A stretch of DNA of 62,340 bases from Candidatus Nitrotoga sp. 1052 (GTDB taxonomy: Bacteria > Pseudomonadota > Gammaproteobacteria > Burkholderiales > Gallionellaceae). The position numbers and the translations under genes were made by a program. The notes beneath the pieces are model-generated. The model saw only the letters and a list, made by a program, of their open reading frames with translations. It ran no database searches and was not told the DNA's origin. Positions 1 through 62,340 of the stretch are shown here, in pieces (the first letter of the stretch is position 1; the number at the start of each line of letters is the position of its first letter). The stretch covers positions 1 to 62,340 of the forward strand of contig NZ_CAKMHQ010000052.1 in assembly GCF_927312905.1 (NCBI RefSeq), in the 5' to 3' direction.

Positions 1-487
1 GACAGTACGCCCTAGTTTATTGAAATGCAACGGGGTTTTGTGGGGAGACCTCAGGAGCAGACTTCAATGGCACTCATGCAGTGTGTCTTTAATATTTTAG
101 GGATATCAGCACGGGGCACAAAACTTCCGATACATGCCGACCTTGTTACCCCGAGGGTTCGCTGACCTGGCTTCAATTATCCACTCGCCAGCACTACAAT
201 CTTTCCTATCCAGACATGAGGCAACCTTATTAAGTTTACGAGGCTACATTCAGGTTCACCTGCATACAGCTATATGCTTTTGATCAAATATCATACCTTC
301 ATGCTATCAATGTTAATGGACAACTCCTTTGATGGAGCTTTTTAACCTGATTCTAAATTCCTGGTACTTCGAACGCTTCTTTCCTGTAGTCCTTTAATTT
401 TATGCGTCATATATTTCAAGGATTTTTCTTAGTCAAAAATAAGCAATTTGCTTATTCGTCTTTTTTATGTGCCGCTTTATTATGTGA
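1..487. other. Left edge, no gene recognised
   Basis: No reading frame here resembles a known protein and I found no tRNA or rRNA. A weak hairpin (CTCC/GGAG arms followed by TTTTT) lies near 327-345 and could be a small terminator for a gene that ended further left. The stretch just before 533 is AT-rich and probably contains the promoter of the next gene, but I cannot place -35/-10 boxes with confidence. Confidence 0.4.
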
Positions 488-532
488 CTATCGTCGGAAT
501 AACATTAAACGATTGATACTTGGAGGCAACAC

Positions 533-832
533 ATGTCGGGTGAATTTGTAAGGGTGATCGCGAGGATCACTGCTCAGTTCGATAAAGTTGAGGAACTTAA
601 ATCCGTATTGCTGGGCCTTGTTGAACCCACGCGAGTAGAAAAGGATTGCATCAGCTATCAACTCGTACAAGATAAAACCGACCTCGCCGAGTTTGTCTTC
701 ATTGAAGAATGGACCAGCGATTCGGCTATAGATGCCCACATGGCATCCTCTCATGTACAAGATGCCTTCTCTAAGGCTCAATCGTTGCTCGCCAAAGCGC
801 CTGATATCAGAAAATATGTGATTCTCCGATAA
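533..832 (+). CDS. Antibiotic biosynthesis monooxygenase (ABM) domain protein, putative quinol monooxygenase
   Basis: A 99-residue protein of the size of single-domain ABM proteins such as YgiN. The pattern fits the dimeric alpha+beta barrel fold: an opening strand (VRVIARITAQ), a helix carrying the LVEPTRVEKDCISYQL segment where this family has EPGC-like residues, then FIEEWTS and a helix with HMASSHVQ. Such proteins are cofactor-free oxygenases acting on quinol-like or phenolic substrates, or act in quinone redox stress; the substrate cannot be told. The ATG at 533 is preceded by a good GGAGG at 522-526. The FAD oxidoreductase follows 57 bp downstream on the same strand, so the two may be co-transcribed. 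Confidence 0.75.
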   Translation: MSGEFVRVIARITAQFDKVEELKSVLLGLVEPTRVEKDCISYQLVQDKTDLAEFVFIEEWTSDSAIDAHMASSHVQDAFSKAQSLLAKAPDIRKYVILR

Positions 833-889
833 CGGCATCAGCAATTTACGATTGATTACCTGTCCCCAAACATCAGCTCGAGGTGCTCA

Positions 890-2227
890 ATGAACGATAT
901 TACGATCTCTCAACCCTATCATGGTTTGCTTGAAAATGAAGGCCATATTCGCAGCAATTGGGGACTGAGCCAAACGACGAAACCCGCTGTTTATGTCGAG
1001 CCGATAAGCTACGCTGATGTGCAGGCCGTGGTACGCGACGAGCAGCGGTTTCCAACCCCTGTCCACCCGGTTGGTTCACTATTATCTGTGACATCCACTA
1101 TCGTCAATAACGGCGGGACGATGTTGTGTACGCGTAAACTCGACGAAATTGTAGGCCTCGAATCAGACAACACAGGAAGAAAGGTGGTTCGGGTGCAGGC
1201 TGGGTGCCGTCTTAAAAAGCTCAACATGTGGCTTCAGGCACGTGGAGTGGAAATCCCGTTTCAGGCGGAAATCGGCGAAGCCACCGTAGGCTCCGTCGCG
1301 GTTGGAGATACCAAGGATTCATCGTTGGATGGCCTCGGTTATTTTTCCACGCATGTCGTCGCTCTGACTTATGTTGACGACAAAGGCAAGCTTCGCACAC
1401 TGTCTGACTATAAGGATGGAATTGTGTTTCATGAGTTCAAGTGTTCTTTTGGACTCTCCGGCATTGTCGTCGAATGCCAAATCGAAGTGCGGCCGGCTTC
1501 GCTTTGCAGGTCAGAGATATCATTTGAAGTTTTTCCGTCGCCGGAAGAACTTGCACACCGGTTAATAAGCAAACGTGAGGCGTGTGACGCTTTGTTTGCA
1601 ATTGTATTTCTCAATCAACTGGCGAGTTTCTTAGATGAGCGATTCAAGGCAGGTTTCGGTACGGTAACGCCAGCTTCGTCACAGCCTGCCTGCGATGAAT
1701 TTCGCATCGCAAAGCGCTTGGCGATCCAGCACGGATTTGAGGGTGTCGAAGTGCCGCAACCCAAAGAGCTTATCTACTCCCGCCATGATTTCGTTAACGA
1801 GTATTGGCGCCCATCAGCGGATGAGCGCCGTCTTGACTTCCAGTTTTACGAACACGATATCACGCAACTTACCCGTGTCATCGTCGACTCATATAAATTT
1901 ACAAAGGATTTTGAACAACAAACCGGCTATGCACCGAACGGGTGGGCGACCTACTTCGTCCATCGCCCGGAAAAAGTTAAGAAACCTTTCGGACTTTACT
2001 CTGGTGGTTCCGGTATTTCGTTCTCATTTGACCCGATTTGTTCCAACCCTGCAGAACCTCGCTGGCAACGTTTCGCACAGGAATATAACAAGCTGGCGAT
2101 TAATACGCTTGGCGGCAATGCCTCACCAATCCAAACACAATGGTTACAGCTTGGCGACGTAAAAATTCCGAAAAAGTTGGCTTACCCGCGTTTTACAACG
2201 AAGTACTACGAGCAGTTTCTCGAGTAA
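890..2227 (+). CDS. FAD-binding oxidoreductase, PCMH-type (aldonolactone-oxidase-like)
   Basis: A 445-residue protein whose N-terminal part (about residues 30-205) reads as a PCMH-type FAD-binding domain: the VEPISYADVQAVV opening, the PVHPVGSLLSVT segment at the usual FAD-contacting loop, a VRVQAGCRLKKLNMWL strand-helix, and the later GDTKDSSLDGLG and LSGIVVECQIEV segments. The C-terminal half is less recognisable and does not clearly show the HWGK-type motif of true sugar-lactone oxidases. The place where covalent-FAD members have an extra His or Cys carries neither obviously. The substrate is unknown. It lies directly downstream of the ABM monooxygenase on the same strand; both are redox enzymes and may share a pathway (inference). 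Confidence 0.7.
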   Translation: MNDITISQPYHGLLENEGHIRSNWGLSQTTKPAVYVEPISYADVQAVVRDEQRFPTPVHPVGSLLSVTSTIVNNGGTMLCTRKLDEIVGLESDNTGRKVVRVQAGCRLKKLNMWLQARGVEIPFQAEIGEATVGSVAVGDTKDSSLDGLGYFSTHVVALTYVDDKGKLRTLSDYKDGIVFHEFKCSFGLSGIVVECQIEVRPASLCRSEISFEVFPSPEELAHRLISKREACDALFAIVFLNQLASFLDERFKAGFGTVTPASSQPACDEFRIAKRLAIQHGFEGVEVPQPKELIYSRHDFVNEYWRPSADERRLDFQFYEHDITQLTRVIVDSYKFTKDFEQQTGYAPNGWATYFVHRPEKVKKPFGLYSGGSGISFSFDPICSNPAEPRWQRFAQEYNKLAINTLGGNASPIQTQWLQLGDVKIPKKLAYPRFTTKYYEQFLE

Positions 2228-2827
2228 AAGAAAATAATAAAATGGAGGGAGTCTTCTATGGCCCTGCCTTAAGGCCAAACGTAGAGAAAAAAGTGAAGTC
2301 GGTTGGCAACAGAGGAGTCCAACGGGCCAAGCAGCTAGTTGATTTGCATGGTATCGCTGCGAGTAAACAACGGCTTACAGGGTGGCCGGGGCGAGTCTGT
2401 TTCCGTTGCCGGTTAAGGAAGATCCCGATGTACCCTGTGATCTCCTGTATGGCCTGATTCCGGGTACGCTGGTGTACCACTCGAATCCCGACTTCCAGAC
2501 GGGCGTTCTCTCGCGCCCGTGGCGACACAGAGGTTGATTCCGCTAGGCGTAACAACAAGTAGCGGTAACAATTGCCGGCATTGAGCTCTTACCCGTATCC
2601 ATGAAGGGCGATTTGCATTGAGCAGTTTGCATGTGCAGAAGCAAAGCGTGCCTGAAATTTGGAATGCGGTGCTCGCGGCATAGCGCTTTACGCTCACGTA
2701 AATTCGTGTGGTCGAGTTTTGCGGTTTCGGCATCTCCAAAAGCACCCCCCATGTAGAGTCGTAAATGTGTGAAAATAGCGACTGCAAATCGGGCATTTAA
2801 ATAAATCCTAATAATAAAGGCGACAAA
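2228..2827. other. About 600 bp without a supported gene
   Basis: Open frames occur on both strands but none shows family features or a coherent start. An ATG at 2242 behind an AT-rich leader opens a frame running to 2457 (starts MEGVFYGPAL), but it does not resemble anything I know. The last 60 bases before 2828 are AT-rich and may hold the promoter of the small gene that follows. Confidence 0.4.
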
Positions 2828-2980
2828 TTGGTACAACCTAATTTTCAATTCGAAAAGCGTCAAAAAGAATTAGCCAAGAAAAAAAAGAAAGAAGAGAAAA
2901 AACAGCGCAAATTAGAAGATAAAACCCCGCCTGCTTCAGACCAGTCCGGTCACGCTGACGATGAAAGCCCGTCCACCTAA
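2828..2980 (+). CDS. Small lysine-rich charged protein (50 aa), TTG start
   Basis: This 51-codon frame begins at TTG behind an AAAGGCG ribosome-binding site about 5 bases upstream. The product starts MVQPNFQFEKRQKEL, continues with a run of lysines (KKKKKEEKKQRK) and ends in an acidic SGHADDESPST tail. The QPNFQFEKRQKELAKKKKKE pattern recalls a short hypothetical protein family that I believe is common in betaproteobacteria. The function is unknown; the highly charged helical composition suggests RNA or ribosome binding, which is only a guess. No ATG lies in this frame upstream, so TTG is the only plausible start. Confidence 0.6.
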   Translation: MVQPNFQFEKRQKELAKKKKKEEKKQRKLEDKTPPASDQSGHADDESPST

Positions 2981-3040
2981 ATCAGAACAACGCAGCTTTC
3001 GGCAAGTCTGAGGCTGGCTTGCCGGCAAAGCGTGAATGTA

Positions 3041-3802
3041 ATGCCTGACACCTACACTGATTGCCCCAAGTGCGGATACAAGTTACCGCAACCCTTACCG
3101 AGCAATGCCGCATGCCCTGCCTGCGGCATTTATTTTTTTAAGTGGCAACCATTGACAGAAGCCTCCGTGATTTACGATGCCGATCCGGGCACGACCACTC
3201 GTAGTTGGCGCAGACGCATGGAGAATTTTCTCACTCCCAAGGAGCAGATGGATACGCTATCTTTCTATGGGCGTTGTCTGCTGCTCGTACTTCTGACGTG
3301 GTGGAGCTGGAAACTATTTGCTTACGATTACCGTAGCGGCGAGATAGGCGGCTCCTTCATGCACAATATCCTGCTTCCCATCCACGAGGCCGGACACGTG
3401 TTGTTTATGCCCTTCGGCCAGTGGCTCACCGTCCTCGGCGGCAGCCTGTTCCAGCTGGCCTTACCCGGCGGAATTGCCATCGCCTTTATCTGGATAAATC
3501 GCGACAACTTCGGCGCAGCGATCGGGCTATGGTGGACAAGTGTCAGCTTGATAGACCTTGCACCTTACATTTATGATGCACTGCGACCGCAATTAATTTT
3601 GCTCGGAGGTAGCGTCGGCGAAGACGGCCCGCACGATTGGATATATTTACTCGACAGCGTTGGTCAGCGCCCCAATGCTCAGCACTGGGGCGCGCTGGCG
3701 CATACGCTGGGCGGCTTGGTTATGTTTGCCGCGCTGAGTTGGGCAAGTGCTGTGTTGTGGCGGCAGCGATTGAAATTAAGCAAGTCATTGAGCGCCGACT
3801 AG
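3041..3802 (+). CDS. Zinc-ribbon membrane protein with an HEAGH motif (M50-like, putative)
   Basis: The N-terminus has two CxxC pairs (CPKC and CPAC, about 17 residues apart), a rubredoxin-type zinc ribbon. After a linker come several hydrophobic segments and, about residue 115, the motif HEAGH within LLPIHEAGHVLFMPFG, which matches the HExxH zinc site of intramembrane or M50-type metallopeptidases. The second metal-ligand motif of site-2 proteases (NxxPxxxxDG) was not found, so catalytic activity is uncertain. A GTG at 3032 in the same frame is an alternative start. It stands alone on the plus strand and converges with yaeQ, whose 3' end is 6 bp away. A proteolytic role is possible but unproven. 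Confidence 0.65.
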   Translation: MPDTYTDCPKCGYKLPQPLPSNAACPACGIYFFKWQPLTEASVIYDADPGTTTRSWRRRMENFLTPKEQMDTLSFYGRCLLLVLLTWWSWKLFAYDYRSGEIGGSFMHNILLPIHEAGHVLFMPFGQWLTVLGGSLFQLALPGGIAIAFIWINRDNFGAAIGLWWTSVSLIDLAPYIYDALRPQLILLGGSVGEDGPHDWIYLLDSVGQRPNAQHWGALAHTLGGLVMFAALSWASAVLWRQRLKLSKSLSAD

Positions 3803-3808
3803 CTGCGC

Positions 3809-4366
3809 TCAATGTCCGCGAGTGGATGGCACTTTTAGCAACACCCGTTCCACCTGCGCACTGTCATTCCCATCGCTCAACCATACCTGTCCATCCTGAA
3901 TGGTGCATTGCAACTGCATGTTGCGCTGAGCCAGCTTGGCGATGGCGCGCGTGTTTTCCATCGGCAGGTTAATTACGCTTAGATTTTTGAGTCGTTCGAA
4001 TTGACTGCTGTTTTGTGCGAACCACATATCTGCGACGCGACCGCCATAGGTGTAAACAATTACCTGATTAGAGCGACCGCAGGCTTTACGTATTAGTTTT
4101 TCGTCGGGAAGCCCGACGTCTATCCACAACTCAATCGCACCCGTTAAATCTTTCCGCCACAAATCTGCCTCATCATCAGCGGTCATTCCCTGGCCGAATT
4201 CCAGATATTCATGGGCATGCAACGCAAAGGCCAACAACCGCACCATCATGCGCTCGTCTGTTTCAGAAGGGTGTCGTGCAAGAGTTAGCGCGTGATCTTG
4301 GTAATAGTGACGCTCCATGTCTGCGATTTGCAGATTGGCTTTGAAGATGGTTGCTTTAATCGCCAT
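3809..4366 (-). CDS. yaeQ: YaeQ family protein
   Basis: A 185-residue protein matching the YaeQ family along its whole length: MAIKATIFKANLQIADM at the start, HPSETDERMMVRLLAFALHA and the ELWIDVGLPDEKLIRKA block, which in this family forms a PD-(D/E)XK-nuclease-like fold. E. coli YaeQ was once reported as a suppressor of rfaH haemolysin defects, but no biochemical role is settled. It is the last gene of the minus-strand run prfC - S4 protein - arfB - yaeQ. Pairing with arfB is common in proteobacteria. Confidence 0.9.
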   Translation of the reverse strand: MAIKATIFKANLQIADMERHYYQDHALTLARHPSETDERMMVRLLAFALHAHEYLEFGQGMTADDEADLWRKDLTGAIELWIDVGLPDEKLIRKACGRSNQVIVYTYGGRVADMWFAQNSSQFERLKNLSVINLPMENTRAIAKLAQRNMQLQCTIQDGQVWLSDGNDSAQVERVLLKVPSTRGH

Positions 4367-4419
4367 ATAACTCCTGGATCCATCTCATGCAGATATGAGC
4401 CATGCTTGCTCCTGTCAAA

Positions 4420-4833
4420 TTATTCCACCACACGGCCACGCATACTTTTAGTTGCGCCATGCTTGGCTTTGCTGTCCATACGCTTTCTCTGCGAACTGCG
4501 CGTAGGTTTTGTTGCGCGACGGACGGTGGGTAACACTGCGATACTCTGCACCAACTCTTTCAAGCGTCGCAATGCCTCACCACGATTCATTTCCTGACTG
4601 CGAAATTCCTGCGCCTTGATAATCACCACGCCGTCTTTGGTGATGCGGTGATCATGCAGTTCAAGGAGCCGCGCTTTAAATGCTTCCGGCAACGATGAGG
4701 CATTGATGTCGAAACGCAGATGCACAGCGCTGGAAACCTTGTTGACATTCTGTCCGCCCGCCCCCTGCGCACGCACGGCGGTTAGCTCGATCTCATGATC
4801 AGGAATGGTAACGTTGTGGGAGATATACAGCAT
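4420..4833 (-). CDS. arfB: Alternative ribosome-rescue factor B, peptidyl-tRNA hydrolase
   Basis: A 137-residue protein with the catalytic GGQ loop of release factors at residues 26-28 (RAQGAGGQNVNK), followed by a short catalytic domain and a long basic C-terminal tail (RRATKPTRSSQRKRM). In ArfB/YaeJ this tail inserts into the empty mRNA channel of stalled ribosomes so that GGQ can hydrolyse the peptidyl-tRNA. The length matches E. coli ArfB (140 aa), so it is not RF1/RF2. It is co-directional with prfC, which encodes RF3. Its start lies 5 bp after the stop of the S4 protein gene, suggesting one transcript. Confidence 0.93.
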   Translation of the reverse strand: MLYISHNVTIPDHEIELTAVRAQGAGGQNVNKVSSAVHLRFDINASSLPEAFKARLLELHDHRITKDGVVIIKAQEFRSQEMNRGEALRRLKELVQSIAVLPTVRRATKPTRSSQRKRMDSKAKHGATKSMRGRVVE

Positions 4834-4838
4834 GAAGC

Positions 4839-5054
4839 TTATGCAAGCACTGTGATGCGCACATCGCCCAGGGTCACCACTGACCCTGCACGTATTTTGC
4901 AGGTTTTGCGCAATTCCACGTGCCCATCCACCGACACCACACCTTCCGCGACCAGAGCCTTGCCCGCGCCGCCGCTATCGCACACGCCAACCATTTTAAG
5001 CAATTGGTTTAGCTCGATAAATTCGTCATTAAGTTTGAATTCAAATTCTTGCAT
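4839..5054 (-). CDS. Small S4-domain RNA-binding protein (YbcJ-like)
   Basis: A 71-residue single S4 domain. The FIELNQLLKMVGVCDSGGAGKALVAEG stretch, split across the core helix-turn-helix, and VSVDGHVELRKTCKI are typical of the YbcJ/RqcP-like group that binds structured RNA, often rRNA or tRNA. It lies 25 bp downstream of prfC and 5 bp upstream of arfB, so the context is translation termination and ribosome rescue. No enzymatic domain is attached, and the RNA target is unknown. Confidence 0.85.
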   Translation of the reverse strand: MQEFEFKLNDEFIELNQLLKMVGVCDSGGAGKALVAEGVVSVDGHVELRKTCKIRAGSVVTLGDVRITVLA

Positions 5055-5079
5055 GGAAGTCTTTATGGTAGAAAATCGA

Positions 5080-6735
5080 CTACAGTTTTACCGCATGTTC
5101 GCGCGTGGTGTGGAAAACTACTTTTGGCCAGCGTTCCTGGGTGAGCTTGAGATTGACGCTGTTCGGTGCAAGATAGGCCATGTTGTTGGCGGCATCATAG
5201 GCGACGTTGTGCGACAGAGCCTTTTCAAAATCTGCGAGCATTTTTTTGTCGTCACAAGTAACCCAGCGCGCGCTCGTGGTATTGGTGCCGTCGAATACTG
5301 CGTCCACGCCATATTCGCCCATCAAGCGGCTGGCCACCACATCGAACTGCAGTACGCCGACCGCACCCAGAATTAAATCACCACCACTAACTGGCTTGAA
5401 TACTTGTACCGCGCCCTCTTCACCAAGCTGCTGCAAGCCTTTATGCAGCTGCTTGACCTTGATCGGGTTCCGGATGCGCACGGATCGGAAGAAGTCTGGT
5501 GCGAAATAAGGAATGCCCGTGAACTGCAATAACTCGCCTTCGGAAAAGCTGTCGCCGATCTGCATGTTGCCGTGGTTAGGTAGGCCGATGATGTCGCCGG
5601 CGTAGGCTTCCTCTACCTGCTCACGGCTGGAGGCCATAAAAGTGACAACATTGGACACACGAATTTCGCGGTTAATGCGCAAATGCTTAATCTTCATGCC
5701 ACGCTCGAAACGCCCGGAGCAAACACGCAAGAAGGCGATGCGATCACGATGATTCGCGTCCATGTTGGCTTGTATTTTGAACACGAAACCAGTAAAAGCC
5801 GCTTCGGTAGGTGCGACAACACGTACAGTGGCATCGCGCGCACGCGGCGCCGGTGCCCAATCCAACAGGGCGTTGAGAATTTCGCGCACGCCGAAGTTGT
5901 TGATAGCGGAGCCGAAGAAGACGGGGGTTTGCGTGCCGGCCAGAAACGCGGCAAGATCAAAAGGATGAGAAGCTCCATGTAATAGCTCAACTTCTGCTTT
6001 AAGCTGTCCTATTTCCAGTGGGAACATTTCTACCAGGCGCGGATTATCGATGCCTTTAACTATTTCAAAATCTTGATCGGCGCGTTCTTCGCCCGCCGCG
6101 AACAGTAGAATCTCGTCGCGCAATAAGTGATAGACACCCCGAAAAGTCTTGCCCATCCCCAACGGCCAAGTCACTGGTGCGCACTGGACATTAAGGACAG
6201 ACTCAACCTCATCCAGCAATTCCACTGGGTCGCGTGTTTCACGATCCATCTTGTTGATGAAAGTTATGATGGGCGTGTTGCGCATACGGCACACGTTGAG
6301 CAATTTGATAGTTTGCGTTTCCACGCCCTTGGCCGCGTCGATAACCATAAGCGCGGAATCTACAGCGGTGAGCACGCGGTAGGTGTCTTCTGAAAAATCC
6401 TGGTGGCCGGGGGTATCGAGCAGATTGACTACATGGTTGCGATATTCGAACTGCATCACTGAGCTGGCTACAGAAATGCCGCGTTGCTTCTCGATATCCA
6501 TCCAGTCGGAAGTTGCGTGGCGGCCACTCTTGCGTGCCTTTACCGTACCCGCCAATTGAATCGCGCCGGAAAACAGCAGTAATTTTTCTGTCAGCGTGGT
6601 TTTGCCCGCATCCGGGTGGGAGATGATGCCGAAGGTGCGACGGCGCGCCACTTCGCGCGTGATTAAATCACGCGCAACTGGTGCGGGTGCGTCAACTGCT
6701 TGTACTACAGGCTCTGTTACAGAATCCGTTGCCAT
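5080..6735 (-). CDS. prfC: Peptide chain release factor 3 (RF3)
   Basis: A 551-residue translational GTPase that recycles RF1/RF2 after termination. The G1 P-loop [15 protein letters not shown] starts near residue 39, G3 is [14 protein letters not shown] and G4 is NKMDRE. The central beta-barrel and the C-terminal RF3 domain ([18 protein letters not shown]) are present. Compared with E. coli RF3 (529 aa) it has about 20 extra residues at the N-terminus ([20 protein letters not shown]), low in complexity and probably flexible. It leads the minus-strand run that continues into the S4 protein, arfB and yaeQ. Confidence 0.97.
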
Positions 6736-7131
6736 GATGAATGTTCTCGTAAAAATATGTATACCAATAAATTAAATACTTCTAACCAGCTCTAAAATAC
6801 CGGGACTAATTTGGGCAATGCTGAACAAGTCCCTCCGTTCGGGCTGAGCCTGTCGAAGCCATTTGCAAGTCCTTAATTTGCAGGGAGTGCGTTTCGACAG
6901 GCTTGTATGGTGTTTCTGGCTCCTTCTTGAGAAACTGGAAGGAGCCGCGGGGTGGAGGGACATCGACAGGCCTCTGCCGTGCATCGGACAGACTCAGTGA
7001 GAACTCTCCCACCCACACCCCGAACGTCGATGAAGAATCTAGCGGCTGTGCATTGACCGCCGATTTGAACGCAAGCTAACGTAGGTGTGTGCCACCCCAG
7101 CGTTGTTACTTTACTTCTAGAGGCTACTATC
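6736..7131. repeat. Intergenic region with inverted repeats, upstream of the IS110 transposase
   Basis: The stretch between prfC and the transposase has no supported gene. AGCCTGTCGAA (6847-6857) is repeated inverted as TTCGACAGGCT (6893-6903), the core of a dispersed intergenic repeat type common in bacterial genomes. A second hairpin has arms GGCTCCTTC (6918-6926) and GAAGGAGCC (6938-6946). From about 6990 to 7131 the sequence is probably the left end of the insertion sequence; GGTG (7084-7087) and CACC (7092-7095) form a small hairpin there. The exact IS boundary cannot be fixed from one copy. Confidence 0.5.
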
Positions 7132-8082
7132 ATGCAAACTTTTCCGAACATAGGTGTGGATGTTGCCAAAGACGCAGTCGTTGTGGCTTGCGCCGCGCAA
7201 AGTTTTTCTACTCACAGTGTTACCAACCAGCGCGCTCCTTTGCTGGCATGGCTGAAATCTCTGCCCACAGGCAGCCGCATCGGCCTGGAATCCACTGGCG
7301 GCTATCACGAATTACTGGCCGATCTGGCACACGCGCAAGGCTATGTCGTATTCCTGCTCAATCCGTTGGATACCAAGCACTATGCCCGTGCCATGGGTAA
7401 CCGCGCCAAAACAGACCGGGTGGATGCCGAACTGATCGCCCGTCTCATCGCTCAAGAACATACGCGTTTACGCCCTTACACCCCCCCTACAGCCGACCAG
7501 CGCAAGCTGGATCGCATGATCCGGCGGCGCGCCAATATCGTTCGCATCAAAAGCTCGCTCACGCTGACGATGAGCAACCTGAGTGGCTTTACCGCCGAAC
7601 TCAAAGCTGTCTCGAACAAGCTTGATGCCCTGATTGCCAAGATCGATTCCACCATGACCGCGATTGCGGCGCATTCCCCGCAACACAAGGAAGCGCAACA
7701 GCGTTTGCAAACCATTGCAGGTGTCGGCCCCGTGGTGGGCATGGCGCTGACCAATACGTTGGAGCGCGTGCCTTTCCGCAATGCGGATGCATTCGTCGCA
7801 TTCACGGGCTTCGACCCGAGAGCCAACGACTCCGGCAACAAGATTGGCCGCAGGCGCCTATCCAAACGCGGCCCCGCCGAGTTGCGTCGCTTGCTGTTTA
7901 ACGCTGCAATGGCCGCCGCCAAATCCAAAGCTTGGAAGCCTATCTATGAGCATTACCGCGCCCAAGGCTGGAGCACTACCGCAGCACTGGTAATCATCGC
8001 CCGCAAAATCGCCCGCGCAGCATGGTCTATTCATCATTACCATTCAACTTTCGACCCGGAAAGGATTACAAAAAATGCTTGA
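7132..8082 (+). mobile_element. IS110-family transposase (DEDD recombinase)
   Basis: A 316-residue transposase. The N-terminal RuvC-like domain shows the acidic residues of the DEDD tetrad in GVDVAKD, LESTGGY and KTDRVDAEL. The C-terminal Tnp_20 domain has the GVGPVVGMAL helix-hairpin and, in FDPRANDSGNKIGRR, the conserved serine. The ATG at 7132 gives the usual MxxFPNIGVDVAKD start; the frame is open further upstream but that part is not family-like. The gene looks intact. IS110 elements have no classical terminal inverted repeats and are guided by an element-encoded bridge RNA, so the ends need a second copy to define. Confidence 0.92.
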
Positions 8083-8128
8083 CGCGAACCATAGAATCTC
8101 AACGCGAACGGATTTGTTCAGCGTAGTC

Positions 8129-8527
8129 TTAGCGAATATCTCCATCCACATAAAACCATAGGTCGCCTTCGCGCACGAAGCGACTGACTTCGTGCAGTCG
8201 ATATGCACGACCGCCTATTTTATAGCGCGCCACAAACTCCACTACGGCGCGATCCTGTTCCTGAAGATTGTACTCATGGCGCTTCACCTCCAATCCCAGC
8301 CACTTTGTCTTAACTTTATCAGCAGCATCCTGCGGGGCGGGGCGTGTAGATGGATGCCAAGTCGCCAGTATGTAATCCTCGCATTCCAATGTGTAAGCGA
8401 CATAGCGGGAGCGCATCAATGCTTCAGCGCTGGGGGCAGGCGTGTTGCACCCGATATAACGCCCACAACAGTCTGTGAAATTTTTATTGCTGTCGCAGGC
8501 GCAACGAGTTTGGATATCTGAGCCCAT
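8129..8527 (-). CDS. YchJ-family SEC-C motif protein
   Basis: A 132-residue protein of the YchJ/UPF0225 type. A cysteine-rich N-terminus (CACDSNKNFTDCCGRYI) resembles the SEC-C zinc motif. It is followed by the family segment PSAEALMRSRYVAYTLECED and a compact alpha+beta domain ending LWFYVDGDIR. The molecular function is unknown; the fold is NTF2-like in related proteins. A TTG three bases upstream is possible but the ATG at 8527 is preferred. The gene begins 3 bp after the srkA stop codon, so it is probably co-transcribed with DUF1415 and srkA. Confidence 0.88.
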   Translation of the reverse strand: MGSDIQTRCACDSNKNFTDCCGRYIGCNTPAPSAEALMRSRYVAYTLECEDYILATWHPSTRPAPQDAADKVKTKWLGLEVKRHEYNLQEQDRAVVEFVARYKIGGRAYRLHEVSRFVREGDLWFYVDGDIR

Positions 8528-8530
8528 CAA

Positions 8531-9538
8531 TTAAACCGGCCATAGCGGCTGTTCATCCATCAGCGCGATCTGCTCGCGCAATTCCAGAATGCGATCTTGC
8601 CAATAGTGTTGAGTATTAAACCACGGGAAGGCTTGCTTGAAAGCTGGGTCATCCCAGCGCTGTGCCAGCCAGGCGGAATAATGAATCAGGCGCAAGGTAC
8701 GCAGTGCTTCGACCAGATGCAACTCACATGAATCAAAATCGTAAAAGTCTTCATACCCCGCCAGCACGTCATTCAACTGCCGCGCCATGTCAGCACGCTC
8801 GCCCGACAACAGCATCCACAAGTCCTGCACAGCAGGGCCCATGCGGCTATCGTCAAAATCAACGAAATGCGGGCCATCGTCCGTCCACAGCACGTTACCC
8901 GCATGGCAATCTCCATGCAGCCGTAGCGCTCTTACATTGCTGCCGGCACGCTCAAAGCAATGACGCACACCCACCAGTGCCTGCTCTGCTACGCTGCGAT
9001 AGGCCGCATCAAGATCAGCCGGGATAAAATTATTGGTCAGTAAAAAATCAAGCGGTTCTAAACCGAAGCTCGCTATATCCAGTGTGGGGCGATGCTGAAA
9101 CGATTTGAGCGCGCCAATGGCGTGGATACGACCAAGGAAGCGACCCATCCATTCCAGCGTGTTTCGATCTTCAAGTTCAGGCGCACGCCCGCCGTGCTTG
9201 GGAAAAACGGCGAAGCGAAATCCTTCGAAGGTGTGCAGTGTTTTGCCACCCAGCACCAAAGCAGGTACTACCGGGATTTCGCGCTCGACCAGTTCCTGCA
9301 CGAAAGCATGTTCTTCGAGTATTGCCGCATTCGTCCAGCGCTCCGGCCGATAAAATTTTGCTACCAGCGGCGAGCTTTCTTCCATCCCTACTTGATAGAC
9401 GCGGTTCTCATAGCTGTTAAGAGCCAGCAGGCGGCCATCGCTGTGGCAGCCCAAGCTGTCTAACGCGTTCATGACGCAATCGGGGGTAAGTATAGAGAAA
9501 GTTGGCGATGTCACCGTTAAAGCTCTTTGCGCAGTCAT
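8531..9538 (-). CDS. srkA: Stress response kinase A (SrkA/YihE), serine/threonine kinase
   Basis: A 335-residue aminoglycoside-phosphotransferase-fold kinase. The catalytic loop LHGDCHAGNVLW and the metal-binding VDFDDSRMGP are clear. The N-terminal SFENRVYQVG-like segment (LNSYENRVYQVGMEE) and the lysine in PLVAKFYRPERW match SrkA, which phosphorylates proteins and counteracts stress-induced programmed death in E. coli. The length agrees with E. coli SrkA (328 aa). Its ATG overlaps the stop of the DUF1415 gene as ATGA (9535-9538), a sign of translational coupling. Confidence 0.93.
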   Translation of the reverse strand: MTAQRALTVTSPTFSILTPDCVMNALDSLGCHSDGRLLALNSYENRVYQVGMEESSPLVAKFYRPERWTNAAILEEHAFVQELVEREIPVVPALVLGGKTLHTFEGFRFAVFPKHGGRAPELEDRNTLEWMGRFLGRIHAIGALKSFQHRPTLDIASFGLEPLDFLLTNNFIPADLDAAYRSVAEQALVGVRHCFERAGSNVRALRLHGDCHAGNVLWTDDGPHFVDFDDSRMGPAVQDLWMLLSGERADMARQLNDVLAGYEDFYDFDSCELHLVEALRTLRLIHYSAWLAQRWDDPAFKQAFPWFNTQHYWQDRILELREQIALMDEQPLWPV

Positions 9539-10110
9539 TCATCTTCCAGGGGAGAGCCGACCTTAACCAGCCCCAAGTCATTCCAGCCTGCGTGACCCAA
9601 ACGGCGCAGTGTTTCAATGTTCTTGTCGAATATTTTCTCGGCCTCAGGAAAAGCCGACACCGCCTGCACGACACTCGCTTCGCGCAGCAGATGCAGCATG
9701 GGATACGGCGACCGGTTGGTGTAATTTTCGATATCGTCAGGCTGCGTTCCGGCAAATTGATACTGCGGATGAAAACTGGCAACTTGCAACAAACCTTCCA
9801 AATCCATGTCTTCCAGCGCTGCATCGGCCACATCGAGAAAATCGTTGTATTCGATAAAATCAGTGAGCACATAGGGATGAACAAGCAAGGTTGTGTCGAT
9901 ATTTGTAGCTGGCGTTTCGGCCAACACTTCCAGCTCTCGCATGAGGTCTCTTAGCAAGTCTTCATGCGTGGTCGCGCTGCTCACCACATAGCGTATCTGA
10001 TTTTTCACGTGAACGGCCTTGGCGAACGGGCACAGGTTGAGGCCAATGACGGCCCGTTCCAACCATAGTTTGGTCGCAGCTAAGATTTTTTCGTCAGTTG
10101 TGATATTCAT
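9535..10110 (-). CDS. DUF1415 family protein
   Basis: A 191-residue protein containing the family hallmarks WLERAVIGLNLCPFAK near the N-terminus, then THEDLLRDLMRELEVL, FHPQYQFAGTQPDD, NRSPYPMLHLLREASV and an EKIFDKNIETLRRLG helix close to the C-terminus. No biochemical function is established for the family. The stop codon overlaps the srkA start, so the two are translationally coupled; together with ychJ they form a three-gene minus-strand unit. Confidence 0.9.
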   Translation of the reverse strand: MNITTDEKILAATKLWLERAVIGLNLCPFAKAVHVKNQIRYVVSSATTHEDLLRDLMRELEVLAETPATNIDTTLLVHPYVLTDFIEYNDFLDVADAALEDMDLEGLLQVASFHPQYQFAGTQPDDIENYTNRSPYPMLHLLREASVVQAVSAFPEAEKIFDKNIETLRRLGHAGWNDLGLVKVGSPLEDE

Positions 10111-10191
10111 TTTAGTAAAAAGCGAATTGATCAGCTTTGTCGGGATTAGTTCAATTAATTACCTGGCTCCGCGTCTTGGCGAATACATTGT

Positions 10192-11547
10192 TTAACGACC
10201 GTATCCACCGGAACGGTGCGATGCCGGTGCGCGAGCAGCAGGCTTACCAGTAGCAGCATTGGTGCGGCTTGGGCCACTGCCCGTGCGTGGCGCTGCCCGA
10301 GTACGAGCCTGACCTTGACCACCACGTCCCTGGCCTTGCCCCTGCTGCTTGCGCCCGCCACCTTGACCGCGATTCTGACCGTTTAAAATAGGCTCTGCCT
10401 TGATGCGAGGATCGGGCTCGAAGCCAGGCACCTGCACAACCGGAATTTCGCGCTTGGTCAAACGCTCAATGTCCCACAGCAGCTTATGCTCATCAATACA
10501 TACCAGGGAACTTGCCTCACCTTCGCTGCCCGCGCGACCGGTGCGTCCAATGCGGTGGACATAATCTTCCGAAACATTGGGCATCTCAAAGTTAACTACG
10601 TGCGGCAATTCAATGATGTCGATGCCACGTGCAGCAATGTCAGTCGCCACCAGCACTTGCAGTTTGCCGGTTTTAAATTCCGCCAATGCGCGGGTGCGCG
10701 CCGCTTGGCTCTTATTGCCATGGATGGCCAGCGCTGGAATGTCGTCCTTGTTGAGTTGTTCAGCTAACTTGTTGGCACCATGTTTGGTGCGTGTAAACAC
10801 CAGTACCTGATGCCAGTTATATTCCTTGATAAGATGGGTGAGCAACTCGCGCTTTCTTTCGCGATCCACCGGGTAAATTTTCTGCGTGATCAGTTCTGCA
10901 GTAGCGTTGCGGCGCGCCACTTCTATCATCGCCGGTTTATTGAGCAGCCCATCGGCCAGCTGCTTGATCTCGTCGGAAAAGGTGGCGGAAAACAGCAAGT
11001 TTTGCCGCTGCCTGGGCAATATAGCCAGGATTTTTTTGATGTCGCGAATGAAGCCCATGTCCAGCATGCGGTCGGCTTCATCCAGCACCAGAATTTCTAT
11101 ATGCGACAGATCTAGCGTTTTCTGCTGCAAGTGATCGAGTAACCGGCCAGGTGTGGCAACTAAAATATCTACACGGCTTTTCAAACGCTGTATTTGCGGA
11201 TTGATGTTAACGCCACCGATCATAGTCATCGAAGTAAGCTTGAGGTATTTGCCATAATCGCGCACGCTCTCTTCTACCTGTGCGGCAAGCTCGCGCGTGG
11301 GGATAAGAACTAATGCGCGAATCGGTGCCTTACCGGTTGCAGGTTTGGCAGAAGCAGTAAGACGTTGCAGGATAGGCAGGGTGAACCCAGCAGTCTTGCC
11401 GGTGCCAGTCTGTGCACCAGCCAGCAGGTCGCCGCCGGACAGCACAACAGGGATGGCCTGCGCCTGAATGGGCGTTGGTTCAGTGTAACCACGCTCGCTA
11501 ACGGCGCGGACGAGTTCATCGGACAAACCGAGGGCTGAGAAAGTCAT
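10192..11547 (-). CDS. rhlE: DEAD-box ATP-dependent RNA helicase RhlE
   Basis: A 451-residue DEAD-box helicase with all core motifs: the Q motif (TPIQAQAIP), [40 protein letters not shown] and HRIGRTGR. The C-terminal tail of about 80 residues is rich in Gly, Gln and Arg ([19 protein letters not shown]), a low-complexity RNA-binding tail typical of RhlE. RhlE remodels RNA structure, mainly in ribosome assembly and mRNA turnover. The gene stands alone, with about 200 bp of AT-rich sequence upstream. Confidence 0.95.
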
Positions 11548-11748
11548 AAATTATTCCTAGAAAAAATCGGCCTGTCGCCGTTGATGGCGCCAGTCTTAGG
11601 CAGATAGATGGATTTTTAAAACCAGTATGGACAGTGGCAAGAAGACTAGAAACTAACACCACTTTTAAAATTATAACAGAATTGAATTGTGCTAACGAAT
11701 TGATTTTATCTTGGTGATTTTATCTTGGCTTGTTTATCAAAGGGCAAC

Positions 11749-12141
11749 TTAGTTTAAGTGTCGCGAGTTCAATACCTCAGCTAACTCTCTTTCCAGCAGA
11801 CCGGGATCCCCCAGATGTAATTCCACCAATCGGCGGAGATTGATCATGCTATCCATGTCAATATGCTGGCATTCGATACCTATAAGATTTCCTTTTTGAT
11901 GAACTACCTTGCCTTCCATAATGATATCTTCGCCACCTTCACTCAATGAAAGAATCGAACGGCAAATTTTGCCCTCATCAGGGTTAATAGGTTGCAGGGT
12001 TTCAATCAAGGCACCCTTTAATGAAATATTCAGCAAAGTTGCGGCTTGCATAATATCCGGCAAAGTAAAATGAAGCTGTACATTTGCATTAAAAGGGATG
12101 CGTGAAAAATGACGCTTCTCACGGTTATTCTGTTTTACCAT
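11749..12141 (-). CDS. PilZ domain protein, putative c-di-GMP receptor
   Basis: Starting at ATG 12141 (preceded by AGGAG about 5 bases upstream) the product is 130 residues. A longer frame to 12204 lacks a ribosome-binding site and its extra residues look non-native. The c-di-GMP-binding motifs are both present: RxxxR as REKRHFSRIPF near the start, and NxSxxG as NISLKGALIE about 40 residues later. The rest is a single PilZ beta-barrel plus a C-terminal helix (MINLRRLVELHLGD). Such single-domain PilZ proteins act as soluble adaptors in motility, pili or exopolysaccharide control; the target is unknown here. Confidence 0.85.
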   Translation of the reverse strand: MVKQNNREKRHFSRIPFNANVQLHFTLPDIMQAATLLNISLKGALIETLQPINPDEGKICRSILSLSEGGEDIIMEGKVVHQKGNLIGIECQHIDMDSMINLRRLVELHLGDPGLLERELAEVLNSRHLN

Positions 12142-12216
12142 ATGCTCTCCTGTGCTCAAAGTAATAGCCAGCTTGAGAATGCATGGCGGCTTGGCATAAT
12201 TCAAACATGTTTACTA

Positions 12217-13131
12217 TCATATTTTCTCAATACTGTAGACCACATGCAACGAGTGCGTTGCACCCGCAGCGACTTTAACTACGTTCTCCGCCGCATTCGC
12301 GCTTTCCACACAGACCATGCCGCGATAGCCTGTGTCGCTGCCGAAATCGCCCATTTTCGCGGCCTTTTCCACCCATGGGTTCCACACCACTGTGGAAAGA
12401 CTGCCGCGCTTGGCAATACGAATACAGCGTTTATGGCCGCTGTCAACAATCAGACAATCTGAATCGGTATCCACATAGAGGCGGTCTATTTCTGCGGTTA
12501 TGGTGATTGCGTCTGCTTGTGTTTTGCGTTGCCAATCACCCACCTTGTCAAGATAAGCGCAGCCTTCCAAACCGGTGATGCGAATTTTATCCACATCGCT
12601 GATAGCAAAGTAAGTATGCAACGCTTCGCCAATTTCAAACATTATTTGGCCCGTATTTTCGGTGACAAGTTCCACGATCATCTCCTTGCCGATAGTAACG
12701 ATGTTCCGCACCCGACAAGCATGCGGCAATTGCGCAGAAGGAATTGAACTCTGTGGCAATTCAAAGGTGATGCGCGTGCTGCCATCTGATAATGCTTCGC
12801 TGGCCACAACTTGCCAGGGAACGGTACGGGCAAACCCATGACCTGGAAAGGTACTGTCGGTTGCATGGGCACCGAACCACGGCCAACAAATTGGCACACC
12901 GCCTCGAATGGATTTGCCGCGTACTAATTTGGCTGCAGGACTAAGCCAAATGACCGGTTTTTCGCCCGCAGGCTCAAAGGTCATGACATGCGCACCCTGT
13001 AATGAAATGGTAGATTGTGCTTGTTTGTTGGCAATGCGCGCAATAATCAAACCGCTCTCATCCTCGGTAAACTCAAGCTGTCCAGGAATGGCGAATTTCT
13101 GGTTAAGCGTGGTTACATCCAACTGGCTCAT
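12217..13131 (-). CDS. D-hexose-6-phosphate mutarotase (YeaD-like aldose 1-epimerase)
   Basis: A 304-residue beta-sandwich epimerase. Family residues visible are GGVPICWPWFG and the histidine in GHGFARTVPW, the second histidine in GEALHTYFAISDV, and the likely catalytic glutamate in VVWNPWVEKAAKMGD. It interconverts the anomers of glucose-6-phosphate and related sugars in the cytosol. It lies 75 bp upstream of the PilZ gene on the same strand. The length equals the E. coli homologue, and no defects are seen. Confidence 0.92.
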   Translation of the reverse strand: MSQLDVTTLNQKFAIPGQLEFTEDESGLIIARIANKQAQSTISLQGAHVMTFEPAGEKPVIWLSPAAKLVRGKSIRGGVPICWPWFGAHATDSTFPGHGFARTVPWQVVASEALSDGSTRITFELPQSSIPSAQLPHACRVRNIVTIGKEMIVELVTENTGQIMFEIGEALHTYFAISDVDKIRITGLEGCAYLDKVGDWQRKTQADAITITAEIDRLYVDTDSDCLIVDSGHKRCIRIAKRGSLSTVVWNPWVEKAAKMGDFGSDTGYRGMVCVESANAAENVVKVAAGATHSLHVVYSIEKI

Positions 13132-13655
13132 TTTTTATTCCTTAAAGTATCATTTCACGTTAAATTAAAATTGTTGACTGTTAGTCAAGCCACAGTTCGG
13201 GCAAATATCTCAACAATGTATTTTGAATTTCATGACGCCAGTTTAAACACTCATTATGCCCGGATTATTTCGCTAGCAAGTTTGGGAAACACCGGTCAGG
13301 AGCAAAAAACAATTTCGATCGTCTCGCTTCTTGCTGCGGTTTGATACGGCCAGGCGGTAAGGCTGCTTGAGTGTAACTATTATTCGAAGTTAAATGCGAG
13401 GAAGAACGACTGCTTTTATTTACAGCACATCATACAACAATTATTTGATGCAGATTACGCACCTATCCACGCCGAGCCGTATGATTGCTTAGCGCTTACA
13501 GTAAAAATCGGATATAAATGCAGACTGAACCTGAAAAAATGCGTGTAGCCGGTTTGCCAAGCCGCTGAGACTGTATTGCAATTGCACCTCAGCCACTTCA
13601 TCTCAAGTAGCAAAATTCTGCCGCACATCATGCGGCATTAATCGAGGAGATTAAA
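13132..13655. other. Divergent intergenic region, no gene recognised
   Basis: This 524-bp gap separates the minus-strand mutarotase from the plus-strand metacaspase and should contain both promoters. I see no family-like frame, tRNA or strong terminator. A GAGGAG ribosome-binding site sits about 8 bases before the metacaspase ATG. Confidence 0.4.
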
Positions 13656-14570
13656 ATGGAAAAGAAAGCAAAATTATCCACAACCAAAGCCAAGGCAATG
13701 TCGTTGCACATTGGCCTGAATGCTGTGAGCCCTACCGAATATGGTGGCTGGAGCGGCGAACTCAATGCCTGCGAGTTCGATGCCAAGGATATGGCGGCGA
13801 TTGCCAAGTCGCGCGGCATGAAATCCACCGTGTTGCTGACCAAGAAGGGCACACGTGCCAATATGCTGGCCGCAATGCGTAGTGCCGCCAAGCAATTGGC
13901 AGCCGGCGACTTATTCTTCCTTACCTACTCCGGCCATGGCGGCCAAGTACCTGATGTCACTGGAGAAGAAGAGGACAAAAAAGACGAGACTTGGTGCCTG
14001 TACGACGGCCAACTCATTGACGACGAGTTGTATTTCGAATTAAGCCAATTCGCAGCGGGGGTACGCGTGCTTGTGCTTTCCGACAGTTGCCATAGCGGCA
14101 CCGTAACACGTGTTGCGCCGCCGCAGCCCGGCATGGTCTGGCCGACGATTGGGCGCTCAAAGATGATGCCGCTTGCCGTGGGCATGCGCACCTATCGCGA
14201 GCACCAAGCATTTTACGACAAGCTGCAACAAGACGTGGCCAAAGCCACCGGCAAAGCTTCTCTAATGGATCCGGACAGCGCACTCGCTCAGCTGGCCGTG
14301 AGTCCGCGGCTAACTGCGATAGCGAAAAAATTCAAGCCGAAGGTAATTTTAATCTCAGGTTGCCAGGACAACCAGACGTCCATGGATGGCGACCACAACG
14401 GCGCATTTACTGAGCAGCTGCTAAAGGTATGGAACAACGGCTCCTACCGCGGCAATTATGCCAAGTTCCATGCCGCCATTAAGACCCTTTTACCTGCCGA
14501 CCAGACGCCCAACTTGTTCACGCTGGGTGCGGCGGCGCGCTTTCTGACGCAACAGCCCTTCAGTATTTGA
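13656..14570 (+). CDS. Metacaspase / orthocaspase (peptidase C14 family)
   Basis: A 304-residue caspase-like cysteine peptidase. The catalytic dyad is evident: histidine in [11 protein letters not shown] (about residue 94) and cysteine in [10 protein letters not shown] (about residue 145). The strand-helix order of the p20 domain begins at [10 protein letters not shown] and includes the [20 protein letters not shown] helix. No signal peptide, transmembrane segment or extra domain is present, so it is a stand-alone cytoplasmic type. Metacaspases cleave after Arg or Lys and need calcium. The role here is unknown; neighbours give no clue. A strong terminator follows at 14638. Confidence 0.93.
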
Positions 14571-14637
14571 GAAGACGCTCGGTGTTGTCCGTGTTAGACG
14601 AACAATGGCCAGCACCAAGTCAAGGTAGCATAATACT

Positions 14638-14682
14638 AATTGCCCTGCAATTGATAAGCATCAAGCATTGCAGGGCAATTTT
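14638..14682 (+). terminator. Rho-independent terminator of the metacaspase gene
   Basis: Arms AATTGCCCTGCAAT (14638-14651) and ATTGCAGGGCAATT (14667-14680) pair perfectly and run into TTTT. An inner TGAT/ATCA pair extends the stem. The flanking A/T runs would let it act on both strands. Confidence 0.85.
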
Positions 14683-14802
14683 CCATCAGTATTTAATAGG
14701 GGCATGCAATGGCAAATGAAAAACGAGGCGTAAAAACCTCACTGCGGTGACCGGTCATTTTATCCAGATTCATCAGCATTTCCGCTAAATAGTCACCGCC
14801 TG

Positions 14803-15549
<747 letters not shown>

Positions 15550-15553
<4 letters not shown>

Positions 15554-16098
15554 ACTTTTAATGCACCTTCGCATTTCAATAATTGATAATGCACAGTCCC
15601 CGCTTTAGCGCGCTTCACCACCTGCCAAGCCTTGTCAGGTTCAAACACCTCACCGCTTTCAACATACACTATACCGTCTTGCGTTAGCTTGTCAGCAAGC
15701 AGTGGGAGCAATTTTGGCAGATAGTCGCTCTGAAACGGGGGGTCAAGAAAAATTACATCGAATAGCCCATTTTTTTGGCGCGCGAATTCTATCCCATCTT
15801 CACAACGCAGCAATACATTAGAACAGGCTAATTTTATGATGGTCTCTTGCAGGGCGCGAAACACCGTACGATTGCGCTCAACCATTACCACCTCTGTCGC
15901 ACCGCGCGATGCGGCTTCCAAACCTAATACCCCACTGCCAGCGAACAAATCAAGACAGCGCTTGCCGTTAAGATTTTGCCCCAGCCAGTTGAACAAAGTC
16001 TCGCGCACGCGATCCGGCGTGGGGCGTAAACCTTCAGCGTCTGGAAACTCAACCCAGCGACGACGATGAGTGCCACCGATGATGCGTACCCGATTTAT
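15550..16098 (-). CDS. rsmD: 16S rRNA (guanine966-N2)-methyltransferase, apparent ATA start
   Basis: RsmD methylates G966 of 16S rRNA. The SAM-binding [19 protein letters not shown] and the catalytic LDPPF are present. The conserved N-terminus ([12 protein letters not shown] and [18 protein letters not shown]) is fully encoded upstream of the first standard start, a GTG at 16008, which would delete 30 conserved residues. In that frame there is no ATG, GTG or TTG between an upstream stop and 16008. The best-placed start is ATA at 16098-16096, overlapping the TAA stop of the upstream peptidase gene as ATAA, with GGGAG seven bases upstream. Either a rare ATA start or an ATG-to-ATA change or base error is likely. 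Confidence 0.85.
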
Positions 16099-17438
16099 TG
16101 CACGGCTCCCTCTTTAATACTTGGTATTTTTGTCTCCGGAGCACCGACTATCACGGTAGCCATTGCATCCGGATTCACCCGCCGTTTATAGGCTGCGCGA
16201 ATTTGCGCGATAGTGACTCTATCAACATTTCCGACAAAGTCATCTAGATAGGTCAAAGGTAACTCATAAAATCCAATAACACTCAGGTAGTCAACTATTT
16301 TTTTGTTGCTATCGATACGCAGCGGAAAACCGCCAATGATGTTTTGCTTGGATGCTTGTAATTCCTTTTTCGTTACGCCTTTATCAATAAACTCGCGCAG
16401 CGTAGCGCGCACTAGTTGCAGCGCTTCATCAGCTTGATCCTTTTTGGTTTGCAGCCCGATCTGATACGCGCCCGGCAGCTTCATCGGTATAAAGTAACTA
16501 TATACACTATAGGCAAGGCCGCGCTTCTCGCGGATTTCGTGCATCAGGCGGGACACAAATCCCCCTCCGCCGAGAATGTGGTTGCCCACATAGAGGGGAA
16601 AATAATCCGGATCTTTGCGCGCCAAACCGGGTGCGCCCATCAGGATATGGCTCTGCGTAGCCGGATGCACTATGCGCTGCTCACTCGCTTTAATTTGCAT
16701 GACCACCGGCGCAATCTGCGCCGCCTCAACGCCTGGTGGTAATTGCTCGGTAAGCTTTTGCGCAATAGCTTCAGCTTCGGCGCGCGTCACATCGCCCATA
16801 ATGGCAACCACGGTATTTTTGGCAAAATAATGTGTGCGATAAAATGCCTCAATATCGGCGCGCTGAATATTTTCCACGGTGGCAACTTCACCCGGCAACG
16901 GCAAACCATAAGGATGGGTGCCGAATACTGCCTTGCCGAAGGCTTTTTCGGCAATTTTTTCCGGCTTGGTTTCGTCTTCTTTTAGGCCTGCGATCAGGCG
17001 CGTCTTTTCTCGCGCCAACACATTTTCTTGAAATAACGGATGTTGCAGCACGCGCGCCAGAATATCCAGCGCCTGAACACGTTCTGCAGTACTGCTCAAT
17101 GTGCGCAAGCTCACACCAGCACGATCCGCATCGAAATTCTTTCCAAATTGCGCACCAATATCGGCCAGATTTCGCGCGATGTCGTCCTCGCTCAAACCTT
17201 CTGCACCGAGATCCAGCATTCTATGCGTCAGCCCCGCCAATCCGGATTTTTCCGCCACATCAAAGCCACTTCCTGCGGCAAAAGTAACTGTCAAATCCAG
17301 CATTGGCAGATCATGATTTTCCACAAAATATACACGCGCGCCGCTCGGCGATTGCCAATGCTGGATATGGGGAGTGGCGAGTGCAGGTGTGATGCCGGCT
17401 AGAAACAACACCATGGCGGCAAGTAATTTAGTGTGCAT
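16095..17438 (-). CDS. M16 family peptidase-like protein, non-catalytic partner
   Basis: A 447-residue exported protein with signal peptide MHTKLLAAMVLFLAGITPALA. It has the two M16 halves (N-terminal about residues 40-180 and the C-terminal inactive domain), but the zinc motif HxxEH is replaced by HRMLD in GLTHRMLDLG, so it should not bind zinc. In paired M16 systems this glycine-rich-loop subunit (HILMGAPGLARKDPDY and GGGGFVSRLMHEIREKRGLAYSVYS) works with a catalytic partner, here the gene just upstream. The ATG at 17438 overlaps that gene's 3' end by 11 bases and has a GGGGC ribosome-binding site; an upstream in-frame start lacks a signal peptide. Confidence 0.9.
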   Translation of the reverse strand: MHTKLLAAMVLFLAGITPALATPHIQHWQSPSGARVYFVENHDLPMLDLTVTFAAGSGFDVAEKSGLAGLTHRMLDLGAEGLSEDDIARNLADIGAQFGKNFDADRAGVSLRTLSSTAERVQALDILARVLQHPLFQENVLAREKTRLIAGLKEDETKPEKIAEKAFGKAVFGTHPYGLPLPGEVATVENIQRADIEAFYRTHYFAKNTVVAIMGDVTRAEAEAIAQKLTEQLPPGVEAAQIAPVVMQIKASEQRIVHPATQSHILMGAPGLARKDPDYFPLYVGNHILGGGGFVSRLMHEIREKRGLAYSVYSYFIPMKLPGAYQIGLQTKKDQADEALQLVRATLREFIDKGVTKKELQASKQNIIGGFPLRIDSNKKIVDYLSVIGFYELPLTYLDDFVGNVDRVTIAQIRAAYKRRVNPDAMATVIVGAPETKIPSIKEGAVQ

Positions 17439-18813
17439 GTAATGCCCCTTTATTCGTTTGTTTCGGTTTGCCGGAAAGTGGCTGTGGCTCGAGCACGGCA
17501 ATGGTCAGTTGGTCGTCCTGCAGAAATTCCCGCGCTACATCCTGCACCTGCTGCGCTGTTACCGCCTGCAATTTTTTCAGAATCAAAGGAATGGCTTTGT
17601 ATGACAGCCCTATGCTTTCCATCTGTCCAATCTGCATCGCCTGATAAAACAGCGAATCGAGCTTGTACACTTCACTGGCAGTTACCTGCGCCTTTGCGCG
17701 TTTAAGTTCGTCTTCGTTTACGCCGTCACGCTTCAGAATTCCTATTTGTTCGCGCAATCCCTCTTCTATCTCTGTCACGCTCTTGCCTTCGCTGGGTGTG
17801 CCTTCTAACATGAATAGACTTGGCCCACGCGAGGTGGCGTCATATTCAGCGCCCACATTACTGGCCAGTTGCTTTTCTCGCACCAATGTTTTGTTCAAGC
17901 GCGCCGAAGCATTGCCATCGAGAATGCCAGCCAGTATTTGCAAGGCATAGGGCTGCCAATCCTTCTCTGGGTCGCGTAGCGAGGGGGCGTGATAAGCCAT
18001 TTCCAGTTGCGGCAGCTGCGCCGGAGCTTTAACTACAATGCGCTTCACGCCTAACTGCGGAGGCTCGCTAAAACGCTTGCGCGCAGGCAAACTATGCGCT
18101 GGAATCCGGCCATAGAAACGTTGTGCCAGCGCAAATACCTCGCTCGCCTTTACATCCCCTGCCACTACCAATGTCGCATTATTGGGCACGTACCAATTTT
18201 TATACCACGTCTTGGCATCATTTACGGAAAGTGTCTGCAAATCGTTCATCCAGCCAATTACGGGAGTCCGGTAAGGATGCTCCTGATAGGCCGCGGCCAT
18301 CAATTTTTCATTCATTAGGGCGTGCGGCTCATCATCCGTGCGCATGCGCCGCTCTTCCATGACGACTTTAATTTCTTTGCTGAATTCAGTCGCCGTCAGA
18401 TGCAAGTTTTGCATACGATCGGATTCGAGTTGCATGGCGAGAGGTAACTTGGATTTGTGCAACTGCTGGAAATATGCAGTGTAATCGTTACTGGTGAAGG
18501 CGTTTTCGCGTCCGCCCGCAGCAGATATACGCTTGGAAAACTGCCCAACTGGCACGTTTTTGGTACCCTTGAACATCATGTGTTCCAGCACATGTGCGAT
18601 ACCGGTGACCCCAACATTTTCGTCCATGCTGCCGGCGCGATACCATATTTGTTGAACTATAACGGGGGCACGGTGGTCTTCCTTGACTATTACCTTAAGG
18701 CCATTGCTGAGAGTCTTCTCAAACACCTCCGCCTGTGCCTCAACAGCGAATAAAAGCACCGCGGGCCATAAAGCAGCAATAGTCAGCAAGTATTTTAATA
18801 TTTGTGTACGCAT
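17428..18813 (-). CDS. M16 family zinc metallopeptidase, catalytic
   Basis: A 461-residue periplasmic protease. A signal peptide (MRTQILKYLLTIAALWPAV, cleaved after AQA) precedes the catalytic M16 domain with the inverted zinc motif HVLEH in AHVLEHMMFKGT and the downstream glutamate in NDYTAYFQ...MEERRMRTDDEPH. The second M16 domain follows. It forms an operon with the inactive homologue just downstream, the usual heterodimer arrangement. An in-frame TTG at 18831 is an alternative start, but the ATG at 18813 gives a standard signal peptide. Likely substrates are small or unfolded periplasmic peptides (inference). Confidence 0.93.
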   Translation of the reverse strand: MRTQILKYLLTIAALWPAVLLFAVEAQAEVFEKTLSNGLKVIVKEDHRAPVIVQQIWYRAGSMDENVGVTGIAHVLEHMMFKGTKNVPVGQFSKRISAAGGRENAFTSNDYTAYFQQLHKSKLPLAMQLESDRMQNLHLTATEFSKEIKVVMEERRMRTDDEPHALMNEKLMAAAYQEHPYRTPVIGWMNDLQTLSVNDAKTWYKNWYVPNNATLVVAGDVKASEVFALAQRFYGRIPAHSLPARKRFSEPPQLGVKRIVVKAPAQLPQLEMAYHAPSLRDPEKDWQPYALQILAGILDGNASARLNKTLVREKQLASNVGAEYDATSRGPSLFMLEGTPSEGKSVTEIEEGLREQIGILKRDGVNEDELKRAKAQVTASEVYKLDSLFYQAMQIGQMESIGLSYKAIPLILKKLQAVTAQQVQDVAREFLQDDQLTIAVLEPQPLSGKPKQTNKGALHAH

Positions 18814-18853
18814 TTTTTTAGCCCAAAACAACTCAATCAGAATAGAATAACGA

Positions 18854-18871
18854 TGGCGGCAAAAGCCGCCA
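18854..18871. other. Perfect GC-rich hairpin in the divergent promoter region
   Basis: TGGCGGC and GCCGCCA pair perfectly around an AAAA loop between the divergent M16 operon and ftsY. No T-run follows on either side, so it is not a standard terminator. It could be in the 5' leader of either transcript. Confidence 0.5.
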
Positions 18872-18932
18872 CGACTGATATGTATTATGCTCTATTTAGT
18901 TATCTTTCTGCCACCTCCAAAATTCCCCTAAA

Positions 18933-19907
18933 ATGTTCGGCTTCCTAAAAAAACCCCCAATTGAAAGCAAGTCCAACCCTGTCGAAGAGATGCCTAAAAA
19001 AAGCGGCTGGATCAGCCGACTTAAGAGCGGGCTGGCGCGCACTGCCGATCAAATGTCCGATTTGTTTGGCCGTGGCGGCAAGATCGACGATGACCTGTAT
19101 GAGGAACTGGAAACCATCCTGATCACTGCAGATGTCGGAATGGACGCCACGCGTTTTTTACTAGCCGAGTTGCACCGGCAAGTAAAAGCGCAGCGACTCA
19201 CTGAAGCAGTTCAGCTAAAGGAAGCATTAGCGCATGACCTGATCAAATTGCTCAAGCCGCTGGCACAGCCTTTGGAAACCGATTTACATAAACCCTGCGT
19301 CATTATGCTGGCCGGGGTAAATGGCGCTGGCAAGACAACCTCCATTGGCAAGCTGGCAAAGTATTTCCAAGGGCAAGGCAAGTCAGTGCTGCTGGCCGCA
19401 GGTGATACCTTCCGTGCCGCTGCGCGCGAACAGCTGATGGAATGGGGTGCGCGCAACAACGTCACCGTCATCGCCCAGCAAAGCGGCGATGCCGCAGCAG
19501 TGATTTTCGATGCGGTACAAGCAGCCCAGGCACGCAAAATCGACATAGTGCTGGCAGATACCGCCGGACGCCTGTCTACTCAGATTCATCTGATGGAAGA
19601 AATCAAAAAGGTCAAACGCGTTATCGCCAAGGCGTTACCCGGTGCACCGCATGAAGTGCTGCTGGTACTGGACGCAAACACCGGGCAGAACGCGCTCAGC
19701 CAAGTCAAGGCATTCGACGATGCGCTGGCCGTCACGGGATTGATACTGACCAAACTGGATGGCACTGCCAAAGGTGGCGTAATTGCTGCCATCGCCAAGG
19801 CGCATCCCATTCCCCTGCGCTTTATCGGTGTGGGAGAAGGACTGGATGACCTGCGCCCATTTGTAGCGGAAGACTTCGTCGCGGCACTTCTGGGACTGGA
19901 TGAATGA
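18933..19907 (+). CDS. ftsY: Signal recognition particle receptor FtsY
   Basis: A 324-residue SRP GTPase that docks ribosome-SRP complexes at the membrane. The N domain (about residues 25-110) is followed by the G domain with GVNGAGKTTSIGKLA, DTFRAAAREQL, DTAGR and TKLDGTAKGG. The acidic A domain of E. coli FtsY is nearly absent (a short N-terminus of about 25 residues), as in many betaproteobacteria. Its last four bases overlap the ftsE start (ATGA at 19904-19907), giving the classical ftsY-ftsE-ftsX operon. Confidence 0.96.
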   Translation: MFGFLKKPPIESKSNPVEEMPKKSGWISRLKSGLARTADQMSDLFGRGGKIDDDLYEELETILITADVGMDATRFLLAELHRQVKAQRLTEAVQLKEALAHDLIKLLKPLAQPLETDLHKPCVIMLAGVNGAGKTTSIGKLAKYFQGQGKSVLLAAGDTFRAAAREQLMEWGARNNVTVIAQQSGDAAAVIFDAVQAAQARKIDIVLADTAGRLSTQIHLMEEIKKVKRVIAKALPGAPHEVLLVLDANTGQNALSQVKAFDDALAVTGLILTKLDGTAKGGVIAAIAKAHPIPLRFIGVGEGLDDLRPFVAEDFVAALLGLDE

Positions 19908-20557
19908 TCCAGTTCAGCCAAATATACAAGCGCTACCCCGGAGGTTATGAAGCACTGAAAAATGTTAGTTTTGAGATCGCCGAGGGTGAAATGATATTCC
20001 TCACCGGCCATTCCGGCGCAGGCAAGAGCACTTTGCTCAAACTCATCGCTGCCATTGAGCGCCCCAACTCTGGCAGCATTGTAGTCAAAGGGCAGAACGT
20101 AAGTTCGATCAAGGGTGGTGCATTGCCCTACCTGCGTCGCAACCTCGGCTTAATTTTCCAGGATCATAAAATACTGTTCGACCGCAGCGTGTTCGACAAC
20201 GTAATGCTGCCATTGCAAATCTGCGGCTTCGATCACCGCGAAAGCGCCAAGCGCGTGCGGGCTGCGCTAGACAAGGTGGGCTTGCTCAAGCGCGAAAAAA
20301 CCAGCCCGCTCGCGCTGTCCGGCGGCGAACAACAACGTTTGTGCATCGCACGCGCCATAGTCAACCGCCCTTCCATCCTGCTGGCAGATGAACCGACCGG
20401 CAATCTTGACGTGGACTATGCCAGCGACATCATGGGTATCTTCAAATCGTTTCATCAGGTTGGCGTCACGCTGCTAATTTCCTCCCATGACGAAAGCATT
20501 CTGCGCCAATTCAAGGGGCGCGTGCTGGCACTAAAAAATGGGGAGTTGTGCCCATGA
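19904..20557 (+). CDS. ftsE: Cell division ATP-binding protein FtsE
   Basis: A 217-residue ABC ATPase with Walker [10 protein letters not shown], the Q-loop FQDHKIL, signature LSGGEQQR and Walker [13 protein letters not shown], all typical of the MacB/LolD/FtsE class. With FtsX it couples the divisome to activation of peptidoglycan amidases. The start overlaps the ftsY stop and the stop overlaps the ftsX start, so all three genes are translationally coupled. Confidence 0.97.
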
Positions 20558-21462
20558 AAAACTGGCTGATATCGCATGCCCACGTGTTGCTGTTTACCCT
20601 GCGCCGTTTCATCACCACACCGCTGTCCAGCCTGTTAAATATTCTGGTCATCGGAATCGCACTAAGCTTGCCGGCGGGCATGTATTTATTGCTGAAAAGC
20701 GTACAAAGCTTGGCTGAACAAGAAGTTGGCACACCACAGATCAGCATATTCTTGAGCATGGATGCCAGCAAGGACGAAGTCGTCCATATCGGCAAACAAT
20801 TGAAGCAACACGCTGGCGTCAACCAGGTAAAATTTGTGCCACGTGACCAAGCGCTGGAACAGCTAAAGCAGACCACCGGACTGACGGACGTAATAGGCGG
20901 AATGGCGCAAAACCCGCTGCCGGATGCTTATATTGTTTATCCAAAAATATCTGATGCGCAAGCGCTGGAAGCGTTGCGCGATGAGTTGCAAAAATGGCCT
21001 AAACTCGAGCATGTGCAACTGGATTCAGCTTGGGCTCACAAGCTTGAAGCAATACTCAAATTCGGTTTGTTGGCCGTACTCATTCTCGCCGTGCTGCTTA
21101 GTTTTGCGCTAGTGGCCGTTACTTTCAACACCATCCGTTTGCAAATCCTCACTCAGCGCGACGAAATTGAAGTGTCCAAACTGATCGGCGCCACCAATGC
21201 CTTCATTCGCCGGCCATTTCTGTACTTCGGACTTCTACAGGGGCTGCTAGGTGGTGCCGCGGCGTGGCTCATCATTACCATCAGCTTATATTTGCTCAAT
21301 AACAGCCTCTCTGAGTTGACGCATTTGTATGCCAGCAGCTTTACTCTGCACTTACCCTCCGTAGGCGACAGCTCCACACTGCTGCTGTTATCGGCCTACC
21401 TTGGCTGGCTAGGCGCTTGGCTATCCGTCGCCCAGCACTTATGGAAAATTGAACCTCGTTAA
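20554..21462 (+). CDS. ftsX: Cell division protein FtsX
   Basis: A 302-residue integral membrane protein and partner of FtsE. A first membrane segment (SLLNILVIGIALSLPAGMYLL) is followed by the periplasmic loop with VKFVPRDQALEQLK and NPLPDAYIVYP, then three further membrane segments in the C-terminal FtsX/MacB-type domain (LAVLILAVLLSFALVAV, the GLLGGAAAWLIITI region and LLLLSAYLGWLGAWL). The ATG at 20554 overlaps the ftsE stop as ATGA; a GTG six bases upstream is less likely. Confidence 0.96.
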   Translation: MKNWLISHAHVLLFTLRRFITTPLSSLLNILVIGIALSLPAGMYLLLKSVQSLAEQEVGTPQISIFLSMDASKDEVVHIGKQLKQHAGVNQVKFVPRDQALEQLKQTTGLTDVIGGMAQNPLPDAYIVYPKISDAQALEALRDELQKWPKLEHVQLDSAWAHKLEAILKFGLLAVLILAVLLSFALVAVTFNTIRLQILTQRDEIEVSKLIGATNAFIRRPFLYFGLLQGLLGGAAAWLIITISLYLLNNSLSELTHLYASSFTLHLPSVGDSSTLLLLSAYLGWLGAWLSVAQHLWKIEPR

Positions 21463-21643
21463 GGGCATCCTACATTTCTTTCTGTACCCAACAATAAACA
21501 TATTCGTGACAATTATGACTTTTAACAAAAGATTGTGACTGCTTCGATTGTGTTATCGTTTATTCACTTGTTGAACTTAAATTAACGCCGTGTCTTCCAA
21601 TTCTCTATGTATGGCATTGTCTAGAAATTAAAATGAGGAAATC

Positions 21644-22855
21644 ATGAGATTCCAATATTTTTACCCAGTGCTGGCTGCCGGTTTCACACTTGCTTTGCTT
21701 TCTTCGCTTGCCTCAGCCAAAACACCGGAACAAATTTTTGAACAAGTGTCACCTTCCGTTGTGGTAGTAGACATCTTTGATTCGAAGGATGAATTCCTTG
21801 GGCAGGGCAGTGGCGTGGTGATAGGCGCCGGCCAGGTCATTACCAATTGTCATGTTGCGAAAAGAGGCAAAAGCCGGCAAGTGCGGCAATCCGGCAAAAC
21901 ATTTTCTGCCACAATGCAATACTCAGACCCTAGTCGCGATCTGTGCCAGTTAAATGTACCGGATTTGCGAGCGCCCCCCGTCGTTCTGGGTACCGCTAAA
22001 AAGCTCAAGGTTGGCCAGCGCGTCTATGCCATCGGCGCACCGGAAGATCTGGAGCTGACCTTAAGCGAAGGACTTATCTCCAGTTTGCGCCCACATGAAG
22101 GCTCGGAATACATCCAGACCTCCGCCGCGATTTCTCTCGGCTCCAGCGGTGGTGGGCTATTCGATGACCAAGGGCAATTAATCGGCATCACTACGTTTTA
22201 TCACGCCGAGGGACAAAATCTTAACTTCGCCCTGCCCGTAGATTGGATAGGGGAGCTGCCGAAACGGGCTCAGGGCGCTCTGCCGGTAGCGAAAAAGAGC
22301 GGGCTGGCTTGGCTTAACCGCGTCGTTGCGCTGGAACACAAAAAAGACTGGCAAGGAATGTTGAAACTTTCACAACAGTGGGTCAAAAGCGAGCCGGTAA
22401 GTGCAGACGCTTGGTTTAGCTTGGGCATTGCTCACAAAAACCTTAAACAATATGAGCAAGCAATTAAAGCCTATCGAAGCGCGCTGCGCATTCAGCCTGA
22501 ATATGCAGACGCCTGGAATAATCTGGGCAATATCCATAACAACATCAAACAATACGAACAAGCAATTCAGGCCTATCGGGAGGCACTACGCATTGATCCA
22601 GAGTATGCCTCTGCCTGGAATAATTTGGGTATTGCTTACGGCAATTTTAAACAATACGAGCAGGCAATTTCCGCCTTTCGGGAGGCGGTTCGCATCGAAC
22701 CGGAAAAAGCAAGTGTCTGGTATAACTTGGGCGAGGCTTATTCCCGCCACGGTCAGCAGGACAAAGTGCTAGAGATTTATCAAACCCTACGCAAACTCGA
22801 CTTGCAAATAGCGAACGCGTATTCCAACACTTTTATTTTGCCTTTTGCCAAGTAA
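21644..22855 (+). CDS. Secreted trypsin-like serine protease with C-terminal TPR repeats
   Basis: A 403-residue protein with a signal peptide (cleaved after SLASA), then a chymotrypsin-fold domain. The triad can be read as His70 in ITNCHVAK, Asp in SDPSRDLCQL (about residue 102) and Ser about 168 in SLGSSGGGLFD. The typical HtrA PDZ domain is missing. Instead, residues 250-390 hold tetratricopeptide repeats (AWNNLGNIHNNIKQYEQAI type), the middle ones nearly identical. The architecture suggests a periplasmic protease whose TPRs recruit substrate or partner proteins (inference). It is monocistronic, with an ATGAGGAAATC leader before the ATG. Confidence 0.9.
   Translation: MRFQYFYPVLAAGFTLALLSSLASAKTPEQIFEQVSPSVVVVDIFDSKDEFLGQGSGVVIGAGQVITNCHVAKRGKSRQVRQSGKTFSATMQYSDPSRDLCQLNVPDLRAPPVVLGTAKKLKVGQRVYAIGAPEDLELTLSEGLISSLRPHEGSEYIQTSAAISLGSSGGGLFDDQGQLIGITTFYHAEGQNLNFALPVDWIGELPKRAQGALPVAKKSGLAWLNRVVALEHKKDWQGMLKLSQQWVKSEPVSADAWFSLGIAHKNLKQYEQAIKAYRSALRIQPEYADAWNNLGNIHNNIKQYEQAIQAYREALRIDPEYASAWNNLGIAYGNFKQYEQAISAFREAVRIEPEKASVWYNLGEAYSRHGQQDKVLEIYQTLRKLDLQIANAYSNTFILPFAK
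22417..22720 (+). repeat. 102-bp tandem repeats encoding TPR units
   Basis: Three consecutive units of 102 bp (34 codons) are very similar at DNA level, e.g. AAACAATATGAGCAAGCAAT, AAACAATACGAACAAGCAAT and AAACAATACGAGCAGGCAAT. They encode near-identical TPR motifs (KQYEQAI, AWNNLG). The similarity suggests recent duplication and a potential for copy-number change by slippage or recombination. Confidence 0.8.
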
Positions 22856-23270
22856 GGTATGCCTTGGCCATTCGAACGTGCCGAGCAAGGACTTTTAAAT
22901 CCGGGCGACACTATCGTAAAAGCAAGCAGCGGAAATGCCAGTCACGCGTGTGGCCGCGGTTAAAGGCTACAAAATGCTGGTAATAATATCCAATGGCCTT
23001 AGGTATGCTTCCCTGATATGGTTGTTTGCGGCATGGGCACAAGGATCACCATCATCGGGATTTATTTCCACATGCAAAATTTGAAGTCGCAATAGAAGCA
23101 TCACACAATCGCTGGTCAAGTTGAATTTTGGACCAAAGTTGGACTCACTGCATTTGGATAATCTCGTGTCGGTAAATTTTACACTCGACATGCCGTAGAC
23201 CCATAAGTAAACCGATACTGACGTAAATCATTAGATCAGCGTCAAAACCACTGCCGCATGATCGGTGGAT
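22856..23270. other. Non-coding stretch with a 24-bp imperfect palindrome
   Basis: No gene is supported. At 23167-23190, TGTCG and CGACA arms flank the near-palindromic GTAAATTTTAC. Its form recalls palindromic motifs I loosely associate with PEP-CTERM/exopolysaccharide regulons, but it lies 0.9 kb from the PEP-CTERM gene with a transposase remnant between, so any link is uncertain. Confidence 0.35.
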
Positions 23271-23720
23271 TTAAGCCACCCCGGACGTCCCGACATCGGT
23301 CAACCGACGCATTATTCGCTGGCACTGGCGTATGCTCAATTTGATCCCGTAGCAGCCCTCCAGGTGCTGCACCAAGAGCTTTCCGCTCCATTCCCGCTCA
23401 GAATATCCGCATACGTGCGGCGGCTTCTGCAAGTCGAGCACGAGGCATTGCCTCTGTTCACCAGCCAGCTTGGTGGGGCGCCCGCCAGAATGGTGCTCGC
23501 GCAATCCCTCTATACCGTGCTCATCGAGCGCATGCACCCAGCGCTCAACTGTGCGCGGATCATTCCCAAACCACCGCGCGACCTCGTAACAACTGCGACC
23601 TTCGGCGACCAGCAATACGCAGTGCAACCGGTGCAGAAAATGCGACTCGCAGGACGTCTTAACCGAGGCATGGATCACCTTCCGGACCCACTTCGCGCTG
23701 CTGAGGCTGAGTTTGCGCAA
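23271..23720 (-). pseudogene. IS630-like transposase N-terminal fragment (helix-turn-helix part)
   Basis: A 149-residue frame containing a helix-turn-helix of the IS630/winged-helix type: CYEVARWFGNDPRTVERWVHALDEHG followed by GLREHHSGGRPTKLAGEQR and a second domain ending in IRQCQRIMRRL. In full-length transposases this continues into a DDE catalytic domain. Here the frame ends shortly after (LTDVGTSGVA) and no DDE domain is found downstream on this strand. It is a truncated remnant or a stand-alone HTH protein of the same origin. A hairpin (ATAGGCTG at 23988-23995, CAGCCTAT at 24008-24015) lies between it and the PEP-CTERM gene. Confidence 0.65.
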
Positions 23721-24099
23721 GGCGTCAACTTCCCTCGATGTCTGACTGCAGAATCGCCATGCGGCGTAGGTTTTGTCGCATCAGGTTTTGCGGCGATTGG
23801 GCATAAACATTGCTTGAGAAATCATGTTGAGAGAAAAATATAGATCACATCGATTTTTAGTATAGCCGCGGCGGAGGGACGTAGCAACGAGCCGTGCCAG
23901 ATTGAAACGCGGGGAGGCTGATGATGAAGACCGGACTAATGAGGTTGCAACGAACATTCTGGAGAACCTTGTGGTCAGCTTGGGTGCATAGGCTGAATGC
24001 CAGTCTGCAGCCTATAGATAATGATCGCACGAGTTCCCGAGTCCGCCACCCCCGCATGCTTGGGGTAACCATCGCTTTCTCTTTAAGGAGGATTACCCC

Positions 24100-24915
24100 A
24101 TGATGTTGAAACGCTTACCGGTTATTGCTGTACTTGTTGTCACCTGCCTGCTGGGTGCGCCATTACAGGCCAGCGCAATGGCGATTGCCAACAGCACGCT
24201 GGACTTCAAGAATCTGTCAGTCACCCCTGCATCGGGGGAGATTTTGCTTGATGGGTCTTGGTTTCTCGAAACCTTCGCCCACGCGGACAACAGCCTCGGC
24301 CAGATCGACGAGCATTTCACGCCTGGAAGCTCTCCTGATACAGTCAGCGCGTCAGCGGCGGTAACTTGGGCGAGCGCTACAGGCACTGCCAGTGCGCCGA
24401 ATGACCCGCCTGACTTAGTTGTTACCGGCTTGGCGGAATCGGACGTCAACCTTCCAGGCTCCGGAGCGGCGGCGGCATTTGGCAAAAGCCGCAGTACGCT
24501 GTTCAATACTTTCACCCTCAGTGGCGGCGGTTCCAGCGTCGATGTCCAGTTCGCGATCGATATCTCCGGCCTGCTCAACGTCATGACCGATGCCTTCGGA
24601 TTGTTTGCGCAAACGGAAACGGTGTTCACCCTTGAAGTCGACGGCACCCCAATATTGTTCCATAACGACCTTCTGAGCATCGGGCCTAGCGATTCAGACA
24701 CGCGGTCGTTTTCGACGCACCTCTCGAACACTGTGACGCTCGCAGCCTTTGACCTTGACGGTTTGCCGCTGTCGCACTCTCTGCTGCTGGAAGCCGAAAC
24801 CGATCCGCGCGGCATGGTGGTTCCCGAGCCCCCCGTCGGTTTGCTGCTGATTACAGGGTTGGCTGCGCTGGCGGCGGCAAGACGTCGGCCGGTACTGGTT
24901 CGGCTAGAGGCGTGA
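24100..24915 (+). CDS. PEP-CTERM sorting-signal protein (exosortase substrate)
   Basis: A 271-residue exported protein with a signal peptide (MMLKRLPVIAVLVVTCLLGA, cleaved near QASA). Its body is low in charge and rich in Ser, Thr, Ala and Asp. The C-terminus is a clear PEP-CTERM signal: VPEP, the hydrophobic VGLLLITGLAALAA and the basic RRR. Exosortase (XrtA type) recognises such tails and anchors or releases the protein at the surface, usually with exopolysaccharide. No exosortase gene is in this window. The start has a very strong AAGGAGGA ribosome-binding site. The RHS gene begins 72 bp downstream, so co-expression is plausible. Confidence 0.85.
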   Translation: MMLKRLPVIAVLVVTCLLGAPLQASAMAIANSTLDFKNLSVTPASGEILLDGSWFLETFAHADNSLGQIDEHFTPGSSPDTVSASAAVTWASATGTASAPNDPPDLVVTGLAESDVNLPGSGAAAAFGKSRSTLFNTFTLSGGGSSVDVQFAIDISGLLNVMTDAFGLFAQTETVFTLEVDGTPILFHNDLLSIGPSDSDTRSFSTHLSNTVTLAAFDLDGLPLSHSLLLEAETDPRGMVVPEPPVGLLLITGLAALAAARRRPVLVRLEA

Positions 24916-24987
24916 TGCCTGGTCCACAAGAGTAACGTTTTTGCTTCGCTTTGCAAAAGCATAGAGCTAAAATTTGGAGGTGTTGCC

Positions 24988-27900
24988 ATGGGAAAGTCGA
25001 TACGGTTCTTGAGCGCTTTTTGGTTGCTGGTGCTTATTCTGTTTGGGTCGACAGGTGTCGAGGCGCGCTATATCGGTGGCGAGCCACCAAATAAGTGCAG
25101 CACTTGCGGTTGTGCCTGCAGATGCGCCGCGTGTCCAGCGCCCAACATTCCCTCCAGCGGCAGCAATCCCTCGTACACCGAAGGCAGCTTTGGCGACGGT
25201 TACAACGGTGGCCCAACAGTCAGTAGCGCTTTTGGTCCTACGCTGAGTTTCAGTGCTGTCTACAACAGCAAGCAGGCCGACGGCTCGCAGTCGCGTAGTA
25301 ACACGGTGATGGGCTACGGGTGGACGCACAGCTACAACACGCTCCTGTTTTCTCAGCGTGGACATATGTTCAGGCTGGGTTTCGATGGGCGGGTAACCAA
25401 GTACGCGCTGGGTGTGGGGGGCAAGTATACCGTCACCCCCGGTTACTTCGAGACACTGGTAAAGAACCCAGACGGCTCATTTACCCTGCGGCAAAAGGAC
25501 GGCACCACCTACCTATTCGCACAAGTGCCCGGCACGCCGTTCTTGGTCGAAGGGCCGGTGTGGCGATTGATCAGCATCACCGACCGCAACACCAACGTCA
25601 CGACTCTCTCCTATGTCTCCGGCAAGCTCACACAGGTCACCGACACCTACGGACGGAGCCTCACGTTCAGCTACACCGGCAATTTCCTCACGCAGGTCAC
25701 CGATCCCCTAGGACGCATCACGCGCTTTACCTATTCGGCCGGAACGCTGGTGCAGATCACCGACCCCGAGAACAAGTCGGTGAAATACACCTACAACTCG
25801 CTGGCGCAAGTTATTCGCAAGGTAGACAAGGATGGCCGGGTCTTTACCTATCAATACACCGGCGCGCAAAAGCCGGTAAGGATTACCGACGGGGGCGGTA
25901 ATCCGGTCCTGTCGATGACCAACATCAACAACTGGGCTACCGACGAGACAGTGCTCGCGATGAATCTGATGCGCCAGTATGTGCCATCGACTACCAGCAA
26001 GACCGATGGGCGCGGCAACGTGTGGCGCTACCAGTACGACAAGAACGGCTACATCTCCAAGATCACTGCCCCGGATGGCGCTATCACCAGCTATGTTTAC
26101 GATGCGGCGACCCTGCAGGTGGCAAGCATGACCGACGCCAACCTCCACACCACGAGCTACCAGTACGACCCCCTGGGCAACCTCCTCAAGAAGACCGATG
26201 CGCTGGGCTATGTGACAACCTACACATACGAGCCAGTATTCAACATGATGACCAGCATGACGGACGCCAACGGCCGGGGCACGACCTACGAGTACGATTC
26301 TCGAGGCAACCGGATCAAGGAAACCGATCCCTTGGGCGGGGTGCGAGTATGGACCTACGACAGCCACGGCAACGTGCTGACCGAAACGGACAAGAACGGT
26401 AACCTCACCACCTACCAGTATGATGCCTTCGGTCAGCGCACCAAGGTGACCGACGCGCTGGGCAACTTCGCCACGATGACCTACGATGCGGTGGGAAACA
26501 TGATCTCGCGCACCAACGCGCGAGGTTTCACAACGAGCTACCAGTACGATGGATTGAACCGCCTGGTAAACGAGATCCGGCCCGTTGGCGACCCGCTGCA
26601 GGCCGACACCAGTTTTTTCTATGACGGCCAGGGCAACCGTATGGAAGTGATCGACCGCAACGACAATAATACGACCTACCAATATGACCTGCGCCAGCGC
26701 CTTGTCAAGACCACCGATGCGCTCGGTCAAACGATGAAATACACCTACGATGGCAACGACAACCGCATCTCCGCTACCGATAAGAACAACCACACCACAA
26801 CGTTTGAATACGACGTGCAGAACCGTTTGGTCAAGACGACCGATGCCATCGGCAACATGACGACGATGACTTACGACGGAGTTGGTAACCGCCTTACCGA
26901 GACAGACGCCAACGGACATACGACGACTTACCAGTATGACGCGCTAAACCGGATGGTGAAAAAGACCGACGCCGAGGCGAACATCACGCAGATGCTCTAC
27001 GACATGGTAGGAGGTTGCCCTGAATGCACCGGCCCGACCAGAGGATCAAGTCTCATCACCAAGCAGATCGACGCCGAAGGCAAGGTGACCTACTTCAAGT
27101 ATGACGGACTGGATCGATTGATCATCCAGAATCGCAAGCAGACCGACACAGCCGACATGATCGATAGTGATGATGCTGTGACGCGCTACAGCTACGACGC
27201 CCAAAGCAACCGGCTCACAATAACCGAGCCCAACGGCAATGTGACGAGCTACGTCTACGATGCATTGAACCGCCCGGTGAAGCTGGTCAACGCCGCTGGC
27301 GACACGACTGTCAAGACTTACGATCAGAACGGTAACGTCAAGACCGTCACTGCACCGAATCTGAACGTCACGACCAACACTTACGATGCGCTTGATCGCC
27401 TAACCCGCGTGGACGACTCGGTAGGTCTTGTTGCCACCTATACCTACGACGCGGTGGGCAACCGCCTCACCGAGAAGGACGGCAACGGCAACGGCACCAC
27501 GAACACCTATGACACTATCTATCGGATTACCGATGTGACCGACGCGCTGGGTAAGAGCACGCATTATGACTACGATGCAGTCGGCAACCTGCTGAAGCTC
27601 ACCGACCGCGAGGGTAACGCCACGACCTATGTCTACGACGATATCAACCGGCGCACGCAGATGACCGATGCCCAGCCATTCGTCACTACTTACGAGTATG
27701 ACGGCGTGGGCAACCTGAAGAAGATCAATGCATTCAACGACACCGAAGATCCTGTCGACCCGCCACAAGTTACCTCCTATGACTATGACAATATTAACCG
27801 TCTAATCAAGGAAACCTACGCGGACACTCGCATGCGAACCTTTACCTACGACCGTGTGGGCAATCTCAAGACCCGCACCGACCAGAAGGGGCAGGTGACC

Positions 27901-29901
27901 AGCTACAGCTACAGCGATCTGTATTTCCTCACTCAGCGCGACTATCCGACCAGCGCCGATGCCAACATGAGCTATGACCTTTCGGGGCGGCTGCTGACAG
28001 CCGAGCGCGGCGGCTGGTTGGTCACGTATATATACGACGGCGCCAACCGGGTCACCACCACAGTTCAAAACGGCAAGACGCTCAATTACACCTACAACAT
28101 TCCCGTGCGAACTCGCACCGTAACCTATCCGGGTGGGCGGTCCATCACCGAAGCCACCGATGCACGCAGCCGGCTGGACAAAATCGACGATGCGATTTCG
28201 CCGCCACCGATCGTGCATTACAGCTACGACCTGGGCAACCGCGTCGTCTCGCGCGTCTACAGAAATCAGACGGCAACGCGCTACGGCTACAACGCCAACA
28301 ACTGGATCACGAGCCTCAATCATGTCAAAGCCGACTTAACCCGAATCGCTGGTTTCACCTATGACTTCGACAATGAGGGCAACAAGGACTTCGAGAACAA
28401 GCTCGCCGACGCGGCGAATTCCCAGACCAAGTCCGAGGCATACCAGTACGACAATATCTACCGGCTGATCGACTATAAGGTCGGCACGCTCGCGGGTTCG
28501 ACAGTTCCCGTGCCGACCACACAGACGCAGTACACGCTCGATGGCGTCGGTAACTGGAACATCAAGACCAAGGATGCGATCCCCGAGACACGCACCCACA
28601 ACGCGGTGAATGAGATCACGTCGATCAACGGCGCACCTATCGTCTCAGATTTCAACGGCAACACGAGCGAGGATACACTGTATAGCTATGCCTACGACGA
28701 GGAGAACCGGCTCACTGCAGTGACGCGCAAGTCGGATAGCAAACTGGTGGGGCAGTATCAGTACGATGCGCTCTCCCGGCGGGTGAAGAAGATCGCCGAT
28801 CCGACACTCGGGCCGCCCACTTCCATCGAGACCCGCTACTTCTACGACGATGCGAGGATCGTCGAGGAGCAGAACACGAGTGGTACAACGCAGGCCACCT
28901 ACGTCTACGGCAACTACGTGGACGAGATCCTGACGATGGATCGCGCTGGCCAAGCATACTATTACCATCAGAATAGCCTGTGGTCGGTGGAGGCGGTGAC
29001 TGACAGTGCAGCCAATGTGGTGGAGCGTTACGCCTACGACGCCTATGGGCTACCTGCAATATTCAATGGCGCCGGCGCTGCGGTAACACCCAACCCCTGT
29101 GGCACGCCGCACAGCGCGATTGGGAATCCGTGGATGTTCACAGGACGCCAGCTCGATGAGGAGACTGGACTCTACTTCTACCGTGCTCGATACTATGACC
29201 CGGTGAAGGGGAGGTTCTTGCAGCGAGATACATTCGGCTATGTGGATGGATTGAATTTGTATGAATATGTCCGCAGTAATCCCACAAACCTAATTGATGC
29301 TAGTGGAGCCGGGGCAGTGGGCATAGTTGTAAGAGTTATTGCAGGTGCGCTGTTGTCTGCTACAGCACAGGAGGCATATACACGTGTAAGGCCGCCTTCT
29401 GATGACAAGATCCCGTGGGGAACCATCGACAGGGAAGCAACAGGCGAGTTCAACGCTAGTACAGGTCAGCTGCTTCCGATTAAGGGGGTGCGTGATCTTG
29501 ATTCGAAGAGACCACCCTGTGTTAGCGGCGATGCGGATAGTTGGATGGAATGGTTCTACAATAGAACGTGGGGCGGGAATAAGTTTAGATTCAAGGTCGA
29601 ATGGTCATACAACGGTTGTGATATTACGTCCTTAGCCGTCCAGACTAACTTGACTTCGTGGGGAGCAACTGGAGGTGTTATGTACGTAAGGATAGACGAT
29701 GTTACTGTAAGAAAACTAGAAAAGAGTCCGCCCGGATGTTACTGTTGTATAAAGCCTGCATGTGGGAAAGTATCACTGACGTTTCATATAAGACAGTGGA
29801 GTTTGATCTTTCAAAATAAAAAGGATTCACCAACGTGGGGTATAGAAATTTGCGCAAATGGTTGGTCCGGTAATAAGGACTGGGGAGGTTTTGGTCCGTA
29901 A
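24988..29901 (+). CDS. RHS/YD-repeat secreted protein with unrecognised C-terminal tip
   Basis: A 1637-residue protein. A Sec signal peptide (ending near GVEA) and a cysteine-rich start (GGEPPNKCSTCGC) precede a DUF6531-like segment with GYGWTHSYNTLLF. Then come dozens of YD repeats (TTYQYDALNR type) to about residue 1400, a CPEC insert near residue 675, and the RHS core end GRFLQRDTFGYVDGLNLYEY and NPTNLIDASG. The last roughly 195 residues form a variable tip: a hydrophobic start (AVGIVVRVIAGALLSATA), then a Cys/Trp-rich domain (PPGCYCCIKPACGKVSL and WGIEICANGW). The tip's DNA is visibly less GC-rich than the core. RHS proteins form a shell that encloses a tip, usually a toxin. I recognise no toxin family here and see no immunity gene directly after it. 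Confidence 0.9.
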   Translation: MGKSIRFLSAFWLLVLILFGSTGVEARYIGGEPPNKCSTCGCACRCAACPAPNIPSSGSNPSYTEGSFGDGYNGGPTVSSAFGPTLSFSAVYNSKQADGSQSRSNTVMGYGWTHSYNTLLFSQRGHMFRLGFDGRVTKYALGVGGKYTVTPGYFETLVKNPDGSFTLRQKDGTTYLFAQVPGTPFLVEGPVWRLISITDRNTNVTTLSYVSGKLTQVTDTYGRSLTFSYTGNFLTQVTDPLGRITRFTYSAGTLVQITDPENKSVKYTYNSLAQVIRKVDKDGRVFTYQYTGAQKPVRITDGGGNPVLSMTNINNWATDETVLAMNLMRQYVPSTTSKTDGRGNVWRYQYDKNGYISKITAPDGAITSYVYDAATLQVASMTDANLHTTSYQYDPLGNLLKKTDALGYVTTYTYEPVFNMMTSMTDANGRGTTYEYDSRGNRIKETDPLGGVRVWTYDSHGNVLTETDKNGNLTTYQYDAFGQRTKVTDALGNFATMTYDAVGNMISRTNARGFTTSYQYDGLNRLVNEIRPVGDPLQADTSFFYDGQGNRMEVIDRNDNNTTYQYDLRQRLVKTTDALGQTMKYTYDGNDNRISATDKNNHTTTFEYDVQNRLVKTTDAIGNMTTMTYDGVGNRLTETDANGHTTTYQYDALNRMVKKTDAEANITQMLYDMVGGCPECTGPTRGSSLITKQIDAEGKVTYFKYDGLDRLIIQNRKQTDTADMIDSDDAVTRYSYDAQSNRLTITEPNGNVTSYVYDALNRPVKLVNAAGDTTVKTYDQNGNVKTVTAPNLNVTTNTYDALDRLTRVDDSVGLVATYTYDAVGNRLTEKDGNGNGTTNTYDTIYRITDVTDALGKSTHYDYDAVGNLLKLTDREGNATTYVYDDINRRTQMTDAQPFVTTYEYDGVGNLKKINAFNDTEDPVDPPQVTSYDYDNINRLIKETYADTRMRTFTYDRVGNLKTRTDQKGQVTSYSYSDLYFLTQRDYPTSADANMSYDLSGRLLTAERGGWLVTYIYDGANRVTTTVQNGKTLNYTYNIPVRTRTVTYPGGRSITEATDARSRLDKIDDAISPPPIVHYSYDLGNRVVSRVYRNQTATRYGYNANNWITSLNHVKADLTRIAGFTYDFDNEGNKDFENKLADAANSQTKSEAYQYDNIYRLIDYKVGTLAGSTVPVPTTQTQYTLDGVGNWNIKTKDAIPETRTHNAVNEITSINGAPIVSDFNGNTSEDTLYSYAYDEENRLTAVTRKSDSKLVGQYQYDALSRRVKKIADPTLGPPTSIETRYFYDDARIVEEQNTSGTTQATYVYGNYVDEILTMDRAGQAYYYHQNSLWSVEAVTDSAANVVERYAYDAYGLPAIFNGAGAAVTPNPCGTPHSAIGNPWMFTGRQLDEETGLYFYRARYYDPVKGRFLQRDTFGYVDGLNLYEYVRSNPTNLIDASGAGAVGIVVRVIAGALLSATAQEAYTRVRPPSDDKIPWGTIDREATGEFNASTGQLLPIKGVRDLDSKRPPCVSGDADSWMEWFYNRTWGGNKFRFKVEWSYNGCDITSLAVQTNLTSWGATGGVMYVRIDDVTVRKLEKSPPGCYCCIKPACGKVSLTFHIRQWSLIFQNKKDSPTWGIEICANGWSGNKDWGGFGP

Positions 29902-30035
29902 CTGCATGGAGAACCATCGAGCGCCACGTCAAAATGAGTGTGGTTACCTGATTTCAAAGAAAGGGGACGCTACCCTTATTCGTAGCATGACGGACGATGT
30001 TAAAGGGTTTTAAAGTACGAGACCATGAGTAGCTG

Positions 30036-30250
30036 ATGTGTTTATTGAGCGGACTGTGGCTGCTCGCGCTGGTTCTGTTCAATTCGCTGGCTGTCGAGGC
30101 CCGTTATGTCGGCGGCGAGCCGCCCAATCAGTGCGCCGCGTGCGGCTGTGTGGTGTGCAACGCATCCAAGCAGTCTTCCCCCAGCGGCAGCGCGCCGTCG
30201 TACACGGAAGGCAACCTCGGGGACTGCTACAGCGGCGGTGAGTTACCGAA
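30036..30250 (+). pseudogene. N-terminal fragment of a second RHS-like gene
   Basis: The encoded FNSLAVEARYVGGEPPNQC and CGCVVCN parallel the first RHS protein's signal-peptide end and Cys-rich start (EARYIGGEPPNKC, CGC), including SGSAPSYTEGNLGD against SGSNPSYTEGSFGD. The similarity stops near 30245, where an istB fragment begins. It is therefore the truncated start of a duplicated RHS gene located immediately downstream of the intact one. An open frame runs on to 30530 but is a fusion of unrelated remnants. Confidence 0.75.
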
Positions 30251-30264
30251 TAGTGATTGGTCAG

Positions 30265-30479
30265 GTCTTGACATCACAATTTTTCGGACGGCGCAGGCCG
30301 GCATCAAGACACGCTTTACCACCGGTGCCGATCTGTTGCTGATACTGACCACCACGCATACCCAGAATCAGCTGAAGGGCGTTATGCACCGGGCCATCAA
30401 CAGCTATCGCTTGCTAATTATTGACGAAATCGGGTATCTACCGATGAACCGCGAACAGGCCAACCTGTGCTTTCAGGTG
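30265..30479 (+). pseudogene. IS21 istB fragment, copy 1
   Basis: It encodes TRFTTGADLLLIL, SYRLLIIDEIGYLPM and NREQANLCFQV, which match the central part of IstB, the AAA+ ATPase helper of IS21 transposition (Walker B is LLIIDEIGY). Walker A and the C-terminal part are missing. After 30479 a remnant of the next motif (RYEKG) occurs out of frame, so the gene is also frameshifted. It is about 88% identical by eye to the fragment at 33781-33993. Confidence 0.8.
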
Positions 30480-30570
30480 CGGCCCGCTACGAAAAAGGCC
30501 TCCGAAGCAGGCGTTCAACGCTTGAATTGAGTGGCGCGCGGTTTTTTGCGCGTCCCGCTCGAATGCAGAG

Positions 30571-30783
30571 TCAGGTTGCGATTTCAAGATATTCAACGAT
30601 GCTTGTCGGCTGTGGAATGGGTAAGCCATCTTCAATATGACCTTCGATGTGAAATTCAATTGCTTCACGAATTTCACGCTCAATTTCTTCGACGGTGAAA
30701 CCAGTCGCGACACAGCCAGGTAAATCCGGGACGTAGGCTGAGTAATTATTTTCTGCTTTTTCGACAACGATTGCATAACGCAT
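30571..30783 (-). CDS. hicB: HicB-family antitoxin
   Basis: A 70-residue HicB-type protein: MRYAIVVEKAENNYSAYVPDLPGCVATG forms the partial RNase-H-like fold (split here over its opening strands), followed by the helix TVEEIEREIREAIEFHIEGH. HicB neutralises the HicA mRNA interferase. It lacks a separate C-terminal DNA-binding domain, as short HicBs do. Its cognate hicA lies 3 bp upstream on the same strand but is broken (30787-30942), so this is an orphan antitoxin. The ATG has an AAGGGC ribosome-binding site inside the hicA end. Confidence 0.9.
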   Translation of the reverse strand: MRYAIVVEKAENNYSAYVPDLPGCVATGFTVEEIEREIREAIEFHIEGHIEDGLPIPQPTSIVEYLEIAT

Positions 30784-30786
30784 ATG

Positions 30787-30942
30787 TTAGCCCTTTAACT
30801 GTGCTTGTTTAAGTTTGCTATTCAATGTGCCGGGCGCTAAATCATTGCTTGGTTTTCAGGGCACTGTGACACGGCCACTTTTGACGGAATGCTTTAACTG
30901 ACGGTGGCTAGCACTCGTTGTGTCGAGATACCATCCATTTTT
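30787..30942 (-). pseudogene. hicA: Broken hicA toxin gene
   Basis: Translating this strand gives KNGWYLDTTSASHRQLKHS, then VKSGRVTVP, a TGA stop (30858-30856), and KPSNDLAPGTLNSKLKQAQ before LKG and TAA. This is the HicA double-stranded-RNA-binding fold with its catalytic histidine region (GSHRQ-like, here ASHRQ) and the DLAPGTL C-terminal signature. It lacks its first residues, which are replaced by methyltransferase sequence, and carries an in-frame stop plus a missing HP pair in the VPHP region. No active toxin can be made. Confidence 0.75.
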
Positions 30943-31322
30943 AGCATAACTATAATAATTACATCAATATATGAATTTGAAAGTCTCCCGTTATCACCCT
31001 CATGGCCTTTATTTTTTCCGCCTACAGAAAAATCTGGGCACGGCGGTCCGCCGATAAATCCAACAGATAAATACTTTGATTTTGCCAATTTCATATGAGA
31101 GGACAGAGTCCTTTTTTGGGTTGTCAAAAACACGTCAATAGATTCCTGACTGTAACCAAATTGAGGGGCCTCTTTACCCAGACACTCTCGACTGAATTTG
31201 TACGCGCTCATGAATTCAGGATTAATTTCATTGACGAAAACAATGTCAAAGCCCGCATTTTCAAAGCCAATATCCAGAAACCCAGCGCCAGAGAAAAAAG
31301 AAAAAACAGCATGTTTGTTCAT
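30894..31322 (-). pseudogene. Truncated C5-cytosine DNA methyltransferase
   Basis: The frame encodes the N-terminal third of a C5 methyltransferase: motif I FSFFSGAGFLDIGFENAGFD, the NEINPEF motif II, and motif IV GGPPCPDFSVGG with the catalytic cysteine, then GHEGDNGRLSNSYIDVII. Normal enzymes continue for 200 or more residues with motifs VI-X. Here the sequence switches at about 30955 into hicA-like DNA read in another frame. The remnant begins 8 bp after the toxin stop codon of the upstream TA pair. It is presumably non-functional. Confidence 0.8.
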
Positions 31323-31330
31323 AAATTTGA

Positions 31331-31654
31331 TTATTTAACGCGTTTTGCTGCCGCTTGATATGCGGCATTGTCTTCTCGCTTGCCTACCGCCAGCACCAAC
31401 ACGACCAATTCATCGCCTTCGACCACGTAAACCAGACGGTATCCTTGCTTGAGCAGCTTGACTTTGTAGCAGCCCGCCAATTCCCGGTGCAGGAGCGCGC
31501 CGGGTACATGCGGGTTTTGCAGGCGTTTTGCCAGCAGCGGTTTGAGTGCCTGTTTGATTGAACCGTCCAGCGCCTGCCATTCGCGCCAGGCATCCGGCAC
31601 GAATTTGAGGCGGTATTTTACTGTTGGCTTGCGCTCGACCTGCCTAGAGGTCAT
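31331..31654 (-). CDS. RelE/ParE-family toxin
   Basis: A 107-residue RelE-superfamily protein: KYRLKFVPDAWREWQALDGSIKQ (read as two adjoining segments), KRLQNPHVPGALLHRELAGCYKVKLLKQGYRLVY and VVLVLAVGKRED match RelE-type mRNA interferases that cut mRNA in the ribosomal A site. Basic residues expected in the active site (the RLVY Arg and the KR near the end) are kept. The start overlaps the antitoxin stop by 11 bases, the typical coupling of relBE-like modules. It appears intact. Confidence 0.9.
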   Translation of the reverse strand: MTSRQVERKPTVKYRLKFVPDAWREWQALDGSIKQALKPLLAKRLQNPHVPGALLHRELAGCYKVKLLKQGYRLVYVVEGDELVVLVLAVGKREDNAAYQAAAKRVK

Positions 31655-31901
31655 CCAGCGTTACCTCGATAGCGTGGTCTTTTTGTTTTAGGCGTTCCTT
31701 GGCCACGCGCACGAGACGCAAGTCGTTGATCTCTTCCAGCATGGCTTCATAGCAGTCCGGCGGCACCATATAAAAGGCGGGTTTGTTGTGGCTGAGCACG
31801 GCGACAGCGCGTCCGCCCGATTCCCTGAGTGCCTCATTGGGATTCTTTTTGAATTCCGTCATGCTTACCGAGAGGTCGGAAAGTATCGTTTCCATTGCCA
31901 T
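31644..31901 (-). CDS. Phd/YefM-type antitoxin
   Basis: An 85-residue antitoxin of the Phd/YefM fold: ILSDLSVSMTEFKKNPNEAL at the N-terminal DNA-binding end, AVAVLSHNKPAFYMVPPDCYEAML in the middle, and an acidic disordered tail (AIEVTLDDL) for toxin binding. It is the first gene of the pair with the RelE-type toxin. AAGGAGC provides the ribosome-binding site and lies within the palindromic operator at 31913-31942, so repressor binding would block transcription of the whole module. Confidence 0.9.
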   Translation of the reverse strand: MAMETILSDLSVSMTEFKKNPNEALRESGGRAVAVLSHNKPAFYMVPPDCYEAMLEEINDLRLVRVAKERLKQKDHAIEVTLDDL

Positions 31902-31912
31902 TTTATAGCTCC

Positions 31913-31942
31913 TTAATTAGCTCATATTACAGAGCCAATTAA
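31913..31942. promoter_or_regulatory. Palindromic operator of the toxin-antitoxin module
   Basis: TTAATTAGCTC (31913-31923) and GAGCCAATTAA (31932-31942) are inverted repeats with 10 of 11 matches, 12-41 bp upstream of the antitoxin ATG. This is the position and form of the autoregulatory site bound by Phd/YefM antitoxin-toxin complexes. The assignment is inferred from position and symmetry. Confidence 0.7.
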
Positions 31943-32179
31943 GCCTGCTGAAATAACTTTAGTCAAGCGTTACTAAAGCATCGTGCTTTAACTTGCGCTG
32001 ATCATGACTTGGATAGACAAACTTCACCAAGTTCGAAGGCACCTGTATCGCACACAACAAACGGATTGTTCTGTGGCTATGCTGGGCGCGGAAATAGTGT
32101 GATTTATAGAGGCGCCCTCAATCTGTTGCGCATACGGCTGTGCATTCTGAACGATACCCGTGACATTCTTCTTCGACGT

Positions 32180-32207
32180 AAAAAAGGGGCACTTACGCCC
32201 CTTTTTT
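32180..32207. terminator. Bidirectional rho-independent terminator
   Basis: AAAAAAGGGGC (32180-32190) and GCCCCTTTTTT (32197-32207) pair perfectly around a 6-base loop. A- and T-runs on both sides make it work in both directions. It sits in the 650-bp gap between the TA module and the IS110 element, in which I see no gene. A frame at 32009-32344 on the plus strand runs through the hairpin and is not convincing. Confidence 0.85.
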
Positions 32208-32344
32208 GTTTAACATTTATAGCAAATATTTACCTGGCGAGATGCACGCTTACTATCTTGTTCAGCAAGATGACGCTTGCGCAGAACAGTATTGGGTCTA
32301 CCATCGTATTTTGCAGGATGACAGGCCACAGAACCATAGTTTAA

Positions 32345-32547
32345 TATAGCAAACGGACGGGGATGTGGCTCATGGGGTCAGCGGCTGGGATTCTGGTTCG
32401 CTAGACTTGAAATGCCGTCCCCGTCCTCCTGCATCATCCGGTGTGTCGTTCGGGATGGTGCCGATCTGAAGATTGTGGCTCTGTATGTAGACGAGACCGG
32501 CGGATGATTTATCGGTTTAGTCGTAATCATATGGAGGCCCCATTATT
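32345..32547 (+). ncRNA. Candidate IS110 bridge RNA region (left end of element)
   Basis: The 200 bp before the transposase form two long-range stems: GGACGGGG (32355-32362) with CCCCGTCC (32419-32426), and ATCATCCG (32433-32440) with CGGATGAT (32501-32508). The second is strengthened by CCGGT/ACCGG with a small bulge. Between the arms are loops of about 60 bases. IS110-group elements express a bridge RNA with two internal loops from exactly this region, where one loop pairs with target and the other with donor DNA. Transcription and exact ends are inferred, not seen. Confidence 0.55.
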
Positions 32548-33759
32548 TTGAATAATACCCCACAAATTTATGTCAGTGTTGATATAGGTTGTCGGCAGCA
32601 CAGTGTGGCAATAGGCCTGTCCAATGGCGATCTACTGGATGAGTTTGCTATCCTCCACCGCCCGGAAGGTTTTAAACAATTATTTGAGCGCATCGAGCAT
32701 CATCGCCAACATCATGGTGGTGCAGTAGCGGTAGCAATGGAAGGCTACAATGGCTATGCCCGCCCTTTGGACAGTCTGGTTAAGGTGCGTGGTTATCAAC
32801 TTTACAACATCAATAATCTGAAGCTGGCTCGCTTCAAGGAAATCTTTCCGGCTGCGGCCAAGAATGACCGCATTGATGCCTGTAAAGGCCTGGAGCTATT
32901 CCAGCTGCGAGATCACCTGCCGTTGGCCAAAGATGTTCTCCAGGAGATCATGCCGACACCACGAGAAAACGACATGCTCACACGTCTGAGTCGCCGTCGT
33001 CGTGCTTTGGTGGATGAAAAGAGCCGCTTGCAAAGTCGTCTTCAGGGCGACCTTCACGCAGTTTGCCCGGGTCTGTTAGACATCACAAACGATGCTGATA
33101 ATCTTTGGTTCTTACGCTTTATCACCAGCGTTAACCAATTGACAAAGCTGTCACGTCTGCGCTTATCTACCTTGCTAAAGATTCCTGGTGTGGGCCGCAA
33201 GTACGCCGGTGATATTAGCGCATGGCAATCTCATGCGTCATTTAGTCATGAAGTGGGATGGGTGGGAGAAATGATCATTGAAGATACCCGGCGCATCTTG
33301 GCACTCAAAGACGACATCAAAGCGTTGGAGTTGCGTTGCAAGACGTTAATGCAAGAATCCCAAGCTGCCCAGTTAATTGACAGTATTCCAGGGTTTGCTG
33401 TGATCTGTGCTTCAGAGTTGGCGGGTGAGATTGGCACCATTGACCGGTTTGCTAGCGAGCGCAGTCTGGCACTTTATTTGGGAATGGCCAACCTTGATAA
33501 CAGCTCAGGGAAGTTTCGCGGTTCAAAAGCACCGCAACATGTCAACAAACGAGCTAAAAGCGCGATGATGGCCGCTATAGACAAGCATCGAAAATGCGTA
33601 CCTGAATCACAGTGTTACTATGAGAAAAAACGGATTGAGGGGAAATCACATAATCAGGCAAGTCGGGCGCTTGGCCGACAGCTTTGCCGTATTATATTCA
33701 GAATGCTGAAACAAAATCGTGCCTATGAGATGCGTACAAGAATCAAAGAAAATACTTGA
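32548..33759 (+). mobile_element. IS110-family transposase (second, different element)
   Basis: A 403-residue DEDD transposase only distantly similar to the one at 7132. RuvC-like residues are seen in YVSVDIGCRQHS, AMEGYNGYARP and AKNDRIDACKG. The C-terminal Tnp_20 domain has DSIPGFAVICASELAGEIG and NLDNSSGKFRGSKAP with the catalytic-type serine. The start is TTG at 32548 behind GGAGG (32533-32537); the nearby ATG is out of frame. The gene looks intact. The element adjoins an istB fragment at 33781, so its right end lies between 33760 and about 33780. Confidence 0.92.
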
Positions 33760-33780
33760 AAATTCCAGCGGGATGTTCAA

Positions 33781-33993
33781 GTCTTGACATCACTATTTTA
33801 GGGCGGCGTAGGCCGGCATCAATACATGCTTTACCACCGTTGCCGATCTGTTGCTGTACTAACCACCACGCATACCCAGAATCAGCTGAAGAACGTCATG
33901 TACCGGGCCGTTAACAGTTACCGCCTGCTAATCATTGACGAAATCGGGTATCTGCCGATGAACCGCGAGCAGGCCAATCTGTTCTTTCAGGTG
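33781..33993 (+). pseudogene. IS21 istB fragment, copy 2
   Basis: Same central IstB segment as at 30265: THTQNQLKNVMYRAVNSYRL then LLIIDEIGYLPM and NREQANLFFQV, ending at the same base. Upstream codons are disrupted by small indels. Both copies start at GTCTTGACATCAC and end at TTTCAGGTG. The following 230 bp to leuA (33994-34232) hold no supported gene; an AT-rich stretch near 34195-34215 may belong to the leuA promoter or leader. Confidence 0.75.
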
Positions 33994-34232
33994 ATCGTGC
34001 CCGCTGTAGAGCAGAGAGCGAATATTGCGTAAGCAAACAAAAGTCGTTATATTCCAACTATGCACTTCTCTCGCCACATCTCGCAATTGCACTCTACATC
34101 CAGCCTTCTGGCTGCGTTGCTGCTGCGCGTCGCGCGCTAAATATACATCCCCATCGTTTTGAAGCAAGCGGCATCCGGCCGGATTTTATTCGTCTGGATC
34201 GTGCGAATTAAATAATTGCAATGGAGTCCAGC

Positions 34233-35768
34233 ATGAAAGAAAAATTAATAATATTTGATACTACCTTGCGCGATGGCGAACAAAGCCCGGGCGCGTCCAT
34301 GACTAAGGAAGAAAAGATCCGCATCGCACGGCAATTGGAAAAGCTGGGCGTTGATGTTATCGAGGCAGGGTTCGCTGCTGCCAGTCCGGGCGACGCAAAT
34401 GCAGTCCGCAGTGTTGCGCAAACCATCGAGAGTTCTACGATTTGCTCGTTGGCGCGTGCCACTGAAAGCGATGTTCGCGCTGCCGGTGAAGCGATCAAGC
34501 CAGCCAAGTCTGGTCGCATTCACATCTTTATCGCTACTTCACCCATCCACATGAAAATGAAGTTGCGTATGCAGCCCGACCAAGTGGTGGAAGCGGCTGT
34601 GAAGGCGGTGAAGCTCGCACTGGAATATACCGACGACATCGAATTTTCTGCCGAGGATGCGGTGCGCTCGGAAATGGATTTTCTCGTCCGAATTTTTGAT
34701 GCAGTGATTCAAGCGGGAGCGAAGACCCTAAACGTGCCGGATACTGTTGGTTACAGCATCCCGGTTTTGTGGGGCGAGCGCATCAGACAGTTGATCGAAC
34801 GCGTGCCGAATTCCGGGAAAGTAGTGTGGTCCACCCATTGCCACAACGATCTCGGTATGGCGGTAGCCAATTCTCTTGCTGCCGTAATGAACGGTGCGCG
34901 CCAGGTGGAATGCACCATCAACGGCTTAGGTGAGCGTGCTGGAAATGCTAGCCTGGAAGAAATCGTGATGGCGGTGAAGACACGCCGCGATGTATTTAGT
35001 TGCGATTCGCGCATAGACACCACGCAGATCGTGCCGACTTCCAAACTTGTGTCCAGCATCACCGGTTATCCGGTGCAGCCTAACAAGGCGATTGTCGGCG
35101 CGAATGCTTTTGCGCATGAATCCGGCATTCATCAGGATGGTGTGCTCAAGCACCGCGAGACTTACGAAATTATGCGTGCCGAAGATGTTGGCTGGAGCAC
35201 GAACAAATTGACCCTGGGCAAACTTTCCGGTCGCAACGCGTTCCGCACCCGTTTGCAGGAACTTGGCATCGTGCTCGAAAACGAGGAGGTGGTGAACGAT
35301 GCATTTGCCCGTTTCAAAGAATTGGCTGACCGCAAGCGTGAAATTTTTGATGAGGACTTGCAAGCATTGGTCAGTGAAAGCGTGGTAGCGCAAGTTAGCG
35401 AGCATTATCGCTTGGTATCCATGCGCGCGCATTCGGAAACTGGCCTTTTGCCTTTGGCACAGGTGCGATTGAATGTGGGCGGAAAGGAATTAGTCGCCGA
35501 GGCGCAGGGAGGTGGGCCGGTAGATGCGACGTTCAAAGCCATCGAGCAGATCGTGCAAAGTGGCACCGAATTGCAACTTTATTCGGTAAATAACATCACC
35601 AGCGGTACAGATGCACAGGGCGAAGTGACCGTGCGGCTATCCAAGGGCGGTCGCATAGTCAATGGCCAAGGTGCAGACACTGATATCGTGGTAGCTTCCG
35701 CCAAGGCCTATTTGCATGCGTTGAATAAATTGGACAATGAAGCGGAGCGTGCGCATCCGCAGGTGTAA
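34233..35768 (+). CDS. leuA: 2-isopropylmalate synthase
   Basis: A 511-residue enzyme catalysing the first committed step of leucine synthesis (2-oxoisovalerate plus acetyl-CoA). The catalytic TIM barrel starts with [18 protein letters not shown], has [17 protein letters not shown] with metal-binding His residues, and [13 protein letters not shown]. The C-terminal LeuA allosteric domain (about residues 390-510) senses leucine; [19 protein letters not shown] is visible there. The start MKEKLIIFD at 34233 follows GGAG by 6 bases and matches homologues; an ATG 12 bases upstream is less likely. A terminator follows at 35795. Confidence 0.96.
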
Positions 35769-35794
35769 TTTACCGATTGGCTTCTGGCATGGAG

Positions 35795-35822
35795 CGGCAC
35801 GTCAGTAGGCGTGCCGTTTTCC
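35795..35822 (+). terminator. Rho-independent terminator of leuA
   Basis: CGGCACG (35795-35801) pairs with CGTGCCG (35810-35816), followed by TTTT. It lies 27 bp after the leuA stop. Confidence 0.85.
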
Positions 35823-35907
35823 TTCTGCTCCTGCACACACAAAGAGCTCAATGCTAATTGACTTTCATGGATACGGTGCAAGCATATTGCTATAAACTTA
35901 AATTTAC

Positions 35908-37329
35908 CTACGAAAGTTGCACTTCAGAGTTGTATCCGGCATTTTTAAAAAACTCGAACGTTGCATCGTCGCCGCAATGAGCTACATTAAACCTGAACCA
36001 AGGTGAGGATTCCTGGTGGGGCCGGAACATGTTTCCGGGAGCGAGCATGATTCCCTCTTTTGCAGCTAGGCTTGCAATTTCAGCCGCGTTGCTTTGGTCA
36101 TTCAGTTTTGCCCAAACGAACATCCCTCCTTCCGGTTCGCAATAAAGCGTAAAGCCAAGGTTTTCGAGTTTTGCAATCGTGTTTTGTCGAGCCAGTTGCA
36201 ATTTTGCTCGAAGCTTGTCCAGATGCTTTCGATAATGACCGTCAGTCAGGAGCTGATATATCAGTCGTTCGCTCACTTCCGAAGTAGTAAGACCAGTCAA
36301 AAGCTTAACATCACAGAGGCTCTCTGCGATTTCTCGGTTACATGCGAAATATCCAACACGCAGACTGGCTGAGACCGATTTCGAGAAGCTGCTTACATAG
36401 ATCACCCGATTGAGCTGGTCGAGCGTAGCAAGACGAGTCGCCGTCGCAGGATGGAAATCACCATATATGTCATCTTCAACCAGCATCATGTCGTACTTTT
36501 CGGCCAGCTGAAGCATGCGATGAGCAACTGGTTGACTAATGCTGGCACCGGTCGGATTATGCAAAATCGTATTGGTAAAAAAGAGCTTAGGATGATGTTC
36601 TTTGATCAACGTTTCCATCGCAATGGTGTCAGGCCCATCTTGGTTCCATGGTACCCCGACGATTTTGGCGCCAAATGATTTCAGCCCTCCAAAAAGTATG
36701 AAATATCCCGGATCATCGACCAATACAGCGTCCCCTGGCCGCACGAAGTAACGGGTTACGAGATCCATCGCATGCGTCACTCCTGTGGTCAGGATGATCT
36801 GCGAAGTATCCGCTACAACGCCGATAATGGACAATTTTCTTTGAAGTAGATCCCTCAGGGGTAAGTAACCACCAGGCGTGCCATAGGCAGTAAGGAACTC
36901 CCCATCTTTCAGTGACAATGCCCTCAAGCTTTTTTTGATGCCTGTTTCTACCATCCATGAGGCTGGAAGCCACCATGCTCCGGGCATCGTCTTGCAAGCA
37001 CGATCCTTAAGCGAATTCCTTAACAACCAAACGACATCTATTACGCTATCGAGTTTGTATGCCGCTTCCGATGAATCGCGAGGTGTAGGACGAGATGAAA
37101 CATAAAATCCAGAACCTTGCCTCGAATGTAGATATCCCATTGCCACCAGCTTGTCATATGCCTGGACAACAGTGAAGCGGCTTACCCCTTGGTTTTGAGC
37201 AAATCTTCGTATCGAAGGCATGCGCGCACCCGACCGAATTGCCCTGTCATCTATCATTTTTTTGACGGCATTGGCGATCTGGTCAATCAGCGGTAAAGGA
37301 TTGTTTGAATCTAAACTTAACATTGGCAT
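35908..37329 (-). CDS. MocR-type transcriptional regulator (GntR HTH plus aminotransferase domain)
   Basis: A 473-residue regulator. The first 75 residues are a GntR winged helix (IDQIANAVKKMIDDRAIRSG, MPSIRRFAQNQGVSRFTVVQ, GYLHSRQGSGFYV). After a linker comes a fold-type I aminotransferase domain (about residues 120-470) with the PLP lysine in SSFSKSVSASLRVGY and HNPTGASISQPVAHR. MocR proteins use PLP and an amino acid or vitamer as signal. It is divergent from the small membrane protein at 37508, with a likely operator between them at 37341-37380, so it probably controls that gene and perhaps the downstream transporter. Confidence 0.93.
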   Translation of the reverse strand: MPMLSLDSNNPLPLIDQIANAVKKMIDDRAIRSGARMPSIRRFAQNQGVSRFTVVQAYDKLVAMGYLHSRQGSGFYVSSRPTPRDSSEAAYKLDSVIDVVWLLRNSLKDRACKTMPGAWWLPASWMVETGIKKSLRALSLKDGEFLTAYGTPGGYLPLRDLLQRKLSIIGVVADTSQIILTTGVTHAMDLVTRYFVRPGDAVLVDDPGYFILFGGLKSFGAKIVGVPWNQDGPDTIAMETLIKEHHPKLFFTNTILHNPTGASISQPVAHRMLQLAEKYDMMLVEDDIYGDFHPATATRLATLDQLNRVIYVSSFSKSVSASLRVGYFACNREIAESLCDVKLLTGLTTSEVSERLIYQLLTDGHYRKHLDKLRAKLQLARQNTIAKLENLGFTLYCEPEGGMFVWAKLNDQSNAAEIASLAAKEGIMLAPGNMFRPHQESSPWFRFNVAHCGDDATFEFFKNAGYNSEVQLS

Positions 37330-37340
37330 GGTTACTGAAC

Positions 37341-37380
37341 CAGTACAGGTTGGTCAAATATAAAAACAACTGTACCTGTA
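37341..37380. promoter_or_regulatory. Putative MocR operator
   Basis: TACAGGT (37344-37350) and ACCTGTA (37374-37380) are inverted around an AT-rich spacer, both overlapping GTAC cores (CAGTAC and CTGTAC). The site is immediately upstream of the mocR start and in the divergent promoter region. MocR-family regulators usually bind repeated half-sites beside their own gene. Assignment by position and symmetry only. Confidence 0.5.
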
Positions 37381-37507
37381 TTGTCAGATTATTGTCCAGT
37401 AATGTAACAGCTGAGAGATAGGGATGAATATAAAATATCTCTTACGTAACTGGCACCTATAAAAGCCTTTAAAAAAAGAGTAGTTTGATTGAAAAGGAGT
37501 AATAAAA

Positions 37508-37963
37508 ATGAATTCTCGATACGCTAAAGGATTTATTGCTGTGTTGACTGGCATGGCACTAAATTATTTGGGAGATAAAGCGCTGGGGGTCAATATCGAA
37601 ATATTTACTGGCATCTCCACCTTTACTTTTGCCTGGATGATAGATATATTTTTGGTACCTTTCATCGTGGGTTTGGCGGTGTCCTGGATTTTTGGTCTAG
37701 GCGGAAAATGGTTGGCTTGTTTACCTCCACTGTTTGTACGCTGCATCAGTTTTGTCTATCTAACCTATTTCGAAAATCCATCTACAGATGTAGACATGTT
37801 TTTTCAAGTCCCCCTTGCTTACTGGGGACCCTGTCTCATTCTGGTAGTAGAAGCTGCCAATTTTGGAGGAATTATCGGAGAAGTTTTGAAAGGTGTATAT
37901 CGTCGTCCGAACAAAGGGAATGGGGAAGTAAGTTTGACTGCCACCCAAAAAGTAACCCTTTGA
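37508..37963 (+). CDS. Unknown 151-aa membrane protein, divergent from mocR
   Basis: Hydrophobicity suggests four membrane segments: FIAVLTGMALNYLG, WMIDIFLVPFIVGLAVSWIF, WLACLPPLFVRCISFVYL and WGPCLILVVEAANFGGIIG, ending in a basic, soluble tail (KGVYRRPNKGNGE). I recognise no family. AAAAGGAG is a good ribosome-binding site 8 bases before the ATG. Base composition is AT-richer than the core genes. Divergent placement from a MocR regulator suggests it is part of its regulon, possibly a transporter component or modulator (inference). Confidence 0.7.
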   Translation: MNSRYAKGFIAVLTGMALNYLGDKALGVNIEIFTGISTFTFAWMIDIFLVPFIVGLAVSWIFGLGGKWLACLPPLFVRCISFVYLTYFENPSTDVDMFFQVPLAYWGPCLILVVEAANFGGIIGEVLKGVYRRPNKGNGEVSLTATQKVTL

Positions 37964-38102
37964 TCCTTTGTTTAGTGAATTTATTTTAATCAGCATTCGT
38001 CAGGGCAGCACACTGCATATGGAAAACTGCCCCTTTAAGCTTGACTAAATGTAGTTTTAATAAAGGAATCCACCTGTAAGTCATTAGAAAGGATAAGTAA
38101 CC

Positions 38103-38279
38103 ATGTTAAAATCATTTCTGCCATATTTTATTCTATGTTCAATTATAGCCATCAATCTCAGCGCAATCACAGTAGTGCTGCAAATGGATTTAATTGACAC
38201 TTCGATCACTGCTAAAACCATTTCATGGATATTAACTGCATGCGCATGGTCTTTGGTATACGTTTATCGTAACCGATAG
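38103..38279 (+). CDS. Small two-segment membrane protein (58 aa)
   Basis: A complete frame starting MLKSFLPYFILCSIIAINLS with AAAGGAT about 8 bases upstream. Two hydrophobic segments (residues 4-27 and about 38-53, ISWILTACAWSLVYVY) and a basic end (RNR) suggest a hairpin membrane protein. No homologue is recognised. It lies 139 bp after the unknown four-segment protein on the same strand, so it could belong to the same MocR-controlled unit. Confidence 0.55.
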   Translation: MLKSFLPYFILCSIIAINLSAITVVLQMDLIDTSITAKTISWILTACAWSLVYVYRNR

Positions 38280-39109
38280 TATTGAGCAGAAAATGGCGTC
38301 CTCAACTGCTCGTAAAACGTTTTACGTCTGCACTTCGAAATGAATATAACGTAATATTTGCATTCCCATTTACTATGGCTTAGGTTTTCGCTGTCGTCCC
38401 TCTCGATCCTCCCTTCTTCGTTTGCTTGGCGGCTCACGATTCAGAGTGTCGCAGTTGGACTCCAGTAAATGTCAAACTTCTACTTCCACCGCGGCATAGC
38501 CGGGGCATCTCTATTTTGGGTTAAATCTTCTTGCTTCAAGTGATCTGTGCAATATCGAACTCATATTTTTCAATTCGCATAATTCGGCAAGATTGTATGC
38601 AATTAGCGGTCATATTTTTAACTTGGATATGTCATTTCTTAATTTATCAATGCAGACAATCCTGTAATGCTGATGCAGGTGGGATGCTGCAGAAATTAAG
38701 CTAAACATTAACAAATGTGCTTGACATTATGTTGTTTATTCACAAGTTGAGAATATATCCAGCAATAAGAATAGTTCTACCGTTGTTTTTGAACGATAAA
38801 TATAAGTAATTGTTTTTAATGTAAATAAATAGTGCCTATAAAATGAGCGGCTGGACAAAATCGTATATAGTATTAGTAGTTAGCTTAATTTTATTGAAAT
38901 TGTTCACATTGTTATCCACAGTTTATGTGGACAATAAAAAATACTTAATTAAGTCATTTAGGTTAGCTCCACAATATAGAAATATATGGAATAAAACTTA
39001 CTAAAATGCAATTGTGCCCATTGCCCAGAAGTGGCATTGTCAAAACACTATTTGGGGACGCAGAGAAGCAAGCCAGGTTATGAACAATCATGATAATGGA
39101 TAACATAAA
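38280..39109. other. AT-rich 830-bp gap, no gene supported
   Basis: No credible frame was found. 38380-38515 is noticeably less AT-rich than its surroundings and may be a relic of an inserted element. 38700-39000 is very AT-rich with several TTATCCACA- and TTATTCACA-like strings (e.g. TTATCCACA near 38912), reminiscent of DnaA boxes but too few and too scattered to call an origin. The promoter of the following transporter gene probably lies here. Confidence 0.4.
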
Positions 39110-40147
39110 TTGAATTTGCTCTCTATATCTCAATTCCTCCAACGCCATCTGCTCTGGTTCTTGATCGCTGCATATGTTATTGCCGTTGTTTTGCCAGTTC
39201 CCGGTCTCCAGATAAGGAATGTATCTTTCGGCGAGATCACTATCTACCAGCAGAAAACAAATATATCGTTGCTGATGATTATGCTCGCCATACTCATGTT
39301 CAATGCTGGCCTAGGGTTGAATATTTCCCATATTAATAAATATGTTGAAAAAAAATATGTATTACTGGCCGGGCTAGCTGCGAACATAACCATCCCAATC
39401 ATCTATATTTTTGGCGTAACGGTCTTGATGCGGCTTTGGTCTGAGCCGGTAGAAGCCCAACATATTCTTGTAGGTCTGGCACTGGTTGCAGCCATGCCGA
39501 TCGCTGGAGGGTCAACCGCTTGGGCACAAAACGCTAATGGAAATTTGGCATTGAGCCTGGGATTGGTACTTTTCTCTACAATTCTAAGTCCCATCATCAC
39601 TCCGGTAACGTTTAACATTTTTGGTGAGATGGCCTCGGAAGAGTTCGAGAAGGTCTTGCAGGGTTTGGCAGTATACGGCTCTGGTGCATTTCTAGGTCTT
39701 TGGGTGGTGCTACCATCATTGCTGGGCATTGCGGTGCGCTTGATAGTTGTCGAAGATTGGGTAGTTGGAGGAATGCCTTATCTGAAATTAATCAATAGCA
39801 TTGTTTTGTTGATGTTGAATTACTCCAATGCTGCAGTATCTCTGCCTCAAGCCATAGCTGATCAGGATTACGACTTCTTGGCCGTCACATTGGTCATTTC
39901 AGCAGGGCTATGTTTAACATTGTTTGCTGCAGGGTATGGCATGAGCCGCTTGTTCAAGTTGGACCGAACTGAGCGCGTCTCACTTATGTTCGGGCTGGGT
40001 ATGAACAATAATGGGACCGGGTTAGTGTTGGCATCGTTGGCTTTACCTTCTTACCCAAATATAATGGTGCCGATTATTTTTTACAACTTGGTTCAGCACA
40101 TTGCTGCGGGGACTGTGAATGAGGTAATGAACAGCTCGGTAGGTTAG
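39110..40147 (+). CDS. Bile acid:sodium symporter (BASS) family transporter
   Basis: A 345-residue membrane protein with about ten hydrophobic segments. BASS/ACR3-like features are the ILMFNAGLGLNISH segment, the conserved AAMPIAGGSTAWAQNANGN crossover region with SLGLVLFSTILSPIITP, and the second discontinuous region GLGMNNNGTGLVLASLALP. BASS proteins carry organic anions (pantoate, 2-keto acids, bile acids) with sodium; the substrate here is unknown. The start is TTG at 39110; an ATG upstream is out of frame. The stop codon TAG lies inside a REP hairpin (40143-40172), so the 3' end may have been formed or trimmed by that repeat. Confidence 0.85.
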   Translation: MNLLSISQFLQRHLLWFLIAAYVIAVVLPVPGLQIRNVSFGEITIYQQKTNISLLMIMLAILMFNAGLGLNISHINKYVEKKYVLLAGLAANITIPIIYIFGVTVLMRLWSEPVEAQHILVGLALVAAMPIAGGSTAWAQNANGNLALSLGLVLFSTILSPIITPVTFNIFGEMASEEFEKVLQGLAVYGSGAFLGLWVVLPSLLGIAVRLIVVEDWVVGGMPYLKLINSIVLLMLNYSNAAVSLPQAIADQDYDFLAVTLVISAGLCLTLFAAGYGMSRLFKLDRTERVSLMFGLGMNNNGTGLVLASLALPSYPNIMVPIIFYNLVQHIAAGTVNEVMNSSVG

Positions 40148-40172
40148 GCTGAATGAAATGAAGCCCAACATC
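40143..40172. repeat. REP hairpin, left copy
   Basis: The 30-base unit has arms GTTAGGCT and AGCCCAAC around the loop GAATGAAATGA. It is preceded by GTAG at 40139-40142, the tetranucleotide form typical of REP sequences recognised by RAYT transposases. It is the inverted copy of 40502-40531 (29 of 30 matches). Confidence 0.85.
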
Positions 40173-40191
40173 ACTGGGAATGGATGAACAG

Positions 40192-40500
40192 ATGCGTTAC
40201 CGACGTGCCGATGCAGCGGGAAGCAAACACTTTTTCACTGTTAATCTAACTGAACGGCGCTCCAATGTGATGTATTAGTGCGGCATATCGATGACTTGCT
40301 TGCGGAGATGAAAACGGTGAAAAACGCGCATCCGTTTGCAATTCTGGCGATAGTGGTGTTACCAGAACACCTGCATGCGATATGGCGCTTGCCACTTGGC
40401 AATGCCGACTATCCGCTGCGCTGGTCGCTCATCAAGACAGGTTTCTCGCGGCGGCTGGCAAAAAGCTATTCGTGCCAGCCGCCAAGCCAAGCGTGAGGTG
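40192..40500 (+). pseudogene. REP-associated tyrosine transposase (RAYT), decayed
   Basis: Frame 1 (from ATG 40192) gives MRYRRADAAGSKHFFTVNLT and stops at 40278. The next frame continues with VRHIDDLLAEMK, HPFAILAIVVLPEHLHAIWR and WSLIKTGFSRRL. This includes the HUH-type HLH metal site of Y1 transposases, in the LPxHLHAIWxLP context specific to RAYTs. A second frameshift near 40465 displaces ASRQAKREV, and the C-terminal third is missing where the right REP begins. Two frameshifts plus truncation make it non-functional. Confidence 0.85.
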
Positions 40501-40501
40501 A

Positions 40502-40531
40502 GATGTTGGGCTTCATTTCATTCAGCCCAAC
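40502..40531. repeat. REP hairpin, right copy
   Basis: Arms GTTGGGCT and AGCCCAAC enclose an 11-base loop; the unit is inverted relative to 40143-40172. Together the two copies flank the RAYT remnant like a REP doublet. The stem is a perfect 8 bp. Confidence 0.85.
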
Positions 40532-40602
40532 CGCGCTGCGAACATCTGACCCTATTTGTTCATATTTATTTTCGAACGAGGGTAGGCCTCGATCCCGGCA
40601 AG

Positions 40603-41134
40603 CTAGGCTTCGGGGAGCCCAGTTATCGAAACCTTCTGCCCGCCAGTATCATCCATAGTCGCGACGAGCAAGGCAAGCCGACCGTGGGCAACTGTCTTTC
40701 CCCAGCTAACGTGAACACCTCCAAGCTTGGCACGGTGCATGGCGAAGGAAGCAATCTTGAACTCGCATTGACCAATAATGCAGAACGACGAAATTGGCCG
40801 AAGAACAAGGGGATCAAGCTTCTTCAGGAAGAGTGGCCTCTTCAAAGTATCGTGCGGCGGCTCGCAGCGAAATTCGAACCACGTGTGCTCCTCTTTTCCT
40901 TCAGCGAGGAGATAGTCACGGGCGAAGTTCGAATTTGCGACTGCTTGAACGTATTCGGTTGCTTGGCAGAGTTCGCTACCATCTTCAATATAAAGGTGGT
41001 TGTCCTGCAGGAGTACAACCGTCTCTTCGGGAAGACTGTCAGTCGCCAATACGGTGGCCGTGACCTTTGTCGGAGTAATTGAGACTGTCTTCGTCCAAAG
41101 CGTTCCATTGGCGCCAATTATTGATCCGGCAATA
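40603..41134 (-). pseudogene. C-terminal fragment of a PD-(D/E)XK-nuclease-like gene, split by an IS630 element
   Basis: This frame has no start codon of its own before it meets the insertion sequence. It encodes ANGTLWTKTVSITPTKV, LPEETVVLLQDNHLYIEDGS, TWFEFRCEPPHDTLKRPLFL and ends VSITGLPEA. Removing the element from 41135 to 42215 and one TA joins it in frame to the N-terminal fragment at 42216-42609, giving a 307-residue protein. The C-terminal part is a predicted alpha+beta domain I do not recognise. Confidence 0.75.
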
Positions 41135-42215
41135 AATTGTTGAACTTAAGCTGCATATTTTACAGGCGCATGTTCAAAGTAGCTTTTTACACGCGCGGGT
41201 GATTTCTGTAGCTTGCGCATGTGACTGGTAGTCGCTTTGAGTAGTTGCCCCTTTGTTCGCGCAGGTGCCTTGGTCGTCACTGCCTGTTTGAGATCCGCAT
41301 TCAGCATTTCATCTGGATTCAACTCAGGGCTGTAACTCGGCAGATAAAATACTTCAATTTCGTCCTGATGTTTCGCTAGCCATGCCTTAACCAGCTTGGC
41401 ATGGTGGACCCGCAAGTTATCCAGAATCAGGAATACCTTACGCTTGGCATCTTTCACCAACCGCTTCAGAAATGCGATGAGCTGATCTGAATCCAACGCG
41501 CCGTTCAGCACCATCCACCTGACCTTGCCTTGGTTCGTGACAGTGGAGATAAGTCCCACGTTCTCGCGTTTACTGTTGACCCGCACCACGGGTGTTTTTC
41601 CTTTGGGTGCGAAAGAGCGTCCGCGCACGTCATCACTGCGCAATCCAGTTTCATCTCCCCAGTGGATTTCAGCTCCTTCTGCTTTAGCACGTTCAGCAAT
41701 CACCGGATAACTGTTATCGAGCCATGCCTTCACCTCGACTGGGCGTTGCTCATAAGCTTTTTTAATCGGCTTTTGGGGGGTAAATCCCCAGCGCGCCAAA
41801 TACGTACCAACAGTCCGGACAGGTAGCTTTATCTTGAACCGTTGCCCTATCAATTCCATCACCGCCGTGCGACTCCACAGGGCGTAAGGCATCTTTATCT
41901 GATCAGGGGTCTTGTCGCGAATAAGTTTCTGAACTTCACTCTCCTATTCAGCAGTCAATCTTCGCCCCACTCCCATAGAGCGTCCACGTGGTTTTAATGC
42001 CATCCCCGCCCAACCACCCAGACAATATGCCTTATGCGCAGCGATGACCGTGCCACGCGATAGCTCACATTCCCGCGCAACGTCATTCACCAGCATCCCT
42101 TTTTCCCGAAGTTTGACTGCACGCCTGCGCCTTTCGGCTAATGCCTGCATCGGGAGTGTCCTTCCGTCTTGTCGTTCCATGCACAATCTGACAAGGCATC
42201 ATCAATTAAGTTCAA
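41135..42215 (-). mobile_element. IS630-family insertion sequence
   Basis: About 1081 bp between TA dinucleotides at 41133-41134 and 42216-42217, the target duplication typical of IS630/Tc1-mariner elements. TTGAACTTAA occurs near the left end (41140-41149) and inverted as TTAAGTTCAA at the right end (42206-42215). The left end has about five more bases outside this repeat, so the exact tip may differ by a few bases. It carries one transposase gene, interrupted by an amber codon. Confidence 0.85.
41146..42186 (-). pseudogene. IS630-family transposase with internal amber stop
   Basis: The N-terminal part has the HTH (VNDVARECELSRGTVIAAH) and ends at TAG (41946-41944), just after RRLTAE. The same frame continues without shift through KLIRDKTPDQIKMPYALWSR into the DDE domain: IHWGDETGLRSDDV, KVFLILDNLRVHHAKLV and FYLPSYSPELNPDE, the classic D...D...E residues. 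So a single nonsense change (probably CAG to TAG) separates two otherwise intact parts of a 346-residue protein. It is inactive unless the stop is read through. Confidence 0.9.
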
Positions 42216-42609
42216 TATTTAACTGCCGAGTCAATAGTGAAGGAAAGTCGGTGCTATCAACGTCTTCAAGGGAGAATGTCTCAATGCCATATGCCTCTGC
42301 GACACGGCGGGCTTCCGGGGTGAATCCGGACTTGGAAGCAAGAATCAGTGCGTTTGTAGGGAGCCGTTCATGTTTCGTGCGCGATGCATCGACCCACTGC
42401 ACATCGGCTGGCCGTTTGTGGTCACGGCACTCAACGCAAACCATCACAGCCTGGCCGCCAACGCGCCCTTCGATGCAGACGTCAACTTCGCGTTGATTCC
42501 GGGTAACACGGTCTCGAAGCATCTTCGATTCGGTAACCGTCGCCCCAGCCGCGAGATTTGTCCGTACGAGGTATACGAGTTTCTGGAATTCGTTTGTTCG
42601 CTTTGGCAT
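42216..42609 (-). pseudogene. N-terminal fragment of a PD-(D/E)XK-nuclease-like gene
   Basis: It encodes about 131 residues beginning MPKRTNEFQKLVYLVRTNL. A restriction-endonuclease-like core can be read: RNQREVDVCIEG, then AVMVCVECRDHKRPADVQWVD, where D (EVD) and ExR/K (ECR) sit at the spacing of Mrr-like nucleases, followed by a helix (TKHERLPTNALILAS) and ARRVAEAYGIETFSLED. In the present DNA the frame runs into the IS630 end and stops (IELN). Rejoined to the 40603-41134 fragment it forms one frame of 307 codons. Confidence 0.75.
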
Positions 42610-42799
42610 AAGGGGAGGTGTTTTGAAAAATTAAACGGGCCAGGCACGGATTATTCATAGCGCTTGTCATCATAATCCAAATTCCCCTTATCCTACGTCG
42701 TGCACTAAAGATTCGTAATAATTCTTTTGCGGCCTGCCGCGTAGCTTGGCCTCCCGCTTCTGTCCAGTCATGGCTTCGATCATTGCATAGAAGCGTAAA

Positions 42800-42940
42800 G
42801 GGCACCTCTAAAAATTCAATTTTCGTCACAATACGGCGTTACTCGAAAAAAATTATCGCTTACATATTAACAATATGCCTCGCTCAAATTTTTTACTCGT
42901 GCCTTGTCTTGCCTAGAAAATTGAATTTTTAGAGGCGCCC
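42800..42940. repeat. MITE-like element with 25-bp terminal inverted repeats
   Basis: The 25-base arms 42800-42824 (starting GGGCACCTCTAAAAATTCAA) and 42916-42940 (ending TTTTTAGAGGCGCCC) match at 24 of 25 positions. The 91-bp interior is AT-rich and non-coding. The form suits a small non-autonomous transposable element. It ends 8 bp from the mnmC stop. The gap 42610-42799 has no supported gene. A stray similar end (ATAGAGGCGCCCTCAA) occurs at 32105-32120. Confidence 0.75.
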
Positions 42941-42948
42941 TGAATTCA

Positions 42949-44787
42949 TCAGTCGCTCGCCAGCCTTACAAGCCACGGCACAGGAGCCAATGCATTTACT
43001 ACCGCCAATGGCAGTGGCGGCAATTGTCCACATGCCATCGCCGCAATCAATTCACCGGAAAGCCCTGCAGTTATAAGACCGCGAGTGCCATGTCCCAAGC
43101 TGGTATATAGCCCCGGCAATAGTTCGCCCACTAGCGGCATGGCTCCGGGAACGGAAGCTCTCACTGATGCACGTCCATTCAGTTGCTCAACATCCAATGA
43201 ATCAATATTCATCGACTTGGCTAGCGTCGGCGATATGTCCGCCAGCTTGGACAAATTCTCTGCATGATCGGATGCCCGCAAATCCACCGCCTCATCATTG
43301 AAATCATGCGTCGCTCCCAGCACGTGCAGCTCTCCGTCTGATGGAGCGAGATAACCATTGGCAGATACAATTGTTCGCAGATTTTCGCTATGCGGTGTGG
43401 CAGGCAGCATAGTGATTTGCCCGCGCACCGGCGTCAGGGGAAGGTGTGACAATGGCGCAAACGATTTCACCTGATAACCGGTACAAACTACCACTACCTG
43501 AGCCTCATCAGACCATGCTTGTTGGCGCTCGTCTTTTCCCTCCACCCGCCAGCCGGACTCTACCGCTGCCAAGGATTCCGCGCGATAGCCGGTACGCCGC
43601 ACTATGGCTGGGCTCGCTGCCAATGCCTCGCACATCTGTGGCGGAACCAGCCAGCCGCCGGCGGGAAACCACAGGCCGCCATGTGCCAACTCGATACCAG
43701 TCAGCTCGGATGCTTCAGCCGCATCTACGCGACGTAATACATGCGCTGGCCAATCAAGTGCCGCCAGCCGGTCGATACGTTTCGCTTCTTGCGCAGAAAA
43801 TGCCAGTTGCAGCTCTCCGCATTCCGCACGGGCGATGCCGTCAATGGGAAGCTTTTCATCCAGCAAGGCAAGCGCATGCCCATAGGAGGCCAGCAAAAAA
43901 CGTTGCAATGAGTCCATGCCTGCGCTTAGCCGAATATGCAATATTCCGCGCGGATTGCCCGATGCCGCCGCAGCTAATGCCGGCGCGCTTTCGATCAGGG
44001 TAACGGAGACTCCGCGCATCGCCAAAGCTGAGGCAACGGCACAGCCAGCCACGCCTCCGCCGATCACGATGACTTTTGTTACCTTAGCCCGCACCGGCGG
44101 CGAACCGGGAAGATGACCTTGCAGCATTTCGCGTTTACGTCCGAAGCCTGGAGATTTGCTGACCTGGAATCCCGCTTGTTCCAAACCGCGCCGTACCCAA
44201 CCGGCACAAGTATAGGTGGCGAATGAGGCGCCTGGCTGAGAGATTCGCACGACGCTCTCGAATACAGACTGCGTCCACATTTCTGGATTGCGTGCCGGTG
44301 AAAAACCATCCAGAAACCATGCATCGATGCCGCCGCAGATTTCAGTTAGCGCATCGACTACGTCACCTATTACAAGCGTTAGGCGTATCTTTCCACCGGC
44401 AAAACTCCACCGATTCCAGCCCGGTACGCGGCGCCGCCAACGGGCAAGGAGTTCATCGGCATACTGCCGCAATACCGGCCACAGTGCCAAAACATCGGCA
44501 AGCTCTCTCTCATCAAACGGATATTTTTCGACGCTAAAAAAATCGAGACTGCTATTGGATGAAGCGACCTTATCGAACAGTTGCCAAGCGCATAAAAAAT
44601 TCAACCCTGTGCCAAATCCTGTCTCGCCGATGGCAAAACTATCCCCGCTTGATAAAGATGCAAAACGTTCTGCCAGCCGATTGCCTTGCAGAAAAACGTG
44701 GCGTTTTTCCTCTAGTCCGGAATCGTTTGAAAAGTAGACATCGCTGAAACGGCTGGAAAACGGCTGCCCGTCCTGCCAGTCAAGCAT
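42949..44787 (-). CDS. mnmC: Bifunctional tRNA 5-methylaminomethyl-2-thiouridine biosynthesis protein MnmC
   Basis: A 612-residue fusion enzyme completing mnm5s2U at tRNA position 34. The N-terminal methyltransferase (about residues 1-235) has GETGFGTGLNFLCAWQLF and WFLDGFSPARNPEMW. The C-terminal FAD oxidoreductase starts with VIVIGGGVAGCAVASALAM and ends SLGHGTRGLITAGLSGELIA. Both catalytic halves appear complete. The ATG at 44787 is preferred; a TTG 18 bases upstream also opens the frame. Confidence 0.94.
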   Translation of the reverse strand: MLDWQDGQPFSSRFSDVYFSNDSGLEEKRHVFLQGNRLAERFASLSSGDSFAIGETGFGTGLNFLCAWQLFDKVASSNSSLDFFSVEKYPFDERELADVLALWPVLRQYADELLARWRRRVPGWNRWSFAGGKIRLTLVIGDVVDALTEICGGIDAWFLDGFSPARNPEMWTQSVFESVVRISQPGASFATYTCAGWVRRGLEQAGFQVSKSPGFGRKREMLQGHLPGSPPVRAKVTKVIVIGGGVAGCAVASALAMRGVSVTLIESAPALAAAASGNPRGILHIRLSAGMDSLQRFLLASYGHALALLDEKLPIDGIARAECGELQLAFSAQEAKRIDRLAALDWPAHVLRRVDAAEASELTGIELAHGGLWFPAGGWLVPPQMCEALAASPAIVRRTGYRAESLAAVESGWRVEGKDERQQAWSDEAQVVVVCTGYQVKSFAPLSHLPLTPVRGQITMLPATPHSENLRTIVSANGYLAPSDGELHVLGATHDFNDEAVDLRASDHAENLSKLADISPTLAKSMNIDSLDVEQLNGRASVRASVPGAMPLVGELLPGLYTSLGHGTRGLITAGLSGELIAAMACGQLPPLPLAVVNALAPVPWLVRLASD

Positions 44788-44909
44788 GGAGGAAGAGCTC
44801 AACAATCGTCCGAACTGGCTGCAGGCAGCTTTAACAGCTTAACAAGGATGAATAAAATCATCTGATGCTTGTAAATAAGGCCGTTGTCATAAGCATGAAA
44901 TAGAATTTA

Positions 44910-45197
44910 TTAATCTGGTGGACACTCACGTAAGCTCAGTAAATTAATTGGCTGCTCCCCATCGTGATCAGTTTTTAAATACTTTTGTCCAAGTGAACTA
45001 ACAGCGACAACTACCCAAAATGGATAACCCCCTACGTGAGCATAAAATCGCCATTTACCAACTGCAATACCCTCAATTGCCTCTGCCACAGAAAATTTCC
45101 AGCGAACGCCTTCAGCATCCACTCCACCTATAAATTGAATGCGCTCATGTGCAAGTTGACTGTTACTCTTTTTAATACAGGTAATTCTCAAGTCCAT
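44910..45197 (-). CDS. DUF3892 family protein
   Basis: A 95-residue protein: LRITCIKKSNSQLAHERIQF, IGGVDAEGVRWKFSVAEAIEGI, KWRFYAHVGGYPFWVVVA and LGQKYLKTDHDGEQPINLL fit DUF3892, a small domain of unknown function. The closing GEQPxNLLSLxECP pattern is diagnostic. It lies alone between mnmC and tyrA, with GGAG before its ATG. Confidence 0.88.
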   Translation of the reverse strand: MDLRITCIKKSNSQLAHERIQFIGGVDAEGVRWKFSVAEAIEGIAVGKWRFYAHVGGYPFWVVVAVSSLGQKYLKTDHDGEQPINLLSLRECPPD

Positions 45198-45248
45198 GCT
45201 TTTCTCCTTATAACCACCGTAGAAACTTTCCTAATAAATTTTGCCGAT

Positions 45249-46121
45249 TTATTGCGGAGTCCAGTTGCTGCGCACCGAACGGGCAATGCTGAATATTTCT
45301 TCCAGCTTGGCGCCATCGGCTTCCGCAAGCGCATTATGCAAGGTTTCCAGTTCTTTCATGTAGCGGCCCATCTCGATCAACAGCGCATCGCGGTTGGCCA
45401 GGCAGATATCGCGCCACATTTCCGGCGAGCTTGCTGCAATGCGGGTAAAATCGCGGAAACCACTCGCGGCGAAAGCAAGTAACAAATCGCGGTTTTCGCG
45501 CTGAGCCAAATCGTGTACCAATGCAAATGAAAGCAGGTGCGGTAGATGACTGACAGCAGCAAACACTTCATCATGCTGCTTCGGCGTTAATTCGCTCACC
45601 AACGCGCCACACAATTCCCATGCCAACCTTACGCGCGCCACAGCATCAGCGGAATTTTCCGGCAGCGGAGTCAATATTACTTTTTTGTTTTGATACAGAT
45701 CAGCACGCGCCGCGGTAGCGCCGCTTTGCTCACCACCAGCAACAGGGTGTGCCGGTATGAAGTGGGAAATAAGTGCGCCCAAATGTTTATAAGCATGATC
45801 AACAACGTCGCACTTGGTGCTGCCGCCATCAGTAATAAGCGTATGAGCACCCAGATGCGGTGCGATGCGAACCATGATGTCGGCCATTTGGCCCACGGGC
45901 GTTGCCAGCAATATCAGATCGGCATCGCCCAGCTCTGCCGCAAGATCTGAACCGCTGCGGTTGATAATACCGAGTTGCTGCGCCTGTGCCAGCGTCTGCG
46001 CGCTGCGTCCGAAACCGACTACTTCATCCACCGCGTTCATCCGCCGCAAAGCAAGCGCAAACGAACCGCCGATCAGGCCGACGCCAAAAATAACAACTTT
46101 GCGAAACAATGGTTTTGTCAC
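45249..46121 (-). CDS. tyrA: Prephenate dehydrogenase
   Basis: A 290-residue NAD(P)-dependent enzyme making 4-hydroxyphenylpyruvate for tyrosine. The Rossmann motif VVIFGVGLIGGSFALALRR is near the start, and HPVAGGEQSGATAARADLY and SHLPHLLSFALVH are family blocks with catalytic His. A long upstream extension of the frame overlaps aroF and has no homology. GTG at 46121 is chosen because GAGG lies 6 bases before it and homologues begin near this point. No ACT domain is attached. Last gene of the gyrA-serC-serA-pheA-hisC-aroF-tyrA block. Confidence 0.93.
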   Translation of the reverse strand: MTKPLFRKVVIFGVGLIGGSFALALRRMNAVDEVVGFGRSAQTLAQAQQLGIINRSGSDLAAELGDADLILLATPVGQMADIMVRIAPHLGAHTLITDGGSTKCDVVDHAYKHLGALISHFIPAHPVAGGEQSGATAARADLYQNKKVILTPLPENSADAVARVRLAWELCGALVSELTPKQHDEVFAAVSHLPHLLSFALVHDLAQRENRDLLLAFAASGFRDFTRIAASSPEMWRDICLANRDALLIEMGRYMKELETLHNALAEADGAKLEEIFSIARSVRSNWTPQ

Positions 46122-46156
46122 GACTTTCCTCACCTCTCCACTAGCGTGAGACAGGA

Positions 46157-47173
46157 TTAGAGTGTGCGTCCAATCGCTGTGGCAATGCCGCCCAACACGC
46201 CCATCAACTTCTTCAATTCTTGCGGAGTCAGCGCCTGATCGGCATCGCACCAGGCCTCAGTCGGATTGGGATGCATCTCTACCAATAATCCATCCGCCCC
46301 CGCCGCAATCGCTGCCTGTGACAGCGCCGCGACCATCCATGCCTTGCCGCCGGCGTGCGAAGGATCGACAATTATCGGCAAATGGGTTTCTTTTTTCATT
46401 ACCGGGATGGCGGTCACGTCAAGTACGTTGCGGTAATACGTTTCAAAAGTACGAATGCCGCGCTCGCAGAATATGATGTTATGGTTGCCGCCGGCTGCAA
46501 TGTATTCTGCCGCCATTAGCCACTCTGAAATGGTAGCCGACATGCCGCGCTTGAGAATGACTGGTTTGTTGATACGACCCACTTCTTTGAGCAGATCGAA
46601 ATTCTGCATGTTGCGGGTGCCGATCTGGATTACGTCGACGTCATTTTCGAGAAAGGTATCCAACATGCGGACATCCATTAGCTCGGTCACGATGGGCAGC
46701 TTGAATTTGCTGGCTGCCTGACGGAACATATCCAGTCCCTCAACTCCCTTGCCCTGAAAAGTGTACGGGCTGGTGCGAGGCTTAAATGCGCCGCCACGCA
46801 TCAAACGGCAGCCTGCCTCATTCACGTACTGGGCGGACAAGTCCATCTGCTGCTGAGTTTCTACTGAGCATGGACCCGCAATAACCTGGATTTGCTTGCC
46901 GCCCAGCTGAATGCCACCGATATCAATTACTGTGTTTTCGGGATGAGATTCGCGCGATACGATTTTATATTGCTTGACTATATGCATCGCCGATTCCACC
47001 CCAGGCAATGGGGTAAACATTTCTTCGGATAATTTGCGCTCATCACCAATGGCGCCGATCACAGTGCGTTCAATGCCTCGGGAAATATTGGCATCCAGCC
47101 CGGCGTCCTTGAGCTTCTTTACCACCACGCCTATTTGATCGTCAGAAACATCCTTGTTCATTACAATAATCAC
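46157..47173 (-). CDS. aroF: 3-deoxy-7-phosphoheptulonate (DAHP) synthase, type I-beta
   Basis: A 338-residue DAHP synthase, first step of the shikimate pathway. The first 70 residues ([20 protein letters not shown] onward) form a ferredoxin-like regulatory domain as in Thermotoga-type enzymes. The barrel has [39 protein letters not shown] and VDPSHAGGK. Tyr or Phe feedback through the N-terminal domain is expected. It differs from E. coli AroFGH (I-alpha). The start is a GTG overlapping the hisC stop as GTGA (47170-47173). Confidence 0.94.
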
Positions 47174-48300
47174 GCTGCTTCTCCTAACGCCTGCGCCAGC
47201 GCAGACAGAAATTTCTCATTTTCACTTTCCAGACCAATGCTCACACGCAAATAATCTGGCATACCGTAGTTGGCAATCGGCCGCACAATTACCCCCAATT
47301 CCAGCAGGCGTCGATACATCGGGCCAGCCCCTTTTCCCCCACTCTGGGCAGGATTCGCAATGCGGCAACATATGAAGTTTCCATAAGACGGGATGTACTC
47401 CAGACCTAATAGAGTCAACCCTTGCGAAATCTGTTCCATGCCGGCCTGATTCAATTCGCAAGTTCGCCTTACAAAAGACTCGTCCTGTAACGCTGCCACA
47501 GCAGCAGCCTGCGCTACGCTGTTGACATTGAACGGCTGCCGCACTCGGTTCAGCATGTCCGCTACCAACTCACCTGCCAATGCATACCCCACACGCAAAC
47601 CAGCCAAACCATATGCTTTGGAGAAAGTGCGGGAAATGATCAAGTTGGGAAAGTCGCGCAACCAGCTCACACTGTCATAACGCAAATTTTGCGGCAGATA
47701 TTCGTTGTATGCCTCATCCAGCACCACCAACACCTGCGGCGGCACTGCTCGCAGAAAATCCAGCAATTCCGCCGCGCTGAGAAAAGTACCCGTGGGATTA
47801 TTCGGGTTCGCGATGAACACCATCTTCACCTTATGCTGCACCACAGCCTGCAACATTGCGGAAAGATCGTGGCCAAACCCTTTAGTAGCTGGCACGCTGA
47901 TGCCGGTAGCTCCTGCCGCTTGCGTAGCCAGCGCATACACCGCGAAAGCATGATCCGAATAAACCACCTTGTCACCCGGCGCGAGGAAAGCGCGTGCGGC
48001 CAATTCCAGCAAATCATTGGAACCATTTCCCAGCACAATGCATGAACGCTCAATCTGATACCGCTCGGACAATGCTTTCTTCAGATCGAAACCACTGCCA
48101 TCGGGATAACGCGCGATATCGCTCATCGCCGCATGCATCGCGGCCACGGCCAAGGGGCTGGCACCGAGGGGATTCTCATTGGATGCCAGCTTGACAATGC
48201 CGCTGATGCCGAGCTCGCGCTCCAGCTCGGCAATCGGTTTGCCAGGCTGATAGGGCGCTATGGCGCGGATATAAGGAGGGGCTAGCTCACTGTAGTTCAT
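47170..48300 (-). CDS. hisC: Histidinol-phosphate aminotransferase
   Basis: A 376-residue PLP enzyme of fold type I. Visible are [38 protein letters not shown] and the PLP lysine in [17 protein letters not shown]. Beyond histidine synthesis, HisC-type enzymes in such clusters can also transaminate aromatic precursors (4-hydroxyphenylpyruvate, phenylpyruvate). This explains its presence between pheA and aroF-tyrA. A 117-bp gap separates it from pheA. Confidence 0.94.
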
Positions 48301-48417
48301 TTAAGGCCTTGATTAATTTTGTTTCTGTCATTCCCGCGGATGCAGGCACTCAGTCATTGATAGAAATAAATTTCGTCTTCACGGGAATAACGATATTTTT
48401 AAATTGCGCAAGCGGTC

Positions 48418-49485
48418 TTATAAGGAAATTGGGTATGAACCTAGCGTTTTTACGAACGCGGCGACTTGCTTTAATTCAACCAGTGCGGCCGCCACTTTGG
48501 GTTCATGCTGATGCCCTTCAATATCCATATAAAACACATATTCCCACACGCCGGAACGCGCCGGCCGAGATTCCAGCTTGGTCATGCTGACGTCATTTTT
48601 GGCCAGCGGCGCCAGCAAATCGTAGACCGCGCCCGGGCGATTAGGTGCGGACATGACCAGTGAGGTTTTATCCTTGCCGGATGGCGCCACATCCTGGTTT
48701 CCAATGACCAAAAAGCGCGTGGTATTGCGCGGGTCGTCCTCAATATTTTCAGCCAATAACGGGATGCCGTAATTTTTGGCCGCCTTTGCGCTTGCGATCG
48801 CCGCACTATCCGCCTGCTGTTCCAAAGCCAGAAGAATCGCCTGGGTATTGCTGCCAACTGGCACGCGCTCGGCGTTAGGCAAATTCGTATTCAGCCAGAC
48901 TTGACACTGCCCCAAAGACTGCGAATGCGAAAACACGCGCTTGATGGCAGAAATGTCAGTCACTAACGACATCAAGCATTGATGCACCGGCAGCATCACT
49001 TCACCACACACCTTGAGCTGGCTTTGCAGCAACAAATCCAACGTGCGTCCAATAGCACCCTCGGTGGAATTTTCCACCGGCACCACTCCATAATTCGCTT
49101 TGCCGCTTTCTACAGTTTGAAAGACTTCATCTATCGAAACGCACGGCTTACTCAGAACTGCGTGACCAAAACGTTTCTCTACTGCTTCCTGGCTGAAAGT
49201 TCCACTTGGCCCCAAGTATGCAACACATAGTTGCGTCTCTAACGCACGGCAGTGAGACATGATCTCGGTAAATAATTGCGTGATACTCTGATTCGGCAAA
49301 GGACCAGAATTATTGCTAACCATACGCTGCAATATCTGCGCCTCGCGCTCTGGCCGCAGCACTGTATTTTCACTCTTAAGATGGCCGATTTGCCTTGCCA
49401 GCGCCGCGCGCTGGTTGAGCAACTTGAGCAATTCTTCGTCAATGAAGTCTATTTGTTCGCGGTATTTCTTGAGTTCATCACTCAT
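48418..49485 (-). CDS. pheA: Bifunctional chorismate mutase / prephenate dehydratase (P-protein)
   Basis: A 355-residue enzyme of phenylalanine synthesis. The AroQ chorismate mutase domain (residues 1-85) has REQIDFIDEELLKLLNQRAA. The prephenate dehydratase part (about 90-270) shows AYLGPSGTFSQEA, GVVPVENSTEGAIGRTLDLL and TRFLVIGNQ. The ACT regulatory domain (275-355) has NRPGAVYDLLAPL and the Phe-binding LESRP. Feedback inhibition by Phe is expected. It starts 20 bp after the end of the minus-strand serA. Confidence 0.95.
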   Translation of the reverse strand: MSDELKKYREQIDFIDEELLKLLNQRAALARQIGHLKSENTVLRPEREAQILQRMVSNNSGPLPNQSITQLFTEIMSHCRALETQLCVAYLGPSGTFSQEAVEKRFGHAVLSKPCVSIDEVFQTVESGKANYGVVPVENSTEGAIGRTLDLLLQSQLKVCGEVMLPVHQCLMSLVTDISAIKRVFSHSQSLGQCQVWLNTNLPNAERVPVGSNTQAILLALEQQADSAAIASAKAAKNYGIPLLAENIEDDPRNTTRFLVIGNQDVAPSGKDKTSLVMSAPNRPGAVYDLLAPLAKNDVSMTKLESRPARSGVWEYVFYMDIEGHQHEPKVAAALVELKQVAAFVKTLGSYPISL

Positions 49486-49505
49486 TGCTCATGCATCCAT
49501 ATTGC

Positions 49506-50690
49506 TTATGCATCCAAGGGCAAGTCGCGCACCATGAGCACACCCGGAATGGCGGCAATCTGCGCGATCATCTCAGGAGGTGTAGCGATATCTGTATCGA
49601 CCAGGGTATAAGCCATCTCGCCACGCGACTTGTTAATCATATTGTGGATATTAATACCGGCTCCGGCCAATGCAGTAGAAATCTGCCCTAGCATATTCGG
49701 CACATTGGCATTAGCGATGGCGATACGAAAAGAAGATTCGCGCGGCATATTAACAGTCGGGAAATTTACCGTATTGTTCAGGTTGCCGTGCTCCAGATAG
49801 TCGCGCACTTGCTCTGCTACCATTACCGCACAATTGTCTTCAGCCTCTTGAGTGGAAGCACCCAGATGAGGCAGCGCAATCACTGCTGGGTTGCCCTGCG
49901 TCTTCTGCATAGGAAAATCACAAACATAATAGCTAATGCGTTTGGCGGCGATGCCCGCCAGCACAGCGTCTTCATCCACGATACCATCGCGCGCAAAGTT
50001 CAACAGCACGCTTCCTGGTTTCATCGCTTGTACGCGCTGGTCATTAATCAAGCCCCGTGTAGCATCCAGCAAGGGAATGTGCAGCGTAACGAAATCGCTC
50101 TGCTTAAGCAGATCTTCTATACTGTGCGCCTTTTTCACCTGCGAAGACAGGCCCCATGCTCCTTCCACGGTAATGTCAGGGTCGTAACCCGCCACTTGCA
50201 TGCCCAAACCAATGGCGGCATCCGCCACCAGACGACCAATGGCGCCCAACCCAATAATACCCAAGGTACGGCCACGCAATTCAATACCTGCATAATGTTT
50301 TTTGCCATCTTCGACCAGCTTGTGCAACGTGGCGTCATCACCCTTCAAATTGGCGGTAAAATGCAGCGCAGCAATTAAATTTCGCGAAGCCAGCAGCATA
50401 CCCGCGATGACCAACTCCTTCACTGCGTTGGCATTGGCACCCGCAGCGTTGAAAACTGGCACGCCTCGCGCATTCATCTTTTTAACGGGTACGTTATTAG
50501 TGCCAGCGCCCGCGCGGGCGATGGCTTTCACACTAGCCGGAATATCCATCTCCAGCATATTGTGCGAGCGCACCAGGATCGCATCTGGCTCTGCAATGTC
50601 GCTGCCAACGATATAATTTGCAGCTGGCAAGCGGTTCAGCCCAACCGTTGAAATTTTATTTAATGTCAGTATCTTAAAAGTTTTAGCCAT
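49506..50690 (-). CDS. serA: D-3-phosphoglycerate dehydrogenase
   Basis: A 394-residue enzyme for the first step of serine synthesis. Substrate-domain [14 protein letters not shown], Rossmann motif [17 protein letters not shown], catalytic region [12 protein letters not shown] and [15 protein letters not shown] are present. A C-terminal ACT domain ([18 protein letters not shown] onward) suggests serine feedback. The ATG at 50690 overlaps the serC end by 8 bases; the frame's earlier ATG would overlap more and lacks homology. Confidence 0.95.
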
Positions 50691-51765
50691 GATTCTTTGC
50701 AAAATGTGTTATGAAATCAACCAATGTCTGCACGCCTTCCAGCGGCATCGCATTGTAAATTGAAGCGCGCATGCCGCCGACAGAGCGATGTCCCTTCAAC
50801 TGCAATAGGCCGTGCGTATCCGCCTGTTTGAGAAACTCGCCGTCCAGACTGGCATCTTTCAGAGTGAACGGCACGTTCATGCGTGAACGATCGGATTTGA
50901 CCACCGGACAATTGTAAAAACCATTGCTGGCATCGATCGCCTGATACAGCAGGTTTGCTTTTCTGATATTGGTCTGCTCCATCTGCGCCAACCCGCCATT
51001 GCGCTTGAGCCACTGAAATACCAGCCCGGCCATGTAAATGCCGTAAGTGGGTGGCGTGTTATACATTGAATCATTGTCAGCATGGATCTTGTAATCCAGC
51101 ATAGTGGGCGTGCTCGGTGACACATTACCAATCAGATCTTCGCGCACGATGACAATACACAACCCAGCCGGACCAATGTTTTTCTGCGCTCCGGCATAAA
51201 TCAGGCCAAATTTAGAAACATCAATCTGGCGCGATATAATATTTGATGACATGTCTGCCACCAAAGGAATTTCACCGGTTTCCGGAACCCAATTGAATTC
51301 GACTCCGCCTATCGTCTCATTCGACGTGTAATGCACATAAGCTGCATTCGGATCACACTGCCAAGTATCAAACGCCGGCACATAAATAAAATTCTTGTCC
51401 GCACCACTGGCCACTATATTTACATTGCTAAACTTTTTCGCCTCGGCTATCGCTTTCTTAGACCATTCGCCGGTATTAACGTAATCAGCTGAAGTCTTGC
51501 CGCGTAACAGATTCAGCGGAATCATGGCGAATTGCAAATGCGCCCCACCTTGCAGGAATAGCACTTTGTAATTAGCCGGGATAGCGAGCAGACCACGCAA
51601 ATCGCTTTCAGCCGCAGCTGCGATACCCATGAACTCCTTGCCGCGGTGGCTCATTTCCATAACGGACATGCCACTGCCATGCCAGTCCAGCAACTCCTCA
51701 CGTGCCTGTTGCAATACCTCATGCGGTAATACTGCGGGACCTGCGCTGAAATTATAAATTGTCAT
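50683..51765 (-). CDS. serC: Phosphoserine aminotransferase
   Basis: A 360-residue class V aminotransferase of serine and pyridoxal phosphate synthesis. [20 protein letters not shown] is the typical start. [19 protein letters not shown] and the PLP lysine in [19 protein letters not shown] are clear, and [14 protein letters not shown] and [16 protein letters not shown] complete the family pattern. It follows gyrA by 29 bp and overlaps serA. Confidence 0.96.
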
Positions 51766-51794
51766 AACTTTTCTATTATCTTTATATCTGGTCT

Positions 51795-54374
51795 TTAATC
51801 GGGTTTGATTAAATGGGAAAGATCTTCCGGCTCAGGATCGGCAATGCGGCTCAAACCCGCCAGCTTATCGCCTTTGCCTAGATTAATGAGTGTCACGCCT
51901 TGCGTGGAACGGCTCATTTCGCGGATTTCCTTGACGCGAGTGCGGATTAGTACGCCATTAGTACCAATCAACATGATTTCATCATCCTCGTTTACCAGTG
52001 TAGCCGCTACCACCTTGCCATTCCGGGCGGAAGTTTGAATCGCAATCATGCCCTGAGTACCCCGGCCATGGCGTGTATATTCTGAAATCCGCGTGCGCTT
52101 GCCGTAGCCGTTCTCGGTCGCAGTCAATACTGCTTGGCTTTCGTCGCCCGCCACCAGGAGTGCAATAACATGTTGCTTCGCGGCCAGCTTCATGCCGCGC
52201 ACACCGCGCGACACACGCCCCATGGGGCGTACATCATTTTCGTCAAAACGTACCGCTTTGCCACCATTGGAAAACAGCATTACGTCATGCTTGCCGTCAG
52301 TCAACGCCACGCCGATCAGATAATCGCCTTCATCCAGGTTAATGGCGATGATGCCAGCCTTGCGCGGGTTGGCGAAATCAGACAACGCAGTCTTTTTCAC
52401 CGTGCCCTTGGCGGTGGCGAAGAATACATATTGATCTTCCGAGAACACCTTTACCGGCAGAATCGCATTGATCTTCTCGCCACTTTCCAACGGCAACAGA
52501 TTAACAATTGGCCTGCCGCGGGCGGTACGGGCACCCTGAGGTACGTCGTACACCTTGATCCAGTACACTCGGCCACGACTGGAGAAGCACAGAATGTAAT
52601 CGTGCGTGTTGGCGATAAACAGGTTGTCTACAAAATCATCCTCTTTAGGTGGAGCAGCCTGCTTGCCACGACCACCGCGTTTCTGCGCCACATATTCCGC
52701 TAACGGCTGCGCTTTCATGTAACCGCCATGCGACATCGTAACCACCACGTCTTCCGGCGTAATCAGATCTTCCATGCTCATATCTTGAGTATGGGTGACG
52801 ATTTCGCTACGGCGCTTGTCGCCGTATTGCGCTTTAATCGCAACCAGCTCGTCGACGATAATTTGCGTTACGCGTTCTGGCTTGGCCAAGATATCGAGCA
52901 AATCAATAATCTTGTCCATCACTTCGCGATATTCGCTGACGATTTTATCTTGTTCCAGCCCGGTTAAACGCTGCAAACGCAGCTCCAGAATAGCTTGCGC
53001 TTGCGTGTCCGAAAGCCGATATGCGCGCTGCTCGCCCTGCCCTGACATACCGAATTCCGGCTCCAGATTTTCTGGACGCGATGCATCGCTAACCCGGCTT
53101 AGCAACTCTTCGACCAGTGAAGATCGCCATGTCCGCGCCATCAAACCCTGCTTGGCAATCGCAGGCGTCGCTGCCGCTTTAATCAGCGCAATGATTTCGT
53201 CCACGTTGGAAAGTGCAACCGCCAAACCTTCCAGAATATGGCCACGATCCCGCGCCTTGCGCAAATCAAATATCGTGCGCCGCGTTACCACTTCGCGCCG
53301 ATGGCGCAGGAAAGCATCCAGAAATTGCTTCAAGTTAAGCAGCTTGGGCTGGCCGTCGGTCAAGGCCACCATGTTCATGCCGAAACTGTCCTGCAGCTGG
53401 GTCATTTTAAACAGTTGATTGAGTATTACTTCCGGCATTTCATTGCGCTTTAGTTCAATCACAGCGCGCATTCCGGACTTATCCGATTCATCGCGAATTT
53501 CGGAAATTCCCTCGATTTTCTTTTCGCGCACCAGCTCGCCAATCTTCATTAGCAAGGTGGCTTTATTCACTTGATAGGGCAATTCATCAATAATGATGGC
53601 TTGGCGGTTATTCCCTTTTTCGATATCTTCGAAATGAGTACGCGCGCGCATTACCACGCGTCCGCGCCCGGTTCGATAACCTTCCTTTACGCCTGCCAAA
53701 CCATAAATAAAACCCGCAGTTGGAAAATCCGGCGCTGGAATATATTCTATTAACTGCTCAATATCCAGATCGGGGTTTTTCAGTAGCGCCAGACAGGCAT
53801 TAATCACCTCGCCTAGATTATGCGGCGGAATATTAGTCGCCATGCCCACGGCAATGCCGGTTGAGCCGTTGACCAGCAGATTGGGAAAGCGCGCCGGAAA
53901 CACCAGCGGCTCATGCTCGGAGCCATCGTAATTGGGTCCGAAATCCACGGTCTCCTTGTCCAGGTCGGCCAGCAGCTCGTGCGCAATACGCGCCATGCGA
54001 ATTTCGGTATAACGCATCGCCGCTGCGTTATCACCATCCACCGAACCAAAGTTACCCTGACCGTCCACCAAAGGATAACGCAGCGAAAATGTTTGCGCCA
54101 TACGAACGATCGTGTCGTACACCGCCGTATCTCCATGCGGATGATATTTACCGATCACGTCGCCCACAATGCGCGCCGATTTTTTATAGGGCTTGTTCCA
54201 GTCGTTGGATAGTTCGTGCATGGAAAACAGCGCGCGGCGATGTACCGGTTTAAGGCCATCACGCACGTCAGGCAAGGCGCGCCCAACAATTACGCTCATT
54301 GCGTAATCGAGATACGACTTACGCATCTCCTCTTCAAGACTGACTACTAGAATTTCTTTAGCGAATTGTTCCAT
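51795..54374 (-). CDS. gyrA: DNA gyrase subunit A
   Basis: An 859-residue type IIA topoisomerase subunit. The breakage-reunion domain has [37 protein letters not shown] and the active-site tyrosine in [14 protein letters not shown] (about residue 122). The quinolone-determining position equal to E. coli Ser83 is Thr, as in wild-type Pseudomonas, and Asp87 is kept. The C-terminal beta-pinwheel carries the GyrA box QKRGGRGK (QxRGGKG-type). It is first in the block running to tyrA and divergent from ubiG. Confidence 0.97.
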
Positions 54375-54555
54375 AGGTATAGCGGATACTCTAAAATTTC
54401 TTGTAAAACAATTTGTAAGTTTAACATGTCCAACTCAGGCGAGACAAAACATAATTGCTTTGCTGCGCGGAATCTGAAATTAAGTCGCCTGATTGGCTGG
54501 CGGTTCAAGACAAGTTTTGTTACATTCTGCCCTTCACCCCGAATATGAGCACATC

Positions 54556-55251
54556 ATGACCAACGCTGATCCGATTGAACTGGAAAAATTTAGTCAGCTC
54601 GCCCACCGCTGGTGGGATTCCAACAGCGAATTTAAACCACTACACGAAATCAACCCGCTGCGCCTGAACTACATCAACCGTATCGCGGCCCTGGCTGGCA
54701 AGACTGTGCTGGATGTCGGCTGCGGTGGCGGCATCCTGTCGGAAAGCATGGCCGCACTTGGCGCGCAGGTGACGGGCATTGATCTGGGCGACAAGGCGCT
54801 GCAAGTTGCCAGGCTGCATTTGCTGGAAAGTGGCCAGCAGGTGGATTACCGCAAAATCGCCGTGGAAGACCTGGCGGCGGAACAGCCAGGCCACTACGAT
54901 GTGGTCACTTGCATGGAATTGCTCGAACATGTACCCGATCCATCCAGCACCGTAAATGCCTGCGCGCAACTAGCCAAGCCGGGCGGTTATGTGTTCTTTT
55001 CCACCCTCAACCGCAACCCGAAGTCCTACCTTTTCGCGGTGATCGGCGCAGAATATTTACTTCATTTGCTTCCGCGTGGCACGCATGATTATGCTAAATT
55101 CATCAAGCCGTCCGAACTCGCGCAATTTTGCCGCAATGCAGGCCTTAACATCAGCGACATCAGCGGCATGAGTTACCACCCCCTTTATAAAACCTACTCA
55201 CTCGGCCAGAACACTGACGTCAATTACCTGCTCGCCTGTTGTCGTGACTAG
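54556..55251 (+). CDS. ubiG: Ubiquinone biosynthesis O-methyltransferase UbiG
   Basis: A 231-residue SAM-dependent enzyme performing both O-methylations of ubiquinone. [19 protein letters not shown] is the SAM motif, and [19 protein letters not shown] and INPLRLNYI are UbiG-specific. [15 protein letters not shown] and [20 protein letters not shown] complete it. ATG 54556 gives the standard start. The upstream in-frame extension is not conserved. Its stop overlaps the GTG of gph. Confidence 0.95.
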
Positions 55252-55897
55252 CGCCGTCCTGTTCGATCTCGACGGTACTTTCGCTGACACGGCGCCCGAT
55301 CTGGGCGCCGCCCTTAATCACCTGCTCAACCTCCATGGCAGGCCACCCATGCCATTGGAGACGATCCGCCCGCAAGCCTCGCATGGCTCTCCTGGCTTGC
55401 TGAAACTGGGTTTTAACATTGAACCAGATGCGCCAAATTTTGCAGATTTGCGCGATGCCTTCCTAGATTATTATGCTAGCCATATTTGTGTCCACACCAC
55501 CCTGTTCCCTGGAATGGCGGAACTGATCGAAATACTGGAACAACGTGGCCTGCCGTGGGGCATCGTCACCAACAAACCCCATCGCTTCACCTTGCCGTTG
55601 ATGCAAGCGCTGGGCTATGCGCAGCGTGCTGCCTGCCTGATCAGCGGCGACACATGCGCGCGTGCCAAGCCCTTTCCGGATTCACTGCTTAAGGCCAGTG
55701 AATTGCTGAAAATCGCGCCACAGCTCTGCCTGTATCTGGGTGATGACAAGCGCGATGCGGAAGCAGCGCAAGCCGCCGGGATGCGCTGCATCATCGCTCG
55801 CTATGGCTACAACGGTTCTCCAGAGGAATTATCCAACTGGCCTGCGCAAGGTGGAATTGATTTACCATCCCAACTGTTGCAATATTTAACAGATTGA
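55244..55897 (+). CDS. gph: Phosphoglycolate phosphatase (HAD family)
   Basis: A 217-residue HAD hydrolase. Motif [21 protein letters not shown], motif II region GIVTNKPH, Lys in [11 protein letters not shown] and motif [18 protein letters not shown] are visible, with a C1-type helical cap. It removes 2-phosphoglycolate from DNA repair or oxygenase by-reactions. The start is GTG at 55244, overlapping the ubiG stop by 8 bases; ubiG-gph pairing is common in proteobacteria. Confidence 0.93.
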
Positions 55898-56083
55898 AAA
55901 ACAAGTTGATTTTACGAGGTGAGTGCAGAAGATATAGATAGTCAAAAATAATTACTGGAACAGGCTCAGCCATCTTTCGCTATATTTATACGAACGCGGC
56001 GCAGCTAATGTTGTCACTTCGACGTTTGCGTATCTGTTCAATCAAATGTAAGGTGCAAAATATAACCTTCCGTTGACCGCATC

Positions 56084-56569
56084 ATGACCAAAATTATTCT
56101 TAAGATTGCCATCTTACTGTTCGTCATTATCCCGATAGTCACCATCGTTGCAGGACAGGCTGGGTTATTCAATGGAAAACGCCCGACCGATCTTGGCCTA
56201 CGTGATGGCAAGCTAAAAGCACCACTTGCAGAGTCATCCAATAGCATCTCCAGCCAAGCGGCACTGCACCCGCACAGCGACTACCACATCATTGCTCCGC
56301 TAACATATCAAGGCGACGGTAAAGTCGCTTTTGCCAAACTGACTGATATAGTGCGCAACATGAATAACACAAAGGTGATTACCGCAGAACCAACTTATTT
56401 ATACGCCGAATTCCAGAGCCGTCTAATGAAATTCACCGATGACGTAGAGTTTGCGCTCGATGAACAGGCTGGTGTTATTAACATGCGCTCTGCGTCACGT
56501 CTGGGCAAGAATGATTTTGGAACGAACAGAAAGAGACTGGAAGCTATTCGTGCGGCTTTCGGAAGTTGA
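56084..56569 (+). CDS. DUF1499 family membrane-anchored protein
   Basis: A 161-residue protein with an N-terminal membrane segment (IILKIAILLFVIIPIVTIVA), then FNGKRPTDLGLRDGKLK and the DUF1499 core: VITAEPTYLYAEFQSRLMKF, DDVEFALDE, INMRSASRLGKNDFGTNRKR. DUF1499 has no established function. It stands alone, 186 bp after gph. Confidence 0.88.
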   Translation: MTKIILKIAILLFVIIPIVTIVAGQAGLFNGKRPTDLGLRDGKLKAPLAESSNSISSQAALHPHSDYHIIAPLTYQGDGKVAFAKLTDIVRNMNNTKVITAEPTYLYAEFQSRLMKFTDDVEFALDEQAGVINMRSASRLGKNDFGTNRKRLEAIRAAFGS

Positions 56570-56824
56570 CACAAGCCTCAGAAAACCTACATACATTAAT
56601 AAATTTTATGTCTCAAAACTACTTTCAGTTTAACCCAAGTGTGCGTCAGGCAGGCGTTGAGAAGGCGTAATCATATAAACATCGCGGATACAACGGAATC
56701 CTTACGACCAGCGTTGTTGCGCCAGCGCTTGGACACAGACTTCTTCCGGGGGAAAATTGCAGCCAACAACGCTCGCACCGATGCGCTCGGTTTGGTGTTC
56801 GACTCCGACTCGGCCATGACGGAC

Positions 56825-57025
56825 CTACTTCCGCCACAGCCATAGCAACAGAATCAGCAGCAACGACACCAGCAGACTCGTCATCAACGGGAAGTGGAAG
56901 CTGAAGTTCTCGCGCGTGATGGAAATATCGCCGGGCAAGCGCCCGAAGGGGAACCTAGAAAGCCATGGCCAGAGAAGGCCGATGACCAGCAGCGCGATGC
57001 CCAGAATGATAAAGACGCGTTGCAT
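56825..57025 (-). CDS. DUF2905 small membrane protein
   Basis: A 66-residue protein of two membrane segments (VFIILGIALLVIGLLWPWL and LMTSLLVSLLLILLLWLW) around the family loop FPFGRLPGDISITREN. The function is unknown. The gap 56570-56824 holds nothing I can identify. Confidence 0.9.
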   Translation of the reverse strand: MQRVFIILGIALLVIGLLWPWLSRFPFGRLPGDISITRENFSFHFPLMTSLLVSLLLILLLWLWRK

Positions 57026-57028
57026 TGC

Positions 57029-57270
57029 CTACTCCAAAAAGATACACATTAGGTCTTCTTCGACTTGCCGGCGGGTGGATTCAGAAAGTGCCATGGGATT
57101 GATGCTCCTGTCAGTCAGCTTTTGTAGTCCCGATAGAAGTTCTCGTGCGGGCCGATGGCATCGAGATAAATCAGCCTTAATCCCTCGCCGCGAATGCAGT
57201 CCAGAAGGTATTGCTGGTTCTGGATGCCGTTCGCGATCCTGCTGTGCGCGGCATTTCTACTTCGCGCGAC
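57029..57270 (-). pseudogene. Remnant of a toxin-antitoxin-like module
   Basis: On the minus strand 57270-57115 encodes IANGIQNQQYLLDCIRGEGL, then RLIYLDAIGPHENFYRDYKS and a stop, resembling the C-terminal half of a RelE-superfamily toxin (GPHENFYRDLK-type ending). Its N-terminal part is missing. After 20 bases a short frame (57094-57029) starts MALSESTRRQVEEDL with GGAG upstream and stops after 21 codons, perhaps the beginning of its antitoxin. The rest of the gap to 57593 has no supported gene. Confidence 0.4.
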
Positions 57271-57593
57271 AACCAATAAGAATTATTATGATCTTCAATG
57301 GCCACCCTGTCTTTTCCCTCTCAATTTACCGATCTTGCGGCACACTTGCAGTCTACCCATTAGCCTGCTTGCCTGCTATCCAACGGCCTTCCGCAATGTG
57401 CTCGCAAACCAATCAGCTGCGATGCGTATGCGACCGTCCCAATTTACTCGCTATTGGCTAACCCAATTTGCTATTTGAAGGAAATTATTGAACCGTTTTG
57501 TACATCATAATTGAATCTGCGTTGAGATAAGTAATTTGGGCCGCGCAATAATCTGCGTTGTGGTACGGTTGCATCATTATAGAGGAGGACAAA

Positions 57594-58391
57594 GTGGCAA
57601 GATTGTGGATACAGTCAGACAAACTATGTAGCTTGCTCAAGACTTGGGCGGGACAAATGCTATGCGGAACAGTTATAGCACTATTAGGTTTGAACATTAC
57701 GGGGTGCACCCTCCTGAAACCGATCCCGGTTGCAGCCCCAATCACGCCCCACGAACCCTGCGCCTGCGAAGTACAGCAACGTGAAATCGAACGTCTGCAG
57801 CAGCTGTTGGCGGAAAAAGAGGGGCTGATCCGAAACTTGAACGCTCGTCAACAGGACCAGGCCAAGGCGTTACAGGAAACCACCAGTCAAGTCACCCGCG
57901 ACCAGGTGAGGTTACGGCGGCTAGCCACACAGCCCGGTGCCGCCTCGTCTATCGCAGAAGCAGAAGTGGCTATGGCAAGTTTAAAGTTATCCCAAATCAT
58001 AGCGCCCGAACAAACACTGCAGGCACAACGTCTCCTTGATGCCGCTACGACGTCCTACGCAAAAGGAAACTACGGCACAGCCATGGACCACGCCGCGCAA
58101 ACACGAGAATTTATCGACATGGTGAAGGATAACCGCACCCGCAAGGCGTCAGATCCACGCGTTGCGATGGTTCCATTCAATGTCCCCATTCCGTTACGCG
58201 CCAAGAGCAACATCACTCTGCGCCAAAAGCCATTCAGCAACGCGGCTAAGCTCGGAGCACTAAAAAAAGATTCCGCGCTAACTGCGCAGGCCTATTTGGG
58301 TGACTGGCTGAACGTGCAGACCAGCGATGAGCGTTCTGGATGGGTACCTAACACACTGGTGGAGGTGCGGGTGGGTGACCTTGATCACTAG
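57594..58391 (+). CDS. Lipoprotein with coiled coil and C-terminal SH3 domain
   Basis: Starting at GTG 57594 (GGAGG about 6 bases before), the 265-residue product has a signal with lipobox LNITGC, so it is probably lipidated. A coiled coil follows (EVQQREIERLQQLLAEKE), then a helical region with KLSQIIAPEQTLQAQRLLDAA resembling DUF4398-type helices, and a C-terminal bacterial SH3 domain (ITLRQKPFSNAAKLGALKKD, GDWLNVQTSDERSGWVPNTL). SH3b domains bind peptidoglycan or protein, suggesting an envelope scaffold (inference). Confidence 0.8.
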   Translation: MARLWIQSDKLCSLLKTWAGQMLCGTVIALLGLNITGCTLLKPIPVAAPITPHEPCACEVQQREIERLQQLLAEKEGLIRNLNARQQDQAKALQETTSQVTRDQVRLRRLATQPGAASSIAEAEVAMASLKLSQIIAPEQTLQAQRLLDAATTSYAKGNYGTAMDHAAQTREFIDMVKDNRTRKASDPRVAMVPFNVPIPLRAKSNITLRQKPFSNAAKLGALKKDSALTAQAYLGDWLNVQTSDERSGWVPNTLVEVRVGDLDH

Positions 58392-58572
58392 TATTGCTAT
58401 GTCACACAAGTATTGCTATGTCACAAACATAATATCGGACCTATCAAATTGCAATGAGACAGTGTCCCAGAGCACTTGCGAGTACGAGATTCATGGCATA
58501 ACTGATTCCTAAAGATTTCCTCCGGCTTGTCGAGATATCCGATAGCTTAGTAATGGAAGAAAAGGAGATGTT

Positions 58573-59391
58573 ATGCAACCTCAGAAAATGTGGAGGCTGG
58601 ACGAGTGGGTAGATTTTCTCAGTCAAGTTGATATTCCGGTATTGAAACAAACCGCACGCAATTTGTCTGCATTGCGCCAACATGAAAAAAACCTTAGTGC
58701 GCGGGGGGTTGCCTACATTATCAAATATGATCCAATGATGACTGTCAAGCTGCTGCGTCATCTGCAACAGCAAAAGCACCCCAGTCAAGAGCATGAAGTG
58801 ATGCAAGTGGATCAAGCATTAATGATGTTGGGTCTCGACACGTTTTTTAAAAAAGTGTCGGCAGAACTGCTGGCGGAAACAGTTCTAACCGGGCAGATGG
58901 ATGCCTTGAGTTGCTTGTTGCGAGTGATACACCGTTCAAACCGCGCGTCCACTTTCGCTGTGGATTGGGCGGTACGCTTGAATGATATGCATTTTGAGGA
59001 AGTACGTATCGCTGCGTTGCTATTCGATATTGCCGAACTGCTAATGTGGTGTTTTGCGCCTGTAGATATGCTGAAAATCCGTGCCATGCAGCAACAGGAT
59101 AAAACATTGCGTAGCAATGATGCGCAGGAACGGGTATTGGGCTTTGAATTGTTTCGTTTGCAATCTGCATTAGCATTAAAATGGTCACTACCCGAGCTAC
59201 TGATCACGCTGATGGATGGCGAGTGTGCCAATCAACAGCGCGTGCGTAATGTCTTTCTCGCCGTTAATCTTGCGCGCCATTCTGCCAATGGCTGGACCGA
59301 TGCGGCTCTGCCCGATGACTATACTGACATCGGCAAACTTCTGCATATGCATCCGGAAGAAGTGAAGGTTATGATCGGTGCGCAAGAGTAG
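58573..59391 (+). CDS. HDOD domain signalling protein
   Basis: A 272-residue protein with an HDOD domain, a catalytically degenerate HD relative: FLSQVDIPVLKQTARNLSAL, IIKYDPMMTVKLLRHL, VMQVDQALMMLGLDTFFKKV, AVDWAVRLNDMHFEEVRIAALLFDIAE (split at LND) and the closing NLARHSANGW. There is no HD metal pair. HDOD proteins act in signalling, often with c-di-GMP or two-component systems. AGGAG precedes the ATG. Confidence 0.85.
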   Translation: MQPQKMWRLDEWVDFLSQVDIPVLKQTARNLSALRQHEKNLSARGVAYIIKYDPMMTVKLLRHLQQQKHPSQEHEVMQVDQALMMLGLDTFFKKVSAELLAETVLTGQMDALSCLLRVIHRSNRASTFAVDWAVRLNDMHFEEVRIAALLFDIAELLMWCFAPVDMLKIRAMQQQDKTLRSNDAQERVLGFELFRLQSALALKWSLPELLITLMDGECANQQRVRNVFLAVNLARHSANGWTDAALPDDYTDIGKLLHMHPEEVKVMIGAQE

Positions 59392-59460
59392 GACCTATGC
59401 GCTCCCGACAAACTACGTTCCTGATTTTTTAAAAGCAAAATCCTTCACTCACTTTGTGGG

Positions 59461-60399
59461 TTAGATATTCTGTAGCTGACGCACGACGGCAAGTACTTGC
59501 TGCGCAAGGTTGTGGGATAAGCAATCAAATTCGATGATTTCCGGCATGCCGCGCAGCCAGGTAAGCTGACGCTTAGCCAGTTGGCGCGTAGCCGCGATGC
59601 CTTTGTCCAATAACTCTGTTTCGTTTATTTCTCTGGCGAGAAATTGCCATGCCTGACGATAGCCTACGCAGCGCATGGAGGGCAGGTTGGGATGCAACGA
59701 ATATTTTTCTTTAAGTGCGAGCAATTCATCTGCCAAGCCGAGTTTAAGCATGGCAGCAAATCGTGTGGCGATACGTGCATGCAACTTGCTACGTTCACTT
59801 GGAATGAGCGCAATTTGCATGACGTGATAAGGCAGTGGATATTTGTTTTGCTGCTTAAACAGCGCGGACATCGGTTGGCCCGAGAGTTGGTAAACTTCCA
59901 GCGCACGCTGGATACGCTGCGCATCGTTGGGCTTTAGAAGTGCAGCCGTTTCCGGATCAACCTGGGCCAATTCGGCATGAAGTGCAGGCCAACCGAACCG
60001 TACGGATTGTTCGTCCAAAGCGGCACGCACTTTTGGGTCGGCCTGCGGTAGTTCATTCAGACCAAAGCGCAAGGCGCGGAAATACAACATGGTGCCGCCC
60101 ACCAGCAAAGGAATGCATCCGCGCTGGGTGATGTCATTCATCAGGCGCAGTGCGTCATGGCGAAAAGCGGCGGCGGAATAGGCATCGGTTGGGTCAAGTA
60201 TATTGATCAGGTGGTGCGGCGCATGAGCGAGGACGGCAGCCTCGGGTTTGGCAGTGCCGATATTCATATCCCGATATACTAGCGCGGAATCAACGCTAAT
60301 GATTTCCACCGGTAGCTGCTGTGCCAGTTCTACAGCCACCTGGGTCTTTCCGCTGGCGGTAGGACCCATAAGGAAAAGAGCGGGAGGCAGTGTGTTCAT
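59461..60399 (-). CDS. miaA: tRNA dimethylallyltransferase
   Basis: A 312-residue enzyme that isopentenylates A37 of tRNAs reading UNN codons. The P-loop [55 protein letters not shown] and [11 protein letters not shown] are standard. ATG 60399 overlaps the mutL stop as ATGA. The usual downstream hfq is absent; the HDOD gene converges instead, 69 bp away. Confidence 0.96.
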
Positions 60400-62279
60400 T
60401 TTCCTCGCATGAACAGCGTATCCAATTCTGCAATGCTCATTTGAAACCAAGTCGGACGACCATGATTGCACTGGCCGGAGCGTTCAGTACGCTCCATTTC
60501 GCGCAGGATATTATTCATCTCAGGCACGGTTAGGATTTGATTGGCGCGCACCGCGGAATGGCAGGCCAGCGTAGACAACAGTTCGTTGCGTCGTTCGGTC
60601 AGCACTCGAGTGGCGCCGTATTCACGCATTTCGTGCAATACATCACGTGCGGCGGCTTCGGCGTGGGTCTGTTTAAGCATAGCAGGCATGGCCCGCACTG
60701 CCAGAGTTGTCGGCGACAATGGAGCGATATCAAAACCAAGCTGTGCAATGGCTGCGTGCTCTTCCTCAGCTGTGGCAATGTCCAATGCTTCGGCAGCAAA
60801 ACTCACCGGGATTAGCAACGGTTGCATGGGGATTTGTTGCCCATCAAGTGCCGTTTTAAGTCTTTCGTATACGATACGCTCGTGAGCGGCGTGCATATCC
60901 ACCACCACCAGCCCATGTACGTTTTGCGCCAGAATGTAGATACCGGCAAGCTGTGCCAGGGCAAAGCCGAGCGGCGGAATTTCAGTTTCTGATAAGAAAG
61001 ATTGAGAGTGAGTGTTTAACAAGGGTGCGTCATTGAATTTTTCCTCCTCCCCTCCCCTGCTTTCCATTTTTCCAAAAAGAGCATCGTAAAAAGCCAGCGG
61101 CTGTGATGCCATGTGTAACCGCAGAGGCTGCTGCATTGGCTGCTGTGTCGACGTGGTTCGTTGCACGGATGGAACCTGGGCTAGTTGATTCGATAGGTCG
61201 GACGCGTTTTCTGTCAGTGCAACGGGCGTGCTCAACGCTTGTTGCAGCGTATGGAACACGAATTGATGAATGGCCTGGCTCTCACGAAAACGAACTTCGC
61301 TCTTGGCCGGATGTACATTCACGTCCACCAATTCTGGCGGCATATCGAGAAACAGCACAAAGGCGGGATGGCGCTGGTGATGAAGGATATCCTGATAGGC
61401 TTGTCGGATGGCATGGGCGACAACCTTGTCGCGGATAAAACGCCCATTCACAAAAAAATATTGAGCTTCGCGTGATGCTTTCGAATAAGCGGGCAAAGAA
61501 GCCATGCCGTATAAATGCAATCCAGCTGCCTTGCGCGAGATAGGCACCGCACTTTGCGCAAATTCTTTGCTTAGCATGGCTTCGATGCGCTTTGGCAATA
61601 CATCTATTTTTTCTTCCCAACTTACTTCAGAAAGCTGGGAGATCGAAGCAAGAGGTGCATAGCCTGAGCGTGGTAGCGAGGGTAATTGCCACATCATGCG
61701 GTTGTTGTGCTGCAGGCTGAAGGCAACATCAGGGCGTGACAGCGCGATGCGCTTGAAGGTTTCCTCACAATAAGCGAGCTCGGTGGCTTCGGACTTGAGA
61801 AATTTGCGGCGCGCCGGGGTGTTGAAATACAGCTCACGTATTTCAACGCTGGTGCCCTGAGCGTGTGCTGCAGGAATAACTTCGCTCTGCGTACCATCTC
61901 CGGATTGAATCTGCCAAGCATGCGGGCTTTCCGTCTTGCGGCTGGTAAGAGTTACCTGCGCTACTGCCGCCATGCTGGCCAAAGCTTCGCCGCGAAAACC
62001 CATGCTGGCGACGCGCTGCAGGTCGGCTAGTGAGGCAATCTTACTAGTCGCATGGCGCATCAGGGCAAACGGCAGCTCTTCTGGCGCGATGCCACTGCCA
62101 TTGTCGCGCACACGCAGCAACTTCACACCGCCGCCTTCCAGTTGCACGATTATTTCGGTGGCACCCGCATCCAGGCTGTTTTCCAGCATCTCCTTAAGCG
62201 CGGCAGCAGGACGTTCGATAACTTCGCCAGCAGCAATTTGGTTGATGAGCAGATCAGGTAAGAGTTGTATGGCGGACAT
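60396..62279 (-). CDS. mutL: DNA mismatch repair protein MutL
   Basis: A 627-residue MutL. The GHKL ATPase has [42 protein letters not shown] and [18 protein letters not shown]. After a Gln/Ser-rich linker (about residues 340-420) the dimerisation domain contains [12 protein letters not shown]. This fits the metal-binding endonuclease motif DxHA(x)2E(x)4E of organisms without MutH, with Met replacing Gln. So nicking activity by MutL itself is likely. ATG 62279 (MSAIQLLPD) is preferred over an ATG 21 bases upstream. miaA overlaps it downstream. Confidence 0.95.
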
Positions 62280-62340
62280 ATAAAATGGTTCATCTGACAT
62301 TTGCGTGGGTAAAAGTTAATCTATCGTCTCGAACTTGGTT

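Follow-up and report, generated by a model that had tools for sequence, protein, structure and literature searches.

Among the described relatives of the gene considered here are the Mrr-type nucleases, whose motif is given as PD-QXK in the excerpted text of PMC11037411. In certain other families (DUF506, DUF790, DUF1626 and YhgA-like), according to the portion of PMC1913061 consulted, a basic residue has shifted from motif III to the following helix. Elements of the IS630/Tc1/mariner group are described, in excerpts of PMC2170065, as inserting at TA and duplicating it. The gene lies in the window, by which is meant the whole stretch of DNA analyzed, a 62-kb contig (62,340 nucleotides) within the 3.23-Mb, 99-contig genome of Candidatus Nitrotoga sp. 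1052. Nitrotoga is an environmental nitrite oxidizer.

A gene split by an IS630 element

The first-pass annotation took two open minus-strand fragments flanking an IS630-family element to be pieces of one gene, and this reading is borne out by uninterrupted homologues spanning both halves: L007 (the same as L017, 296 aa, from Nitrotoga sp. LAW) and L018 (from another genome of the genus). A single ancestral gene was split by an IS630 element at a TA, and the TA was duplicated. The parts are as follows.

42235..42609, minus strand: N-terminal part of the nuclease gene, codons 1-125 including one copy of TA (91.5% DNA identity to L007, upstream flank included)
40603..41118, minus strand: C-terminal part of the nuclease gene, 171 codons plus stop (gapless with L007 and L018; no Pfam, NCBIfam or PHROGs family)
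42202..42609, minus strand: frame of 135 aa, now open from the gene start into the element (nuclease domain plus short element-encoded tail)
41121..42234, minus strand: IS630-family insertion sequence (inverted ends, TA duplication, comparison with uninterrupted genes)
41121..41149, no strand: terminal inverted repeat, 29 bp (23/29 positions the same as at the other end)
42206..42234, no strand: terminal inverted repeat, 29 bp (23/29 positions the same as at the other end)
41119..41120, no strand: TA target duplication, copy 1 (a single TA in uninterrupted L007/L017)
42235..42236, no strand: TA target duplication, copy 2 (a single TA in uninterrupted L007/L017)
41146..41892, minus strand: C-terminal part of the IS630 transposase, winged HTH and DDE_3 (NF033545, 184 bits)
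41944..42186, minus strand: N-terminal part of the IS630 transposase (same frame, in-frame stop before the rest; HTH models below cut-off only)

Joined in silico at one TA, the flanks make 891 nt, or 297 codons including the stop, and align end to end and without a gap to both L007 (94.8%) and L018 (95.3%). A gapless homologue across both halves, which the first-pass annotation had proposed to seek, therefore exists. The best named relative is that of Candidatus Nitrotoga sp. LAW, with 96% protein identity over residues 1-126. The insertion TA sits in codon 125, and at this point the intact gene of two further genomes in the genus has ...CCTTCAC-TA-ATTGG... (in L007, CCTTCACTAATTGG, translated PSLIGANG).

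Comparison of the flanks with uninterrupted L007 (= L017) and L018 places the element at 41121-42234 on the minus strand, a length of 1,114 bp. The edges proposed earlier, 41135 and 42215, both lie inside the inverted repeats. The earlier joined frame came to 308 codons rather than 297 because it retained 14 and 19 bases from the element's ends (33 bases, 11 codons extra), and the junction read from it, "RQLNIAGSI", is mostly element sequence because those ends fall within the repeats; uninterrupted L007 has PSLIGANG at that point. Empty sites whose junction sequence differs had been named as evidence that would tell against the split gene. Such a difference was found, and it disposes of the proposed junction but leaves the interruption itself intact.

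The transposase is of the IS630 type by NCBIfam NF033545 (184 bits, cut-off 100) and by Pfam DDE_3 (130 bits, cut-off 28.6), and its two open reading frames, in the same frame, are separated by an internal in-frame stop. A second IS630 copy, partial (591 bp) and 95% identical, lies on another contig of the genome. As an event, the insertion of an IS630 element into the nuclease gene is ordinary. Since both halves are otherwise open, it looks recent, and the substitution counts are too small to say more. From the start codon, only the 135-aa nuclease-domain frame with its element-encoded tail is still readable in this strain, so the two-domain protein is no longer readable from one frame.

Other repeats lie nearby. 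A 143-bp element with 26-bp inverted ends occupies 42799-42941, between mnmC and the nuclease gene, and is absent from the same site in L129, L130 and L133. It belongs to a MITE-like family: stretches of at least 117 nt occur in at least 40 places in the genome, of which one is the window's and the rest are 90-97% identical, with scores covering 40 of 87 candidates. At 40142-40532, inverted repeats of 31 nt (97%) surround a short stretch with broken frames, which presumably resemble a REP-associated transposase; sequence close to mnmC in L131 and L132 matches the repeat arms as well. The window's genome has a second copy of mnmC (G000 C45:2912-4411), which has 97% identity to that of the window over residues 155-617 but is broken, each of its two pieces having a counted TAA. 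G006, from the same genus, has a partial mnmC copy (C1:2265657-2266283, in L023) between its intact nuclease gene and its full mnmC, with 76% identity over residues 398-609 and 2 stops.

The two domains and the putative active site

Profile and predicted fold together show the N-terminal half to be a PD-(D/E)XK domain, as first proposed, and one of the Mrr type. Pfam Mrr_cat (PF04471, curated cut-off 21) matches it at 21.7 bits (frame 42202-42609) and L007 at 21.9. L012, L013 and L014 also exceed the cut-off, while L008 and L011 fall under it (19.2 and 19.4), so that 5 of 7 N-terminal-domain proteins tested are over, as are L051, L070 and L029; L027 has no Mrr_cat match in Pfam. The predicted model of L007 (8 rows, pLDDT 82.4, pTM 0.63) has the secondary structure H-E-E-E-H-E in residues 6-92, and the only PDB match found by Foldseek at E <= 0.001 is AF1548 (E 8.2e-6), followed by Can2, MspJI, AspBHI and Cdn1, from E 1.2e-3 down. 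These matches may be assigned to the nuclease domain because they cover 112-142 alignment columns and involve known enzymes.

Other libraries gave little. PADLOC CARF-PDDEXK models match weakly (E 0.017 and 0.052), and NCBIfam, among the nuclease proteins searched, returned matches far below cut-off for L007 and L012 and none for the rest. Searching PDB sequences with A1 turned up one match, to a proteasome alpha subunit (E 0.014), which was dismissed as chance.

Three sites in the gene are pertinent to the proposed active site.

42481..42483, minus strand: codon of D43, the motif II aspartate (invariant in 13 rows)
42424..42432, minus strand: codons of E60-C61-R62, motif III with R replacing K (from row alignments)
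42373..42375, minus strand: codon of K79, the helix lysine proposed as substitute for that of motif III (invariant in 13 rows; K in 24 of 31 lysine-less rows)

E41, D43, E60 and K79 are invariant in 13 rows. Motif III itself reads ECR in the window gene, without the (D/E)xK lysine by which the PD-(D/E)XK superfamily is recognized, and throughout the clade the residue is arginine, sometimes T, H or V (ECR, ECT, ECH, EVV). Among 67 distinct N-terminal rows, 64 were used (L073 was dropped for its gaps, L068 for a column without aspartate and L064 for its SCK), and the lysine is absent from 31 of the 64, most of which have ECR, others ECT, ECH, EVV or EVQ. In these lysine-less rows, column 79 in the next helix holds K in 24/31 and K or R in 30/31, as against 14/33 and 16/33 in the lysine-bearing rows (Fisher P 0.0056, uncorrected for relatedness). 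The exception is L027, of the window's own branch, which has neither lysine (motif III ECR, helix S). With 65 rows (L064 restored), the best tree needs no fewer than 3 changes of motif state, and well-supported branches force 2; because the tree allows only 2-3 independent changes, the association is not claimed to be independent of descent. The clade, then, mostly retains a helix lysine that may substitute for the one lost from the motif. In the window gene, by analogy with the families in which the basic residue has moved, K79 would be the residue standing in.

Neither Pfam (at E <= 1) nor NCBIfam nor PHROGs has a family for the C-terminal half. Modeled well alone (7 rows, pLDDT 88.1), it is predicted to be beta-rich, and the fold search gave nothing at E <= 0.001 in the PDB (576 matches at E <= 10) or in BFVD (1,157 at E <= 10). 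The initial judgment that this domain is an unfamiliar one thus holds across the libraries searched. A modification-reader domain, as in type IV enzymes, was sought in this half by Pfam, by PDB fold and by viral fold, and none was found. The domain aligns together with the nuclease domain in L007, L008, L009, L011, L012 and L013, and across 120 genomes it occurs only as this nuclease gene, in 3. A profile comparison with the C-terminal part of the Vibrio protein gave no match.

Distribution and neighborhood

Of the 19 genomes in the genus, 3 have the nuclease gene (the window's own, G006 and G009); 4 of 61 relatives match when a more distant hit in G059 is counted. Its neighbor mnmC (so named from two Pfam domains) has a strong match, above 900 bits, in 15 of the 19. 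Twelve of these mnmC genomes lack the nuclease gene, and eight of the twelve share the window's sequence from mnmC to 42623-42645, where the shared sequence ends, just upstream of the nuclease start codon; the nuclease gene sequence itself has no match in the gene-less loci compared. Since 8/12 of these loci match up to just before the start and none matches the gene, the nuclease gene is evidently an accessory gene at one site.

Farther afield, 398 genomes from the phylum of the window were queried with the single protein L008, and 2 had the gene, the window's own genome being one. Alignment searches found 10/349 in the window's order, 13/266 in its class, 13/296 in the phylum of L013, 20/294 in that of L014 and 2/57 in that of L012, counts that include the center genome and in which many matches are distant Mrr_cat-like proteins, alike in the N-terminal domain only. 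With such distant Mrr_cat proteins counted, five wider samples have the gene in 3-7% of genomes. The close named relatives come from betaproteobacterial, planctomycete and deltaproteobacterial MAGs and from Mycobacterium paraense. Four plasmid records carry relatives (L008 query), labeled only "restriction endonuclease" or "hypothetical protein". No match was found in phages by tblastn with L008 and L029, nor any relative in viral contigs scanned with L008 and A1, and PHROGs has no family for the window halves, L007, L008, L011 or L070 and one marginal match, to L051. In L010 (8001-8927), the first 108 residues of a relative appear, by eye, to be fused in frame to unrelated oxidoreductase-like sequence, through either a deletion or an assembly error.

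Some relatives have suggestive neighbors. Those in L024 and L095 adjoin GajA/GajB (Gabija) genes, and that in L029, on a Vibrio plasmid, adjoins PtuA/PtuB (Septu) and a PDC-S35 gene; neighbors in L101, L099 and L100 match SIR2, PDC-S73 and, weakly, PDC-M54A, respectively. In L008, a close relative (57% identical), an HNH endonuclease gene ends 120 bp upstream (26.5 bits, cut-off 21.4), and it matches no PADLOC model at 1e-8. Defence-like neighbors were found, by looking, at 7 of 27 loci. A second frame in L095 (831-1706, 291 aa), which the Gabija-like pair separates from the relative, has a weak match to the family's N-terminal profile (17.4 bits, E 1.6e-7, single-sequence search).

The neighbors tested comprised 111 proteins from 27 loci (110 within 3 kb and one hand-added GajB), the loci of L007, L010, L013 and L027 being omitted. 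These matched 304 PADLOC models at E <= 1e-8, but the models are redundant, so their numbers are not gene counts; a control of 75 proteins from 17 loci matched 6 models, with one member each. All ten neighbors chosen by eye matched, that of L100 weakly. The 35 neighbors from nine loci of the window's own branch (without L095) gave 17 models, each with a single member (PDC-S15 for the most part, with mad3, mad8, AriA and AbiLi besides). For the 49 at twelve other loci, the figure was 49 models, and each of the 25 listed had a single member (PDC-S01, PDC-S08 and reverse transcriptases among them). In neither group were models assigned to proteins, and for that reason no rate relative to the control is claimed. 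A restriction-type or defence role, which the first-pass annotation had suggested, is plausible, because some wider relatives adjoin Gabija, Septu or HNH genes, but the link to defence is anecdotal, as control neighbors match a few PADLOC models too.

Function and comparison with known systems

What might the intact gene have done? The accessory gene that the IS630 element interrupted at codon 125 is still uninterrupted in two or more further genomes of the genus. The reading we prefer, with about even confidence, is that it encoded a small DNA nuclease of two domains, an Mrr-type PD-(D/E)XK domain followed by a beta-rich C-terminal domain. DNA cleavage would fall to the N-terminal domain: D43 and E60 would bind the metal ions, and K79, in the helix after motif III, would replace the lysine missing there. 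The C-terminal domain would select the substrate, perhaps foreign, modified or damaged DNA. Such a protein could act as a stand-alone restriction-like enzyme, the loss of which would cost the host little. We know of no activity for any member.

Against the nuclease mechanism, motif III without its lysine (ECR, ECT, ECH, EVV) also fits a dead enzyme. The N-terminal domain would then be a catalytically inactive PD-(D/E)XK domain that merely binds nucleic acid, and the protein a sensor or regulator. The R, T, H, V or Q in place of the lysine in 31/64 rows would be understandable in such a protein, and four of eight proteins have weak, sub-cut-off similarity to NA-iREase1, the Pfam model of an inactive REase. 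But a dead domain need not retain D43 and E60, the putative metal ligands, and both are invariant in 13 rows; moreover, among the 31 lysine-less rows, 30 have a basic residue (K or R) at the helix position. An inactive domain is a real possibility, though a doubtful one. If the nuclease is active, it might serve DNA repair, recombination or plasmid maintenance rather than defence. G006 is the one Nitrotoga genome whose context was examined; there the intact gene has mnmC on one side and, on the other, genes that we take to be dnaJ/dnaK-like, surroundings with a housekeeping look. Many neighbors of relatives, too, belong to metabolic or housekeeping families. A housekeeping use of this kind nonetheless seems decidedly improbable, given the patchy presence of the gene (3/19 genomes of the genus and 3-7% in the five wider samples, distant Mrr_cat proteins included), the relatives on four plasmid records, the Gabija or Septu pairs beside three relatives, and Phage_integrase in 3/111 neighbors.

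As for the window strain, one may ask whether the split gene works even now, through expression of the 135-aa nuclease half or of both halves. The start codon and nuclease half are undamaged, both halves are open and free of other stops, and relative to L007, dN is below dS in each: 0.014 and 0.168 in the N-terminal half, 0.039 and 0.115 in the C-terminal half (L007 compared with L018 gives 0.015 and 0.095). Low dN/dS on so few differences, however, fits a recent insertion too. Furthermore, amino-acid changes relative to L007 are more numerous in the C-terminal half (14/171) than in the N-terminal half (4/125), the counts relative to L018 being 10 and 7, and the sole frame left to the C-terminal half beyond the element is one of 148 aa with a TTG start. 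Continued function is scarcely credible.

Returning to the restriction-like nuclease, one may extend the reading to a widespread clade of stand-alone Mrr-type nucleases in which the lysine has moved to the helix, with a new DNA-reading C-terminal fold in the window's branch. We think this unlikely, but if true, the clade would be a modification- or structure-sensing restriction family of new design. In the literature searched, we recognized no description of this clade or of this insertion. The modest interest of the locus lies in the variant motif III and the C-terminal domain without a family, not in the IS630 insertion. A clade with a changed active site offers a concrete target: does migration of the lysine keep the enzyme alive, and what does the C-terminal domain read? 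To this, the window adds a nitrite oxidizer that seems to have lost a gene of this kind recently.

The element resembles ISY100 and the IS630/Tc1-mariner group, as presented in the excerpts of PMC2170065, in its TA duplication, terminal inverted repeats and DDE transposase, and it differs in that its own transposase frame is broken by an internal stop. The gene is like those of Mrr-type type IV nucleases in its N-terminal match to Mrr_cat, at or near the curated cut-off, and in its PD-(D/E)XK-like model. It departs from them in having ECR as motif III, rather than (D/E/Q)xK, and a C-terminal domain without family match where a known DNA-recognition domain would be. The next-best Foldseek matches of the whole L007 model, over 117-142 alignment columns, are the CRISPR ancillary nucleases Can2 and Cdn1 and the modification-dependent enzymes MspJI and AspBHI, but neither Pfam nor PDB fold search found a CARF or SRA-like domain in the C-terminal half. 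The clade is also a family apart from DUF506, DUF790, DUF1626 and YhgA-like, and their motif IV is only tentatively likened to column 79; yet, as those families appear in the consulted portion of PMC1913061, it shares with them the absence of a motif III lysine and the presence of a conserved basic residue in the helix.
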